This document shows positions 1-64,000 of a stretch of DNA of 64,000 nucleotides, one piece after another. The position numbers and the translations under genes were made by a program. The DNA is from Vallicoccus soli (GTDB lineage Bacteria > Actinomycetota > Actinomycetes > Motilibacterales > Motilibacteraceae). Numbering within the stretch: the stretch's first letter is position 1; every line of letters starts with the position of its first letter. A model generated the notes under the pieces. It was not told where the DNA came from, searched no databases, and worked only from the letters and a program-made list of their open reading frames with translations. The DNA lies in the NCBI RefSeq assembly GCF_003594885.1, contig NZ_QZEZ01000003.1, forward strand, positions 186,001-250,000, in the 5' to 3' direction.

Positions 1-180
1 ACCGTCGCCGGCCCGAGCTTCACGGACGACCCCGTCGTGTGGACCGGCGAGCCGGAGACCTTCCCGGTGCCCGTGGGCCGGCTGAAGTACCTCAACCCCT
101 TCAAGCTGTCGCTGCCCCCGGCGCCGGCCGAGGAGGTCGCGCGGATCAACGCCTACATCGCCGGCTACCCCACCACCTGA
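1..180 (+). CDS. C-terminal fragment of an unknown protein (5' end outside window)
   Basis: Frame 1 is open from the first base and ends at a TGA at 178-180, giving the last 59 residues of a protein whose start lies outside the window. The fragment ends in ARINAYIAGYPTT and shows no motif I recognise. The next gene starts only 1 base after this stop (TGA-G-ATG), so the two are very probably co-transcribed and may be translationally coupled. That makes it a likely member of the protease cluster that follows. No function is assigned. Confidence 0.55.
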   Translation, partial: TVAGPSFTDDPVVWTGEPETFPVPVGRLKYLNPFKLSLPPAPAEEVARINAYIAGYPTT

Positions 181-181
181 G

Positions 182-2407
182 ATGCCCGCCCCCACCACGG
201 CGGCCGCAGCCTCGCGGGCCCTCGCCCGCGGGCTGCGGCCCCCCGCCCCCGACCGGACCGCCACCCCCGCGGCGGTCGCCGTCGCGCCCGTCCTGCGCCT
301 GAGCCCCGTCGTGCTCGCCCAGCTGGTCGTCCCCCTCGTCCCGCCGGGGGCGAGCGGCGTGGAGGAGCACCTGCCCGCGGCCGACCGCCGCGAGGGCCCG
401 CTGCTGCCGGACCGCTCCGACCCGACCCTCACCTGGTACGTCCCCTCGGCCGCCCTCGTGGTGCCCGACCCGTCGTTCTCCTTCGCCGCCCGCCGGGTCG
501 GCGCCGACCGCGACGGCGACCCGTTCCACGCGGCCCGCCTGGAGCTGGGGGTGCGGCTCGACGAGCCCCCGGAGGTGGCGCGGGCCCGGGCCGAGCGGCC
601 GGGGACGACGTACCGGGCCGTGCCCCTGCTGGACCTCGACGCCGAGCTGCACCTGCCCTGGACCGACGCCGCCGGGCAGCCGCAGGCCGTACGGGTCCCG
701 GCCGCCGTGGACCCGGCCCCTGACGGCACGCACCGCATCGTCGTCGACGGCCTCCTCGGTCCCGACGTCGTCCTCTGCTACACCCAGCTGCGCCTGCTCC
801 ACGCCGCCGAGCTCCACCTGGCCCTGCGGTACCGGGCCGTCCGCACGCGCAGCCGCCGGCCGTGGTGGCCCCGGCGGCTGCCGGTGCTCGACGAGCTCCG
901 CCCGCCACGTCCCCTGCGCCCGGTACGGGCGGTGCCACCGGGGCGACCCGTCCGCGAGCCGCTGGTCGCCGGCGCCCTCCGGCGGCCCCTCGAGGACGTG
1001 CTCGACCGGCGGCCGCGGCGCGAGCCCCTCGAGCCGCCCGAGCCCGTCGAGCCCGTCGAGCCGCCCGAGCCGGTGGAGCGGGCCGTGGTCGTCGAGGAGC
1101 ACGAGCAGCAGGTCGTCCGCCTCGCCGACGCCCTCGCCCGCGGTGACCACCCCCAGCGGTACACGCTCCAGGTCGGCGGCACCACGCGGACCATCGTCGA
1201 CGAGGCCGACCTCGCGGAGTTCCGCACGGCGCGCTCGGAGTACGTCGAGCTGGCCTCCCTGGGCGACGTCAGCGCCCGCTTCCCGTCGGTCCGGCGGGTG
1301 TACGCGGGTCGGGTCACCGGCACCGTCGTGGTCGTCCCGGCGGAGTACGCCCTCGTGCGCTCGGCCGCGGGCTGCGCGGCCCTGTGCCAGGCGCTCGTCG
1401 ACCCGCAGGCGGGCGGCGGGCAGGGCTCGCGCTTCGCCCTGGTGCTGGGCCTGGCCCCGCGCGTGGACCCGGTGGACCTGGCCGGCCTGGCCCGGGAGGT
1501 CGCCACGGCACCGGAGCTGGCCGGGCTGGTCCCGCGCCTCACGCTCCCCCGGGGGCTCGACCCGCGGCACCCGGCGACGCTCGCCACGCCGTTCGCCAGC
1601 GGTGCCACGTTCACCGAGGGGGCGGACCCCGGGACCGTGGTCCTGACCCTCGACGTCCGCGACGACGCGACACCCGCCGTCAACAAGGTCAACCTGCTGC
1701 TCGGCGCCCTCGCCGGGTCCGTGCGGAACGCGCTCACCGGCGAGCTCGCGGTCCGGGTCGACGACGTCCTCGAGGTCCCGGTGCGCACGGCGGTGACCCT
1801 CGACCTGCACGCGACGAGCGGGAGCGACGACGTCACGGTGCAGCCGGCCGACGGGGCGGGCACGGGGGTGGTGCTCGTGAACCGGACCCCGTACGACCTC
1901 GACGTCGTCCGCAGCGCCGCCGTCACCGACGCGGGCCTCGACGTCGCCCCCGTCGGGCAGCGGCTGGCCCCCGGCGCGTCCCTCGCGCTCGCGGCGCCAC
2001 CGGGCGCGCCGGTGCTGGTCTCCCGCGAGCTCGCGCTGCCCCCGGTCGTGCCCAAGACCGAGCTCGGCCGCTACGTGTCCTTCCAGGTGGAGACCGTGCA
2101 GCAGGTGCGGTACGTCCTCGGCGTCAACGCCACCGGGCTCGACCTCGCCGCGCTGGGGGTCGAGGAGCTCCGGGTGGAGGTCACCCTCGCGGACCACCCC
2201 CGCCTGGCCGTGCCGCCCCTCGTCCTGACGCCGGCCCGGCGCGCCGACAGCGTGCAGGTGCTCGTGCCGGTCGGGTCGGTGGTGCAGGGGCTCGGCGCCC
2301 ACCTGGTCCTGCGGGTCCGCACCGCGGCGGGCACCCGCGACGTGCCGCACGAGCACGACTTCTGGCAGGACCCGGTCCTGGTGCTCGAGGCGGGAGCCCT
2401 CGGCTGA
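182..2407 (+). CDS. Uncharacterised 741-residue protein heading the protease cluster
   Basis: I do not recognise this family. The ATG at 182 lies one base after the preceding stop, suggesting translational coupling. There is no clear signal peptide or membrane segment. The first ~230 residues look like a globular domain, followed by an Arg/Pro-rich and then Glu/Pro-rich linker (about residues 225-305, with repeated EPVEPPEPVE-type units). After that comes a long Val/Leu-rich, probably beta-rich region to the C-terminus. It is followed 47 bases later by a chagasin-type inhibitor on the same strand. The context suggests a job connected with the neighbouring inhibitor and proteases, for example scaffold, substrate or partner, but that is inference. 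The reading frame has the codon bias expected of a real gene here, and the long opposite-strand frame does not. Confidence 0.75.
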   Translation: MPAPTTAAAASRALARGLRPPAPDRTATPAAVAVAPVLRLSPVVLAQLVVPLVPPGASGVEEHLPAADRREGPLLPDRSDPTLTWYVPSAALVVPDPSFSFAARRVGADRDGDPFHAARLELGVRLDEPPEVARARAERPGTTYRAVPLLDLDAELHLPWTDAAGQPQAVRVPAAVDPAPDGTHRIVVDGLLGPDVVLCYTQLRLLHAAELHLALRYRAVRTRSRRPWWPRRLPVLDELRPPRPLRPVRAVPPGRPVREPLVAGALRRPLEDVLDRRPRREPLEPPEPVEPVEPPEPVERAVVVEEHEQQVVRLADALARGDHPQRYTLQVGGTTRTIVDEADLAEFRTARSEYVELASLGDVSARFPSVRRVYAGRVTGTVVVVPAEYALVRSAAGCAALCQALVDPQAGGGQGSRFALVLGLAPRVDPVDLAGLAREVATAPELAGLVPRLTLPRGLDPRHPATLATPFASGATFTEGADPGTVVLTLDVRDDATPAVNKVNLLLGALAGSVRNALTGELAVRVDDVLEVPVRTAVTLDLHATSGSDDVTVQPADGAGTGVVLVNRTPYDLDVVRSAAVTDAGLDVAPVGQRLAPGASLALAAPPGAPVLVSRELALPPVVPKTELGRYVSFQVETVQQVRYVLGVNATGLDLAALGVEELRVEVTLADHPRLAVPPLVLTPARRADSVQVLVPVGSVVQGLGAHLVLRVRTAAGTRDVPHEHDFWQDPVLVLEAGALG

Positions 2408-2454
2408 GCCTTGACGGCCTGCGCCGGCCGGGCGAGCGTCGGAGGACCCGAGGA

Positions 2455-2808
2455 GTGGAGGCCCCCGTGGAGCGCGAGGTGGAGCCGGAGGTCCACGGCG
2501 ACGCACCCGTCGACGTCGCGGTGGGCGACGTCCTGGTGGTGCGGCTCGCCGAGCAGGCGACGACGGGCTACGCCTGGCAGGCCGACGTCCCGGACGGGCT
2601 CGCGCTCGTGACCGACGCGGCGGTGCCGGGCGGGCCGGCGCCGGGGGCCGCCGGCGCGCGGCTCCTGCGCCTGCGGGCGGACCGGCCCGGCAGCTACGAG
2701 GTGGGCCTGCGCCTGCAGCGCGCGTGGGAGGCCGCGCCGCTGCAGCGGCGCGGCCTCACCGTGCGCGTCTCCGGGCGCGTCTCCCGGCGAGAGGCCTACC
2801 AGAGGTAG
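2455..2808 (+). CDS. Chagasin-like inhibitor of papain-family cysteine proteases (I42)
   Basis: This 117-residue protein matches the chagasin/I42 inhibitor layout. The first binding loop reads TTGYAW (residues 36-41; family pattern NPTTGYxW). The middle Gly-rich loop is near residues 59-68 (GGPAPGAAGA). The last loop is RAW at 89-91, where chagasins have RPW. Length is typical (about 110-120). I chose the GTG at 2455 because GGAGG at 2441-2445 lies 9 bases upstream. No signal peptide is visible, so it should act inside the cell. The gene converges with, and overlaps by 13 bp, a small gene that precedes a papain-like protease. Known chagasins are tight-binding reversible inhibitors of C1 proteases. 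The obvious inference is that this one restrains the protease encoded at 3232-4338. Confidence 0.8.
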   Translation: MEAPVEREVEPEVHGDAPVDVAVGDVLVVRLAEQATTGYAWQADVPDGLALVTDAAVPGGPAPGAAGARLLRLRADRPGSYEVGLRLQRAWEAAPLQRRGLTVRVSGRVSRREAYQR

Positions 2809-3218
2809 ATCTCGTGGATCATCCCGTCGGCGTCCTCCCGGAGGTTGACCGTCCGCCCGGTCTGGCGCGCCTGCGCGGCCAGGGTGCAGAGCGCGAGGAA
2901 AGCGCCGTCCCGCCCGTTGTAGACCTTGCGCCAGCCGACGCCCGGGATGCGCGCCCAGGCGTTGCGCGTCTCGTCGATGGACCAGAGCGCGTCGATCGTG
3001 ACGCCGTTGCGCCACGTCGCGGTCACCGCCTGGTCCTCGACCGCCGCCACCTGCGGCGGCAGCGCGGTCGGGCCGGCGAGCGGGGTCGCGGCCGCGACGC
3101 GCGCCTCGACCTCCTCGTCCGGCACCGCGGTCGGCGCGCTGGTCCCGGCGCCGTGCAGCAGCCCGGAGGCCTGGGGCGGGATGCCGGTCGGCACGCCCAC
3201 CGTGTCCGTCGTGGTCAT
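2796..3218 (-). CDS. 140-residue protein sharing a C-terminal module with the adjacent C1 protease
   Basis: Function unknown. Residues 1-75 are Ala/Pro/Thr/Val-rich and probably flexible. The last ~64 residues form a module that aligns by eye with the C-terminus of the neighbouring papain-like protease. Shared landmarks in order are LWSxD, xNxWA, GWxK, an Ala/Leu helix, GRxV, DG and a terminal Tyr-x-Trp. Downstream of the protease and on the same strand (13 bp gap), it is almost certainly in the same operon. RBS-like AGGAGAGGACC precedes the ATG at 3218. Its 3' end overlaps the convergent chagasin gene by 13 bp. It could be a decoy, a chaperone or a docking partner using the same interaction surface as the protease tail; that is inference. 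Confidence 0.75.
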   Translation of the reverse strand: MTTTDTVGVPTGIPPQASGLLHGAGTSAPTAVPDEEVEARVAAATPLAGPTALPPQVAAVEDQAVTATWRNGVTIDALWSIDETRNAWARIPGVGWRKVYNGRDGAFLALCTLAAQARQTGRTVNLREDADGMIHEIYLW

Positions 3219-3231
3219 CGGTCCTCTCCTC

Positions 3232-4338
3232 CTACCAGGCGTAGAGCTGCTTGACGGCGCCGTCGACCTCGTACATCCCCACCGGTCGGCCCAGCGCCTT
3301 GGCCGCGGCGAGCTCGCCGAGCATCGCGTGCGAGGTCACCGGCGAGGCCCCGTCGAGCTTCAGCCAGCCGCGCTGGCCCCCGTACGCCCAGGTGTTGGCG
3401 TCGGCGTCGTTCGACCAGAGCCCGATGACCTGCTGGTCCGGCAGCCAGGCCCGCAGAGCCACCCCGTGCACGGCGACCGTCTGGTACGACTCGATGCCGC
3501 ACTGGCCGTACGCGATGCGGAAGTAGCCGCCGTCGCCCCACCCGGTCCCCCAGCTGTTCCGGGCGATCCAGCAGCCCGCCGCGTCGTCGTAGCCGATGAG
3601 CACGACGCAGTGCCCGCCGGCCAGGCTGCCCGTGACGTGCCGGTAGATCCCCGAGCGGTAGCTGAAGAAGTCCTGGTAGACGTTGAAGCAGGCCGTGACG
3701 GCCCCGCGGGTGGAGATCATCTCCTTCATCCTCGCCGCGTCGCCGCTGACGACCTCGTACTGGGTCGCCCGTGCGAGGCGGTTCGGCCAGTCGGCGTTGA
3801 GCCGCGACCCGTCCTGGTCGCCCGCGGTGTAGGGGAAGTAGTCCTCGAAGGTCACGCCCTTGTCCCGCGCCGCCAGCAGGGCGCGGTCGGGCCACCACCC
3901 GTTGGCGCAGGTGCGCCCCTCCGCCCGCCCGTGCACGTAGAACAGGTGGGCCTCGCTGAGGTCGAGCGGCATCGTCGTGCGGCGGGTGAACCGGAAGACC
4001 ACCTCCATCGCCGCCGCGCTGCCGAAGGCGACGCAGGAGCCGCAGCCGCCCTGGTCCTTGACGGCGGTGTCGTAGCTGGTGCCGCCCACCGAGCGCACGT
4101 CGAAGGCGGCGGGCGCACCGACGCTGTCGGCGGTCGCGGCCAGGGCCGCGGCGGTGTCGGCCTCGGCGGTCGCCTCGAGCTCCGGGCGCGGCGGGACGCC
4201 GAGGCGCACCCTGCGCTCGGCCTCGGCCAGCGCCGTCATCGAGGTGTAGGACATGGACCAGGGCGCGCCCTGGTCCTGCAGCGCGCTCTGCAGCGCGTCG
4301 AGGTCGAGCGGTCGGGCGGCTTCGTCGGGGTCCGGCAT
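3232..4338 (-). CDS. Papain-like cysteine protease (C1A fold) with extra C-terminal module
   Basis: Encodes 368 residues. The C1 catalytic set is complete: oxyanion Gln96 and nucleophile Cys102 in KDQGGCGSCVAF, His243 in GSLAGGHCVVLIGY, and Asn261 in ARNSWGTGWGDGGYF. About 80 N-terminal residues precede the mature-like domain and could be a propeptide. The last ~63 residues are an added module ending in LYAW, which recurs in the next gene. I chose the ATG at 4338 because GGAGGGAGCG sits just upstream; the frame stays open further but without a better start. There is no signal peptide, which is unusual for an endoprotease of this family. Divergent from a subtilisin at 4684 and one gene away from a chagasin inhibitor, it looks like part of an intracellular, inhibitor-controlled proteolytic set. 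Confidence 0.9.
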   Translation of the reverse strand: MPDPDEAARPLDLDALQSALQDQGAPWSMSYTSMTALAEAERRVRLGVPPRPELEATAEADTAAALAATADSVGAPAAFDVRSVGGTSYDTAVKDQGGCGSCVAFGSAAAMEVVFRFTRRTTMPLDLSEAHLFYVHGRAEGRTCANGWWPDRALLAARDKGVTFEDYFPYTAGDQDGSRLNADWPNRLARATQYEVVSGDAARMKEMISTRGAVTACFNVYQDFFSYRSGIYRHVTGSLAGGHCVVLIGYDDAAGCWIARNSWGTGWGDGGYFRIAYGQCGIESYQTVAVHGVALRAWLPDQQVIGLWSNDADANTWAYGGQRGWLKLDGASPVTSHAMLGELAAAKALGRPVGMYEVDGAVKQLYAW

Positions 4339-4683
4339 GGTGTCGCTCCCTCCGAGCGGGCGGGTGGTCGGCTGCCGGTGCCGAGGCGCGCGCGCTGCGC
4401 GCGGGACGGCCACGGCGCGTGGAGGCGGGCACCTGGCGGCGGGTCGCGCCGCAGGCCCCGTCGCGCGGGCCCTGCCCCCGTGGTACGCCTCCGCGGCGGG
4501 CCCGTCAACGGACGGGTCCGACACGTCCCCGAACGCGTGGACCGTCGTCCCGGCGGAGCACAGAGAGCGGTTTCCGATCGGTGCATGCATCACCCTGACG
4601 GGTGAACCGCTCCGCAGTACGTTGCTCTCAGCGACGCACGGTCGACGAGCGGCCGTGCCCCCGCCACTCCGGGAGGTCCGACC
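4339..4683. other. Divergent intergenic region between cysteine protease and subtilisin
   Basis: This 345-bp non-coding stretch separates the divergent starts of the C1 protease (ATG 4338) and the S8 protease (ATG 4684) and must hold both promoters. It contains a GC-only alternating run near 4388-4403 that can form a hairpin, a CCCGT...ACGGG dyad near 4500-4515, and a striking palindrome at 4590-4605 described separately. The part nearest the subtilisin (about 4560-4640) has relatively more A/T, as expected of a promoter, but I cannot place -35/-10 boxes with confidence. I saw no small gene here. Confidence 0.6.
4590..4605. promoter_or_regulatory. Palindrome TCACCC-N4-GGGTGA upstream of subtilisin gene
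   Basis: The 16 bases read TCACCCTGACGGGTGA, with perfect 6-bp arms around a 4-bp centre, 78 bases before the subtilisin start. The same arms with a different centre occur at 49096-49111 upstream of a second subtilisin gene, and both copies are preceded by GCA. Two copies in promoter positions of the same gene class suggest a transcription-factor operator. The regulator is not identified. Confidence 0.55.
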
Positions 4684-5985
4684 ATGCCCGAGTACACCGT
4701 CCTGCGCGACCTCAGCGACGCGCCGACCGCAGGGCCCTTCGAGTCCACCGGCGCCGGCGGCCTGCGCGCCGGCCTGGCCGCCGCGGTGGCCGCCGCGGCC
4801 GACGTCCCCGCCGAGCCGCGGGTCGACCGCGAGGACCTGGCGCCGCGCGACGTCGCCCTGCTGGCGCGCGACCCGCGGGTCCTCGCGATCGCGCGTGTCA
4901 TGCCGACCAGGCTCGTCGAGCCCGTCGCCGCCGAGGACGAGGCGCCCGCCGGCGCGCAGGCGCAGACCGCGTGGGGGATCACCGCGGTGGGCGCGGACCG
5001 GTCCTCGCGCACGGGCGCCGGGGTCGTCCCCTGCGTCCTCGACACCGGCATCGACGCGGGACACGCGGCCTTCTCCGGCGTGACGCTCGTGCAGCAGGAC
5101 TTCACCGGCTCCGGCGACGGGGACCGGCAGGGGCACGGCACGCACTGCGCCGGCACGGTCTTCGGCCGCGACGTCGACGGGACCCGCATCGGGGTCGCCC
5201 GCGGCGTCGGCCAGGCGCTCATCGGCAAGGTCCTCGGCGACGACGGCAGCGGTGACTCGGACATGCTGTTCCGGGGCATGCAGTGGGCCTCGCAGAACGG
5301 GGCGCACGTGGTGTCCATGTCCCTGGGGTTCGACTTCCCGGGCCTGGTCCAGTTCCTCGTCGACCGCGGGTGGCCGCTGGACGTCGCGACGTCGGCCGCG
5401 CTCGAGGCGTACCGGGCGAACCTGCGGATGTTCGACGCGATCATGCAGCTCGTGGCGCGGCGCGAGGCCTTCGGCACCGGCACGCTCGTGGTGGCCGCGG
5501 CGGGCAACGAGAGCCGCCGCGACGAGGACCCCGACCACGAGGTCGGCGCGTCGCTGCCGGCGGCCGCGGAGGGCGTCGTCTCGGTGGGCGCCCTGGGCCA
5601 GGGCGCCGACGGGCTGGGCGTCGCACCCTTCTCCAACACGTTCCCGCTCGTCAGCGCCCCCGGGGTCGGGGTGCTGTCCGCGCGCACCGGCGGCGGGCTG
5701 CGCTCGCTCAGCGGCACGAGCATGGCGACGCCGCACGTCGCCGGGGTGGCCGCCCTGTGGTGGGAGGAGGTGCTGGCCTCGCCGGTGCCCCCCACGGTCG
5801 CCGCCGTGACCGCGAAGCTGCTCGCCCTGGCGACCACGCAGGGACTCGCGCCGGGCGCCGACCCGGCCGACCGCGGCCTCGGCCTCGTGCAGTCCCCGGT
5901 GTCCGCGGCGCTGCCCGCGCCGTCGCCGGCCACCGTGCAGCTCCCCGGGCAGAGCACCGGGGCCGCGGCCCAGCCGGTCGGCTGA
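4684..5985 (+). CDS. Subtilisin-like serine protease (S8), no signal peptide
   Basis: This 433-residue protein carries a complete S8 triad: Asp120 in VLDTGID, His151 in GHGTHCAGT and Ser346 in [12 protein letters not shown]. The oxyanion Asn275 is in AAAGNES. Residues 1-105 are an N-terminal extension that could be a short propeptide (begins [10 protein letters not shown]), but there is no hydrophobic signal sequence. The protein is therefore probably cytoplasmic, or exported by an unusual route. GGGAGG lies about 9 bases before the ATG. It is divergent from the papain-like protease, and a palindrome upstream is shared with another subtilisin locus at 49 kb. An insert of about 40 residues between the catalytic-domain strands near residues 225-262 is longer than in classical subtilisins. 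Confidence 0.92.
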
Positions 5986-5998
5986 GCACCGGGGCCGG

Positions 5999-6026
5999 CC
6001 CCCGCTCCGGTGCCCCGGGGCGGGGG
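5999..6026. terminator. Hairpin between convergent subtilisin and LAL regulator genes
   Basis: A 7-bp GC stem (CCCCCGC / GCGGGGG, 5999-6005 with 6020-6026) encloses a 14-base loop in the short gap between two convergent genes. There is no T-tract, as is common in high-GC actinobacteria. The position suggests a bidirectional terminator. Confidence 0.4.
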
Positions 6027-6027
6027 C

Positions 6028-8790
6028 TCAGCCCTGCTGGCGGGCGAGCCAGGCGCCGAGCCCCCGGCGCGACGCGACGCCCGTCTTGCGGTAGACCGCG
6101 CTGAGGTGGTGCTCCACGGTCTTGCGGCTCAGGAAGAGCGCCGCGGCCGCCTCCTGGTTCGACGCGCCCGCGGAGACCGCGAGGGCGATCTGCAGCTCCT
6201 GGGGCGTGAGGAGCCCGAGGGCACCGGTGCCCGGCGCGGCCGGGACGAGGCCGGTGGCCGCCAGTTCGGTGCGGGCGCGCTCGGCCCAGGGCCGCGCGCC
6301 CAGCGCCTCGAACAGGCCGAGGGCCTCGCCCAGCACGGCCCGCGCCTCGGCGCGCTGGCGCGCGCGCCGCCGGCGCTCGCCCTGGCACAGCAGGCTGCGC
6401 GCGCGGTCGAAGGGCGAGCCCGCGCGCTCGTGGTGCGCCAGCGCCTCCGCGAAGTGCGCCTCCGCTCCGGCACCGGCGTCGAGCAGCCCCCGGCAGCGCG
6501 CCAGCGCCCCGGCCAGCCACGCGCCGCGCTCCCCGTCGCCGCCTGCCACCCGCTCCGCGGCCCCGAGCTCGGCACGGGCGCCGTCCCGGTCGCCGGCCCG
6601 CGCGAGCGCCTCGACGAGGTCGGGGACGTACGGGACCACGGCGGCCTCCGCGAGCCCCTGGGCGTCGGCGAGCGCCCGCACCCGGCGGAGCTCCTCGACC
6701 GCCTGCGCCGTCCGGCCCGCTCCGAGGTGGAGCAGCCCGAGCGCGCTGCCGGTGTAGGTCGGCATGCAGCCGATGCCGTAGCGGTCGGCGACGTCGAGCG
6801 CGCGCTCGACGTGCTCGGTGCAGGCCCGCTCCAGGCCGAGCACCGCCTCCATGCGGGCCAGGAAGAACAGGCCGTAGCTGTTGGCCTGGCGGGTCTCGTC
6901 CGCCAGGCGCACCGACTCCTCGGCGCAGGCGTAGGCGCTGTCCCACCGCCCGGTCCGGAAGTCGAGGTCCCCGACGAGGGCGAGCGCGTACGGCAGCACG
7001 CCCAGCGCGCCCGCGGCCCGGGCCTCGCGCAGCAGGCGGTCGACGAGGGCGCGGGCCCGCTCGGGCTCCTCCAGCCACCCCCACGCCATCGCGGCCAGGA
7101 CGACCTCCTGGGCCCGGACGAGCGGGCGGGCGGCCCGCAGGGCCTCGTCGGCCTCGAGCAGCAGCGCGCGCGCCCGGTGCCGGTGCCCGCTCGTCGCCTC
7201 CGCCACCGCCAGCACGACCGTCGCGACGAGCAGCGGCGTCCCGCCCACCCCGACCGCGAGGTCGTGCGCGCGCCGGGCCGCGGCCGTCGCCTGCACGACG
7301 TCGCCGGTCATGAAGCAGGGCACGGCCGCGTCGGCGTGCATGAGCGCGGCCCGCCCCGGGTCGAGGTGCACCACGCGCTCGGCCTCGGCCTGCAGCAGCA
7401 CCTGCGCCGGCGGCGGGGCCTGGCGCCACATCTGCACGAAGCCCCGCAGGTGCTGCACCTCCGCCCGGCGCACCGGGTCGTCCGCCACGTCCGGCAGCGC
7501 CGCCGCGAGCAGCCGCCCGGCGCGCCGGACCCGCCCCGCGAGCTGCCACCACTTCGCGGCCTTGAGCAGGCGCCGGCCGCGGTCCGGGCCCGGCGGGGAC
7601 AGGCCCGCGGCGCGCTCGCTGGCGTGGGCCGCGGTGGCGTACCCACCGCGGCGGTAGGCCCGGGTGCCGGCCTGCTCGAGCGCCGCCGCGGCCTCCTCGT
7701 CGTAGCCGACGGCCGCGGTCGCCAGGTGCCAGGCCCGCAGGTCCGCGGCCTGCGCCCCGTCGCCGCGCTCGGCGAGCGCCGCGGCGAGCGCGCGGTGCGC
7801 CGCGGCCCGCTCGCCGACCGGCGCGTCGTGGTAGACGACCCCGCGCAGCAGCGGGTGGCGGAAGAGCACCCGGTCGCCGTGGACCCGCACCACCCGGCGC
7901 TCCTCCGCCGGCGACAGCGCGCCGAGGTCGAGGCCCCGCCGCGCCAGCGCCGCCGCCACGAGGCCGAGGTCGGCGTCGTCCCCGGCGGCGGCCACGAGCA
8001 GCGCCGCCCGGGTCTCCCCGGGCAGCCGGTCCACCTGCCGGCGCAGCGCCCGCTCCAGGTGGGCCCCCGGGGGCAGCGGCACGGCCGGCACGACGGCGTC
8101 CGGCTCCTCGCCCAGGAGCGCGGGGATCTCGAGCAGGCCGAGCGGGTTGCCGGCGGTGGCGTCGTAGAGCCGGTCGAACACGTCGGGGGCGAGCGTCGTC
8201 CCGGAGCGGCGGCCGAGCTCGCGCGCGGCGGCGCGCGCGAGCCCGCGCAGGACGACCTCCGGCAGGCCGGACGCGGCGAGCCCGGGGGGTGCGGGGTCGC
8301 GGGTGGCGAGCAGCACGACGACCCCCTCCGCGCCCAGGCGCCGCGCGGCGAACAGCACGGCCTCCAGCGAGGAGCTGTCCAGCCAGTGCGCGTCGTCGAC
8401 GAGCACCAGCAGCGGCTGCGCCTCCGCGGCGGCCGCGAGCAGGCTGAGCGTGGCGGCGCAGACCGTGAAGCGGTCCGCGCGGACCGGCGGCCCCACGGCG
8501 AGCGCGCCGGCCAGGGCCGCGGACTGCGGCGCCGGGAGGGCGCCGAGGTGCCCGAGCACCGGGCGCAGCAGGTCCGCCAGCCCGGCGAAGGCGATCTCGG
8601 ACTCCGACTCGAAGCCCCGCGCCTGCAGCACGAGCACGTCGCCGGCGCGCTCCACCGCCCAGCGCAGCAGGCTGCTCTTGCCGATCCCCGGGTCGCCCCG
8701 GAGCACGAGCGCGCCCGAGCGGCCGGCGCGCGCCTGGGTCAGGAGCGCGTCGACGGCCGCGCACTCGCCCTCCCGGTCGAGGAGCTCCAC
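6028..8790 (-). CDS. Large LuxR-family (LAL) ATP-binding transcriptional regulator
   Basis: About 920 residues, in the size range of LAL/MalT-like regulators. An N-terminal AAA-type ATPase shows Walker [10 protein letters not shown] (residues 32-40) and Walker [12 protein letters not shown] long Ala/Leu-rich helical region follows, probably TPR-like. The C-terminal LuxR helix-turn-helix begins [16 protein letters not shown] and includes [21 protein letters not shown] placed the start at the GTG at 8790 (VELLDREGE...), which matches the usual opening of this family (L-x-R-E-x-E). The frame is open well upstream, but that part overlaps the divergent sigma-factor gene and has no family similarity. 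The likely role is signal-dependent activation of unidentified genes; the divergent ECF sigma gene is a possible target. Confidence 0.9.
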
Positions 8791-8856
8791 CGCACCCCCA
8801 GCGCAGGACCAGGTCCGCCGGACACCGCCGAGGCTAGACGCCCCGGGCCGCGTGCG

Positions 8857-8894
8857 GCACCCGTACGGGCGACCCGGGGCGACCCCCGTACGGG
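8857..8894. promoter_or_regulatory. Two CCCGTACGGG palindromes in the LAL/sigma intergenic region
   Basis: CCCGTACGGG occurs at 8860-8869 (extended leftwards as GCACCCGTACGGG from 8857) and again at 8885-8894, centres 25 bp apart, between the divergent LAL and ECF sigma genes. The extended form recurs at 54474-54489 upstream of the SpoIIE-type phosphatase gene. CGTACG is common in coding DNA here, so only the spacing and the extended match make this notable. Confidence 0.3.
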
Positions 8895-9032
8895 CCCGTC
8901 GGCAGGGCCGACGGCGCCGGCAGGACGAGGGTGCGACCCCGATGCCCGCCCCCGGCGCCGTCCCTACGTTCGAGGTCGCCGGGACCGCGGGGGGCGCGGG
9001 GACCGGCTCCAGCGACGACCCGAGGGGGACCC

Positions 9033-9614
9033 GTGACCACCACCACCTGCCCGCCGCCGACCACCGAGCACCCGCTGCTGCGCGCCGCGCGCGGCGACGC
9101 CGGGGCCTGGACCGAGCTGCACCGCCGCTACGACCGGCTCGTGCGCGGCGTCGCCCGCCGGCAGGGGCTCTGCCCGAGCGACGTCGACGAGGTGGCGCAG
9201 CGCACCTGGCTGCGCCTGCTGGAGCACGCCGCCGAGGTCCGCGACCCGCTGCGCCTGCCCGGCTGGGTGAGCACCACCGCGCGCCGCGAGGGGCTGGCCC
9301 TGCGGCACGAGCGGTGGCGCCAGCAGCCGGTCGCCGACGTGCCCGAGGTCGCGGCCCGCGACGACGCCGAGGACGCCCTCGACCGCCTCGAGCGGGAGCG
9401 TCGGGCCGGCGCCCTGCACGCCGCCGTCCGCCTGCTCCCGGCGCACCAGCGCCGCGTCGTGCGCGCGCTGCTCGCCCACCCCGACGCGTCGTACGTGGAG
9501 CTCGCGGCGCTGCTGGGCGTCCCCGTGGGCAGCGTGGGACCGACGCGCCAGCGCGCGCTGCGCCGGCTGCGGCTCCTGCTCGACCCGTCGCTCGCCGCGG
9601 CCGCCGCCGCGTGA
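9033..9614 (+). CDS. ECF-type RNA polymerase sigma factor
   Basis: 193 residues with sigma region 2 at about residues 10-80 (begins HPLLRAARGDAGAWTELHRRYDRLVRGVA; contains DVDEVAQRTWLRLLEH). Region 4 lies near residues 128-180 (LPAHQRRVVRALL ... YVELAALLGVPVGSVGPTRQRALRRLR). I chose the GTG at 9033 with GAGGGGGACCC just upstream. No anti-sigma gene with a transmembrane helix is adjacent, so the mode of control is unclear. The next genes on the same strand are a small acidic protein and a peptidoglycan-binding hydrolase, which may be in its regulon (inference). The C-terminus ends in an Ala run. Confidence 0.88.
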   Translation: MTTTTCPPPTTEHPLLRAARGDAGAWTELHRRYDRLVRGVARRQGLCPSDVDEVAQRTWLRLLEHAAEVRDPLRLPGWVSTTARREGLALRHERWRQQPVADVPEVAARDDAEDALDRLERERRAGALHAAVRLLPAHQRRVVRALLAHPDASYVELAALLGVPVGSVGPTRQRALRRLRLLLDPSLAAAAAA

Positions 9615-9732
9615 CGGGCGAGCGCTGTCCCGGCCGGTATCCCGCGCGGGGCCCGTCCCTCTCCCTGTGAGAGGTACCGGGGCCGCCGGGGCGCCGGCGG
9701 GGACTGCCCGACGAGCAGGAGGAGCGGTGACG

Positions 9733-9939
9733 ATGACGACGAGGACGGGGAACGCGCTGCGCGACACCGGGGACGTCGCGCACGTGCCGCCGGAGCTGCG
9801 GCGCGAGGTGGACGACCCCCTGGAGAACGGCCTGGGCCCGGACGGCCCGGAGGACGTGTCCGACGTGCCCGACGGCGACCCGGCCTGGGTCGACCCGGAG
9901 GGCGACGCGCAGCTCGACCCGGAGGAGGTGGCCCGATGA
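9733..9939 (+). CDS. Small acidic protein coupled to the following peptidoglycan hydrolase
   Basis: About 68 residues, very rich in Asp/Glu/Pro (for example DPAWVDPEGDAQLDPEE). I recognise no domain. AGGAGG at 9717-9722 can serve either the GTG at 9727 or the ATG at 9733; I give the ATG for its longer spacer. The stop codon overlaps the start of the next gene as ATGA (9936-9939), so the two are translationally coupled. The acidic composition would suit a cytoplasmic partner or a charge-masking chaperone of the downstream hydrolase, which is inference only. Confidence 0.6.
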   Translation: MTTRTGNALRDTGDVAHVPPELRREVDDPLENGLGPDGPEDVSDVPDGDPAWVDPEGDAQLDPEEVAR

Positions 9940-10622
9940 CGTTCGCGGCCTGGGAGCAGGCGACCACGTGCACCGGGGGCCCGACCCCCGGCGCGAAGGC
10001 GCTCATGGCGGGCGTGCTCGAGGCGTACGGCCCGCGCGGCGCGACGAACCTCGGCATCTACAACTGCCGCTCGGTCGCCGGCTCGTCGACGACGAGCTGC
10101 CACGGCGAGGGTCGCGCCTGCGACGTGGGCTTCCCCGTCGAGGGCGGGCGGGCCCACCCCGCCGGGCACGACCTCGTCCGCGCCCTGCTGCCCTTCGCCG
10201 GGCGGCTCGGGCTGCAGGCCCTCATCTGGGACCGGACCATCTGGTCGGCCCGCAGCCCGGGCGGGCGGCCGTACACCGGGGTCTCCCCCCACGTCGACCA
10301 CGTCCACGCGGAGCTCACCCGCGCGGGCGGCCGCGACCTCACGAGGAGCACGGTGCGGCAAGCGTTGTCCGGCACGGCGGCCCCGCTGGTGCCGACCCCC
10401 CGGACCGGCTCCGGGACGCAACGCCCGCGGCTGCGGCTGGGCAGCCGCGGGGCCGAGGTCGCCCTCGTGCAGCGCTTCCTCGGCGTCCGCGACGACGGGG
10501 TCTTCGGCGAGCGGACCCGGGCCGCGGTGCTGCGCTACCAGCGGGACCGGGGCCTCGAGGCCGACGGGGTCGTGGGCCCGCGCACCTGGGCGCGCATCGA
10601 CGCGGTGCTCGCGCCGGCCTGA
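9936..10622 (+). CDS. Peptidoglycan hydrolase: LAS-type metallopeptidase-like domain plus peptidoglycan-binding domain
   Basis: 228 residues. The N-terminal ~145 residues carry a likely zinc site of the M15/LAS type: CHGEGRACDVGFP gives an HxxxxxxD pattern and PHVDHVHAELT supplies a later H-x-x-H. Residues ~160-225 form a type-1 peptidoglycan-binding domain (LRLGSRGAEVALVQRFLGV ... DGVFGERTRAAVLRYQRDRGLEADG). There is no signal peptide, so export must be by another route or the enzyme is released by lysis; the layout resembles a phage-type endolysin. Start overlaps the previous stop (ATGA). Catalytic assignment is by motif only. I saw no holin or phage genes nearby. Confidence 0.72.
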   Translation: MTFAAWEQATTCTGGPTPGAKALMAGVLEAYGPRGATNLGIYNCRSVAGSSTTSCHGEGRACDVGFPVEGGRAHPAGHDLVRALLPFAGRLGLQALIWDRTIWSARSPGGRPYTGVSPHVDHVHAELTRAGGRDLTRSTVRQALSGTAAPLVPTPRTGSGTQRPRLRLGSRGAEVALVQRFLGVRDDGVFGERTRAAVLRYQRDRGLEADGVVGPRTWARIDAVLAPA

Positions 10623-10643
10623 GCCGGCAGGGGAGGACCGGCG

Positions 10644-17587
<6,944 letters not shown>

Positions 17588-17591
<4 letters not shown>

Positions 17592-19180
17592 GCCTGCTCC
17601 CGGGTCGTGTCGTTCGAGGTGGTGGCCGCCGCGAGGACCTCCTCCTGCGTCGTCGTGCGGCTGTCGAGGTCCGCGACGACGCGGCCCTCGTGCAGCACGA
17701 CGATGCGGTGGCAGGTCCCGAGGAGCTCGGGCAGCTCCGAGGAGGCCATGAGGACGCCGATGCCGCGCTCGGCGAGCTCGGCGAGGAGGCGGTAGATCTC
17801 GGCCTTCGCCCCGACGTCGACGCCGCGCGTGGGCTCGTCGAGCAGCAGGAGCCGCGGCTCCGTCATGAGCTGGCGCCCGAAGATGACCTTCTGCTGGTTG
17901 CCCCCGGACAGGGTGCCGACCGCGACGGACTGCGAGGCGGCCTTGAGCCGCAGGTGCTCGGCCATGCGCGCGACGCGGCGCCGCTCCTCGCCGGCCCGGA
18001 CGACGCCGCCGCGGCTGACCCGCCCGAGCGCGGCGATGGTCATGTTCGAGCGGACCGACTGCCCCAGCGCGAGGCCCGAGACCTTGCGGTCCTCGGTCAC
18101 GAGGGCCACGCCGCGGGCGATCGCGTCGCGCGGCCCGGCCGGCTCGAGCGGCTGCCCGTCGAGGGTCACGGTGCCCGTGCGGGTGCCCGCGGGCCCCGTG
18201 CCGAAGAGCGTCTCGAGCAGCTCCGTGCGCCCGGACCCCATGAGCCCCGCCAGCCCGACGACCTCACCGGCGCGCACGACGAGGGAGACGTCCTGCGGCT
18301 CGCGGCGGCCCTGCTCGGGGCGGCGAGGGGTGACCGTCAGGCGGTCCACGACGAGCAGCGGCTCCCCCGGCTCGGTCCCGGTCGAGGGGAAGAGCTGCTC
18401 CATCCGCTGCCCGACCATGAGCTGGATCAGCGTGCCGGCGGGCGTCGTCGGCACGTCGACGGTGCCGACCACGGTGCCGTCGCGCATGACCGTCGCGCGG
18501 TCGGCGATCTCCGCGAGCTCCTCGAGCCGGTGGGAGATGTAGATGACGCTGACGCCGCGCCGCTTCAGGTCGCGCACCACGTCGAAGAGGCGACGCACCT
18601 CGGCGTCGGCCAGTGCCGAGGTGGGCTCGTCCATGATGAGGATGCGGGCGTCGAGCGAGAGCGCCTTGGCGATCTCGACGAGCTGCTGCTCCCCCACCCG
18701 CAGCGAGGAGATGCGCCGGCCCGGCTGCAGGTCCACGCCCGCCGCCGCGAGGAGCCCCCGCGCGTCCCGCGCCATGCGCCGCCGGTCGCAGGTGCCCCAC
18801 CGGGTGCGCGGCTCGCGCCCCAGGAAGAGGTTCTCGGCCACGGTCATCTCGGGCACCAGGTCGAGCTCCTGGTGGATCGTCGCCACGCCCGCCGCCTGCG
18901 CCTCGGCGGGGCTGCGGAAGGACACCGGGCGCCCGTCGATGCTCACCTCGCCGCCGTAGTCGACGTACACCCCCGACAGGATGTTCACCAGGGTGGACTT
19001 GCCGGCGCCGTTCTGGCCGAGCAGGGCGTGGACCTCGCCGCGGCGGACCTCCAGGTGGGCGTCGCGCAGCGCGTGCACCCCGCCGAACGACTTCGAGACG
19101 CCGTGCATCCGCAGCAGGGCGCCGACGTCGCCGGCGGACTCCTCGTGCCGGGCCCCGGCGGCCGCCGCGTCGATGCTCAC
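17588..19180 (-). CDS. Rbs-type ABC importer double ATPase
   Basis: 530 residues, typical RbsA/AraG/XylG size, with two fused ABC domains. Domain 1 has Walker A LLGQNGAGKSTL, signature SSLRVGEQQLVEIAKAL and Walker B ILIMDEPTSAL. Domain 2 has the degenerate first loop GLAGLMGSGRTELLE typical of this family, signature GTLSGGNQQKVIFGRQL and Walker B LLLLDEPTRGVDVG. I chose the GTG at 19180 with GAGGAGG just upstream. It is the first gene of the sugar operon, and a candidate LacI operator lies 20 bases upstream of its start. Substrate specificity cannot be read from the ATPase. Confidence 0.94.
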
Positions 19181-19199
19181 ACCCGCCTCCTCGTCCTTG

Positions 19200-19213
19200 A
19201 GAAATCGATTGCT
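19200..19213 (-). promoter_or_regulatory. Candidate LacI operator of the importer operon
   Basis: Read on the minus strand (the direction of the importer operon) the sequence is AGCAATCGATTTCT, centred on the palindrome AATCGATT, 20 bases before the ATPase start. The identical 14-mer occurs in the same orientation relative to transcription at 20337-20350 in front of the isomerase gene. It stands out as an A/T-rich stretch in very GC-rich DNA. A LacI-family gene lies between the two copies. Confidence 0.7.
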
Positions 19214-19275
19214 CGGGAACTTAGGTCGGCGCCGCGCGGGCGTCAAGGGGTTCGGGCGAGCGGTCCGGGCCGGCC

Positions 19276-20280
19276 TCAGGCAGGGCGGCGCAGGCTGCTC
19301 TCGCGCACCACCAGGCGGGCGGGCAGGACCTCCTCGCGCGCGGGGCCGCCGAGCGTGCCGGCGAGCCGGTCGCGCAGGACCCGCGCCGCCGCCGCGCCGA
19401 TCTCGTACGACGGCTGCGCGATGCCCGTGAGCGGCGGGTCGACGAGCTCGGCCCACGGCGGGTCGTCGAAGGCCACGACCCCCAGGTCGCGCCCGGGCCG
19501 CACCCCCCGCGCCCGCAGCTCGGCGAGGACACCCACGGCCATCTGGTTGTTGGCGACGAAGATCGCGTCGGGCGGCGCTGCGGCGTCGAGCAGCGACGCC
19601 GCAGCGGCCCGTCCGCCCTCGGCCTTGAACGTGCTGTGGCGCACGACGCCGCGCGGCCTCCCCCCTCCGCGGGTCGGGGGCAGCGCGTCGCAGTAGCCGC
19701 GCAGGCGCTCGTCCGCCGTCGCGGCGCCCTTGGGCCCGGTGATGCAGGCGACCCGGCGCCAGCCCTGCGCCAGCAGGTGCTCGGTGGCCTCGCGGGCGGA
19801 GGAGCGCGAGTCGACCACCACGCTGTCCAGCTGGCCGTCCATCGTCCGGTCGACCGCCACGACGGGGATGCCCCGGTCGCGGATCCGGCTCACGTCGGTC
19901 GCGTGGCTCGTGGGCGAGATGATGACGCCCGCGGCCTGCTCCTGGTCCGCCACGCCGATGTAGCGCTGCTCCTTGACCAGGTCCTCGTCGGTGTTGCAGA
20001 GCACGAGCGAGTAGCCCGCAGCGGCGGCGACGTCCTCGACGCCGCGCGCCATCCGGGTGAAGAACGGGTTCTCGACGTCGCTGATGACGAGGACCCAGAT
20101 CGCCGTCCGCTGCCGGCGGAGGTTCCGCGCCACGGCGTTCGGGCGGTAGCCGAGCTCCTCGGCCGCCTGCCGCGCGCGCCGCACGAGCTCGGGGTCCACC
20201 CGGCCGACGCTGTTGAGCGCCCGCGAGACCGTGGCGGCACTGACGCCCGCCCGCCGGGCCACGTCCTGGATCGTCGCCAC
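19276..20280 (-). CDS. LacI-family transcriptional regulator of the sugar locus
   Basis: 334 residues. N-terminal LacI helix-turn-helix (VATIQDVARRAGVSAATVSRALN) with hinge helix PNAVARNLRRQ, then a periplasmic-binding-like ligand domain (VISDVENPFFTRMARGVEDVA, DAIFVANNQMAVGVLAEL). I prefer the GTG at 20280 because the sequence upstream (GGAGGTGCGGG) is a good ribosome-binding site; an ATG at 20295 would lie over it. The gene sits between the importer operon and the divergent isomerase/GH116 pair. Both flanking promoters carry the same 14-bp site, so it most likely represses both until an imported sugar or its derivative binds. Confidence 0.92.
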   Translation of the reverse strand: MATIQDVARRAGVSAATVSRALNSVGRVDPELVRRARQAAEELGYRPNAVARNLRRQRTAIWVLVISDVENPFFTRMARGVEDVAAAAGYSLVLCNTDEDLVKEQRYIGVADQEQAAGVIISPTSHATDVSRIRDRGIPVVAVDRTMDGQLDSVVVDSRSSAREATEHLLAQGWRRVACITGPKGAATADERLRGYCDALPPTRGGGRPRGVVRHSTFKAEGGRAAAASLLDAAAPPDAIFVANNQMAVGVLAELRARGVRPGRDLGVVAFDDPPWAELVDPPLTGIAQPSYEIGAAAARVLRDRLAGTLGGPAREEVLPARLVVRESSLRRPA

Positions 20281-20336
20281 CCCGCACCTCCGCACGGGCG
20301 CACCCTTGACGCCCCTGGCGGGTGATCCTAGCCTGC

Positions 20337-20350
20337 AGCAATCGATTTCT
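20337..20350 (+). promoter_or_regulatory. Candidate LacI operator of the isomerase/GH116 operon
   Basis: AGCAATCGATTTCT, an exact copy of the site at 19200-19213 in the same orientation relative to the downstream gene, lies 43 bases before the isomerase start and 57 bases upstream of the LacI start. It could therefore control the isomerase operon and also the regulator's own gene. Confidence 0.7.
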
Positions 20351-20393
20351 GGCGCCGCTCCACCGAGTGCGGCACGACAGACCGGGAGGCGCG

Positions 20394-21809
20394 ATGGCGC
20401 GCATCGGCATCCTCAGCATGTCCGACGGACGGGACTACGTTCAGCGGGACATCGCGGACTTCATCCGGACCAACGAGGACCGCCTGGCCGCCGCGCTGCA
20501 GGCGGCCGGTCACGACGTCGTGCGCGCCGAGGGGCCGCTCGACTCGAACACCGGGGCGGTCCGCATGGCCCGCGAGGTGGCGGCCCAGGGCGTGGACCTC
20601 ACGGTCTTCCACTACTGCGTCTGGGCGTTCCCCCACTTCACCATGCTGGCGGCCGGCGAGACCCGCTCGCCCCTGCTCCTGCTCTCCAACATCGACCCCG
20701 TGCAGCCGGGCATGGTCGGCATGCTCGCCGGCGGCGGGGCGCTCGACCAGGTCGGGCGGGTCCACGACCGGCTCTGGGGCGAGCCCGACGAGGCCCTCGT
20801 GGCGCAGATCGCGAGCCGCGCCCGGGCGGCGTCCGCGGTGTCGCGCCTGCGCGGCTCCACCTTCGGGCGGATCGGCGGGCGGCCCATGGGCATGAACACC
20901 GCGGTGTCCGCGACGGACCAGTGGCAGAAGCTCTTCGGCATCGACGTCGAGGAGATCGACCAGTGGGAGGTCGTGCGCCGCAGCGAGCTCGTCGACGCGG
21001 CCGAGGCCGCGGCCGGGCGCGAGTGGCTGGAGAAGAACGCGGCCGGCGTGCACTACGACGGCGACCGGCTCACCCCCGAGCTCCTCGAGCGGCAGCTGCG
21101 GTCGTACCTCGCGGTGCAGGACCTCGTCCGCGAGTGGAACCTGGACTTCTCCGGCATCAAGGGCCAGCCCGAGCTCACCGGGCACTTCGCGACGATGGAC
21201 GTCGCCGAGGCGCTGCTCAACGACCCGTACGACTGGAACGGGCCGAAGGAGACCCACGTCTGCGCCACCGAGTCCGACATGGACGCCGCGCTGACGATGC
21301 AGGTGATGAAGCACGTGACCGGCGGGCTGCCCGTGCTGTTCGCCGACGTGCGGCACTACCACACCGACCTCGACGTCTGGGACCTGTGCAACTCCGGCCA
21401 GCACGCCACCTGGTACGCGGCGCGCAGCGACGACCCGACGGAGAACCTGTCGAAGGTGCACCTCTACCCGGAGGTCTTCTTCTTCCCGGCCGGTGGCGCG
21501 TCGGTGCACCACCTCGCCGCCCCCGGCGAGATGACCCTCGCCCGGTTCACGCGCAAGGAGGGGCGCTACCGGCTGCACCTCATGAAGGGCGCGTTCGAGA
21601 CGTACGACGACGAGACCAACGAGCGCCTCATGCGGATGTCCACCTACGAGTGGCCGCACGCCTTCGCCCGGCTCGACGCCGAGGGCGGTGACTTCCTGTC
21701 GCGCTTCGGCGCCAACCACATCCACGCGGTGCCCGGGGACGTCACCGCCGAGCTGCGCGCCGTCGCGCGCATGCTCGACGTGGAGCTCGACGAGTTCACG
21801 CGGGGCTGA
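20394..21809 (+). CDS. L-fucose/arabinose isomerase-family protein
   Basis: 471 residues of the FucI/AraA-like sugar isomerase superfamily. Recognisable regions are the N-terminal Rossmann-like part (RIGILSMSDGRDYV) and the metal-site region around KGQPELTGHF ... CATESDMDAALTMQVMKH, then FADVRHYH. Glu and Asp of TESDMD are likely metal ligands. FucI enzymes are known to act also on D-arabinose. I chose the ATG at 20394, preceded by GGGAGG; an upstream in-frame start would overlap the operator. The GH116 gene follows after 2 bases. Expected role: conversion of the imported aldose to the ketose for the FGGY kinase. The sugar is unknown; D-arabinose to D-ribulose fits the family and the GH172 partner but is inference. 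Confidence 0.8.
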   Translation: MARIGILSMSDGRDYVQRDIADFIRTNEDRLAAALQAAGHDVVRAEGPLDSNTGAVRMAREVAAQGVDLTVFHYCVWAFPHFTMLAAGETRSPLLLLSNIDPVQPGMVGMLAGGGALDQVGRVHDRLWGEPDEALVAQIASRARAASAVSRLRGSTFGRIGGRPMGMNTAVSATDQWQKLFGIDVEEIDQWEVVRRSELVDAAEAAAGREWLEKNAAGVHYDGDRLTPELLERQLRSYLAVQDLVREWNLDFSGIKGQPELTGHFATMDVAEALLNDPYDWNGPKETHVCATESDMDAALTMQVMKHVTGGLPVLFADVRHYHTDLDVWDLCNSGQHATWYAARSDDPTENLSKVHLYPEVFFFPAGGASVHHLAAPGEMTLARFTRKEGRYRLHLMKGAFETYDDETNERLMRMSTYEWPHAFARLDAEGGDFLSRFGANHIHAVPGDVTAELRAVARMLDVELDEFTRG

Positions 21810-21811
21810 CG

Positions 21812-24800
21812 GTGGACACCGGGACCGTGGCGGGGACGACGAGCCCCGCCGGTACGGGGTGCTGCGGCGGCGGGGCCTGCGCGCCCGGGCCCGAGGTCGT
21901 CGGGCTCAGCCGGCGCGGCTTCCTCGGGGTCGCCGCGGGGGCGGTCGCCGCCCTCGGCCTCCCCCCCGACGGGGCCGTCGCGGTGCCGCCGGACAAGGGG
22001 CTCGACCGCGCGGCGCTCGACGGCCTCGCGGAGCGGGGGCGCCCCACCGAGTACGCCGGCGCGGCGCTGCGCCGGATCGGGATGCCGGTGGGCGGCGCCT
22101 GCGCGGGGCAGGTCTACCTCTCCGGCGACGGGCGGCTCTGGCTGTGGGACGTCTTCAACCCCGCCGGCTCCCCGTACGGCGGCGCGGACTGGCAGGGCGT
22201 CCACTACGCGCAGCCGCTCACCGTGTCCTCGCCCTTCCGCACCGGGTTCGCCGTCCGGTGGGGGCACGGCGCGGGCACCACCACCCGCACGCTCGACGAC
22301 GAGGGCTTCCGCGACGTCCGCTTCCGGGCCCGCTACCCGGTCGGCACGACGACCTTCCGCGACGCCGACGCGCCGCTGGAGGTGCGGCTCGACGCGTTCT
22401 CGCCGTTCGTCCCGACCGAGGTCGAGGACTCGTCGCTGCCGGCGACCGTCCTCGAGTACACCGTGCGCAACACCTCGGGCCGGCGCCTGCGGGTGGAGCT
22501 GGCGGGCCTGGCCGAGAACCCGGTCGGGCTGCAGAGCAGGACCCGCCAGCCCCTGCTGCTGCGCTCGGAGCCGCAGGACCTGCCGGTCGGCCGGGCCGTC
22601 GTCCACCGGGCCGCCGAGGACACGCCGTCGGGTCGACCGGACATCGTCGTGGAGGACTGGGAGCGCGAGGGCTGGGGCGGCTGGACGGTCGAGGGCACCG
22701 CGTTCGGGGACGGGCCGGTGCGCCTCGACCAGGTCCCGGGCTACATGACCCGCGAGGGCTCGCTGGGCGTCACCGGCAGCCGCTTCGTCACCTCGCACCA
22801 CTTCCGCGCGGGAGGCGGCATCCCGGAGGCCGACGCGCACCGGGGGCGCCTCACCAGCCCGCCCTTCGCCGTCGAGCGCAGCGCGCTCCTCGTCCGGGTC
22901 GGCGGCGGCCCCCACCCGGGGCGCACCTGCGTCGAGGTGCTCGTGGACGGCGAGGTCGTCGCGAGCGCCACCGGCGCGGCGAGCGAGGTCATGCGCCTGC
23001 AGCGGCTCGACCTGTCGGCGTACGAGGGCCGCACCGCCGTCGTCCGGGTCGTCGACGACGCCGAGGGCGACTGGGCGCACGTCAACGTCGACCGGATCGT
23101 CCTGACCGACCGACCGCCGGCCCGGCCGGACGTCGTCTTCGAGGAGTGGGACGGCGCCGGCTTCGGCGCCTGGACCGTGAGCGGCACCGCGTTCGGCGCC
23201 GGGCCGGTCACCGAGGCGGAGACCCCGGACTACTTCCGGCGCAGCGGCCCGCTCGGGGTCAGCGGCCGGTTCGTGACCTCGCACCACTGGCGGGCCGGCG
23301 GTGACGCGGCCGCCGCCGACGCCGAGACCGGCCGGCTCACCAGCCCCGACTTCGTCGTGGAGCGGCGCTACGTGGCCGTGCGCATCGGTGGCGGGGCCGG
23401 CGCGGGCACCCGGGTGGACGTCGTGGTCGACGGCGCGGTGGTGGCGACGGCTCGGGGCCGCGACGCCGAGACCCTGCTCGCCACCGGGCTGGACGTCGGT
23501 GCGCACGAGGGTGCGACGGCCCGCCTCGAGGTCGTCGACGAGGCGACGGGGGGCTGGGGGCACGTCAACGTGGACCGCATCTGGTTCACCGACGAGCCGG
23601 TCGACCCGCGCCCGTTGGAGGAGCTGCCGGACGTCGGGTCGTTCGCCCTCGCGGCGCTGCACCCGGCCGCCCGCTGCACCGCCTCGCTGGCCGAGTGGGA
23701 CGACCCCGCCGGCTGGTTCGACGGGGCGGCCGGACCGACCGAGGCGCGGGGTGCGCGGGCGCGACCGGCCGGGGCGGTCGTCGTACCGCTGGACCTGGCA
23801 CCCGGCGCGTCGGCGACGGTGCGCTTCGCGCTGGCGTGGCACTTCCCGGTCGTGGCCCGCTCGATGTTCTCCGCGCTGGAGGGTGCGGCAGGGCTGCGCA
23901 GGCACTACGGCGAGGCGTACGAGGACGCGGCGGCGGTGGCCCGGCACCTCGCGACCGAGGGCGGGCGGCTGTCGGCCGCGACGCACCTCTTCTCGCGGAC
24001 CTGGTACGACGACTCCACGTTCCCGCACTGGTTCCTCGAGCGCACGCTCATCAACGCCTCCACCCTCGCGACGGGTACCTGCTACCGGTTCCAGGACGGG
24101 CGCTTCTACGCCTGGGAGGGCATCTACTGCTGCGAGGGCACGTGCACCCACGTGTGGAACTACGCGCAGTCCGTGGCGCGGCTCTTCCCCGGGCTGGAGC
24201 GCGACACCCGTGAGCGCGTCGACCTCGGCATCGCGTTCCACGAGGACACGGGCGCGATCGACTACCGCGGCGAGTTCGCCCGGCACGTCGCCCACGACGG
24301 CCAGTGCGGCAACGTGCTGAGGACCTACCGCGAGCACCAGATGGCGCCCGACGACGCGTTCCTGCGGCGGGTCTGGCCCCGGGTGCGCAAGGCCACCGAG
24401 CACCTCGTCGCGCACGACGGCGAGCCGGACGGGATCCTGGAGCGCGAGCAGTACAACACCCTCGACGCCACCTGGTACGGCGAGATCCCCTGGATCAGCG
24501 GCCTCTACGTCGCCGCGCTGCGGGCGGCGGCGGAGATGGCCGACGACGTCGGGGACCGGGCCTTCGCGACCCGGTGCCGCGACCTCGCCGACCGCGGCTC
24601 CCGCCACCTCGACGCGGCGCTGTGGAACGCGCGCTACGGCTACTACGAGCAGCACCTCGACCCCGAGCACGCCGACGCGATCAACGCGAACCGCGGCTGC
24701 CACCTGGACCAGCTCTTCGGCCAGAGCTACGCCTGGCAGCTCGGGCTGCCACGGGTCTTCGACGCGGCCAAGACGCGGACAGCGCTTGCCAGCTTGTACC

Positions 24801-25534
24801 GCTACAACTTCCTCCCCGACGCCTCGGGCTACGCGGAGGTGTCGGGGATCCCCGGCGGGCGGGTCTTCAGCGAGCAGGGCGAGGCGGGGACGCTGCTGTG
24901 CACGTGGCCGTACGGGGGCGCGGAGCTCGCCCCGGGCGGTGGCGAGCCCTTCGCCGTCGGCTACTTCAACGAGGTGTGGACGGGGCTGGAGCACCAGTTC
25001 GCCGCGCACCTCATGGCCGAGGGCATGGTCGACGAGGCGCTGGCGGTGGAGCGGGCGGTGCACGACCGGCACTCGGCGCAGGAGCGCAACCCCTACAACG
25101 AGGTCGAGTGCTCCGACCACTACGCGCGGGCGATGATGAGCCACGCCGTGCACCTGTCGGCGCTGGGCTACGAGCACCACGGGCCGCGCGGCCACCTGGG
25201 CTTCGCGCCCCGGCTCCGCCCGCACGACGCCGCGGCGGCGTTCACGACGGCGGAGGGCTGGGGCCGCTACGCGCAGCGCCGCACGGGCGCCCGGCAGGTC
25301 AGCGAGGTCGAGCTGCGCCACGGCCGGCTGCGGCTGCGGACCCTCGCGACCGAGCTGGAGGACCGGCCGGGTCGCGGCAGGCTCGTCGTCGACGTCGACC
25401 TCGTCGACCAGGACGGCCGGGCGAGGCGGCTGCGCCCGCGCAGCGCGGTCCTCACCGGGCGGCGGCTGCTCGTCACGCTCGACGACGAGGTGGTCCTGCG
25501 CGCCGGGCAGACCCTGCGGGTCGTGTCCCGCTGA
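21812..25534 (+). CDS. Tat-exported GH116 glycoside hydrolase with two inserted repeat modules
   Basis: 1240 residues. A twin-arginine signal (LSRRGFLGVAAGAVAALGLP, Arg34-Arg35) follows a Cys/Gly-rich N-terminus, so export is in folded form. An N-terminal beta-sandwich starts near residue 65 (RIGMPVGGACAGQVYL). The (alpha/alpha)6 catalytic domain runs from about residue 700, with CCEGTCTHVWNY (Glu775) and YNTLDATWYGE (Asp885). These correspond to conserved acidic regions of GH116, the bacterial relatives of glucosylceramidase GBA2. Two tandem ~160-residue modules (about 275-436 and 437-598) interrupt the sandwich. Known GH116 activities are beta-glucosidase, beta-xylosidase and N-acetylglucosaminidase. 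It is co-transcribed with the isomerase (2-base gap) and probably under the same LacI control. Confidence 0.85.
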   Translation: MDTGTVAGTTSPAGTGCCGGGACAPGPEVVGLSRRGFLGVAAGAVAALGLPPDGAVAVPPDKGLDRAALDGLAERGRPTEYAGAALRRIGMPVGGACAGQVYLSGDGRLWLWDVFNPAGSPYGGADWQGVHYAQPLTVSSPFRTGFAVRWGHGAGTTTRTLDDEGFRDVRFRARYPVGTTTFRDADAPLEVRLDAFSPFVPTEVEDSSLPATVLEYTVRNTSGRRLRVELAGLAENPVGLQSRTRQPLLLRSEPQDLPVGRAVVHRAAEDTPSGRPDIVVEDWEREGWGGWTVEGTAFGDGPVRLDQVPGYMTREGSLGVTGSRFVTSHHFRAGGGIPEADAHRGRLTSPPFAVERSALLVRVGGGPHPGRTCVEVLVDGEVVASATGAASEVMRLQRLDLSAYEGRTAVVRVVDDAEGDWAHVNVDRIVLTDRPPARPDVVFEEWDGAGFGAWTVSGTAFGAGPVTEAETPDYFRRSGPLGVSGRFVTSHHWRAGGDAAAADAETGRLTSPDFVVERRYVAVRIGGGAGAGTRVDVVVDGAVVATARGRDAETLLATGLDVGAHEGATARLEVVDEATGGWGHVNVDRIWFTDEPVDPRPLEELPDVGSFALAALHPAARCTASLAEWDDPAGWFDGAAGPTEARGARARPAGAVVVPLDLAPGASATVRFALAWHFPVVARSMFSALEGAAGLRRHYGEAYEDAAAVARHLATEGGRLSAATHLFSRTWYDDSTFPHWFLERTLINASTLATGTCYRFQDGRFYAWEGIYCCEGTCTHVWNYAQSVARLFPGLERDTRERVDLGIAFHEDTGAIDYRGEFARHVAHDGQCGNVLRTYREHQMAPDDAFLRRVWPRVRKATEHLVAHDGEPDGILEREQYNTLDATWYGEIPWISGLYVAALRAAAEMADDVGDRAFATRCRDLADRGSRHLDAALWNARYGYYEQHLDPEHADAINANRGCHLDQLFGQSYAWQLGLPRVFDAAKTRTALASLYRYNFLPDASGYAEVSGIPGGRVFSEQGEAGTLLCTWPYGGAELAPGGGEPFAVGYFNEVWTGLEHQFAAHLMAEGMVDEALAVERAVHDRHSAQERNPYNEVECSDHYARAMMSHAVHLSALGYEHHGPRGHLGFAPRLRPHDAAAAFTTAEGWGRYAQRRTGARQVSEVELRHGRLRLRTLATELEDRPGRGRLVVDVDLVDQDGRARRLRPRSAVLTGRRLLVTLDDEVVLRAGQTLRVVSR
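22634..23607 (+). repeat. Tandem coding repeat: two ~160-residue modules inside the GH116 gene
   Basis: The protein segments encoded at about 22634-23120 and 23125-23607 align throughout. Each has PDxVxExW near the start, WTVxGTAFGxGPV, SRFVTSHHxRAGG or its counterpart, GRLTSPxFxVER, VRxGGG, VDGxVVA, a helix-strand region and a final WxHVNVDRIxxTD. The pattern resembles the jelly-roll module found at the N-terminus of some levanases and other secreted glycosidases. The copies have diverged clearly, so this is an old duplication. Confidence 0.75.
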
Positions 25535-25540
25535 CGGCGG

Positions 25541-25577
25541 CCCGCGGCGGCCCGGACGGGGGTCGGGCCGCCGCGGG
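25541..25577 (+). terminator. Terminator hairpin after GH116 gene
   Basis: A perfect 14-bp stem (CCCGCGGCGGCCCG at 25541-25554 with its complement at 25564-25577) and a 9-base loop begins 7 bases after the GH116 stop. There is no T-run. It probably ends the isomerase/GH116 transcript. Confidence 0.7.
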
Positions 25578-25637
25578 GCGCTCCCGGCACGGCCGGCGCG
25601 GCGGCCGCCGGCGTCCCGGCGGGCCTAGGGTGCGGCC

Positions 25638-26468
25638 GTGCCGCCCCCGCCGCCCCCGCCGCCCCCGCTGCCCCCGCAGCCCGCCCCGGTGCCGGGCGTC
25701 GCGTGGTCCGTCCACGTGCTCGCCGACGACGGTGCGGTGCTCGCGACCCGCGGGGCCGACGCCGTCGGGCCCGTGGCCAGCGCGGCGAAGCTGCTCCTGC
25801 TCGTCGAGGTGGCGCGGCGCCTCGACGCGGGGGACCTCCCCCCCACCGCGCTCCTCGAGCGGTCCGCCGCGGACGCGGTGGCGGACTCCGGGCTCTGGCA
25901 GCACCTGCGCGTCGCGGCGCTGCCGGTCGAGGACCTCGCGGTCCTCGTCGGGGCGGTGAGCGACAACCTCGCGACGAACGTGCTGCTGCGCGCCGTGGGC
26001 CTGCCCGCCCTCGACGCGCTGGCCGCGCGGCTGGGCCTGCGCGACACCCGGCTGCTCGACCGGGTCCGCGACGCGCGCGGGCCCGGCGACCCGCCCGTGC
26101 TCGCGCTCGGCACCGCGCGCGAGCTCTGCCTGCTGCTGCACGGCCTCGCCCGCGGCACGGTGGTGTCCCCTGCCGCGTCGGCGGCGGTCCTGCGGTGGCT
26201 GGGCACCGGCAGCGACCTCTCCATGGTCGCGTCGGCGCTGGGGCTCGACCCGCTCGCGCACGCGGGGGCGGACCGCGGCCTGCTGCTGCGGCACAAGACC
26301 GGCACCGACGAGGGCGTACGGGTCGACGCGGGTCACCTCGCCGGGCCGGCCGGCGGGCTCGCGTACGCCGTCGCGGCGCGGTGGTCGCCCGGCGTCCCCG
26401 CGCGCGACGCGGTGCTCGCCGCGATGGGCGCGTACGGGCGGGCCCTGCGCGCCGCGGTCGGGGGCTGA
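25638..26468 (+). CDS. Class A beta-lactamase-fold serine hydrolase, without Glu166
   Basis: 276 residues with the ordered motifs of the serine beta-lactamase/transpeptidase fold: Ser48-x-x-Lys51 (SAAK), Ser108-Asp109-Asn110 (SDN) and HKTGT near the C-terminus. I cannot find the ExxLN motif that supplies the deacylating Glu166 of true class A beta-lactamases, so hydrolysis of beta-lactams is doubtful. There is no signal peptide. As annotated the protein starts with nine prolines, from a CCGCCCCCG-type DNA repeat. An in-frame GTG at 25689 after that run is an alternative start. The next gene starts 127 bases downstream, so an operon is not certain. Confidence 0.75.
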   Translation: MPPPPPPPPPLPPQPAPVPGVAWSVHVLADDGAVLATRGADAVGPVASAAKLLLLVEVARRLDAGDLPPTALLERSAADAVADSGLWQHLRVAALPVEDLAVLVGAVSDNLATNVLLRAVGLPALDALAARLGLRDTRLLDRVRDARGPGDPPVLALGTARELCLLLHGLARGTVVSPAASAAVLRWLGTGSDLSMVASALGLDPLAHAGADRGLLLRHKTGTDEGVRVDAGHLAGPAGGLAYAVAARWSPGVPARDAVLAAMGAYGRALRAAVGG

Positions 26469-26595
26469 ACCGGGCCGGTCCGGACATCCGGGCGCAACAG
26501 GACTGTCACACCCCTCGGCCAGCATCTCCCCGGGGCGCGCGCCGGCCCGACAGCACCCGCCGGGTGCGCCGCGCCGCGCCCCGCGAGAGGACGCC

Positions 26596-26889
26596 GTGGC
26601 AGACCCGACCCCGCCCACCGACGCCGAGCTCGACACCCTCATCCGCGCGCGCCTGGCGCTCGTCGGCGTCGACCTGGACCAGCTGCCCGCGGGCGCGGGC
26701 GACCCCGTCACCGGGTCGCCCTCGCGCGAGTCGGCGCTGGCCTACCTCCGGTCCGTGCTCCGCGGCACGTCGACCGTGATCAGCGACTGGGACCTGCCGG
26801 CCGCGAGCCCCGCGCTCGACCAGCAGGTGGCGCCGCCGGCGCTCTACCCGTCGATCTACCAGGCCTGGACGAAGGGTGGGCTCGCGTGA
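26596..26889 (+). CDS. Small protein translationally coupled to the Tat amidase
   Basis: 97 residues, no recognised domain and no signal peptide. Begins ADPTPPTDAELDTLIRARLALVGVDLDQLP and has two predicted helical stretches. GTG start with GAGAGGAC upstream. Its stop overlaps the start of the amidase gene as GTGA (26886-26889), implying tight coupling and 1:1 synthesis. The layout recalls the small AtzG-type subunits encoded directly upstream of amidases such as AtzE, where the small subunit is part of the enzyme. The sequence similarity I can see is only in size, the helical N-terminus and the position. Confidence 0.65.
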   Translation: MADPTPPTDAELDTLIRARLALVGVDLDQLPAGAGDPVTGSPSRESALAYLRSVLRGTSTVISDWDLPAASPALDQQVAPPALYPSIYQAWTKGGLA

Positions 26890-28529
26890 CCGCGACCGAC
26901 GACCGCACGCCCGAGGGGCTCGACGCCGGCAGCAGCCGCCGCCTGTTCCTCGCCCGCCTCGCGGCGCTGTCCGCGGCCGGCGCCACCGGAGCCACCGTCC
27001 TGCCGGGGGTGGCGCAGGCGGCGCCCGCGCCGGCGAGCAGCGCCCCCGACGTGGCGGCGTCCGCGGCGGAGCTCGCCGACCCGGCCTCGCTCACCGTCGG
27101 CCAGGCCGCGACGGCGATCCGCGGGGGACGGCTGACGTCGCAGGCCCTGGTGCGCGCGTGCATCGAGCGCATCGCCGCCCACGACGGCACCTACCGCGCC
27201 TTCAACACGGTGCTCGCCGACGAGGCGCTGGCGCGGGCGAAGCAGCTCGACCGCCGCCGGCCGAAGAGCCCGCTGCACGGCATCCCGCTGGCGATCAAGG
27301 ACAACTACTTCACCGAGGGCGTCCTCACCACGGCGAACTCGTTCATCTTCGCCGACTTCGTGCCCCCGTACGACGCCACGGCCGTCGCCCGGCTCGAGGG
27401 CGCCGGCGGCGTCGTGGTCGGCAAGACCCAGATGGGCCCGCTGGCCACCTCGCGCGCGACGACCCCGGCCGGCGTGGTGACCACGCTCAACGCCTGGGCC
27501 CCCGCGAACCCGGACATCAGCCCGGCGGGCTCGTCGAGCGGCTCGGCCACGGCGACGGCGGTCGGGATGGCGCTGTCCAGCATCGGCACCCAGACGGGCG
27601 GGTCGATCACCGGCCCGGCCGAGGCGCAGGGCCTCACCGGGCTCAAGCCGACCATGGGCCGGGTGTCGCTGCACGGGATCATCCCGCTCACCTACACCCG
27701 CGACCACCCGGGCCCGATCGCCCGCGACGCCATGGACGCGGCGATCATGCTGACGGCGATGGCCGGCCCCGACCCGTCGGACTTCCGCACGCTGGGACTG
27801 CCCGCGCTGCCGGACCTGGTGCGCGCGGCGACCCCCGTGCGCCGCGGCGGGACGACGGCGCTGCGCCGGCGGACCCGCATCGGCGTCCAGCCGGACTTCC
27901 TCGCCGTCGAGGGCGAGGTCCTCGCGGCCCGGCAGGCGTACCTCGCGCAGCTGGCCTCGATCCCCGGGGCGACCGTCGTCGAGGTGCCGTTCCCGGACGA
28001 GTGGGAGCTGCTCACCGGCTCGGCGTTCAACAACGTGCGCCTGCCGGAGCGCGCGGAGCCGTTCCTGCCGTGGCTCAAGGAGGACCTGCGCCTCTTCGGC
28101 GTCTCGGTGCTGGCGTGGCTCGGCGGGCTCGTGCTCTCCGGCGACGAGTACCTCAAGGGCCAGCGCGCGAAGACGGTGCTCTTCGAGCGCACCATGGACC
28201 AGGTCTTCGAGGCCTGCGACGTGGTCGTGCAGACCGGGCCCGTGCCCTTCGACATCCTCGGGCTGCCCGAGATCGCCTTCCCCATCGGCTTCACCGCCGC
28301 GGCGGGCAGCACGCCGGCGCTGCCGGTCGGGACGATCCTCGGCGGCCAGCCGTACGCCGAGGACCGCCTGCTGGAGGTCGTGGCGGCCTACCAGGCCGTG
28401 ACCGACTGGCACACCCGCCGCGCCCCGCTGCCGCCGACCGGGCGCGCCGAGGCGCGCCGGGCCCCGGCGGAGCGCTCGGCCGGCACCCTGCGCCTCGACG
28501 CGCTGGAGGCGGCGCGCCAGGCGCAGTAG
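26886..28529 (+). CDS. Tat-exported amidase-signature hydrolase
   Basis: 547 residues. N-terminal twin-arginine signal (SSRRLFLARLAALSAAG, ending near VAQA-AP). The amidase signature family Ser-Ser-Lys triad is present: Lys in LAIKDNYFTEG, the cis-Ser region in SPAGSSSGSATATAVGM and the nucleophile Ser in GTQTGGSITGPA. It hydrolyses an amide bond of unknown substrate outside the cytoplasmic membrane. Start GTG at 26886 overlaps the preceding small gene. A strong hairpin follows the stop. Folded export through Tat would allow the coupled small protein to travel with it. Confidence 0.92.
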   Translation: MTATDDRTPEGLDAGSSRRLFLARLAALSAAGATGATVLPGVAQAAPAPASSAPDVAASAAELADPASLTVGQAATAIRGGRLTSQALVRACIERIAAHDGTYRAFNTVLADEALARAKQLDRRRPKSPLHGIPLAIKDNYFTEGVLTTANSFIFADFVPPYDATAVARLEGAGGVVVGKTQMGPLATSRATTPAGVVTTLNAWAPANPDISPAGSSSGSATATAVGMALSSIGTQTGGSITGPAEAQGLTGLKPTMGRVSLHGIIPLTYTRDHPGPIARDAMDAAIMLTAMAGPDPSDFRTLGLPALPDLVRAATPVRRGGTTALRRRTRIGVQPDFLAVEGEVLAARQAYLAQLASIPGATVVEVPFPDEWELLTGSAFNNVRLPERAEPFLPWLKEDLRLFGVSVLAWLGGLVLSGDEYLKGQRAKTVLFERTMDQVFEACDVVVQTGPVPFDILGLPEIAFPIGFTAAAGSTPALPVGTILGGQPYAEDRLLEVVAAYQAVTDWHTRRAPLPPTGRAEARRAPAERSAGTLRLDALEAARQAQ

Positions 28530-28546
28530 CAGCGCAGCACGCCCCG

Positions 28547-28577
28547 GGGGCGGTCCGGTCGACGACCGGGCCGCCCC
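28547..28577 (+). terminator. Terminator hairpin after the amidase gene
   Basis: A 14-bp stem with one G-T pair (GGGGCGGTCCGGTC at 28547-28560 with GACCGGGCCGCCCC at 28564-28577) closes a 3-base loop, 17 bases after the amidase stop. This is a compact, very stable factor-independent-type hairpin without a T-tract. Confidence 0.75.
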
Positions 28578-28631
28578 TCGTGCGTACGAGCCGGGCGGAA
28601 CCACCCGCACCGGGCGCGCGTCCCACTCCCC

Positions 28632-29081
28632 ATGAGCCACCACGGACGCACCCTGGCCGCGGCAGCGGCGCTGCTGCTGCTCCTCACCGCCTGCGGCGGC
28701 GACGACGGCGGGTCGGGCGGCTCCGGGGCCCCGGCGGCCCCGGAGGGCACGGCCGCCGCGACCCCGGCCCCCGGCACGCCGCCGGCCACCCCCGGCCCGA
28801 CCGCCACGCCCGGCGGGTCGGAGACGGAGGACCTCACGGTCCCGCCGGCGGCGGGGAGGGGCACGACGGTCACCGGCACCGTCGAGGCCGGCGTCGAGCC
28901 GGGCTGCCTGCTCCTGGCGCCGGAGGGCGGCGGCGAGGCGTACCTGCTGCTCGGCGGGCCCGCCCGCGACGTCTCCCCCGGCGCCCGGGTCCGGGCCGTC
29001 GGCACCGTCGAGACCGACCTGCTCTCGACCTGCCAGCAGGGCACGCCGTTCCAGGTCACCGAGCTCGAGCTGCTCCCCTGA
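28632..29081 (+). CDS. Small Ala/Pro/Thr-rich lipoprotein
   Basis: 149 residues. Lipoprotein signal with lipobox LTAC (LLLLLTACGG), then a Gly/Ser and Pro/Thr/Ala-rich linker to about residue 70. A compact ~70-residue C-terminal domain follows (TTVTGTVEAGVEPGCLLLAPEGGGEAYLLL ... LSTCQQGTPFQVTELELLP). Two Cys in the domain could form a disulphide. The small beta-rich domain resembles OB-like lipoprotein domains common in actinobacteria, but I cannot name it. It converges on the large subtilisin, with a perfect palindrome between them. Membrane-anchored on the outside of the cell. Confidence 0.8.
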   Translation: MSHHGRTLAAAAALLLLLTACGGDDGGSGGSGAPAAPEGTAAATPAPGTPPATPGPTATPGGSETEDLTVPPAAGRGTTVTGTVEAGVEPGCLLLAPEGGGEAYLLLGGPARDVSPGARVRAVGTVETDLLSTCQQGTPFQVTELELLP

Positions 29082-29105
29082 CCACCCGCCCCGGCGGCGG
29101 ACGCA

Positions 29106-29139
29106 CGAGGGCCCCGCGGCGCGCGCCGCGGGGCCCTCG
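29106..29139. terminator. 34-bp perfect palindrome, bidirectional terminator
   Basis: Positions 29106-29122 are the exact reverse complement of 29123-29139, an uninterrupted 17+17 bp GC-rich palindrome lying between convergent genes (lipoprotein stop 29081, subtilisin stop 29172). It can terminate both transcripts. Confidence 0.8.
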
Positions 29140-29171
29140 CTGGTGCTGCGGGTGCAGCCCCGGTGGCTCGC

Positions 29172-32100
29172 TCAGCCGCCGACCACCACGCGGCCGGTGC
29201 CGAGGACGGCGCCGGACTCGTTCCGGAACCGGGCCTCGCCCGAGAGCACGCGGCCCTCGGTCGGCTCGGCCTGCGGGGTGAGGGTGCCGGTGAACTCGGC
29301 GCTCTCGCCCGACGCCAGCTCGACCGCGCCGCCGGACACCGCGAGGGTGCCGAGGGCCGGCGAGGTGAAGACGTCGAGGTAGTCGTACTCGGTGGTGCCC
29401 GCCGGGACCGAGTAGCCGTCCACGACGACCCGGTAGGTGCCGGCCGGCGGGTTGTTCACCGTCACGGCCTCCTCGGAGTCGCCGTCGGCCTGCTGGGCGA
29501 CCTGCACGCCGTCGCGGAAGACCGTGAGGTCCAGGTCCGCGCCGAGGTCCGAGGGGTTGCCGATGACCGCCCGCATCTGCGTGGCACCGGCGGGGACCAC
29601 CACCTCGTACGCCTGCGAGGCGCCGTCGGCGATGCTCGGGCGCTCCTCGCGGGTGCTGCCGAGCGGGCCGCCCTGGCCGGTCACCGTGACCGGGCCGAGG
29701 TCGTTCGTCACGGTCCACGCGAGCGGGACGGGCGTGCCGACCGCTCCGGCCTCGACGGTCTGCTCCTCCGGCTCGACCGTGACGGCCTCGACCGTCGCGG
29801 TGACCCGGTAGGGGTTCTCGAGGAACGGGCTCGTGCGCCGCGACTCGACCTCGATCTCCCAGATGCCGGGGATCGGGTCCTGGTAGGCGCGGGTCACCGG
29901 GTTGCAGGCCGCCGGGTCGCTGAAGCGCGTGTAGCAGGCCAGGCTCGAGGTGGACTCGACCGGGACGCCGTACGGGCTGAAGGCGATGAAGCGGGTCTGG
30001 CTGCCGGTCGCGACCCCGCCGAGGTCGACCTGGAGCACGTCGGCGCCCTCGGGGACGTCGACGAAGATGCTGCGGGTGCCGTTGCGGTCGACCGCGCCGG
30101 ACGCCGAGGCGCTGTAGCCGGGGCCGGTGAGCGGCGCCGTCGCGATGACGCTGACCATGATCCGCGCGTCGGCGCCCGTGGTGGCCGGGTCGTCGAGCTG
30201 GAGCAGGGCGCTCTGCGCGCCCTCACGGGCCCGTACGGTGACGTCGACGGCGACGGTCTCGCCGCGGGCCACGCGCACCTTCTTCACCGAGGTGGAGAAG
30301 TCGCCGTTCGACCCGACGAGGCTGACGTCGTGCACGCGCTTGCCGGCGGGGCCGGAGGTGCGGGTGACCTCGACGGTGTACGTCTTCGTCGCGCCGGGGG
30401 CGGCGCCACCGTCCCCGGAGGAGCAGCGGTCGTAGACGCCCACGCCGACGCCGGGCTCGCGCAGGTTCTCGGACAGCGCGGTGCAGACCGGCGCCGAGAC
30501 CTCGTACCCCTGGACCTCGACGGTCTGGGTGAGCATCCGCCAGGCGGCGTTCGTGTCGATGAGGCCGCTGCCCTGCGCGTCCACGCCGACGCCGGGGATG
30601 AGCCGGGCGGTGCTGGTGAGCGCCTGGCGCAGCTGGGCGGGGGTGACGGGCAGGCCCTTGGCGTACGACCCGGAGAGCAGCAGCGCGACGGCGCCGGCGG
30701 TCTGCGGGGCCGCCATCGAGGTGCCGTTGAGCATCGCGTAGCCCGCCGGCAGCGGGTAGCCGGCCTCGGCGACCGGGCCGCCGGCCTGCCACAGCGGGAC
30801 GGTGGAGATGGCCGAGCCGGGCGCCGCGACGTCGGGCTTGACGTCGCCGGCCTCGCTCGGGCCGCGGGAGGAGAAGTTGAACAGCGCCTGCTCCGCGCGG
30901 ACCTCGGAGCCGTAGTTCGCCTTCCACGTCTGGCGGGAGATCGACGCGGCCACGGCGAGGGCGTCGGAGGAGACGGCCGGGTCGCCGACGGTGTTCAGGC
31001 CGGGGCCGGAGTTGCCGCCGGACAGGACGATCTGCACGCCGTACTGGTCGATGATGCGGTCGTAGAGCTCGGCGCGGGCGTTGTCGCCGTCGTTGAGCGC
31101 CGGCAGGCCGCCGATCGACATGTTGATGACGTCGACGCCGCGGTTGGCCGCGAGGTCGAGCATGCCCTCCGTCAGCGCGACCGCGGTGCAGCCGCCGCTG
31201 AGGAGGCAGGCGCGCGAGGAGACGAGCTTCGCGCCGGGGGCAGCGCCGTCCATCGCGCCGCCGAACATGGCGTTGGCCGCGGTGATGCCGGCGACGTGCG
31301 AGCCGTGGTTGCTCGACACGATGCCGATGTTGACGAAGTCGGCGCTCTGCCCGGTGAGGCCGGCCGGGCCCAGGTCGACGTCCTCGCGGTACTCCACGAC
31401 GAAGGGGACCTGCTCGCGGACGCCGGTCTCCGGCTGGTCCGTGCCGAAGTGCCCGACCTGGTACTGCTCCCCGTACGGGCGCATGAGCGTCTCGTCGGTG
31501 AAGTCGTTGTCCTGGTCCACGTCGACCCAGATGGCGTGGTCGCTCGGGCGGTAGAGGACGCCGAAGAAGTCGTTCGTGTCGCCGTCGCGGTTGACGTCGC
31601 CGCCGAGCTCGCTGCCGGCGGTCGCGCCCTCCGCGAACCGGTTGACGAGGTACGTGCCCGCGGGCGCGGTCCACGTGGCGCTCTGGTAGGTGAACGTCGG
31701 GCCGCTGACCTGCGTGAGCATCGGGCGCCAGGAGGCGTCGCCCTCGACCAGCGGGTCGGTCGCGGTGACCCAGTCGGTGATCTTGCGCTCGCCGGTCGAC
31801 GTCGTCTGCAGCGACGGGTGGTCGAGGTCGACACCGGAGTCGAGGATGCCGATGGTCACGCCGCGGCCGTCCCACCCGGGGTGCTGCTGCTTGAACGTGA
31901 CGGCCTTGGTCTCGCGGGTCGGCATGTACGGGTTCGCGTCCGGCGTCTGCGGGCCGGGGCCCGCGACCGCCGCCGCGGCCGCCGCGCCCGCGCGCTCGAC
32001 CGCCGGCTGCGGCACGCGCAGCAGCTGGTCGAGGTCGACGGCGACGACGTCGCGCAGCTGCGCCGCGCGCTCCACCGCGCCGGTCGGGACCGTCGCGCGG

Positions 32101-32456
32101 ACGTACCCGACCTCGTCGTAGCGCGAGCCGACGGTGGCGCCGAGGGCCTCGAGGCCCTCGACGACCTCGCCGGTGCGCTCCGGGTCGGTCACGAGCATCA
32201 CGCGGACCGTGGCGTCGCCCTTGCGCTGCGCGGCCGCGAGGAGCTCGCGGTCCTGCGCGCCGAGCGCGCCCTCGGCCTGAGCCCCCTCCTTGGCCGCGGT
32301 GCTGCCCGCCGCCGGCGGGAGGTCCACCGCGCGGGTCAGCGACTCCGGCGCGGCGGCCGGGGCGGCGGTCGCGGGCACGGCCCCCGCCGCGCCCGCGACC
32401 ACCGTCGCTCCCACCGCGAGCACCGCGGTGATCACACGTCCTGCTTGTCCTGGCAC
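29172..32456 (-). CDS. Large secreted subtilisin-like protease (S8)
   Basis: About 1094 residues. Signal peptide GRVITAVLAVGATVVAGAAG with cleavage near ATA-AP. Triad: Asp206 in GILDSGVDLDHPSL, His384 in NHGSHVAGI and Ser580 in NGTSMAAPQTAG. The Asp-to-His distance is long (about 180 residues) because of an insert holding two Asp-rich loops, DVNRDGDTNDFF and DVDQDNDFTDE, that look like calcium sites. After the protease domain come several beta-sandwich-like domains (about residues 650-1090). I chose the GTG at 32456, with GAGGGGG about 9 bases upstream, because it keeps a positively charged signal-peptide start; a GTG at 32435 is possible. It is expected to act outside the cell, with calcium-dependent stability. 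Confidence 0.9.
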   Translation of the reverse strand: MPGQAGRVITAVLAVGATVVAGAAGAVPATAAPAAAPESLTRAVDLPPAAGSTAAKEGAQAEGALGAQDRELLAAAQRKGDATVRVMLVTDPERTGEVVEGLEALGATVGSRYDEVGYVRATVPTGAVERAAQLRDVVAVDLDQLLRVPQPAVERAGAAAAAAVAGPGPQTPDANPYMPTRETKAVTFKQQHPGWDGRGVTIGILDSGVDLDHPSLQTTSTGERKITDWVTATDPLVEGDASWRPMLTQVSGPTFTYQSATWTAPAGTYLVNRFAEGATAGSELGGDVNRDGDTNDFFGVLYRPSDHAIWVDVDQDNDFTDETLMRPYGEQYQVGHFGTDQPETGVREQVPFVVEYREDVDLGPAGLTGQSADFVNIGIVSSNHGSHVAGITAANAMFGGAMDGAAPGAKLVSSRACLLSGGCTAVALTEGMLDLAANRGVDVINMSIGGLPALNDGDNARAELYDRIIDQYGVQIVLSGGNSGPGLNTVGDPAVSSDALAVAASISRQTWKANYGSEVRAEQALFNFSSRGPSEAGDVKPDVAAPGSAISTVPLWQAGGPVAEAGYPLPAGYAMLNGTSMAAPQTAGAVALLLSGSYAKGLPVTPAQLRQALTSTARLIPGVGVDAQGSGLIDTNAAWRMLTQTVEVQGYEVSAPVCTALSENLREPGVGVGVYDRCSSGDGGAAPGATKTYTVEVTRTSGPAGKRVHDVSLVGSNGDFSTSVKKVRVARGETVAVDVTVRAREGAQSALLQLDDPATTGADARIMVSVIATAPLTGPGYSASASGAVDRNGTRSIFVDVPEGADVLQVDLGGVATGSQTRFIAFSPYGVPVESTSSLACYTRFSDPAACNPVTRAYQDPIPGIWEIEVESRRTSPFLENPYRVTATVEAVTVEPEEQTVEAGAVGTPVPLAWTVTNDLGPVTVTGQGGPLGSTREERPSIADGASQAYEVVVPAGATQMRAVIGNPSDLGADLDLTVFRDGVQVAQQADGDSEEAVTVNNPPAGTYRVVVDGYSVPAGTTEYDYLDVFTSPALGTLAVSGGAVELASGESAEFTGTLTPQAEPTEGRVLSGEARFRNESGAVLGTGRVVVGG

Positions 32457-32479
32457 TCCTGGGCCCCCTCGATGCACTC

Positions 32480-32499
32480 CGCCGACCGAGCGGTCGGCG
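32480..32499. promoter_or_regulatory. CGCCGACCG-AG-CGGTCGGCG inverted repeat upstream of the subtilisin
   Basis: Nine-base perfect arms around a 2-base spacer lie 24-43 bases upstream of the subtilisin start. The core GACCGAGCGGTC has the form of many TetR-family operators. No TetR gene is adjacent. Alternatively it is a leader hairpin. Confidence 0.35.
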
Positions 32500-32589
32500 T
32501 CGAGCGCACCCTGCCCCACTCCGCCCCGAGAGGGAAGGGGCACAGCCCGTGATCACGGGGCCTCGTGGCCAGTTCGCAACCTTCTGGTG

Positions 32590-33336
32590 TCAGGTGCCCG
32601 GCTTGCGGCCGTACACGAACACCATGGTCCCCACGGGCACCTTCTCCCACAGGACCTTGATCGCCCGGGCCGGGACGTGGACGCAGCCGTGCGAGCCGGG
32701 CTCCTCGAACAGGTAGCGGTCCGAGATGTGGAACGCCTGGCCCTGGTCCCAGAACATGGAGTACGGCATGGGCGAGCCGTACTGGCCGGACACGTGGTCG
32801 ATGTCCTTCCAGTAGACGCGGCAGTAGTTGCGCGGCCCACGGCTCGACGCGGTACGGCACTCGGGGCCGCGCCCGGCGGTCGTACGGGTCTCGTAGCCGT
32901 CGCGGCCCGAGCGGATGAGGTAGGGCCCCCAGGTGCGCTTGCCGCCCTCGACGAGCCACATGGCCTGCGAGGTGAGGTCGACGCACACGGCCCTGCCCTG
33001 CGCGGCGTGCCCGCCGCACTGCGCGGTGCGGGTGGCCCAGAGCTGCAGGCGCTTGACCGCCGCGTAGGTCTGCGGGCCGGCGTAGCCCGTCGGGCTGATC
33101 CCGAACACCCCCTGCCAGCGCTGGATCGCGCGGCAGTCGGACAGGCTGCTGCGCCCGTCCACCGGGAGCTTGAGGTGGGCCTCGACCTGGCGCTGGTACG
33201 GCCCGGTCGCGGTGTTGCAGGCGGCCGCGCCGGCGGGGGCGGCGGCCGAGAGGGGCAGCAGGACCGCTGCCAGCAGGAGGGCCAGCAGGCTGGCCGTCAG
33301 GGCCGGGATCGTCCGGCGGGTCGTCGTCACGCTCAC
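32590..33336 (-). CDS. Secreted L,D-transpeptidase (YkuD)
   Basis: About 248 residues with a signal peptide (TASLLALLLAAVLLPLSAAAPAGA). Residues ~45-100 form a peptidoglycan-binding-like region (DCRAIQRWQGVFGI ... GPQTYAAVKRLQ). The C-terminal YkuD domain ends in the catalytic motif HISDRYLFEEPGSHGCVH, with nucleophile Cys218; the usual Arg after Cys-x is His here (SHGCVH). Such enzymes make 3-3 cross-links or attach proteins to peptidoglycan outside the membrane. The start at the GTG at 33336 gives a normal signal peptide; an in-frame GTG at 33366 with GGAG upstream would add 10 residues. Single gene, convergent with nothing close. Confidence 0.9.
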   Translation of the reverse strand: MSVTTTRRTIPALTASLLALLLAAVLLPLSAAAPAGAAACNTATGPYQRQVEAHLKLPVDGRSSLSDCRAIQRWQGVFGISPTGYAGPQTYAAVKRLQLWATRTAQCGGHAAQGRAVCVDLTSQAMWLVEGGKRTWGPYLIRSGRDGYETRTTAGRGPECRTASSRGPRNYCRVYWKDIDHVSGQYGSPMPYSMFWDQGQAFHISDRYLFEEPGSHGCVHVPARAIKVLWEKVPVGTMVFVYGRKPGT

Positions 33337-33435
33337 CCTGAGAGCGTGCGCCCGTGACTGATACACCGTCTCCGGCGCTGGCCACGGAAGATCCTCACCG
33401 CGCTGGTGGGGCTCTGCCAGGACGCTCCCGGCGGA

Positions 33436-34242
33436 TCAGGACGTGCCGGGCGCGGGCTCCCCGTCGACGCTCACCTCGACGCCCCCGCCGAGGAACGAGA
33501 GCAGCCCCCGCACCTGCTCGGACTCGGCGAACGGCTCCTCGTACGACCACGCGCCGTCCTCGACGACCGTGCCGCCGGCGGTGAGCGTCGCGTAGGTCGC
33601 GACGCCCTTGTAGGGGCAGACCGTCGTGGTCGGCGACAGGCGCAGGTGCTCGGCGCGCACGTCCTCGCGGGGCAGGTACCACCGCGGCGGCAGTCCGGTC
33701 TCGAACAGCTTCACCGGCCGCGTCGAGTCCGCGACGACCTCGCCGCCGACGCGCACGACGACGTGCTCGCCGCTGCGGCGGGTGTCCACCCGGTGGTACG
33801 GGTCGCGCGGGTGCCCGACGACCTCGTCGTCCTCCTCGAGCCAGCGGTCGAGGGCGCCGAAGCGGACCTGGACCAGCCCGGCGAGCGCGGGCAGCGCGGC
33901 CGGCTCCGGGACGTCGTACGCCGCGTCCTCGACGACGCGCCCGCCCCGCCGGGCGTCGAGCAGGCGCAGCGCGCCCTTGGGGTCGTCGTCGCGGGTGCGG
34001 CCGCTGGGGGCGAGGACGCCGGCGCGCACGTCCTCGGCGGGGAACCACCAGACCGGCAGCGCAGCGACCTCGTGGAGCATGCGGACCCGGCGGCTGTCGA
34101 CGACGCACTCGCCGTCGAGGTAGCCGCGGACGCGCTGCGGCACGTCCTCGAGGTAGAGCGGGTGGCCGGACAGGACGGTGCCGCGGTCGAAGACGCCGGC
34201 GCGGGTCGGGGCCAGCGGGCCGGTGCCGAGGGTGAGGCTCAC
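33436..34242 (-). CDS. DUF427 protein with two tandem domains
   Basis: 268 residues with two DUF427-type beta-rich units, about 30-125 and 155-255. The second holds the conserved TTVCPYKGVATY and SYEEPFAES region. The first has the parallel VLSGHPLYLEDVPQRVRGYLDGECVVDS and a weaker copy of the later motif. Function of the family is unknown; members are small cytoplasmic proteins. The GTG start overlaps the stop of the upstream RibD-like gene (GTGA, 34239-34242), so the two form an operon. Confidence 0.8.
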   Translation of the reverse strand: MSLTLGTGPLAPTRAGVFDRGTVLSGHPLYLEDVPQRVRGYLDGECVVDSRRVRMLHEVAALPVWWFPAEDVRAGVLAPSGRTRDDDPKGALRLLDARRGGRVVEDAAYDVPEPAALPALAGLVQVRFGALDRWLEEDDEVVGHPRDPYHRVDTRRSGEHVVVRVGGEVVADSTRPVKLFETGLPPRWYLPREDVRAEHLRLSPTTTVCPYKGVATYATLTAGGTVVEDGAWSYEEPFAESEQVRGLLSFLGGGVEVSVDGEPAPGTS

Positions 34243-34781
34243 GCCGGGGCCCCGGTCGGGCGGACCACGGTGTAGCGGGCGCAGGCGAAGTCGCGGTTGC
34301 GGGCGACCTCCTCGAGGCGCAGCTCGACGCGGCGCGGCAGGAGCGGGGCCCCCGCGCCGAGCGCGACGGGGGCGTACTGGACCCACAGCTCGTCGAGCAG
34401 GCCGGCGTCAGCGAACTGCCCGGCGAGGTCGCCCCCGCCGACGACCCACACGTCGCGGTCGCCGGCCGCCTCGGCCATGGCGGCGTGGTGGGCGGAGACG
34501 TCGCCCTGCACGACGCGCAGGTCGGCGCCGTCGACGCGCGGGACGTCGCCGTGCGCGAAGACCCAGGTCGGGACCCCGTACGGCCACGCCCCCGGCTCGT
34601 GGTCCAGGACCCAGCGGTACGTCGTCGCTCCCATGACCACCGCCCCGACGCGGTCCATGAAGCGCTGGTACGCCATCGGCCCGTCCGGGTCGATGTCGCG
34701 GGACAGCAGCCAGGACAGGGTCGCCTCGGGGTCGGCGATGAAGCCGTCGACGCTGGAGGCGGTGAAGTACGAGGTCGCCAT
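34239..34781 (-). CDS. Dihydrofolate-reductase-like RibD C-terminal domain protein
   Basis: 180 residues of the DHFR-like reductase fold found in the RibD C-terminal family. It begins with the usual TSYFTASSVDGFIADPE. Other landmarks are VGAVVMGATTYRW, VWVVGGGDLAGQF and LDELWVQYAPVALGAGAPLL. Such single-domain proteins are presumed NADPH-dependent reductases, but the substrate is unknown. Start ATG 34781. Coupled by overlap to the DUF427 gene downstream. Confidence 0.88.
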   Translation of the reverse strand: MATSYFTASSVDGFIADPEATLSWLLSRDIDPDGPMAYQRFMDRVGAVVMGATTYRWVLDHEPGAWPYGVPTWVFAHGDVPRVDGADLRVVQGDVSAHHAAMAEAAGDRDVWVVGGGDLAGQFADAGLLDELWVQYAPVALGAGAPLLPRRVELRLEEVARNRDFACARYTVVRPTGAPA

Positions 34782-34825
34782 GGGCCCACTCTGCCGCGCC
34801 CCGCCGCCGCGCGGGGCCGTCGCCG

Positions 34826-35851
34826 TCAGGCCTCGCAGAGCTCGGCGGTGCGCTCGAGGACGGCGCGGCCCGCGTCCTGCGTGCGCCGCCCGAGGCCGCA
34901 CGCCGACGCGACGACGACACGGCGCTGCAGGTGCTCCTCGACGAGGTCGCGCACCGCGCGCTGGTCGCCCGGCGCCTGCTCCTCGTGCGCGACGCCGGCC
35001 GCGAAGCGCACGTCCAGCGGGAGCCGCAACCCGGCGAGCGGCGCGTAGAACGCGGGGTCCGTGGTCGGCGGGCGCTCGGCCGCGGCGAACGGCGCGTGGA
35101 CGAGCTCGAGCGGGCGCCCCTCGGGCCAGCCGCCGATGATCGCGCCAGCGAGCAGGACGAGCGGGCCGACGTCGGTCATGGTCGCGTAGGCGCGGTGGTT
35201 CATGTCGCCGAGGCAGAGGTGGACGGCGAACCGCGTCCCCTCTGCGGTGGCGGCCGCGAGCCTCGTGACGCCGCGGGCCAGGAGCCGCGCGAGGGCCGGG
35301 CGCACCGGGGGCGGCGCCTTCGCGAGCATGACGAGCTCGAGGGGGACCTCGACCTGGAAGAGCGTTCCCGGGCCGGTGAGGGCGGCGACGTCGCGCACCT
35401 CGGCGAGCGTGGCCTCGGTGAAGGCGCGCCGGCTCCTCACCGCGCCCGTGCGGCCCAGGGCGAACGCCGCCACGTCGAGGTCGCCCGGCACGCCCTGCTG
35501 GAACCGCAGGTCCGTCCTGCTCCCCCGGACCTCGAGGAACTGCGGGTGGCTCTCGCGCACCGCGGCGACGTGGCCGAGGTCGAGGGCGGCGCCGTACAGC
35601 CGGCGGCCCCGGCGCACCCGCAGCCGCGGCGTGCGGTCGTAGTCCGACCAGTCGCCCTGCTGCGCCAGCTCGAGGTCGGGGTGCTCGCGCAGGCCCTCGA
35701 TGATCGAGATGATCCAGTTGCGCCGCTCCCCCGTCTCGCCGTCGGGGAGCGTGCGCAGGTACGGCCCGAGCACGTCCAGCGCCGTCGTCGTCGCGGCGGC
35801 GGGCGTCGGGCCGGGCAGGCTGCCCACCAGGTGGGCCTCGCGCGGCGGCAC
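34826..35851 (-). CDS. MetE-like (cobalamin-independent methionine synthase fold) protein
   Basis: 341 residues resembling the C-terminal catalytic barrel of MetE and the UROD/MetE-like superfamily. It begins HLVGSLPGPTPAAA, as such proteins do (xxGSxP). Possible zinc ligands are His and Cys in VHLCLGDMNH and the Cys in VVASACGLGRR. The N-terminal half of true MetE is absent, and at 341 residues it matches stand-alone methyltransferase-like relatives. The start is a GTG at 35851. Function is likely a thiol methyltransferase or a related reaction; methionine synthesis is not implied by context. Confidence 0.72.
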   Translation of the reverse strand: MPPREAHLVGSLPGPTPAAATTTALDVLGPYLRTLPDGETGERRNWIISIIEGLREHPDLELAQQGDWSDYDRTPRLRVRRGRRLYGAALDLGHVAAVRESHPQFLEVRGSRTDLRFQQGVPGDLDVAAFALGRTGAVRSRRAFTEATLAEVRDVAALTGPGTLFQVEVPLELVMLAKAPPPVRPALARLLARGVTRLAAATAEGTRFAVHLCLGDMNHRAYATMTDVGPLVLLAGAIIGGWPEGRPLELVHAPFAAAERPPTTDPAFYAPLAGLRLPLDVRFAAGVAHEEQAPGDQRAVRDLVEEHLQRRVVVASACGLGRRTQDAGRAVLERTAELCEA

Positions 35852-35996
35852 CCGCCCAGTGGAGCAGATGTCGCGGGCCGCGTCACGGGGTCAACTGGGT
35901 CGGGGTGCGATCACGCCAGCACCTTGACGCGGTAGCGCAGGCCCGGCGCTATGGCGAGGCGGGCGTCGGCAGCTGCGTCCAGGGGCGCGCCACGCC

Positions 35997-36731
35997 TCAC
36001 GCGAGCCGGAGCACCTCGTTCAGCGCCAGGACCGCACCGAAGCCGAGGCCCGAGGCGACCAGCAGGCGCAGCCCGAGCCGCGGACGCCCCGGTGCCTCGG
36101 GGGTGACGAGCGCGGGCGGCGGCGTCGGCTCGGTCAGGGCGCCAGCGGGTACCCCCTGCTCGAGGAGGCCCGGCAGGTCGCGGCCCAGCCGCTCGACGGC
36201 GTCGGGGGCCAGGACCTGCGGGAGCGCCAGCAGGGCACGCTCGAGCCGCTCGAGGCCGAGGACGACGGCCCCGTCGGCGGTCCGCTCCTGCAGGTCGCCG
36301 TGCCCGACCAGGCACAGGCAGCCCTTGACGTGCCGGCGGACTCCGGGCGGCAGGACAGCCGCGACCGCGGCGGACTGCGTGAGCACGGACTCGGTGTGCT
36401 TCAGCCGCTTGCGGCCGTTGTGCCGCAGGACGCCGTCGCGCACGTCGGCCGTGCCGGTCCAGTTCTTCGCGTCCACCACGACCACCCCGCCCGGGCCCAC
36501 GACGACGTGGTCCAGGTTGGCCTTCGGCCGGCCGGGCCACCGGACGTCGTGCAGCGCCAGCCAGCCGTGCCCGCGGAGCCGGTCGAGGCGCTCGCCGACG
36601 AGGCGCTCCCCGTCTGCGCCGGCCCCCCAGGTCACCTGGCTCCTGCGGGCGCGCTCGAGCTCGCGCTCCAGCCGCTCCGCCCGTGCCGCTGCCCGCTGGG
36701 CCTGCTGCTCGGCCCCCTGCCCTGCCGTCAT
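35997..36731 (-). CDS. NERD (nuclease-related) domain protein with C-terminal membrane segment
   Basis: 244 residues. A charged coiled-coil-like N-terminus (residues 5-35, QQAQRAAARAERLERELERARR) precedes a NERD domain (about 40-175) with NLDHVVVGPGGVVVVDAK, the Asp...Asp-x-Lys core of this PD-(D/E)xK-like family. The C-terminus ends in one hydrophobic helix (LLVASGLGFGAVLALNEV). The start at the ATG at 36731 has a strong GGGAGGGGG upstream. NERD proteins are predicted nucleases and often lie beside helicases and defence genes. Here MazG and a DUF2075 ATPase are close by. Confidence 0.82.
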   Translation of the reverse strand: MTAGQGAEQQAQRAAARAERLERELERARRSQVTWGAGADGERLVGERLDRLRGHGWLALHDVRWPGRPKANLDHVVVGPGGVVVVDAKNWTGTADVRDGVLRHNGRKRLKHTESVLTQSAAVAAVLPPGVRRHVKGCLCLVGHGDLQERTADGAVVLGLERLERALLALPQVLAPDAVERLGRDLPGLLEQGVPAGALTEPTPPPALVTPEAPGRPRLGLRLLVASGLGFGAVLALNEVLRLA

Positions 36732-36786
36732 GGGTCCCCCTCCCGCCGGCTCCCCATCGACCGGCAGGAGGTGCTCCTGAGGACGG

Positions 36787-37263
36787 CTACTCCTGGAGGT
36801 TGGTCCGTGCTTGGTCGACCTCGCGCCGGTCCTTGACGTCCCCAGACAGGCGGTGAGCGTCCAGGGCCGCCGCAGATCCCCGCTCGCTCGTCGTGGCCGA
36901 GGCGCGGTCCCGTCGGGGCGCCACACCCCGGACGTCACCGGCGACGTACCGGTCTCCGGCCGCTGTGAGCTTGTTCCGGGCGGCAGCCGCGAGGTCGACC
37001 CCGCAGACGTCGGCGAGCCGTACGAGGTAGAGCAGGACGTCGGCGAGCTCCTCGGCGACGCGGGTCGCCAGCGGGTCCCGACGTGCCACCTCGGCCGCTG
37101 CGTCGGCGTCGAGCCACTGGAACAGCTCTGCCACCTCGCCCACCTCCCCTACGAGCGCGAGGAGGAGGGACTTCGGGTCGTGGAACCGCGTCCAGTCGCG
37201 CTCGTCGGTGAACCTGCGCATGCGGTCGCGGAGGTCCATCAGGTCGGTCTCGGGCTCGGACAC
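36787..37263 (-). CDS. MazG-like nucleotide pyrophosphohydrolase
   Basis: 158 residues. The first ~105 residues are an all-helical MazG fold with the metal-binding pattern ExxE...ExxD (VGEVGEVAELFQWL and RVAEELADVLLYLVRLADVCGVDL). That is the iMazG/RS21-C6 type that cleaves dNTPs, including damaged ones. A charged tail of ~50 residues (EVDQARTNLQE at the end) is longer than usual. The start is set at the GTG at 37263; the internal ATG at 37239 is possible. The divergent DUF2075 gene starts 146 bases away, so they may share a control region. Confidence 0.85.
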   Translation of the reverse strand: MSEPETDLMDLRDRMRRFTDERDWTRFHDPKSLLLALVGEVGEVAELFQWLDADAAAEVARRDPLATRVAEELADVLLYLVRLADVCGVDLAAAARNKLTAAGDRYVAGDVRGVAPRRDRASATTSERGSAAALDAHRLSGDVKDRREVDQARTNLQE

Positions 37264-37408
37264 GCCGCCGAGGATGTCACGCCCCCAGCGGACGTACCGG
37301 CGGTTATGGTGCTGCCCACTGCGGCCCGACGGGCTTCCACACGCTGCTCGCAGCTCCGGACACGCCCCCACCCGCGCGAGACGACTCGTGCTGCCTGGGG
37401 GACTGTCC

Positions 37409-39399
37409 GTGACGCTGCTCCGTCACTCCGCGGCGGGGCTTGCCGCCCTGGCGCTCGAGGGGAGCCTGGGACTGCGCATCGCCGAGCAGATGCGTCACCG
37501 GACCGGCCGCAGCCCCTCCCCCGCCGAGATCACCTCGTGGGACCGCAGCCTGCCGGTGCTGGCGCAGGACCTCTTGCGCGCCGGCCTCGACCGGGTCGAG
37601 GTGCTCGTCGAGCACCACCTGCCCCTGACGTCGAAGCGGGCCGACGTCGTGCTGGCGGGCGCGCATCCGCGGACGGGAGAGCCTTCGTACGTCGTGGTCG
37701 AGCTCAAGCAGTGGAGTGCCGCGACGCCGTGGGAGGACGACCCGGAGCTCGTGCTCGTGCCCGGGACCGCGCGACCGCACCTGCACCCCGTCGCCCAGGT
37801 GCGCGGCTACTGCGACTACCTCGTGGACTTCACGTCCGCGCTGCAGGACGTCCCCGACGCGGTCGCAGGTCTGGCGTACCTCCACAACGCCACGGACGAG
37901 CAGGCCGTCTCCGGGCTGTGGGCGTACCCGCAGGACCGGTACGGGCGCCTCTTCACCGCGGCACGGCAGGGCGAACTCGTCGACTTCCTGCTGGAGCGGC
38001 TGGACCCGGCGTCGCGGGGGCGCCGTTCGCGGACCTGCTGCTCTCGAGCGCCGTGGCGCCCAGCCGCCAGCTCCTGGCGGTCGCGGCGGACGAGGTGCAG
38101 CGCCGTGAGCAGTTCGTCCTGCTCGCGGAGCAGAAGCTGGCGTACTCGCTGGTCCTGCACGAGGTCGAGCGGGCCCGCTCCGGGGACCGCAAGGCTGTCG
38201 TCCTCGTGACGGGCGGGCCAGGGAGCGGCAAGAGCGTGATCGCCCTCTCGCTGCTCGGCGAGCTCGCGCGCCGCGGCCGCACCGTGCTGCACGCCACGGG
38301 CTCGCGGTCCTTCACCCAGACCCTGCGCAAGGTCGCGGGCCAGCGTGCACCGCGGGTGCAGCGGATGTTCAAGTACTTCAACTCGTTCATGGAGGCCGAG
38401 CGCAACGGCCTCGACGTCCTCATCCTCGACGAGGCCCACCGCATCCGGGAGACGTCGGTGGACCGCTACACGCGCGCGGCGCTCAGGACCGGCCGGCCGC
38501 AGGTCGACGAGCTGATGGCGGCGGCACGCGTCCCGGTGTTCCTCCTCGACGAGCATCAGGTGGTACGGCCTGGCGAGCTCGGTACGGCCGAGGACATCGA
38601 GCGCTACGCGGCTGCTCTCGGGCTGACAGTGCATCCCGTGAACCTGGATGCGCAGTTCCGCTGCGGCGGGAGCGAGGAGTACGTGCAGTGGGTGCTGCGG
38701 CTCCTCGGCCTCGCGGACGGCGGCCCTGTGCCGTGGCAGGGTGATGCGTCGTTCGAGGTCCGGGTCGCCGAGACACCCGAGGAGATGAAGGCGTTCCTCA
38801 GGGAGCGCATGCAGAAGGGGTACGGCGCGCGCATGGCCGCCGGCTACTGCTGGCCCTGGAGTGACCCGCGACCCGACGGGTCCCTCGTGCCGGACGTCCG
38901 GCTCGGCGGTTGGGCACGACCCTGGAACCTCAAGGGCGACCGCTCCGTGGGCGGGGCACCGCCGGCACCGCTGTGGGCCACCGACCCCGCAGGCTTCGAC
39001 CAGGTCGGGTGCGTCTACACGGCCCAGGGCTTCGAGTACGACTGGTCGGGCGTCACCCTCGGTCCGGACCTCATCTGGCGCGACGGCCGTTTCGTGAGCG
39101 ACCGCGCGGCGAACAAAGACCCGGACTTCCGCAACCGCGCAAAGGTGAGCGACGAGGACTTCGACCGCCTGGTTCGCAACGTCTACAAGGTGCTGCTAAC
39201 CCGGGGAATGATGGGCACCATCTTGTACTCCAGCGATCCGGCAACTAGTTCTCTGCTGCTGAAACTTCTCGTCGCAGGAGACAGGCAGTTCGTCGCCAGA
39301 CAACGTTCCGGCGCGCGGCGCCTCAGCCAAAGAGCGCCAACGCACCTAGGAGTACCTGTGCTACTGCCAGCAGCAGCGCCCACCTCTCCGCCCGGGTGA
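37409..39399 (+). pseudogene. DUF2075-type ATPase with N-terminal nuclease-like domain, interrupted by a frameshift
   Basis: The gene reads in one frame from the GTG at 37409 to about 38015 (residues 1-202). It includes RSLPVLAQDLLRAGLDRVEVLVEHHLP and the nuclease-like core KRADVVLAG...YVVVELKQW. It continues in another frame as APFADLLLSSAVAPSRQLL. There it shows Walker A GGPGSGKSV (Lys codon at 38230), Walker B VLILDEAHRI, FLLDEHQVVRPGE, and the late motif VGCVYTAQGFEYDW followed by LLTRGMMGTILYSSD. One extra G in the GGGGG run at 38016-38020 restores a single ~660-residue frame, normal for DUF2075 proteins. This is either a real mutation, a phase-variable tract or a sequencing error. The last ~40 residues run into lower-GC DNA and overlap the convergent membrane-protein gene by 77 bp. 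Confidence 0.8.
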
Positions 39400-40110
39400 A
39401 GCGCTCCCCAGTACGACTACGACTGGCACCCGTGCTCCCGCCCTTGAATACCGAGCGTGTCTCACCCGCCAGGGGGCGCGCCGGACTAGCTACCTTCCCC
39501 AAACCCATGCCACCCCCGACGAGGCCTACTACTAGGACGCATACAGCAATCACTGCAACAAAGCCAGCCAGCGGGCCGTCGAGCCCTTGACGTACCAGCA
39601 CCAGCAGCCCTGCGGCAGCACCAATCAAGAGGATTGCTACACCAAGGTCTGAAAGACCTGCTCGACCACTTGTACTCTCAAGCTCGAACATGACTGCCGT
39701 CGCACCGCAGGTGAATAGCAGCCAAGCAGAGACAGAACCGGCTGTCGACCACCCTCCACGCGCATCCATCAGCCCTGGCAACGCCCAGAGAATGGATCCA
39801 GCCGCGATTAAGCCGAAAGCGAGCCCGAGACCCTCGAACTCGTGCTTGGGTTCCTCCTTGCTGCTATTCGGCCGCTCGTCCCCCGTCACGCCTAGCAAGG
39901 TACAGCACGTCGAGTGCCGTCGCTTCCCGCACCGCGGGGCCAGTGCTGCGAGTGACATGATGGAGACGTGTATGGAGAACTCAGGAGGGGACTGTACGAG
40001 ACACTGCGAACGGTCGACCTCGATACGGCTGTCGCTGGAACCTCGTTGACTGCCCGCTACGCGGCCACTTCCAGCGAGGATCTGCCAACGCTATTAAGTA
40101 GACACATCGC
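39190..40110. other. Lower-GC patch inside the defence-like island
   Basis: Two 60-base lines I counted here hold 35 and 36 G/C (39541-39600 and 39781-39840, about 58-60%), against 42 in a line of the helicase gene (41041-41100) and more elsewhere. Codons such as AAA, CTA, TTA and ACT, rare in the rest of the window, appear at the end of the DUF2075 gene, in the membrane-protein gene and in the first ~45 codons of the helicase. This is the base composition expected of a recombination junction or recent acquisition. Confidence 0.6.
39323..39889 (-). CDS. Unknown membrane protein in the low-GC patch
   Basis: 188 residues from the GTG at 39889, no recognised family. Five hydrophobic segments are visible (GLGLAFGLIAAGSILWALPGL, SAWLLFTCGATAVMF, LGVAILLIGAAAGLLVLV, FVAVIAVCVLVVGLVGGG and a last one at the C-terminus, WALLLAVAQVLLGALALFG). 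A polar loop of about 30 residues precedes the last helix. The 3' end overlaps the convergent DUF2075 gene by 77 bp. Location between two defence-type ATPases suggests a role in the island, perhaps as a membrane effector, but this is only context. The exact start is uncertain because the frame is open upstream. Confidence 0.6.
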   Translation of the reverse strand: MTGDERPNSSKEEPKHEFEGLGLAFGLIAAGSILWALPGLMDARGGWSTAGSVSAWLLFTCGATAVMFELESTSGRAGLSDLGVAILLIGAAAGLLVLVRQGLDGPLAGFVAVIAVCVLVVGLVGGGMGLGKVASPARPLAGETRSVFKGGSTGASRSRTGERFTRAERWALLLAVAQVLLGALALFG

Positions 40111-43060
40111 AGCCGCTGTGCTGCGCAAGCTCGAGGACGAGCGCGACGAGGGCCGCCGCCGAGCGCTCGTCAACGACGTCCTCGGCGCCCTGCAGGTCTC
40201 CGACGCGCTCCTGCCCGACGGTCCCGTGCAGCAGCTCATCGCGCTCACCTACGAGGAGGCCCCCGGCGTCCACCGGATCCTCCCCCGTCCCACGACCCCG
40301 CTGTCCGACGCCGCGCTGCTGACGAACGCCACGGGGGAGCCGCAGCTCGGGACCGAGCTGCGCGCGGAGCTCGCCAGCGCCGACCGGGTGGACCTGCTGT
40401 GCGCGTTCGTCAAGTGGCACGGCCTGCGCCTGCTCGAGCAGCAGCTGAGCGAGCTGCGCGAGCGCGGCGTGCCGCTGCGGGTCATCACCACGACGTACGT
40501 CGGCGCCACGGAGCGGCGGGCGGTCGACGAGCTCGTACGGCGCTTCGGCGCCGAGGTGCGCATCAACTACGAGACGCAGTCGACGCGGCTGCACGCCAAG
40601 GCGTGGCTGTTCCGGCGCGGCACGGGCTACGACACCGCGTACGTCGGCAGCTCCAACCTCTCCCGCTCCGCCCTCGTCGACGGGCTCGAGTGGAACGTGC
40701 GCCTCGCCGCCGTCACCACCCCGCAGCTGCTGCGCAAGTTCGCCGCGACCTTCGACAGCTACTGGGCCGACCCGGCGTTCACGGCGTACGACCCGGACCG
40801 GGACGCCGACCTCCTCGACGAGGCGCTGGCACGGGGCGGAGGTCGCAGCGGCACGGCGACAACGAGCACCCTGGCGGGGCTCGAGGTGCGCCCGCTCCCC
40901 CACCAGGAGGAGATCCTCGAGGCTCTCGACGCGGAGCGGCAGGTCCACGACCGGCACCGCAACCTCGTCGTCGCGGCGACGGGCACCGGCAAGACCGTGG
41001 TCGCGGCGCTGGACTACCGGCGCCTGCGCGATCAGCTCGGCGGCGACCCGACGCTGCTCTTCGTCGCCCACCGCAAGGAGATCCTCGAGCAGTCGCTGCG
41101 GACGTACCGCGAGGTGCTCGCCGACGGCGCGTTCGGCGAGCTGTACGTCGGCGGCGCGCGACCGGAGAAGTGGCGGCACGTGTTCGCCAGCGTGCAGTCG
41201 CTGTCGGCGTACGGCATCGATCGGCTACCTGCCGAGCACTTCGACGTCGTCGTCATCGACGAGTTCCACCACGCCGAGGCGGCGACGTACCGCCGGCTGC
41301 TCGACCACCTCCAGCCGCGGGAGCTGCTCGGCCTCACCGCCACGCCCGAGCGCAGCGACGGGACCGACGTGCGCCGCTTCTTCGACGGGCGTACGGCGGC
41401 CGAGCTGCGGTTGTGGGACGCCCTCGCGGCCGACCTGCTCTGCCCCTTCCACTACTTCGGTGTGTCCGACGACGTCGACCTGAGCGGCGTCGCGTGGAAG
41501 CGCGGCGCGTACGACGTGGAGGGCCTCGACAAGCTCTACACCGGCAACGACGCCCGCGCGGCCAAGGTCCTGCGCGAGCTGACCGACAAGGTGACCGACG
41601 TCCGGCGGATGCGGGCGCTCGGGTTCTGCGTCTCCGTCGCCCATGCGGAGTACATGGCCCGCGTGTTCAGCGAGGCCGGCATCCCCTCGCTCGCCGTGCA
41701 CGGTGGCACGGGTCCCGAGGAGCGCGCGCAGGCGCTGGAGCAGCTGCGGCGCCAGGAGGTCGGCTGCCTCTTCGCCGCCGACCTCTTCAACGAGGGCCTC
41801 GACCTGCCGCAGGTGGACACGGTCCTGTTCCTGCGTCCGACCCAGAGCTCCACGACCTTCCTGCAGCAGCTGGGACGCGGCCTGCGCCGGGCCCCCGGGA
41901 AAGCGGTCCTCACGGTGCTCGACTTCATCGGGCAGCACCGGCGGGAGTTCCGCTTCGACGTGCGTTACCGCGCGCTGACCGGCGCGAGCCGCACGGGCCT
42001 CGTACGTCAGATCGAGCACGGCTTCCCGTTCCTGCCGGCGGGGAGCCAGATCGTCCTCGACCGGGTCGCGCAGGGCATCGTGCTCGACAACGTCAAGCGG
42101 CAGATCGCCCTCACCCGCAAGCAGCTCGTCGCCGACGTGCGGACGCACGGCGACCTCGACCTCGCCGCGTACCTGCGCGAGTCCGGGCGCGACCTCAGCG
42201 ACGTCTACAAGGCCAAGGGGTCGTGGACCTCGCTGCGGCGCGAGGCAGGGCTCCCGACGCTCAACCCCGGCCCCGACGAGGCTTCCCTCCTGCGCCGCGT
42301 GTCGTCGCTGCTGCACGTCGACGACCCGGAGCGGGCGGCGGCGTACGCCCGCCTCGCCGCGCCGGACGGGCCGGCGTACCACGACCTCACCGAGCGGGAG
42401 CAGCGCCTGGCGCGCATGCTCTTCTTCACCCTCTGGCCGAACACCGGGGGGTTCGCCCACTACGAGGAGGGCCTCGACCGGCTGCGGCGCAACCCCGCGG
42501 TCTGCGAGGAGCTCCGGCAGGTGGTCGCCCTCGGGCTCGACTCCGCCCGGCACACGCCCCGCTCGCTCGGCGACGGCCTGCAGCACGTGCCGCTGGCCAG
42601 CCACGCGCGCTACCGCCGGGAGGAGATCCTCGCGGCGCTCGGCTGGGCGTCCCTCGAGCGCAGCGCGCGCGGCAACATCACCGGCGTCGCGTGGGCCGAG
42701 GAGACGCAGACCGACGCACTGCTCATCAACCTGCAGAAGTCGGAGAAGGACTTCTCGCCGACGACGATGTACCGCGACTACGCGCTCAGCACCGAGCTGT
42801 TCCACTGGGAGTCGCAGAACGCGACGTCGCTCACCTCGCCGGCGGGGCAGCGCTACCTCAACCACTGCGAGCTCGGCACGCACGTCGTCCTCTTCGTCCG
42901 CGACGCCCCGGAGAACGAGTTCGGGGCGGCACCGTTCCTGTGCCTCGGGCAGGCGTCGTACGTCGAGCACCGCGGCGAGCGGCCCATCGCCATCACCTGG
43001 CGGCTCGACCGGCCGATGCCGGCGGAGACGTACCTGACGGCGTCGGTGGTCGCTGGTTGA
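39968..43060 (+). CDS. PLD-nuclease / DEAD-box helicase / DUF3427 fusion
   Basis: 1030 residues. Residues ~105-270 form a phospholipase-D-type nuclease domain with LHAKAWLFRRG (His209, Lys211) followed by GSSNLSRSAL. A superfamily 2 helicase follows: Walker A AATGTGKTVV (Lys342), DEAH-like DEFHH (Asp431-Glu432), TATPE, and motif VI QLGRGLRR. The C-terminal third (from about residue 700) matches the DUF3427-type region with TELFHWESQN and a terminal YLNHCELGTHVVLFVRD. One HxK motif suggests dimerisation to build the PLD site. Such fusions are found in restriction-like and phage-defence islands. The start GTG at 39968 is in the low-GC patch; the ribosome-binding site is weak. Confidence 0.85.
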   Translation: MYGELRRGLYETLRTVDLDTAVAGTSLTARYAATSSEDLPTLLSRHIAAAVLRKLEDERDEGRRRALVNDVLGALQVSDALLPDGPVQQLIALTYEEAPGVHRILPRPTTPLSDAALLTNATGEPQLGTELRAELASADRVDLLCAFVKWHGLRLLEQQLSELRERGVPLRVITTTYVGATERRAVDELVRRFGAEVRINYETQSTRLHAKAWLFRRGTGYDTAYVGSSNLSRSALVDGLEWNVRLAAVTTPQLLRKFAATFDSYWADPAFTAYDPDRDADLLDEALARGGGRSGTATTSTLAGLEVRPLPHQEEILEALDAERQVHDRHRNLVVAATGTGKTVVAALDYRRLRDQLGGDPTLLFVAHRKEILEQSLRTYREVLADGAFGELYVGGARPEKWRHVFASVQSLSAYGIDRLPAEHFDVVVIDEFHHAEAATYRRLLDHLQPRELLGLTATPERSDGTDVRRFFDGRTAAELRLWDALAADLLCPFHYFGVSDDVDLSGVAWKRGAYDVEGLDKLYTGNDARAAKVLRELTDKVTDVRRMRALGFCVSVAHAEYMARVFSEAGIPSLAVHGGTGPEERAQALEQLRRQEVGCLFAADLFNEGLDLPQVDTVLFLRPTQSSTTFLQQLGRGLRRAPGKAVLTVLDFIGQHRREFRFDVRYRALTGASRTGLVRQIEHGFPFLPAGSQIVLDRVAQGIVLDNVKRQIALTRKQLVADVRTHGDLDLAAYLRESGRDLSDVYKAKGSWTSLRREAGLPTLNPGPDEASLLRRVSSLLHVDDPERAAAYARLAAPDGPAYHDLTEREQRLARMLFFTLWPNTGGFAHYEEGLDRLRRNPAVCEELRQVVALGLDSARHTPRSLGDGLQHVPLASHARYRREEILAALGWASLERSARGNITGVAWAEETQTDALLINLQKSEKDFSPTTMYRDYALSTELFHWESQNATSLTSPAGQRYLNHCELGTHVVLFVRDAPENEFGAAPFLCLGQASYVEHRGERPIAITWRLDRPMPAETYLTASVVAG

Positions 43061-43084
43061 CGTCCCCGCGAGCGAAGGGGTACA

Positions 43085-43112
43085 GGTAGAACGAGGTGTA
43101 CACCGTTCTACC
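43085..43112. promoter_or_regulatory. Probable VapBC operator
   Basis: GGTAGAAC (43085-43092) and GTTCTACC (43105-43112) are perfect inverted arms around a second, internal palindrome GGTGTACACC (43095-43104). The nested dyad lies 13 bases upstream of the antitoxin start, where VapB/VapBC complexes normally bind to repress their own operon. Confidence 0.65.
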
Positions 43113-43124
43113 CAGGATGCTGCC

Positions 43125-43391
43125 GTGAGCATGAACATCAAGAACCCCGAGACCGAGGCGCTCGCCCGCCAGGTCGCCGCGCGCACCGGGGAGACCCTCA
43201 CCGGCGCGATCACCCAGGCTCTGCGGGAGCGCCTCGAGCGCATCGACGCCCGACCGGGCGGGCGCGACGTGCAGGCCACGATCGACGCCGTGAAGGCCAT
43301 CACCGGCGACCTGGCGAAGCGCCTCGAGGACGGCCCCGGATCGGCCGACATCGACGCGTTGCTCTACGACGAGCGCGGCCTGCCCCGGTGA
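43125..43391 (+). CDS. vapB: VapB-type antitoxin
   Basis: 88 residues. N-terminal [32 protein letters not shown] is the ribbon/helix DNA-binding start of the PSK/VapB antitoxin family. The acidic C-terminal half should wrap around the toxin. Starts at GTG 43125 (or ATG 43131). Overlaps the toxin gene by 4 bp (GTGA, 43388-43391), the usual coupling that keeps the antitoxin in excess. A nested inverted repeat upstream is the likely autoregulatory site. Confidence 0.88.
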
Positions 43392-43789
43392 TCATCGACT
43401 CGTCGGCCGTCGTCGCCATCGCACTTGAGGAGAGCGACGCAGACCGCTACCTGCGCGCCGCTGTCGAGGCGCGGCCGCTCCGCATGTCAGCGGCGAACCT
43501 CCTTGCGGCGAGCATCGTGGTCGACCGGCGGCGCGATCCGGTCGCCTCCCGACAACTCGACCGCCTCGTCGAGCTGCTGCGTGTCGTCGTCGAGCCCGTC
43601 ACCGAGCGGCAGGCACGCCTCGCGCGTGAGGCATACCGGGACTTCGGTCGGGGCAGTGGGCATCCGGCCAACCTGAACTTCGGGGACTGCTTCGCCTACG
43701 CGCTGGCCAGGGACCTCGACGAACCGCTGCTCTTCAAGGGCGACGACTTCGTCCACACCGACGTCGAGCCGGCCGTGCCGCAGGGCTGA
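43388..43789 (+). CDS. vapC: VapC-type PIN-domain toxin
   Basis: 133 residues, a complete PIN domain. Acidic active-site residues are seen in order: Asp4 ([11 protein letters not shown]), Glu in the [10 protein letters not shown] region replaced by a polar stretch, Asp in [11 protein letters not shown] and Asp in [13 protein letters not shown] toxins are Mg-dependent endoribonucleases, usually cleaving tRNA or rRNA. All core aspartates are present, so it is probably active and held by the upstream VapB. The usual second-helix acid is less clear, which could be natural variation. Converges with a broken nucleotidyltransferase gene after 15 bases. Confidence 0.88.
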
Positions 43790-43804
43790 GCCGGCAGACG
43801 TGCG

Positions 43805-44222
43805 TCATCGCTGCAACTGGCGCAGCTCGAGCTCGCGCAGCCACGCCGTCTCCAAGCGCTCGACGACGGCGTGGGCGCGCAGGCGGTCGTACCGGCCCGG
43901 CTCGTCCTCGTAGAGCGCCACCGCGCCCACCAGGGCACGCTCCCGCGCCACCGGCAGCGCCGCGTCGAGCACCATGAGGTCGACGTCGTCACTGCCCGTC
44001 AGCACGGCGAGGTCGTTGAGCAGCGCGAGCACGTCGAGCCGGCCGGCGCCGGGTCTGGTCGCCACAGCGACGTCGAGGTCCCGCGGGTGGGGCTCCCCCG
44101 CGCGGTGCTGCCGAACACCGTGAGCACCGCCAGCCCGTGCCGGTCGGCCAGCGCGCGTCGAGGCGGCCGTCGTCGGCGGCGGCGCGCAGCGCGGCCAGCG
44201 CCTCGTACGGTCCCGCTCCCAT
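43805..44222 (-). pseudogene. Nucleotidyltransferase (MNT-like) gene with two frameshifts
   Basis: Starting from the ATG at 44222 the first frame gives GAGPYEALAALRAAADDGRLDA. A second frame then supplies ADRHGLAVLTVFGSTARG, with the GSxARG nucleotidyltransferase motif. A third supplies EPHPRDLDVAVATRPGAG (the DxDVAV acidic pair) and runs to LRELELRQLQR at 43805. Adding one base in GCGCGC near 44151-44157 and one in the C5 run at 44095-44099 (G5 on the coding strand) restores a ~140-residue protein. Both are single-base losses in repetitive GC tracts. Real decay or sequencing error cannot be separated here. Members of this fold are often antitoxins paired with HEPN toxins, but no HEPN gene is adjacent. 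Confidence 0.7.
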
Positions 44223-44226
44223 GCCG

Positions 44227-44682
44227 TCACGCTAGCGCGGCGAGGATGCGGCGCAGCCGTACGGCGACCGCGACGTCGTCGACCACGTCGGCCGGGTCCT
44301 CGTGCTCCCACGCCCGCGTCGGCCACCAGCCGTGCTCCAGCAGGTGCCGGTCGGTGTCGCGGTCGCGGGCGACGACCGAGGCGAGCTTGGCCCGCCACCA
44401 GTCCGCGTTGGCCCTCGGCAGGTGCAGGTGCTCGGGGCAGGAGTGCCAGAAGCAGCCGTCGACGAAGAGGGCGATGCGCGGGCCGCGCAGGACGACGTCG
44501 GCGCGGCGCCGCCGGTTGGTGCCGGCCGGGGTGGCGTCCACGAGGAACCGGTAGCCCCGGCGGTGCAGCTCGCGGCGCACGGCGAGCTCCGCTGCCGTGT
44601 CCCGGCAGCGGTTGCGCCGCATGATCCGCGCGACGCCCGGCGACGAGGCCGGCGGCGCGGGCGGGAGGAGCACGGGCGCCAC
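44227..44682 (-). CDS. vsr: Very-short-patch repair (Vsr) endonuclease
   Basis: 151 residues with the complete Vsr pattern: RIMRRNRCRDTAAELAVRRELHRRG, RADVVLRGPRIALFVDGCFWHSCPEH (catalytic Asp and His, zinc Cys) and NADWWRAKLASVVARDRDT, ending GWWPTRAWEHED. Vsr nicks next to T-G mismatches formed when 5-methylcytosine deaminates, so it normally accompanies a C5 DNA methyltransferase. No methyltransferase gene is seen in this window. The downstream nucleotidyltransferase remnant begins 5 bases after its stop. Start ATG 44682; the first ~18 residues are Pro/Ala-rich and may be extra. Confidence 0.92.
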   Translation of the reverse strand: MAPVLLPPAPPASSPGVARIMRRNRCRDTAAELAVRRELHRRGYRFLVDATPAGTNRRRRADVVLRGPRIALFVDGCFWHSCPEHLHLPRANADWWRAKLASVVARDRDTDRHLLEHGWWPTRAWEHEDPADVVDDVAVAVRLRRILAALA

Positions 44683-44704
44683 CCTGCCGGTCCGGTCCGA
44701 CAGG

Positions 44705-45223
44705 TCAGTCGGACCGCAGGCGCCGCGCCATCACCGCCACCAGGGCGACCCACGCGGCGGCGACGACCCACCCCGCGAGCACGTCCGAGGGCCAGTGCAC
44801 GCCGGCGACGAGCTGGGCGACCCCGACGAGCAGGACGAGCGGGAGACCGACGGCCACGACGAACCGCGGCCGGCGAGCCACGAGCAGCAGGCCGCCGAGC
44901 AGCGCCGCGGTCCCGACGGCGTGGCCGGACGGGAAGGCGTACGCCGACGCCTCGTCCGCCGCCGCCCACAGCTCCGGGCGGGGACGCGCGAACGCCCGCT
45001 TGAGCAGCGGGTTCAGCAGCAGCGGCAGGAGCGCCGCGGCCAGGAGCAGGAGGGCCTCGCACCGCCGGCGCCGCACCGCGAGGACGAGGGCGGCGGCCCC
45101 GGCCACCCCCGCCAGCACGACCCCGTCGGTCGCGTCGCGCACCAGCACCGCCACGTCCTCGACGGCACCGCCGTCGGCAGGGCGCAGCCGCAGCAGCAGC
45201 TCGCGCTCCCCCGGTAGCCGCAC
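44705..45223 (-). CDS. PAP2-family membrane phosphatase
   Basis: 172 residues with about five transmembrane helices. The PAP2 motifs are in order: KRAFARPRP, PSGHAVGTAAL and GVHWPSDVLAGWV, where the two His and the Arg/Lys form the phosphatase site. Typical roles are dephosphorylation of undecaprenyl pyrophosphate or phosphatidate at the outer membrane face. GTG start at 45223 with GGGGGAGCG shortly downstream rather than upstream, so the start could be slightly different. A DUF6226-like gene lies 7 bases upstream on the same strand. Confidence 0.9.
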   Translation of the reverse strand: MRLPGERELLLRLRPADGGAVEDVAVLVRDATDGVVLAGVAGAAALVLAVRRRRCEALLLLAAALLPLLLNPLLKRAFARPRPELWAAADEASAYAFPSGHAVGTAALLGGLLLVARRPRFVVAVGLPLVLLVGVAQLVAGVHWPSDVLAGWVVAAAWVALVAVMARRLRSD

Positions 45224-45230
45224 GCGCCGC

Positions 45231-45740
45231 TCAGCTCCCGCGGGCCGGCCAGGCGGGCCAGGCGTGCTGCCAGCGGAGCCCGGGCGGGCCGTAGGGCTCG
45301 GCCTCCTCCTCGTCGTAGGACGAGCAGCCCGTGCTCCCCGGCGTCCGCGTCGTCACCGTCGCCTTGCCGGGCTCGCACGCGAGCTCCTCGGCGTACCGTC
45401 CGCCGACGACGTCCTCGACGGCCTCCCGCAGCTGCTCGGCGACCTCCTGCGGGTCCTCGTCACAGGCGTCGCAACCGCACAGCGGGAACGCCCCGCCGCC
45501 GGAGCGGCCGTACCGGAGCCTGACCCCGGGGAACGGCGTGAGCTCGACCTCGAGCGGCGTGCCCCCGCCGTCGGGGACGAGGCGGACGCCGCCCGCGACC
45601 TGCTCGGTGCGCACGGCGAAGCGCCGCTCGAGGTCGGCCACCAGCGCCCGCGCCACGCCGTGCAGCACGCCGAACCGCTCCGGGTCGGTGACGCGCTCGT
45701 ACGCCTCGTCGGGCGGCCCCTCCGGGCCCCACCTGCTCAC
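45231..45740 (-). CDS. Unknown soluble protein (DUF6226-like)
   Basis: 169 residues, no catalytic motif seen. Begins SRWGPEGPPDEAYERVTDPERFGVLHGVARALV and contains a CGCDACDEDPQEVAEQLREAVEDVV segment with a possible metal-binding Cys pair. The C-terminus is Trp/Pro-rich. The layout (VTDPERFxxLH near the N-terminus, CDACDE in the middle) looks like a family of small actinobacterial proteins named DUF6226, but I make this link from memory. No signal peptide. Lies between the laccase and the PAP2 phosphatase genes, same strand. Confidence 0.65.
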   Translation of the reverse strand: MSRWGPEGPPDEAYERVTDPERFGVLHGVARALVADLERRFAVRTEQVAGGVRLVPDGGGTPLEVELTPFPGVRLRYGRSGGGAFPLCGCDACDEDPQEVAEQLREAVEDVVGGRYAEELACEPGKATVTTRTPGSTGCSSYDEEEAEPYGPPGLRWQHAWPAWPARGS

Positions 45741-45759
45741 GGGGCCCAGTGTGGCGCCC

Positions 45760-46734
45760 TCAGTGGTGCGGGTGCCCCTCGTCGGCGATGTGCCAGTGCC
45801 CGGCCATCCCGAAGTCCGAGTGGTGCTGGACGTGGCAGTGGTACATCCACGCGCCCGGGCCGACCCGCTCCCCCGCGATGACCTGGAACCCGAACGAGTC
45901 GGCCGGGCCGGTGACGCGGGTGTCGAGCAGCCGCGACTCGTCCCGCGCGTCCTGCACGAGCCCGGTCCGGTTGTCGGCCCAGCGGTGCCCGTGCAGGTGG
46001 AAGGTGTGGAACAGCTCGCCGTGCGTGATCATGATCCACTCGACGCGGTCGCCGAGGCGCGAGTGGAACGTCGGCGCCTGCCCGGCCGGCATCCCGTTGA
46101 CGATGACGTCGGCGAAGACGCAGACGATCTGCTGGTCCGGCAGCGGGTCGCCGGGGCGGCGGACGACGAGGGCGCCGTACAGGCCCTTCTGCACGCCCAT
46201 CGTCCCGTGGTCCGAGCCCACCGAGTGGTCGTGGTAGTGCCAGTAGCCGGCGCTGCCCGACGCCCAGGTGCGGTCGCGGCGGCGGTGCGGGGCGTGCGAG
46301 CGCCAGACGTACGTCCGCTCGGCGCCCGGCGCGACGGTGCCGCCGTTCATCGGGGTGCCGTCGCTGTCGATGTCGTAGTCGACGCCGTGCACGTGCAGGC
46401 TCACCGTCGTCGTGGCCTGGTTGACGACGGTGACGCGCAGCGTCTCGCCCTCGACCATCTCCAGCGTCGGGCCGGGCACCGTGGGCTCGCCCGGCTCGAG
46501 GCCGAAGCCCCAGCCGGCGCCGTCCGGCAGGTCCGCCGCGTAGAGCGTCACCTCGCGGGGCTTGCGGCGGGGCCTGCGGGCGACCGCCACGCGGGGCGCC
46601 TCCTCGGCCTGCGCCGGACCGGCCACCGCCGCGAGCGGCGTGGCGAGCAGGCCCGTGAGGAGGGAGCGCCGGCGTACGCGGCTCCCCCGCGCCTGCTCGG
46701 TCGGGGCGTCGGGGCGGGTGGGCAGGGCGCTCAC
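45760..46734 (-). CDS. Two-domain multicopper oxidase (small laccase type)
   Basis: 324 residues. Copper ligands are complete: HVHG, WHYHDHS, HTFHLHGHRW and the type-1/type-3 motif HCHVQHHSDFGMAGHW. The size and two-cupredoxin layout match the actinobacterial small laccase (SLAC), which works as a trimer outside the cell. The signal is twin-arginine-like (RRRSLLTGLLATPLAAVAGPAQA). I chose the GTG at 46734 with GAGGAGG upstream. It ends in HPHH. It oxidises phenols or metals using O2; the natural substrate is unknown. The His-rich C-terminus may help copper loading. Confidence 0.93.
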   Translation of the reverse strand: MSALPTRPDAPTEQARGSRVRRRSLLTGLLATPLAAVAGPAQAEEAPRVAVARRPRRKPREVTLYAADLPDGAGWGFGLEPGEPTVPGPTLEMVEGETLRVTVVNQATTTVSLHVHGVDYDIDSDGTPMNGGTVAPGAERTYVWRSHAPHRRRDRTWASGSAGYWHYHDHSVGSDHGTMGVQKGLYGALVVRRPGDPLPDQQIVCVFADVIVNGMPAGQAPTFHSRLGDRVEWIMITHGELFHTFHLHGHRWADNRTGLVQDARDESRLLDTRVTGPADSFGFQVIAGERVGPGAWMYHCHVQHHSDFGMAGHWHIADEGHPHH

Positions 46735-46898
46735 GCGGTGGGTCCTCCTCGTCGAGGTCCCGCGGCCGGGCGCGCTGCGGCTCACCCGCAGCGGGCACAC
46801 CCCCGCCCCGCGGGTGGCAGGAGGAGCGCGGAGAACGCTACGTCCTGACCACCCGCGGAGGGAAGGGTGCCCGGGTCAACATCCGGTCGTGCGCGGCC

Positions 46899-48995
46899 TC
46901 AGCGCTGCAGCGTCACCCCGGCCCGCGCCAGCCCCTCGAGGGCGACGCCGCCGACGGTCGCGCTCGTCGACACGGTCAGGACGTGCTTGCCGGCCCGCGC
47001 GGGGGTGCCGTCGGTACGGCGCCCGTCCCAGTACCAGACGTGCTTCCCGGCGGGCAGCGACGCCCACACCGCCTCGCGCACGGAGGTGCCGGCGGCGTCG
47101 CGCACGTCGATGCGCACGGCCTGCGCCCGCTCGAGGGTGAAGATCAGCCGCGACGCGTCGTCGCGCCCGTCCCCGTCCGGCGTGAACACGGCCGGCGCCA
47201 GCGAGGTGATCGCCGGGTGCAGGCGGCGGACCTGGATCGTCCGGGCCGGCGAGGGGTGGGCGGTGTCGCAGACGGTGGCCGCGCTCGAGCAGAGCACCGC
47301 CTGGACCGTGTGCGGGCCGTCGGCGACGTTGTAGACCGGCAGGCTCGCCTGGTACGGCGCCGAGGCGTCGGTGCTGACGACCCGCCCGTCGAGCAGGAAG
47401 CGCACCGCGCCGCCCGGCGCGGTCGCCGAGACCGCAGCGGCGGTGGTCCGGACCTCCTCCGCGGGCACCGTCACGGCCGGCGCGGGGTTGCGCACCGTCA
47501 CCGTGGTGACGGTCTGCTTCGGGGAGCAGGACGTCGGCGACGTGCAGCCGGAGACCCGCAGCGGCTGGGCGCCCGAGAGGCCGTACGAGGTGACGGACGC
47601 CCTGGCGACGCCGCCCGCGACCCGCGCGACGACGGCGGACTGGCCGGGCAGGGCGAAGCGGACGTACGGCGACGCCGAGCTCGCCGTCACCGCGACGGCG
47701 CCGGAGACCACGGCGCCGGCGCGCGGCGAGGTCGCCCGCGTCTGCGTCAGCGAGGCCAGCGCCGCCGGGAAGTCGACGATGCCCCGGGCGAAGCCGAGGC
47801 CGCCGCCGCGCGTCGCGCCGAGCACCGCCGCGGTGAGCTGCGGCTCGGTGGCGTCGGGTGCCGCGCCGACCAGCAGCGCGACCTCGCCCGCCACGAGCGG
47901 CGAGGAGAACGAGGTGCCGTCCCAGGGACCCCAGGTGCCGTCGGTGTTGGCCGCGGCGATGCTCGAGCCGGGCGCGGCGACGTCGACCCAGGCGCCGAAG
48001 CTGCTCCAGGACGGCCGGCCGGTGCCGTAGTGGTTCGACGCGCCCACGGAGATCACGCCCGGCAGGGCCGCGGGATAGTTCGGGACCTTGGTGCCCTCGT
48101 TCCCCGCGGACGCCACGACGACGGCGCCCTTGCTGCGCGCGTACGCGACGGCCTCGCGCTCGTACGGCTCGACGGTCGGGCCGCCCAGGCTCAGGTTGAT
48201 GACGTCCGCGCCCTGGTCCGCCGCCCACCGGATGCCGCGGGCGACGTCGTCGCTCCACATGCCGCCGGCGTCGTCGGCCACCTTGACCGCGATGATGCTC
48301 GCGCCCCACCCGGCGCCGGCCATGCCGACCCGGTTGTGCGGCGCGGCCGCCGCCACGCTCGCCACCGCGGTGCCGTGGCCCTCGGCGTCGCGCACGTCCG
48401 CGTCGCCGTGCACGACGTTGCGGCGCGCGACGACCTTGCCCGCGAGGTCCGGGTGGCCGACGGCGACGCCGGTGTCGACCACCGCGATCTTCACGCCCGG
48501 GCCGCTGCGCGCGGTGTCCCACGCGGTCGGCGCCTTGAGCGCGGTCATGTACGGCTCCTGGTACCTCCACAGCGGGTCCTTGGGGACCAGGTGCGCCGAG
48601 CGCCGGTAGCCCACCGACACCGAGGCGACCCCCGGCTGGTCCTCGAGCGCCGTCGCGGCGCCCGTCGCCTCGTCGGCCGGGAGCACGACCTGGTACGCCC
48701 GCTCCCCCGCCACGGGCCGGGCGTCCTGCGCGCCGGCCGCGTCGAGCGCGGCCAGGCCGTCGGCCGCGGCCGCCGAGCGCGCCACGGGCGCGCCGGCCTC
48801 GAGCCGCACCGTGATCCGCGCCTGGTCCTCGGGGGCCTGCCGCGGCGCCGCCACGGCGGGCCCGGGGACCGGCGGCGGCGCCGGCCGGGCCGCCGGGCCG
48901 GCCGCCGCCGCCGCGCCCGCCGGCGCGAGCAGCCCCGCGAGGACGGCGGCGGCCGCGAGGACCGCGCGCGGGGGGCGTGGGAGGTTCTTCGTCAC
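46899..48995 (-). CDS. Secreted subtilisin-like protease (S8) with C-terminal FlgD-like domain
   Basis: About 698 residues. Signal peptide near the start (PRAVLAAAAVLAGLLAPAGAAAAA), then an inhibitor-I9-like propeptide (residues ~65-145). Triad: Asp174 in AVVDTGVAVGHPDL, His207 in GHGTAVASV and Ser362 in DGTSFSSPLVAG. Oxyanion Asn in SAGNEG. The C-terminal half holds Ig-like domains and a final FlgD-type module (AVFTPDGDGRDD ... GKHVWYWDGRRTDGTPARAGKH). The GTG at 48995 has AGGAAGGTC upstream and is preferred to the ATG at 49019. A palindrome 101 bases upstream is shared with the subtilisin gene at 4684. Confidence 0.92.
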   Translation of the reverse strand: MTKNLPRPPRAVLAAAAVLAGLLAPAGAAAAAGPAARPAPPPVPGPAVAAPRQAPEDQARITVRLEAGAPVARSAAAADGLAALDAAGAQDARPVAGERAYQVVLPADEATGAATALEDQPGVASVSVGYRRSAHLVPKDPLWRYQEPYMTALKAPTAWDTARSGPGVKIAVVDTGVAVGHPDLAGKVVARRNVVHGDADVRDAEGHGTAVASVAAAAPHNRVGMAGAGWGASIIAVKVADDAGGMWSDDVARGIRWAADQGADVINLSLGGPTVEPYEREAVAYARSKGAVVVASAGNEGTKVPNYPAALPGVISVGASNHYGTGRPSWSSFGAWVDVAAPGSSIAAANTDGTWGPWDGTSFSSPLVAGEVALLVGAAPDATEPQLTAAVLGATRGGGLGFARGIVDFPAALASLTQTRATSPRAGAVVSGAVAVTASSASPYVRFALPGQSAVVARVAGGVARASVTSYGLSGAQPLRVSGCTSPTSCSPKQTVTTVTVRNPAPAVTVPAEEVRTTAAAVSATAPGGAVRFLLDGRVVSTDASAPYQASLPVYNVADGPHTVQAVLCSSAATVCDTAHPSPARTIQVRRLHPAITSLAPAVFTPDGDGRDDASRLIFTLERAQAVRIDVRDAAGTSVREAVWASLPAGKHVWYWDGRRTDGTPARAGKHVLTVSTSATVGGVALEGLARAGVTLQR

Positions 48996-49095
48996 GTCCG
49001 ACCTTCCTGGTCGCGTCATGGGGGCGGGGCGGGGCCGCCGGGGTGCCGGGTGCAGCGTGGCACCCGTCCATCGGCCCCGTCCCGTGGACTCCGCA

Positions 49096-49111
49096 TCACC
49101 CGATCGGGTGA
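49096..49111. promoter_or_regulatory. Palindrome TCACCC-GATC-GGGTGA between subtilisin and DUF2795 genes
   Basis: A perfect 16-bp palindrome lies in the divergent gap between the S8 gene (start 48995, minus) and the DUF2795 gene (start 49194, plus), about 83-101 bases from each start. The 6-bp arms and the leading GCA are identical to the site at 4590-4605 upstream of another S8 gene. Probable operator of an unidentified regulator. Confidence 0.6.
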
Positions 49112-49193
49112 GCGGCAGGTGTCAGCGCCCCGCCAGCGGTGAAGGAGGGGGCGCGGCCGGCACCCGCCGGCGCGGAGAGGAGGCGCGGGACCC

Positions 49194-49385
49194 GTGGCGA
49201 CGTACGAGGACGTGATCGGCCACCTCGGGGAGGTCGACTTCCCGGCGGACAAGGACGCCATCATCGAGGGCGCGGTCAAGGGCGGGGCCCCGGACGACGT
49301 GGTGCGGGCGCTGCGCGCGCTGCCGCCGGTCGAGTACGCGAGCGGGCAGGAGGTCGCGCGCTCCGCGGGCGTCACCCCGACCTGA
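49194..49385 (+). CDS. Small DUF2795 protein
   Basis: 63 residues, matching the short actinobacterial DUF2795 family: starts ATYEDVIGHLGEVDFPADKDAIIEGA and ends with the usual ALRALPPVEYASGQEVARS. This family is helical, cytoplasmic and of unknown function. GTG start with GAGAGGAGG upstream. Divergent from a subtilisin gene across a palindrome; they may share a regulator. Confidence 0.85.
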   Translation: MATYEDVIGHLGEVDFPADKDAIIEGAVKGGAPDDVVRALRALPPVEYASGQEVARSAGVTPT

Positions 49386-49475
49386 TCGGCGGGGCGCCTC
49401 CGCGGCGCCGCGGCGGGCTCGTACGGTGACCCCCACCCGGCCGGGCCCGCCCGGCCGCCGAGGAGGAGGTGCGGC

Positions 49476-49646
49476 ATGGATGCTGGCGACCCGCAGGTGC
49501 GGGTGGAGCTCGAGCGGCGGCTGAGCGCCATCGAGCACGACGAGGCCGGGGACGTCGCGCACGGCGCCCTGCCGGCCGGGGACCTCTGGGCGCTCGCCGC
49601 GATCGTCGTCGTGGCGCTGCTCGTCGGCGCGCTGGTGGCCCTCTGA
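49476..49646 (+). CDS. 56-residue single-pass membrane protein before the NCS1 permease
   Basis: A short gene below usual ORF cut-offs. ATG at 49476 with a strong AGGAGGAGGT 6 bases upstream. Sequence starts MDAGDPQVRVELERRLSAIEHDE (charged, helical) and ends in one transmembrane helix (WALAAIVVVALLVGALVAL). The stop and the permease start share a base (TGATG, 49644-49648), so translation is coupled. I infer a small accessory subunit of the transporter, like those found with other secondary transporters. No family is recognised. Confidence 0.75.
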   Translation: MDAGDPQVRVELERRLSAIEHDEAGDVAHGALPAGDLWALAAIVVVALLVGALVAL

Positions 49647-51097
49647 TGCCCGCGCACGAGGACGTCGCGCGCGAGGCGACCTTCGGCTCGCTGCCCGTGG
49701 TGCGCTCCGAGCGCGTCTGGGGCTTCGGCGACTTCACCTGGGTCAACGTCGGCCTGGCCATCGCCACGTGGGCCTTCCTCGTCGGCGGCGCCACCGCCTC
49801 GCTCGTCGGCTTCGCCGACGGCCTGCTCGCGATGCTCATCGGCAACGCGATCGGCGTGGTGCTCATGCTGCTGGCCAGCGTCGTCGCCAGCCAGCGCTAC
49901 GGCGTCGAGCAGTACACGGTCCTGCGCAGCGTCTACGGCTTCGGCGGCGTCGCGCTGCTCGTGTTCACCGTGGTGCTGTTCACCGAGATGGGCTGGTCCT
50001 CGCTGCTCGCGGTGATGTTCGGCCGCGCCACGACGCAGGTCTCCAACGAGGTGCTGGGCACGGACATCGGGCCGAACGCCCTGCCGGTGACCCTGTTCGC
50101 GCTGGTCGCGATCGCCGTGGCCTGGGTCGTCCTGGCCAAGGGCCCGCTGACGATCCGCTTCCTCAACCGGGTCGTCGCCCCCGGGCTGGCGCTGCTCACC
50201 GTCGGCATGGCCGTCGTGCTGCTCACCGAGACCAGCGTCGGCGAGATCCTCGACGCCGCACCGCTCGCGCCGTTCGAGGACGAGCGGCTCAACTTCGCGC
50301 TCGCCGTCGAGTTCAACCTCGGCGTGGGCTTCTCGTGGTGGCCCGTGATGGGCAGCCTCGCCCGGCTGACGACGAGCCCGCGCGCGGCGATGTGGCCGAG
50401 CTTCATCGGCCTGTTCGGCGCGACCGTGCTGGCCCAGGCCGTCGGCATGGCCGCCGCGCTCACCCTCGGCGACTCCGACCCGACCGTCTGGATGGTCCCC
50501 CTCGGCGGGGCCTGGCTCGGGGCCGCGGCCCTGGTGTTCATCGCCTTCGCGAACCTCACCTCGCTCGCGTCGATCGTCTACTCCACCTGCCTCGCGCTGC
50601 GCCAGGCCGGGGGCAGCGCGATGACCAGGGTCCGGTGGGAGTGGCTGTGCGCCGGGTTCTTCGTGCTGCCGGCCGCGCTGAGCTTCTTCCCCGGCCTGCT
50701 CTACGACGACTTCCTGCTCTTCGTCACCTGGACCGGGGCGTTCCTCGCGGCGATCTGCGGCACGGTGCTCGCGGACTACTTCGTCCTGCGCCGCCAGCGC
50801 ATCGCCCTGACCCAGCTCTACGCGCCGGGCTCGGCGAGCGCGTACCACTTCACCGGCGGCGCCAACGTCGCCGCGCTGCTGTCGACGGGCCTCGGCGCGC
50901 TGACGTACGTGCTGCTCTACAACCCCCAGACGCTGGACACGCGCTCGGCCTTCGCCTTCGTCACCGCCTCGGTGCCCGCCGTCCTCGTCGCGGGGGTCGG
51001 CCACCTCGTCCTGTCGTGGCTGCTCAACCTGCGGGCCGGGCGCGGCGGGTACGCGCCGGCCGACCCCGCCCGCCCGAACCAGACCACGGAGGCCTGA
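49646..51097 (+). CDS. NCS1-family nucleobase/allantoin-type permease
   Basis: 483 residues with about 12 transmembrane helices, typical of nucleobase:cation symporter-1 (cytosine, purine, allantoin or hydantoin transporters). The opening SERVWGFGDFTWVNVGLAIATWAFLVGG and later VEFNLGVGFSWWPVMGSLARL and LADYFVLRRQRI are characteristic. It imports a nitrogen compound with a proton or sodium. The operon continues with a medium-chain dehydrogenase (no gap) and a nitrilase-fold hydrolase, which suggests the cargo is degraded for nitrogen. Exact substrate unknown. Confidence 0.9.
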   Translation: MPAHEDVAREATFGSLPVVRSERVWGFGDFTWVNVGLAIATWAFLVGGATASLVGFADGLLAMLIGNAIGVVLMLLASVVASQRYGVEQYTVLRSVYGFGGVALLVFTVVLFTEMGWSSLLAVMFGRATTQVSNEVLGTDIGPNALPVTLFALVAIAVAWVVLAKGPLTIRFLNRVVAPGLALLTVGMAVVLLTETSVGEILDAAPLAPFEDERLNFALAVEFNLGVGFSWWPVMGSLARLTTSPRAAMWPSFIGLFGATVLAQAVGMAAALTLGDSDPTVWMVPLGGAWLGAAALVFIAFANLTSLASIVYSTCLALRQAGGSAMTRVRWEWLCAGFFVLPAALSFFPGLLYDDFLLFVTWTGAFLAAICGTVLADYFVLRRQRIALTQLYAPGSASAYHFTGGANVAALLSTGLGALTYVLLYNPQTLDTRSAFAFVTASVPAVLVAGVGHLVLSWLLNLRAGRGGYAPADPARPNQTTEA

Positions 51098-52201
51098 GTG
51101 CCGCGCACCTCGCTCGCCGCCGTCCACGACGGACGGTCCGACCGGCTCGACGTCCGGGAGGTGCGGGTCGCCGACCCCGGCCCCGGCCAGGTGCTCGTGC
51201 GCCTGCGCGCGTCCGGCGTCTGCGGGTCGGACCGGCACGTCCTCGACGGCGAGTGGCAGCTGCCCAGCCCGACCGTGATGGGGCACGAGGGCGCCGGGGT
51301 CGTCGAGGCCGTGGGCGACGGCGTCGTCGACGTCGCGCCCGGCGACCATGTCGTCCTGTCCTGGTACTACCCGTGCCGCCGCTGCGCCGCCTGCGCGGCC
51401 GGGCGGGCGTGGGCCTGCACCGGCACCCGCTCGAACGACTGCCTGCTCCCCGACGGCAGCACGCCGCTCGCCGACGCCGACGGCACCGCGCTCTACCCCT
51501 ACCTCGCCGTCGGCACCATGAGCGAGTACGCCGTCGTCGCCGAGTCGGCCGCGGTGAAGGTGCCCGCCGAGCTGCCGTTCGACGTCGCCAGCCTCATCGG
51601 CTGCAGCGTCACCACCGGCGTCGGCGCCGTCACCAACAACGCGAAGGTGCCCGCGGGCGCGTCGGCGGCGGTCGTCGGCTGCGGCGGCGTCGGCCTGTCC
51701 GTCGTCATGGGGCTCGCCCTCGTCGGCGCCGACCCGGTCGTCGCGGTCGACCTCAGCGACGAGAAGCTCGCGACGGCGCAGCGGTTCGGGGCCACGCACC
51801 TCGTCCGCGCCGACACCGACGTGGCCGCCGCGGTCCGCGGGATCACCGGGACCGGCGCCGACTACGCCTTCGAGGTGATCGGCCGGGTGCCGACCATCGA
51901 GATGCTCCCGGCCTTGCTGACCCCGGGCGGCACGGGCGTGCTCGTCGGCCTGCCGCCGGTCGGCGCCGTCGCCGGCATCGACGTCCTCGAGCTGGCCGAG
52001 TCGGGCAAGACCCTCATCGGCTCGAACTACGGCGGCGCCGTGCCGAGCCTGGACTTCCCGCGGCTCGCCCGCCTCTACCTCAGCGGTCGCCTCCCCCTCG
52101 ACGAGCTCGTCTCGCACCGCATCGGGCTCGGCGAGGTCAACGAGGCGTTCGACGCGATGCGCGCGGGCGAGCGGACCCGCAGCGTCATCGTGCTGGACTG
52201 A
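51098..52201 (+). CDS. Zinc-dependent alcohol dehydrogenase (MDR family)
   Basis: 367 residues. Zinc-binding signature GHEGAGVVEAVGDGV with catalytic Cys in GVCGSDRHV, and the structural four-Cys lobe CRRCAACAAGRAWAC. NAD-binding motif VVGCGGVGLSVVMG, followed by an acidic residue (AVDLS) favouring NAD over NADP. The GTG start directly follows the permease stop (TGAGTG), so translation is coupled. Probably oxidises an alcohol or reduces an aldehyde in the pathway served by the permease. Substrate unknown; the family also includes Zn-dependent formaldehyde and mycothiol-linked enzymes. Confidence 0.9.
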   Translation: MPRTSLAAVHDGRSDRLDVREVRVADPGPGQVLVRLRASGVCGSDRHVLDGEWQLPSPTVMGHEGAGVVEAVGDGVVDVAPGDHVVLSWYYPCRRCAACAAGRAWACTGTRSNDCLLPDGSTPLADADGTALYPYLAVGTMSEYAVVAESAAVKVPAELPFDVASLIGCSVTTGVGAVTNNAKVPAGASAAVVGCGGVGLSVVMGLALVGADPVVAVDLSDEKLATAQRFGATHLVRADTDVAAAVRGITGTGADYAFEVIGRVPTIEMLPALLTPGGTGVLVGLPPVGAVAGIDVLELAESGKTLIGSNYGGAVPSLDFPRLARLYLSGRLPLDELVSHRIGLGEVNEAFDAMRAGERTRSVIVLD

Positions 52202-52204
52202 GCC

Positions 52205-53860
52205 GTGGTCCGTACCGCCACCGTCGGGGCCGTCCAGCTCGTCGCCGCCCGCGGCGACAAGGAGGCCAACCTCCAGGCGCTCGAGGAGCTCGTCGCCGCA
52301 GCCGCCCGCCGCGGCGCGCGCGTCGTCGTCGCCCCGGAGATGGCGACCACCGGCTACTGCTGGCCCGACGAGGCCGAGGTGCGCCCGCTCGCCGAACCCG
52401 TGGACGGCCCCAGCACCCGGCGCCTCGCACGGCTGTGCCGGAGCACCGGCACCTGGCTCGTGGTGGGGATGCCCGAGGTCGACGAGGGCACCGGGCTGCT
52501 GCACAACACCTGCGTCCTCGTCGGGCCGGACGGGCCGCTCGGCGCGTACCGGAAGGTGCAGCCGTTCCTCGCCGACCCCTTCTGGTCGGTCGACGGGGAC
52601 CGCCTCCCCCCGGTCTGGGAGACGCCCGCGGGGCGGGTGAGCCCGCTGGTCTGCGCCGACGTCGACTACCCGGAGCCACCGCGCGCCGTCGCGCTCGCCG
52701 GCGTCGACTGGCTGGCGCTCGCCACCGCGTGGGTCGACGAGCCCGCGCCGAGCGCGACCTGGCGGTTGCGCGCCTGGGAGGACGCGCTGCCCGTCGTCGC
52801 CGCCGACATGGCCGGGCGCGAGCTGGGGGTGCAGTTCAGCGGGGGGACGTGCGTGCTCGACCACGCCGGGAGCGTGCTCGACGCGGTCGACGCCGGGCCC
52901 GGCGTCGTCGTCGCCACGCTCGACCTCGACGCCGCGGCCCGGCGCCGCCGCGAGGTGCTCGCCGAGCGACGGCCGCGGGCGTACCGGCCCCTGGCGCTCA
53001 CCACCCGGTGGGCCAGGCCGGACCGGGACCGCCTCTACGGCGAGGCGCCGCAGCAGGAGGCGCTGCACGTCGCCGTGCTGCACGGCCCGCCCGCGCGGGA
53101 GGCGCCGGCGCCGCCCGCCGGCACCGAGCTCGCGGTGCTGCCCGCCCTCCACCTCGTCGGCGGCGCGCCCGCGGACGCGGACGCCGCCGGGCGCGCGGCG
53201 GACCGGCACGACGAGGCGCTGGCCGCGCTCGGGGCCTGGGCGGCGCGGCACGGCTGCGAGGCCGTCACCTCCCTCGTCGAGCGGGTGGGCGGCGGGCTGC
53301 GCCTCGCGCTCGTCGCCGCCGGCCCGCGGGGGACGCAGGTGCGCCACGCGACCCACCTCGGGCCGTACGCCGCCTGGGCCGAGCCCGGGGACGAGGAGGA
53401 GCTGCTGCCGCTGGAGCGCCCGTGGGGACGGCTCGGCCTGCTCAGCGGCGAGGAGCTCGCGGTGCCCGAGACGTCGCGGGTGCTCGCCGTGCGCCGCGCC
53501 GACGTCGTCGCCGTGCCGGCGGCCGTCGCGTGGCCCTGGCCGGTGGACTACCCCGGCACGCGGGTGCCGCTCGGCGAGGGGCTCACGGGCCCCGACCGCA
53601 CCTTCGCCCACCCGGCGCGCCTTCGGGCCGGCGACTCGCACGTGTGGGTCGCCCTGGCCAACGACGGGCCGACGACGAGCGGGGTCTTCGCCCCCGACCA
53701 CGTCGCCGTACCCCGCGCGGAGGTGCTCGCGCCCGCGCCGGGCTGGGCGTCGGTGCTCGCCCCGCTGCGCGGCCCGACGGCCCTGGGGCGCCAGTGCGAG
53801 GAGAAGCCGCAGCTGACGCGCCGGCGCACCGACGTCTTCTCCCGGCCGCTGCTCGCCTGA
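52205..53860 (+). CDS. Carbon-nitrogen hydrolase with a degenerate second nitrilase-like half
   Basis: 551 residues, about twice the usual nitrilase length. Residues 1-275 form an intact catalytic domain with Glu in VVAPEMATTG, Lys in YRKVQPF and Cys in PLVCADVDYP. Residues ~275-550 look like a second copy in which the catalytic positions are lost: the first segment reads LAVLPALHL (no Glu), and the Cys segment reads GLLSGEELAVPE. Likely a domain fusion by duplication with a structural or regulatory second half. It hydrolyses an amide, nitrile or carbamoyl group. Last gene of the NCS1 operon (3-base gap to the dehydrogenase), hence a likely nitrogen-scavenging step. Confidence 0.82.
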   Translation: MVRTATVGAVQLVAARGDKEANLQALEELVAAAARRGARVVVAPEMATTGYCWPDEAEVRPLAEPVDGPSTRRLARLCRSTGTWLVVGMPEVDEGTGLLHNTCVLVGPDGPLGAYRKVQPFLADPFWSVDGDRLPPVWETPAGRVSPLVCADVDYPEPPRAVALAGVDWLALATAWVDEPAPSATWRLRAWEDALPVVAADMAGRELGVQFSGGTCVLDHAGSVLDAVDAGPGVVVATLDLDAAARRRREVLAERRPRAYRPLALTTRWARPDRDRLYGEAPQQEALHVAVLHGPPAREAPAPPAGTELAVLPALHLVGGAPADADAAGRAADRHDEALAALGAWAARHGCEAVTSLVERVGGGLRLALVAAGPRGTQVRHATHLGPYAAWAEPGDEEELLPLERPWGRLGLLSGEELAVPETSRVLAVRRADVVAVPAAVAWPWPVDYPGTRVPLGEGLTGPDRTFAHPARLRAGDSHVWVALANDGPTTSGVFAPDHVAVPRAEVLAPAPGWASVLAPLRGPTALGRQCEEKPQLTRRRTDVFSRPLLA

Positions 53861-53867
53861 ACCGCCG

Positions 53868-54311
53868 TCACAGTGCACGGGCGCCGTCCAGGGGCACCGG
53901 CTCGTCCTCGGCGCAGCCGCAGGTGAAGAGCTGGTGCCCGCACGCCGGGCACTCCGCCGCGTCGCATCCCGGGTGGTGGTAGCCGCCGGGCAGGGTGCCG
54001 CAGTCGCCGCAGCGGCGCGGGAGGGGCACGCGGACGAGCGCGGGCGTGCGCCGGGGGCGGGGGCGCGCACGGCGGCCCGGGCGGTGCGGGTCGTACGCGC
54101 CCGCCCCGTCCAGCCCGTCCAGCTCGTGCAGCTCGTCCAGCTCGTCCAGCTCGTCGAGGTCCTCCTCCCACAGGTCCTCCAGGCCCACGACGTGGACGCG
54201 CTCGCGCCCGAGGCGCAGCGTCGGCAGGTCGCCGCGCGCGGTCCGCACGGCCCAGGGCCGGCAGGAGGCGGCGGTCGTCGTCTCGCGGTCGCAGTGCTCG
54301 CAGGTCGCCAT
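53868..54311 (-). CDS. Zinc-ribbon protein with an acidic tandem-repeat linker
   Basis: 147 residues. N-terminal CEHCDRET and later CGDCGTLPGG..HHPGCDAAECPACGHQLFTCGC contain several Cys/His pairs, probably two zinc ribbons. Between them is a (LDE) repeat, LDELDELDELHELDGLDG, and an Arg/Pro-rich stretch. Start ATG 54311. No enzyme motif. It converges on the nitrilase gene with an 8-base gap and is divergent from the SpoIIE-type phosphatase. Role unknown; a small nucleic-acid or protein-binding factor is plausible. Confidence 0.7.
   Translation of the reverse strand: MATCEHCDRETTTAASCRPWAVRTARGDLPTLRLGRERVHVVGLEDLWEEDLDELDELDELHELDGLDGAGAYDPHRPGRRARPRPRRTPALVRVPLPRRCGDCGTLPGGYHHPGCDAAECPACGHQLFTCGCAEDEPVPLDGARAL
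54106..54156 (-). repeat. Tandem 9-bp repeat in the zinc-ribbon gene
   Basis: CAGCTCGTC and close variants follow one another about five times (CAGCCCGTC, CAGCTCGTG, CAGCTCGTC twice, and degenerate units at the edges). On the coding strand each unit encodes Leu-Asp-Glu or a variant. Such in-frame repeats can expand or shrink by slippage, changing linker length without breaking the frame. Confidence 0.65.
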
Positions 54312-54473
54312 GGGCCGGAGCGTGCACCGGTGCGGCGACCCGCCGCGGGCGCCGTCCACAGGCGGGCCGTCGGGGCGGGTCCCGCGGACCTGTGGACGAC
54401 CGGGCCGCGGCCCCGTGCGGAGCCTGCCGGCCAAGGCGTACGGGTGCCCACCGAGGCTCGTCGGGCTGGTCCG

Positions 54474-54489
54474 GCACCCGTACGGGTGC
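54474..54489. promoter_or_regulatory. 16-bp palindrome upstream of the SpoIIE-type phosphatase
   Basis: GCACCCGTACGGGTGC is a perfect palindrome in the divergent gap between the zinc-ribbon gene (start 54311) and the phosphatase gene (start 54603). A half-matching GCGTACGGGTGC lies 42 bp upstream (54436-54447). The left 13 bases (GCACCCGTACGGG) recur at 8857-8869 between the LAL and sigma genes. Possible operator. Confidence 0.4.
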
Positions 54490-54602
54490 TTCACGTGGTC
54501 GACACGTCAGGGCGACGCACGAAGGGCGCGAGCCGGGGAGGCGCGGCACGGGGAGGGCCGACACGGGGAGGGAGGGCGCCCGGGGGCGCTAGCGTGAGCC
54601 GC

Positions 54603-56663
54603 ATGGTCGAGCGGGTGGTCGCGGGCGCCCGCTTCGGGGACGTGCTGGGGCCGCTGCGGGCGGCGTGGGAGACGGCGCCGGTCCACGTCATGGCGACCGA
54701 GGGGCCGGAGCACGTGGTCGCGTACCAGAACGCGCGGTCGCGCGAGGCCTTCGGCGACCACGTGGGCGAGCCGGTGCTCGCGGCGTTCCCCGAGGGCTCG
54801 CGCGAGGCCCTGGACCGGGTGCTGGCCACCGGGGAGGTCGTCGAGGTGGCGCGCCGCGCGCTGCGCGTCCGTCGGGCCGACGGGGGCGGGGTCGTCATGA
54901 CGTACGTCCTCGCGCCGTGGGGCGAGGGGCGCCCGTGCGGCGTCGTCGTGACCGCGGTCGACGTGACCGCGGCGGTGCGCGCGGAGCAGGCGTCGGCGCG
55001 GGCCCGGCTGCTCGGCGAGATCTCCGACGCCATGGCCCGCGCCGCCGACCCGGTGGCCGCGCTGCAGGCGCTCGCCGACGCGCTCGTGCCCGGCACCGCG
55101 GACGTCGCCGCCGTGTTCGCCTCCCGCGGCGACGGGTCGCTGTCCGACCACGGGGCGGTGCCGGAGGGGCCCGTCGCGCTCGCCCTGGCCGCGGACCTCG
55201 CGGCCGCCGGGCACCCGCCGCCGCCCGCGGCGCGCGACGAGGCCCCGCCGTGGGACGCCGCCGTGTCGGCCGGCGAGACCGTGGTGCTCGACCTCGACGA
55301 GCAGCCGCTCGACGTGGTGGCCGGGGACGCGGCGACCGGTGCCTGGCTGCGGGCGGTCGACGCGCGCAGCGTCGTCGTGCTGCCGCTGGTCGTGGCCGGG
55401 GTGCTCACCGGCGGGCTCGTGCTCCTCACCACCCGCGCCCGCGGGCCGCTCGACGCGGACGCCCTGGCCTTCCTCGAGGACGTCGCCGCGCGGGCGGGCT
55501 CAGCCGTCAGCGAGGCCGGGCGGCGGCGCCGGCAGCGGCAGGTGGCCCACGACCTGCAGCACGCCCTGCTCCCCGCCGCGCCGCCCCGGCTGCCCGAGGC
55601 GACCGTCGCCGCCCGCTACGTGGCGGGCGCCGCCGACGTGGAGGTCGGCGGCGACTGGTGGGACGTCAGCGACCTCGGCGCCGGGCGCATCGCCCTCGGC
55701 GTCGGGGACGTGTCGGGCCGCGGGGTCCCCGCCGCCGTCGTCATGGGGCACGCCCGCGCGGCCATGCGCGCCGCCGGCTACGCCGACCTGCCCCCGTCGG
55801 CCGTGCTCTCGCTGCTGGACCACCAGCTCGTCGAGCTCGTCGACCCGCCGGACGGGCCACCGGCCGACGGCGACGGCCCGCGCTTCGCCACCGCCTGCTA
55901 CGCGGTCGTCGAGCCCGGCGTGGACGTGCTCCGGGTCGCCAACGCCGGGCACCCGCCCCTGCTCGTGCGCGGCCCCGACGGGCGGGTGTCGGTCGCGCCG
56001 CTGCCCGCCGGGGCGCCGCTCGGGCTGGGGCTGGGCGGCTACGAGGACGCGCTGGTGCTCGCGCCGCCCGGGTCCACGCTCGCCCTGTTCACCGACGGGC
56101 TCGTGGAGTCCCGCCGCCGCGACCTCGACCAGGGCCTGGCGCTGCTGGCCGGCGAGCTCGAGCGGCTGCACGGCGAGCCGGACCTCGACGCGCAGGCCGA
56201 CGCCGTGCTCGCCGCCCTCGCCCCGGGGCACGACGCGCCCGACGACGTCGCGCTCGTGCTCGTGCGCCTCGAGGCGGTGGCCGGCGTCCTCGCCCGCCTC
56301 GACGAGCGGGTCACGCACCCGCGCGAGGTCGCGGCCGCCCGGTCGCGCGCCGGCGAGGAGGTCCGTACGGTGGCCGGGCGCGCCCTAGGCAGCGCCGTCG
56401 AGCACGTCGTCAGCGAGCTGCTCGCCAACGCCCTCGAGCACGGCGCCCCGCCCGTCGACCTGCACCTGAGGGTCACCGGCGCCCGCGCGGTGGTCGAGGT
56501 CAGCGACCGCGGCGTGGCGCTGCCGATGCCGCGCCGGGCGGGCACCGCGGACGAGGGCGGGCGCGGCCTCGCGCTCACCACCGCGCTGTCGACGCGGTGG
56601 GGCACCCGGACGCGCATCGGCGGCAAGACCGTCTGGGCGGAGCTGCTGCTCCCCCGCGGGTGA
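54603..56663 (+). CDS. PAS-GAF-SpoIIE (PP2C) phosphatase with C-terminal HATPase domain
   Basis: 686 residues in four parts: PAS-like (1-115, VHVMATEGPEHVVAYQNARS), GAF (about 130-290), SpoIIE-type PP2C phosphatase (about 315-535) and an anti-sigma-type HATPase (about 560-686). PP2C metal-binding Asp are in VGGDWWDV, GVGDVSGRG and the late DDVALVLVRL. The HATPase shows VSELLANALEHG and GRGLALTTALS. Fusions of this kind act in partner-switching control of sigma factors, combining an anti-anti-sigma phosphatase with an RsbW-like kinase. No anti-anti-sigma gene is adjacent. The start is uncertain: GTG 54594 and ATG 54603 are both possible; no good ribosome-binding site is close, so a leaderless message is possible. 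Confidence 0.88.
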   Translation: MVERVVAGARFGDVLGPLRAAWETAPVHVMATEGPEHVVAYQNARSREAFGDHVGEPVLAAFPEGSREALDRVLATGEVVEVARRALRVRRADGGGVVMTYVLAPWGEGRPCGVVVTAVDVTAAVRAEQASARARLLGEISDAMARAADPVAALQALADALVPGTADVAAVFASRGDGSLSDHGAVPEGPVALALAADLAAAGHPPPPAARDEAPPWDAAVSAGETVVLDLDEQPLDVVAGDAATGAWLRAVDARSVVVLPLVVAGVLTGGLVLLTTRARGPLDADALAFLEDVAARAGSAVSEAGRRRRQRQVAHDLQHALLPAAPPRLPEATVAARYVAGAADVEVGGDWWDVSDLGAGRIALGVGDVSGRGVPAAVVMGHARAAMRAAGYADLPPSAVLSLLDHQLVELVDPPDGPPADGDGPRFATACYAVVEPGVDVLRVANAGHPPLLVRGPDGRVSVAPLPAGAPLGLGLGGYEDALVLAPPGSTLALFTDGLVESRRRDLDQGLALLAGELERLHGEPDLDAQADAVLAALAPGHDAPDDVALVLVRLEAVAGVLARLDERVTHPREVAAARSRAGEEVRTVAGRALGSAVEHVVSELLANALEHGAPPVDLHLRVTGARAVVEVSDRGVALPMPRRAGTADEGGRGLALTTALSTRWGTRTRIGGKTVWAELLLPRG

Positions 56664-56697
56664 ACCGGGCGGGGGGCGGGTCCGGCAGGATCGACGG

Positions 56698-57303
56698 GTG
56701 AAGCCCTCCCGCGCCGCGCACCACGTCCGGACCCTCGCCGAGGCCTGCGCCGCGATGGCCGGCCGCCCGGCGACGATCTTCCCGCTGCGCGTGCAGGAGC
56801 TGTGGGTCTGGGGCGGGGCGCTGGAGCCGGGCCGCGACGTCGAGCGGGTCGGCGTCGCCCTCGCGGTCGACCTCCCCGCCGCCGACGTGCCCTGGCTGGG
56901 CGAGCCCAAGGGGGCGCAGCACTGGGCCGACGCGACCCGCATGTCGCGCACGCCCTTCACGCCGCGCTGGCGCTCGGTGCACGCGCCGGTGTGGAACCAC
57001 CGCGTCGAGCGCCCCCTGCTGGTGTGGGACGCGCCCGGCGGCCCCCGCGAGGACGCGCTGGGAGCCCTGGCCGAGGGCGCGGCGCAGGCGCTGCGCGCGC
57101 CCGCACCCCCGCCCGACGCCCTGCGGGACCGCCTCGAGCGGGAGCGCGCGGTGAGCCTCGCCGAGCTCGCCGCCGCCACCGCGGCGTACGAGGAGAGGCG
57201 CTGGGCGCCCGGCAAGCTCGAGCCGCACGCGGACCGGCTCGCCCGCGCCAGCGCCGGCTACCTCGACGTCCTCGACGGCCTGGCGGGGCTGGCGCTCGCG
57301 TAG
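56698..57303 (+). CDS. Unknown protein of about 200 residues
   Basis: 201 residues, no recognised catalytic motif or membrane segment. Begins KPSRAAHHVRTLAEACAAMAGRPATIFPLRVQELWVWG and has DVPWLGEPKGAQHWADATRMS and APVWNHRVERPLLVWD in the middle. The C-terminal third is a long Ala/Leu/Glu helix. Starts with a GTG about 34 bases after the phosphatase stop on the same strand, so it may share that transcript. It converges with the EamA transporter gene (3-base gap). I believe it belongs to a small actinobacterial family of unknown function but cannot name it with certainty. Confidence 0.7.
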   Translation: MKPSRAAHHVRTLAEACAAMAGRPATIFPLRVQELWVWGGALEPGRDVERVGVALAVDLPAADVPWLGEPKGAQHWADATRMSRTPFTPRWRSVHAPVWNHRVERPLLVWDAPGGPREDALGALAEGAAQALRAPAPPPDALRDRLERERAVSLAELAAATAAYEERRWAPGKLEPHADRLARASAGYLDVLDGLAGLALA

Positions 57304-57306
57304 CGC

Positions 57307-58203
57307 TCAGTCGAGCGGCGGCGCGGGCGCCGACGCGCCCCGCGAGGACAGCGTCACCCCGACGCTCGCCAGCGAGACGAGCACGAGGGCGACCAGCTCG
57401 CGCGGGCCGAGGGCCTGGGAGAGCACGACGAGCCCGGCGAGGGCTGCGGCGGCCGGCTCGAGGGCCATGAGCACGCCGAAGACGCGGGTGGGGATGCGGC
57501 GCAGGGCCGCCAGCTCGAACGAGTAGGGGACGACCGAGGACAGCACGGCGACGGCGAGCCCGACGAGCAGCAGCGAGGGGTCCCCGCCCACCGCGGAGGC
57601 GCCCGACGCGCCGAACGGCAGCGCCACGAGGCCCGCGACGGCGAGCGCGACCGCGAGGCCGCTGGTCCCCGGCACGAGCGAGCCGACCCGGGCGCTGGCG
57701 AGGATGTAGCCGCCCCAGAAGAGGCCCGCGACGAAGGCCAGCACGAGCCCGCCCACCGGCAGGTCGTCCACGCCGCCGAGCCCGAGCAGGGCGACGCCCG
57801 CCGCGGCGAGCAGGGCCCAGCCGGCGTCGCGCCAGCGCCGGGTCTGCACGAGCGCGACGAGCAGCGGCCCGAGGAACTCCACGGTGACCGCGACCCCGAG
57901 GTCCACGGTGCGCAGCGACAGGTAGAAGACGAGGTTCATGCCGGCCATCGCCGAGCCGAGGAGCAGCACCGCGCCCCACTGCTGCCGCGTCCAGCGGTGC
58001 ACCGCGGGGCGCAGCAGCGCGAGGAGCAGCAGGCTCGACAGCCCGAGGCGCAGCAGCACCATGCCCGCGGCGCCGACCTCGTCGAAGGCGGTGCGGGCGA
58101 CGGCCGAGCCGGTCTGCACCGACGCGATGGCGACGAGGACGAGCAGCGGCGCCGGCACCGCGTCCAGGCCCCGGCCGGCGGGAGCCGTGCGGACCCCGCT
58201 CAC
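57307..58203 (-). CDS. EamA/RhtA-like metabolite exporter
   Basis: 298 residues with about ten transmembrane helices in two EamA repeats (first around residues 20-140, second 155-285). Landmarks are VQTGSAVARTAFDEVGAAGMVLLRLG, DLGVAVTVEFLGPLLVAL and ALRRIPTRVFGVLMALEPAAAALAG, as in the RhtA threonine/homoserine exporter group. GTG start overlaps the stop of the GntR gene (GTGA, 58200-58203), so the regulator and transporter are co-expressed. Amino-acid efflux is the usual role; the exact cargo is unknown. Confidence 0.9.
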   Translation of the reverse strand: MSGVRTAPAGRGLDAVPAPLLVLVAIASVQTGSAVARTAFDEVGAAGMVLLRLGLSSLLLLALLRPAVHRWTRQQWGAVLLLGSAMAGMNLVFYLSLRTVDLGVAVTVEFLGPLLVALVQTRRWRDAGWALLAAAGVALLGLGGVDDLPVGGLVLAFVAGLFWGGYILASARVGSLVPGTSGLAVALAVAGLVALPFGASGASAVGGDPSLLLVGLAVAVLSSVVPYSFELAALRRIPTRVFGVLMALEPAAAALAGLVVLSQALGPRELVALVLVSLASVGVTLSSRGASAPAPPLD

Positions 58204-58970
58204 GGGGCGGCCTGCCCGTGCGCGTCGAGCAGCTGGCGCTCGGCGCGGTCGAGGTAGTCCGCGAGCCGCGCCGCCGCGCCCGCGCGGTCCCCCGCCTCCA
58301 GCAGCCCGGCCAGGCGGGCGTTGTCCTCGAGGTACGGCTCGTGGAACGGGCGCAGGTCGGCCATGACGGAGAAGGCGAGGCGCAGCTCGGCGAGCAGGTG
58401 GCGCATCGACTCGTCCATGCGGGGGCTGCCGGCGAGCGCCACGAGCGCCTGGTGGAAGTGCATGTTGGCCGTGCCGACGCCGGACCAGTCGTCGCGGCGC
58501 GAGGCGGCCCAGCCCTCGTCCACGGCGGCGCGCACCCGTGCCAGGGCCGCGGGCGAGGGGTCCGCCGCGGCCACCCCGGCCTGCTCCAGCAGCCGGCGCA
58601 CCCGGTAGACGTCGGCCACGTCCTCGCGCTCGAGCGAGCGCACGAACACCCCGCGGTGCAGCTCGTGCCGGACGAGCCGCTCGCGCCCGAGCAGCCGGAA
58701 CGCCTCGCGCAGCGTGTTGCGCGAGACGCCGAGCGACCCGCTCACCGCGTCCTCGCGCAGCCGCGCCCCGGGGACGAGCACGCCGTCGACGACCATCTCG
58801 CGCAGCGCGTCGGCGACCCGGTCGGCCGTGCTGCCGCGCAGGAGCCCGTCGCGCGCGGCGACCAGGCGCGCCGGGAGAGCGGCGTCGGGGTCGCTGCCCG
58901 GCCCGGCGCCCGGCCCGTCGAGCGGCTCGCGCGCCGCCGCCGCTCCCTGGGGTCCCATGGCCCGAAACAT
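58200..58970 (-). CDS. GntR/FCD-family transcriptional regulator
   Basis: About 256 residues. A winged helix-turn-helix (residues ~55-120, VADALREMVVDGVLVPGARLREDAVSGSLGVSRNTLREAFRLL) is followed by a helical FCD ligand domain with HFHQALVALAGS and RHLLAELRLAF. FCD regulators commonly sense carboxylic or amino acids through a metal site. I give the ATG at 58970, with GTGGAA upstream; ATG 58958 is also possible. It is co-transcribed with the EamA exporter and divergent from the pyroglutamate operon starting at 59097, so it is a good candidate regulator of both. Confidence 0.88.
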   Translation of the reverse strand: MFRAMGPQGAAAAREPLDGPGAGPGSDPDAALPARLVAARDGLLRGSTADRVADALREMVVDGVLVPGARLREDAVSGSLGVSRNTLREAFRLLGRERLVRHELHRGVFVRSLEREDVADVYRVRRLLEQAGVAAADPSPAALARVRAAVDEGWAASRRDDWSGVGTANMHFHQALVALAGSPRMDESMRHLLAELRLAFSVMADLRPFHEPYLEDNARLAGLLEAGDRAGAAARLADYLDRAERQLLDAHGQAAP

Positions 58971-59096
58971 ACTGGTTCCACGGCACCCCCTTGTCGGATC
59001 GTTGAACAACTCCTACGTTGACGGCCACCCAGACGAGGACGAACCGGCCCCAGCAGCGCGGGCCCGCCCTCCCCCTCCTCCCGAGAGGTCGTCGTC

Positions 59097-60461
59097 ATGG
59101 CCCTCCCCCGCCCGTCCCTGCGCCGCTCCCTCGCCGGCGCGGCCGCCGTCGCCGTGGTGGCGAGCGGCGCCACCGCGGTGAGCCTCGGCGGCGCCGTCGC
59201 CGACGAGCCCGTCACGCCCGCCGCCCCCTGCCTGCGCACCGACGCGGTGCTCACCGTCGAGGAGAGCCGCCTCGGCGAGCCCCTCCTGCCCGGTGGCGAG
59301 CCCGCCGCCCGGCGCTTCGTCGAGGCCGCCGGGTTCGACGGCCTCGTCCAGCGCTTCTACGACCGCCTCTGCGGCGCGACGTCCCTCGCGGCCGCCGAGC
59401 GGGTCGTCCGCTTCCACGGCCAGCGGCTCTGGGACGTCGCCGTCGCCCGCGCGCAGGGCGGCAACGGCCTCGGCACCATCGACCGCTACGACGACCGCCC
59501 GCTCTACTGGGCCCGCACCACCATGAGCGCCGCGGTGCGCAGCCTCGACGCTGACTACCTCGAGTCCGGCCTGCAGCGCCAGGCCCTGCTGCGCATCCTC
59601 GACCGCACGTCCCGCGGGCACGAGTCCATCGCCTGGCCCGCGGGGGACGCGGAGCGCGTGATGATCAGCGGCTTCGACACCTACAGCCTCGACGCCAGCC
59701 TGCGGAACTCCAACCCGTCGGGCGCGACCGCGCTGCAGCTCGACGGGCGCACGCTGGACACCCCCGAGGGCCCGGTCACCGTCCAGGCGGTCGTGCTGCC
59801 CGTCAACTACACCGACTTCGACCAAGGCGTCGTCGAGGACGCGTTCGGCCAGGTGCTGCGCACCGGGGAGGACCGCGCCGACCTCATCATGACCATCAGC
59901 CAGACGGGCCGTGGCCGCATGGACATCGAGCAGTGGGCGGCCAACGCCCGCGGCGGCTCCCCCGACAACAACCGCAACCAGCAGTTCGGCCCGGTGTCGC
60001 GGCCGTCGTACTGGCCGCAGCCGTACACCTCGCCGAACTGGATCGAGACCACGTTGCCGTACCAGGCGATGATCGACGCCGGCACCGGACCGTGGCCCGT
60101 CGTGCTCAACGACGGCATCTGCGAGTGGCCGGCGGGCACGTTCGACGACACCACGGGCGCGCCGGACCTGCCCGACCCGACCGAGCTCGTCTGCAAGGAC
60201 GACCCCTCGCCGGGCAGCGCGGCGGCGTCGGGCCCCGGCGGCAGCTACCTGTCCAACGAGAGCATGTACCGCTCCAACCGGCTGCGCCTCGGCATGCGTG
60301 CCTGGGACGTCCCCGGCGGGCACCTGCACATCTCGGCGCTGCAGTACCCGACGGACCTCGACCTGCTGACCGACCCGGCCTTCGAGGCGGACCGCAAGGC
60401 CGTCGTCGACCAGACCATCGCGCTCGTGGCCGCGGCCGGTGCGGCGGTGGACGAGCGGTGA
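59097..60461 (+). CDS. Secreted pyroglutamyl-peptidase-like (C15) protein with Ser in place of catalytic Cys
   Basis: 454 residues with a signal peptide ([29 protein letters not shown]). After an N-terminal region of ~180 residues, the rest aligns by eye with pyrrolidone-carboxylate peptidases. [12 protein letters not shown] matches the first strand, [10 protein letters not shown] the next. The Glu region is [19 protein letters not shown] (Glu278; family xxVERIAVN...PDN), then TTLPYQAMI. The nucleophile region is [11 protein letters not shown] (family AGTYxCN), so Ser386 replaces Cys, and the His region is GHLHIS (His411; family GFIHVP). It probably removes N-terminal pyroglutamate outside the cell with a serine nucleophile, or is inactive. 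It overlaps the transporter gene (GTGA) that leads into the 5-oxoprolinase genes. Confidence 0.75.
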
Positions 60462-61672
60462 GCAGCACCTCGACGGCGCCGCGACGCCGCCCGCTCGCCT
60501 CCCGGGGGCTGCTCGGGGCCATGTTCCTCATGGCCACGGGCGCCATCGGCCCGGGCTTCATCACCCAGACGACGACGTTCACCGCCGAGCTCGGCGCGGC
60601 GTTCGCCTTCGCGATCCTCGTGTCGATCCTCGTCGACATCGCCCTGCAGCTGAACGTGTGGCGGGTCGTCGGCCTCTCCGGCCTGCGCGCCCACGAGCTC
60701 GGCAACCGCGTGCTCCCCGGGCTCGGCTGGTTCCTGAGCCTGCTCATCGTCGTGGGCGGCTTCGTCTTCAACATCGGCAACGTCGCCGGCGCCGGGCTGG
60801 GCACCGACGCCATGATGGGCCTGGACCCGGAGGTCGGGGCGACGGTGTCGGCGGCGATCGCCATCGGCATCTTCCTCAGCAAGGCCGCGGGCGTCGCCCT
60901 GGACCGCATCGTCGTCGTGCTCGGCCTGCTGATGATCGTCATGACGGCGTACGTCGCCGTCATCTCCGACCCGCCCGTGGGCGAGGCGCTGCGGAACGTG
61001 GTGCTGCCCGAGGAGATCGGCTTCCTCGCCATCACCACGCTCATCGGCGGCACGGTCGGCGGCTACATCACCTACGCCGGCGCCCACCGCCTCCTCGACG
61101 CCGGCATCACCGGGCGCGAGAACCTCGGGGAGATCACCCGGGGATCGGTCACCGGCATCATCATCACCGGGGTCATGCGCGTCCTGCTGTTCCTCGCCGT
61201 CCTGGGCGTGGTGGCGGGCGGCGTGACCCTCGCCGAGGGCAACCCGGCGGCAAGCGCTTTCGAGTCCGCGGCGGGCGAGGTCGGCCTGCGGCTCTTCGGC
61301 GTCATCCTGTGGGCGGCGGCGATCACGTCGGTCATCGGGGCGTCGTACACGTCGGTCTCGTTCCTCACGACCTCGGCGACCGCGCCGCGGACCCGCAACC
61401 TGCTCACCGTCGGCTTCATCGTGCTGACGACCGTGCTGTTCCTCGTCATCGGCGCACCGCCGGCGGACCTGCTGGTCTTCGCCGGCGCCTTCAACGGGCT
61501 CATCCTGCCGATCGGCATCGTCGTCGTCCTCTGGGTCGCCCTGCGGCGCAACGACCTCATGGGCGGGTACGCCTACCCGCGGTGGCTCGTGGGGCTCGGC
61601 CTGCTCGCCTGGCTGGTGTCGCTCTACCTGGCGTACAAGTCCCTGTCCGCGGTCAGCACGATCTGGGAGTGA
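60458..61672 (+). CDS. NRAMP-fold transporter of the 5-oxoprolinase operon
   Basis: 404 residues with about 11 transmembrane helices and the NRAMP/LeuT-like fold, similar in type and operon position to YcsG of Bacillus. In TM1 the metal-binding DPGN of true NRAMP proteins is replaced by GPGF ([17 protein letters not shown]). In the TM6 position I see no MPH-type motif, and the region reads [17 protein letters not shown]. Metal transport is therefore unlikely. GTG start at 60458 overlaps the secreted C15-like gene; its stop overlaps pxpA (GTGA). The likely cargo is pyroglutamate or a related organic acid, by context. Confidence 0.88.
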
Positions 61673-62424
61673 GGGTGGACCTCAACAGCGACCTCGGCGA
61701 GTCGTACGGGCGCTGGACGCTCGGCGACGACGACGCCGTCCTCGAGCTGGTCACCAGCGCCAACGTCGCGTGCGGCTTCCACGCCGGCGACCCGACCGTG
61801 CTGCGCCGCACGTGCGAGCGGGCGGCGGAGCGGGGCGTCGTCGTCGGCGCGCAGGTCGGCTACCACGACCTGGCGGGCTTCGGCCGGCGGTTCGTCGACG
61901 TGGCGCCGGACGAGCTCACGAACGACGTGCTCTACCAGATCGGCGCCCTCGAGGCGTTCGCGAGGGTGGCCGGCACCCGGGTGGCCTACGTGAAGCCGCA
62001 CGGGGCCCTCTACAACACCATCGTCCACCACGAGGCCCAGGCCGCGGCGGTCGTCGAGGCCGTCCGGCGGTACGACCCCTCCCTGCCGGTCCTCGGCCTG
62101 CCGGGCTCGCAGTGGCTCCGGCTCGCCGGCGAGGCCGGGCTGCGCACGGTCGGCGAGGCGTTCGCCGACCGGGCGTACACCCCCGAGGGGACGCTCGTGA
62201 GCCGGCGCGAGCCGGGGGCGGTGCTCCACGACGCCGACGAGATCGCCGGGCGCTGCGTGCGGATGGCCACGCAGCGGGAGGTCGTCGCGGTCGACGGCAG
62301 CGTCGTGGCCGTCGACGCGCAGTCGATCTGCGTGCACGGCGACACCCCCGGCGCCGTGGCGATCGCGCGCTCGGTGCGCGAGGCGCTCACCGGCGCGGGC
62401 GTCGAGCTGGGCTCGTTCGCGTGA
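61669..62424 (+). CDS. pxpA: 5-oxoprolinase subunit PxpA (LamB/YcsF family)
   Basis: 251 residues. Starts [20 protein letters not shown], the standard opening of the YcsF family, and contains [39 protein letters not shown] and [15 protein letters not shown], all diagnostic. I chose the GTG at 61669, which overlaps the transporter stop (GTGA) and gives the usual M-x-x-DLN start; the ORF also contains a later GTG at 61675. PxpA is one of three subunits that together cleave 5-oxoproline (pyroglutamate) to glutamate at the cost of ATP, in the cytoplasm. Confidence 0.95.
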
Positions 62425-62449
62425 CGCGCCGGCGGGGAGGGAGCGCGCC

Positions 62450-63055
62450 GTGAGGGTGCTGCCCTGCGGCGACGCCGCGCTGCTCGTCGAGCTCGCGGAC
62501 CTCGACGAGGTCCTCGGGATCAGCGCGGCGCTGCGGGCCGCGCCCCCGCCCGGCGTCGACGAGGTGGTCCCCGCGGCGCGCACGGTGCTCGTGCGGTGCG
62601 CGCCCGGGGCGCTCGACGCGGTGGCGGCGGCCGTGCGGGCCACCCGCCCGCTCGCGCCCGGCGCCGCCGCCGTCGACCAGGTCGAGGTGCCGGTCACGTA
62701 CGACGGGGCCGACCTCGAGGAGGCCGCCGCCCTGCTCGGCTGGGACGGCCCGGAGCTCGTGCGGCGGCACACCGGCACCACCTGGACCGTGGCCTTCTGC
62801 GGCTTCGCCCCGGGGTTCGGCTACCTCGTCGCGGACGGCGGGTGGCCGCAGGTGCCGCGGCGCAGCAGCCCCCGCACCCGGGTGCCCCCGGGCTCGGTGG
62901 CCCTCGCCGCCGAGTTCAGCGGGGTCTACCCGCGCGAGTCCCCCGGCGGCTGGCAGCTCGTCGGGCGGACCGACCTGCCCGTGCTCGACCTCGACCGCGA
63001 CCCGCCCGCGCTGCTGCGCCCGGGCGTGCGGGTCCGCTTCGTGGAGGCGGCGTGA
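62450..63055 (+). CDS. pxpB: 5-oxoprolinase subunit PxpB (KipI family)
   Basis: 201 residues. KipI-type motifs: LPCGDAALLVEL at the start, FCGFAPGFGYL in the middle and RSSPRTRVPPGSVALAAEFSGVYPRESPGGWQLVGRTD near the end. GTG start at 62450, with GGGAGGGAG upstream. Works with PxpA and PxpC as 5-oxoprolinase; older annotation as an allophanate hydrolase subunit or KinA inhibitor reflects domain similarity only. Its stop overlaps the pxpC start (GTGA), so the two should be made in equal amounts. Confidence 0.94.
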   Translation: MRVLPCGDAALLVELADLDEVLGISAALRAAPPPGVDEVVPAARTVLVRCAPGALDAVAAAVRATRPLAPGAAAVDQVEVPVTYDGADLEEAAALLGWDGPELVRRHTGTTWTVAFCGFAPGFGYLVADGGWPQVPRRSSPRTRVPPGSVALAAEFSGVYPRESPGGWQLVGRTDLPVLDLDRDPPALLRPGVRVRFVEAA

Positions 63056-63903
63056 CGGCCCGGGCGCTCGAGGTGCTGCGGCCCGGTGCCCTCGCCACCG
63101 TGCAGGACCTCGGGCGCCCCGGGCTCGCCGCGCTCGGCGTCGGCCGCTCGGGCGCCGCGGACCGCGCGTCGCTGCGCCTGGCGAACCGCGTCGTCGGCAA
63201 CCACGAGGGCGAGGCCTGCGTCGAGGTCACGCTGGGCGGCCTCGCCGTGCGGGCCGTCGGCGACCTGCTCGTGGCCGCCGCCGGCGCCCCCTGCCCCGGC
63301 ACGGCCGGGACGGGGGTGCCGACGTACCTCGCCGACGGCGAGGTGCTCGAGCTCGGGACGCCCCCGACGGGGCTGCGGACCTACCTCGCGGTCGCCGGGG
63401 GGCTGGCCGTCGACCGCGTGCTCGGCTCGCGCAGCACCGACGTGCTCGCCGGCATCGGGCCGCCCGCCCTCACCCCGGGGCAGCGCCTGCCCGTCGGTGC
63501 GCCGCGCCAGCCGCGCCGGCTCGTCGACGTGGCGCCCGTCCCGCCACCGCCGGACGGCGAGGTCGGTCTGCGCGTCGTCCCCGGGCCGCGCGACGACTGG
63601 TTCGCCGAGGGGGCGCTCGGGGCGCTGCTCGGCGGGGCGTACGAGGTGACGGCCGACAGCAACCGGGTCGGCATGCGGCTGCAGGGGCCCGGGCTCGAGC
63701 GGGCCCGCGACGGCGAGCTGCCGAGCGAGGGCATGGTCCCCGGCTCGCTGCAGGTCCCGCCCAGCGGCCAGCCGACGCTGTTCCTCGCCGACCACCCGGT
63801 GACCGGCGGCTACCCGGTGGTCGCGGTGGTCGTGCGGGACGACGTGGACCGCGCGGCCCAGGTGCGGCCCGGCCAGACGGTCCGGTTCCGCCGGGCCCGC
63901 TGA
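63052..63903 (+). CDS. pxpC: 5-oxoprolinase subunit PxpC (KipA family)
   Basis: 283 residues. KipA-type motifs: LRPGALATVQDLGRPGLAALGVGRSGAAD at the start, the region RTYLAVAGGLAVDRVLGSRSTD, and PSGQPTLFLADHPVTGGYPVVAVV near the end. GTG start overlaps the pxpB stop. It completes the PxpABC set: ATP-dependent opening of the 5-oxoproline ring to glutamate. With the transporter and the secreted C15-like protein upstream it forms one transcription unit. The next gene begins 66 bases later. Confidence 0.94.
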   Translation: MTARALEVLRPGALATVQDLGRPGLAALGVGRSGAADRASLRLANRVVGNHEGEACVEVTLGGLAVRAVGDLLVAAAGAPCPGTAGTGVPTYLADGEVLELGTPPTGLRTYLAVAGGLAVDRVLGSRSTDVLAGIGPPALTPGQRLPVGAPRQPRRLVDVAPVPPPPDGEVGLRVVPGPRDDWFAEGALGALLGGAYEVTADSNRVGMRLQGPGLERARDGELPSEGMVPGSLQVPPSGQPTLFLADHPVTGGYPVVAVVVRDDVDRAAQVRPGQTVRFRRAR

Positions 63904-63969
63904 GGAACAGCCCGCCGCGGCACCCGGTTGGGCACGGCCACAGGGGACCGACCAGGAGGAGGACGCAGC

Positions 63970-64000: not shown

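Follow-up and report, generated by a model that had tools for sequence, protein, structure and literature searches.

The locus raises the question of whether a protein that resembles a pyroglutamyl peptidase of family C15, but is exported and carries serine at the position of the catalytic cysteine, may still be a peptidase, and what it does at the head of a pyroglutamate operon. The window, i.e., the whole stretch of 64,000 nucleotides of Vallicoccus soli DNA that was analyzed, contains its gene as an open reading frame from the ATG at 59097 to the TGA at 60459-60461, encoding 454 amino acids with Glu278 in DIEQWAANA, Ser386 in GSYLSN and His411 in GHLHIS. The reading frame, coordinates and residue numbers of the first-pass annotation were all exact. 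As judged from sequence comparison and a structure model, the gene product is probably an exported Ser-nucleophile pyroglutamyl peptidase supplying PxpT and PxpABC. The features of the locus are collected in Table 1.

Table 1. Features of the C15-like gene and the neighboring pxp locus in window coordinates.
Feature	Position	Strand	Evidence
GntR/FCD regulator, likely PxpR orthologue	58200..58970	-	Pfam FCD 8.6e-16, GntR 4e-14
Putative pxp promoter/operator, 20 bp: TTGTCG (-35-like), palindrome ATCGTTGAACAAC inside spacer, TACGTT (-10-like) downstream	58991..59010	+	Pattern search, cross-genome conservation
C15-like gene, 454 aa, predicted exported Ser-position pyroglutamyl-peptidase homologue	59097..60461	+	ORF reading, homology, fold
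Signal peptide region, residues 1-36, RR-containing N-region and hydrophobic core	59097..59204	+	Sequence; disordered in model, pLDDT <50
Helical N-terminal domain, residues 45-182 (~140 aa), family motif DDRxLYWxR	59229..59642	+	Own model, pLDDT 90.5
C15-fold domain, about residues 185-454	59649..60458	+	VIA Z 24.2 to 5z48_B, 206 residues, 3.4 Å
Glu278, C15 catalytic Glu position	59928..59930	+	E in 45/45 window-type/Streptomyces proteins; D in Tenacibaculum
Ser386, C15 catalytic Cys position, TCC codon	60252..60254	+	Conservation, profile alignment
His409-x-His411; His411 = C15 catalytic His, His409 = swap for invariant Phe	60321..60329	+	Alignment
pxpT, YcsG-like Nramp-superfamily transporter	60458..61672	+	PF01566 1.7e-19; functional assignment via C. 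glutamicum homologue PxpT (PMC13274462)
pxpA, 5-oxoprolinase subunit A	61669..62424	+	PF03746 4.8e-104, NF003814 3e-115
pxpB	62450..63055	+	PF02682 (CT_C_D) 3.5e-55; TIGR00370 6.5e-32, 110.6 bits, below the 145.55 cut-off
pxpC	63052..63903	+	ORF frame; tblastn conservation beside PxpA/B; 52-63% identity to PxpC homologues adjoining pxpAB elsewhere

Searches with the single sequence scored family C15 only weakly. Pfam PF01470 (Peptidase_C15) matched it with an E-value of 2.2e-4 and 21.8 bits, not reaching the gathering cut-off of 22.7, and the same model individually matched 14 of 18 diverse members of the Ser family, with some relatives exceeding the gathering score. A single-sequence phmmer search against the PDB gave no pyroglutamyl-peptidase (PCP) match and a 43-sequence profile reached only an E-value of 0.05, so that a fold comparison was required. 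Alignment of the 43-homologue profile with ten classical actinobacterial Pcps by hhalign gave a probability of 97.3 and an E-value of 1.7e-11, pairing YLSN with FVCN and GHLH with GFIH. Ser386, Glu278 and His411 thereby fall on Cys143, Glu80 and His167, respectively, in agreement with the earlier alignment by hand, in which the Glu and His were kept and Ser386 replaced the Cys.

The AlphaFold2 model of the protein (pLDDT 85.5, pTM 0.85) had as its best VIA match the pyroglutamate-bound PCP of D. radiodurans (5z48), with a Z-score of 24.2 over 206 residues at an rmsd of 3.4 Å. The top 23 rows were PCPs throughout, with Z-scores of at least 20.3, and the next fold, MTA/AdoHcy nucleosidase, came at 12.7. 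Because the PCP matches stand far above the next fold, the C-terminal 270 residues are, on this model, a C15 domain. The relation to C15 claimed in the first-pass annotation thus proved to lie above chance at the Pfam, hhalign and VIA levels. In the model, Ser386 is the second residue of a helix (385-399) and His411 lies within a strand (407-412). The helical N-terminal domain is fused to the C15 domain in every instance seen and its DDRxLYWxR motif is invariant among homologues; it had no convincing PDB match, the best one (Z 8.6) being a designed protein that shares only common bundle arrangements.

Compared with pyroglutamyl-peptidase I (MEROPS C15, clan CF, PF01470), the protein shares the fold over residues 185-454, the Glu and His of the triad and the pocket positions Phe9, Phe12, Asn18, Gln70 and Phe141 (numbering of the first row of the classical set A2). 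It differs in having Ser instead of the Cys of AGT[FY]xCN, His409 for Phe and Ser268 for Gly, as well as in the export signal, the additional N-terminal domain of about 140 residues, the length (454 versus about 215 amino acids) and the Pfam score below the gathering threshold. Since the Cys that defines C15 is absent, the protein is best regarded as a Ser variant with a likely C15-type mode of action, and not as a proven C15 peptidase.

Conservation of the nucleophile position was evaluated in 51 homologues, comprising 45 distinct window-type/Streptomyces proteins and 6 proteins from plasmid records. Ser was found at position 386 in 50 of the 51, which span three phyla, and Pro in the remaining one. 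Within the set of 45, Ser386 was present in 44 and Glu278 and His411 were invariant. The plasmid-record homologues (Burkholderia, Comamonadaceae, Tsukamurella, Kitasatospora, Tenacibaculum and Enterobacter pOXA436) have YLSN and GHxH in 6/6, and only that of Tenacibaculum has Asp at the Glu278 position. The Pro (CCC codon) belongs to the G. pulveris homologue (L003:5986-7320), a near twin of which (L046) has Ser (TCC), suggesting a recent loss or a sequencing error. No Cys-bearing member was found among the 51 homologues, nor when 396 actinobacterial genomes were searched with a broad profile. The Ser codons are TCN in all Ser homologues, so that independent re-arrival at Ser via AGY is absent and the codon-switch test is uninformative. 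An unrooted tree that included classical C15 proteins separated the Ser set from the Cys set by a 100/100 branch with more than 4 changes per column.

Around the nucleophile, Gly192, Phe193, Asn206, Pro207, Glu278, Asn387, Tyr391 and His411 are kept relative to classical C15, as are Gln269 and Asp290 with one exception each, and in the Ser family position 196 is Phe/Tyr and position 384 is Tyr. Phe193, Phe/Tyr196, Asn206, Gln269 and Tyr384 correspond to pyroglutamate-pocket positions of PCP structures. The family changes Cys to Ser386, Phe to His409 and Gly to Ser268 jointly, and fixes Glu388 and Arg392. The changed positions are located at the nucleophile, two residues ahead of the catalytic His and next to the pocket Gln, a pattern that may reflect a re-tuned active site. 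In classical PCPs, mutating the Cys to Ser abolishes activity, and a Ser by itself would therefore be insufficient unless the other changes of the family rescue it. In the proposed mechanism, Ser386 would replace the classical Cys as the nucleophile on the C15 fold, with His411 as the general base and Glu278 orienting it, and His409 and the N-terminal DDRxLYWxR domain would probably be parts of the re-tuned active site.

The main rival explanation is a catalytically inactive C15 homologue that would capture extracellular pyroglutamate or pGlu-peptides, scavenging or sensing them for PxpT. In such a protein Ser386, Glu278 and His411 should vanish together, yet they persist across phyla, and most homologues do not adjoin a pyroglutamate transporter gene. 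This alternative is considered unlikely, even if it would fit the inactive classical mutants, the kept pocket residues, the Pro at 386 in one homologue and the coupling of the gene to that of a transporter. Catalysis by an exported enzyme remains the preferred reading. A signal-peptide-like N-terminus, reported in the first-pass annotation for the window protein, was seen there and in every homologue whose N-terminus is complete, and the Burkholderia homologue has a lipobox (LAGC). Cys 45, 92, 342 and 366 of the window protein are kept in the Geodermatophilus/Kineococcus group, and mature Streptomyces homologues are mostly devoid of cysteine. It can be argued that a Ser nucleophile suits an oxidizing extracellular environment.

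The stop codon of the C15-like gene shares 4 bases with the GTG start of pxpT, and 4-base overlaps are also found at pxpT/pxpA and pxpB/pxpC. Together with the domain matches in Table 1, these overlaps bear out the earlier proposal that the gene is coupled to a YcsG-like transporter followed by PxpA/B/C. The C. glutamicum pxpR-pxpTABC locus is an experimentally shown system for pyroglutamate use and sensing, in which growth on pyroglutamate depends on pxpTABC and these genes are under repression by the GntR protein PxpR, encoded in the same divergent arrangement; PxpR binds pyroglutamate and has the operator site agattgttcaacaatct (PMC13274462). Both the pxpT-pxpA-pxpB-pxpC operon and the divergent GntR gene are present in the window. 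Relative to that locus and to B. subtilis ycsF-ycsG, the window has the same divergent GntR regulator, ATTGTTCAACAAT-like palindromic operator, Nramp-type transporter and PxpABC, and adds the secreted C15-like gene in first place, between the operator and pxpT. The regulator gene starts at the ATG at 58970 (mechanical ORF start at 59009) and its product is 51-55% identical to the GntR proteins encoded next to pxp in Geodermatophilus pulveris and in Streptomyces. An EamA-family transporter gene (57307-58200, minus strand) lies directly downstream of it and is possibly co-transcribed.

The palindrome ATCGTTGAACAAC, at 58998-59010 between the regulator and the operon, matches the PxpR operator, with 12/17 identity to the C. 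glutamicum site; this feature adds to those reported in the first-pass annotation. A scan with the PxpR core gave 2 matches versus 0.08 expected, both being the two strands of this one palindrome. The 20-bp element is located 86 bp upstream of the C15-like gene. Searched as TTGTCGGATCGTTGAACAAC, the element occurs once in the 4.04-Mb window genome, and in two Geodermatophilus and two Streptomyces genomes it was found only at the pxp locus, save for one match with 2 mismatches. A reversed control of the 20-bp element gave 0 matches, and no match was obtained in the other Geodermatophilus, in Blastococcus or in the Kineococcus assembly searched. A sigma-70 scan at a strict threshold found nothing; the flanking bases are read as -35- and -10-like because they are conserved across five genomes. 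In the Streptomyces pxp loci, two PxpR-like palindromes are present in each (L112:6338 and 6426; L113:7030 and 7971), which suggests a double operator.

The element precedes pxp itself in Geodermatophilus and Streptomyces, and in G. pulveris it sits between the regulator and pxpT. Since the C15-like gene stands between the element and pxpT in the window, unlike in G. pulveris, it appears to have been recruited into the pyroglutamate regulon in the window genome. Upstream of pxp-unlinked homologues no convincing PxpR-type sites were found, so the claim of regulation is confined to the window. In the proposed route, the exported peptidase would clip pyroglutamate off blocked peptide N-termini outside the membrane, PxpT would take up the released pyroglutamate and PxpABC would open its ring to give glutamate. 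PxpR would sense pyroglutamate and keep the whole operon under pyroglutamate-induced control.

Linkage to pxp was also evaluated across genomes, since the first-pass annotation had read the locus as a complete route and proposed a test of co-occurrence with pxpABC. In Kineococcus vitellinus the C15-like gene, pxpT and pxpA are adjacent, and in Blastococcus VKM Ac-2987 pxpT-A-B-C is followed by the C15-like gene, giving adjacency in three genera with that of the window. The adjacency is absent in five Geodermatophilus, another Blastococcus and the seven Streptomyces loci examined. The proposed route, for which the window has the pxpT-pxpABC operon and the pxp-type operator, would therefore be a local arrangement, because most homologues do not adjoin pxp. 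Taken over the family, a conserved nucleophile position and a pxp link were nevertheless both found. The pxpA gene was present in 15/15 carriers first checked. The C15-like gene is carried by 96 of 150 Streptomyces genomes, and pxpA is found in 91 of these carriers (five lack it) versus 43 of 54 non-carriers (Fisher p 0.006, uncorrected for phylogeny). The two pcp-holding Streptomyces examined each have this classical gene at a distance of about 2-3 kb from pxpABC, and in the window genome no gene of classical C15 type was detected; thus, the C15-like gene takes the place that classical pcp occupies elsewhere. In one Geodermatophilaceae genome (G464:C6:781403-781581; L054, L055) there was a short C-terminal match only, which covers query residues 392-451 and may represent a decayed copy.

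The pxp-independent occurrence in most genomes, together with His409 for the invariant Phe, Ser268 for Gly and the extra domain, would also be expected of a C15-fold serine hydrolase acting on another substrate (an N-terminal lactam, amide or ester) that joined the pxp operon in a few lineages. This seems improbable, more so than the dead homologue, against the kept pyroglutamate-pocket positions, the placement at pxp loci in three genera and the position behind a pxp operator in the window genome. That a secreted protein of other descent resembles C15 in its motifs by chance and lies before pxpT by accident, as the weak single-sequence scores (Pfam 21.8 versus 22.7; phmmer without a PCP) might suggest, is highly improbable and was ruled out by the fold and profile comparison (Z 24.2, hhalign 97.3%, PF01470 matching 14/18 diverse members).

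The reading as an exported pyroglutamyl peptidase can be extended beyond the window, where it is held slightly less firmly. On balance, the homologues would form an extracytoplasmic Ser-nucleophile pyroglutamyl peptidase family with members in Actinomycetota, Pseudomonadota and Bacteroidota, which in some actinobacteria stands under the pyroglutamate repressor. On the clan CF fold, this would amount to a natural Cys/Ser exchange that coupled changes (His409 for Phe, Ser268 for Gly, Glu388, Arg392 and the extra domain) render workable. Clan CF of MEROPS has C15 as its single family, described as Glu-Cys-His (PMC12445089), and in openly accessible papers no mention was found of the Ser nucleophile position, the Ser family or a link to the pxp regulon. 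If true, a natural Ser form kept in several phyla would add a second type of nucleophile to this fold and offer a clean system for studying when Ser can stand in for Cys. It would also provide an oxidation-proof enzyme to unblock pGlu N-termini and an extracellular first step in pyroglutamate use.

Carriers of homologues include Streptomyces, Burkholderia and Tenacibaculum as well as an Enterobacter OXA-436 plasmid. Streptomyces and Kitasatospora proteins named pyroglutamyl peptidase in RefSeq belong to the same family, at about 40-45% identity; they differ in showing no pxp linkage in the seven loci examined and in that most mature proteins have no cysteines. A "peptidase C15" gene is known to flank blaOXA-48-like genes in Shewanella (PMC3480492, PMC9604219). 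In the Enterobacter asburiae plasmid pOXA436 (L108:2806-3963), the gene adjoining blaOXA-436, of the OXA-48 family, matches this Shewanella gene and belongs to the Ser family and not to classical Cys C15. Its product (WP_058842181.1), named peptidase C15 or hypothetical, has GGGYLSNE...YR and GHIH; it differs from the window protein in length (385 amino acids), in having no pxp linkage and in being only 28% identical. The Ser family would offer a testable function for this neighbor of blaOXA-48-like genes.

Pyroglutamyl-peptidase domains have also been noted in polymorphic toxin systems (PMC3482391). In a Tenacibaculum finnmarkense plasmid (L107:2278-4062), a Ser-family C15-like domain comes right after TssD and a baseplate-V/VgrG-like gene, which suggests contractile-injection cargo. 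A second plasmid carries a copy that is annotated as three CDSs.
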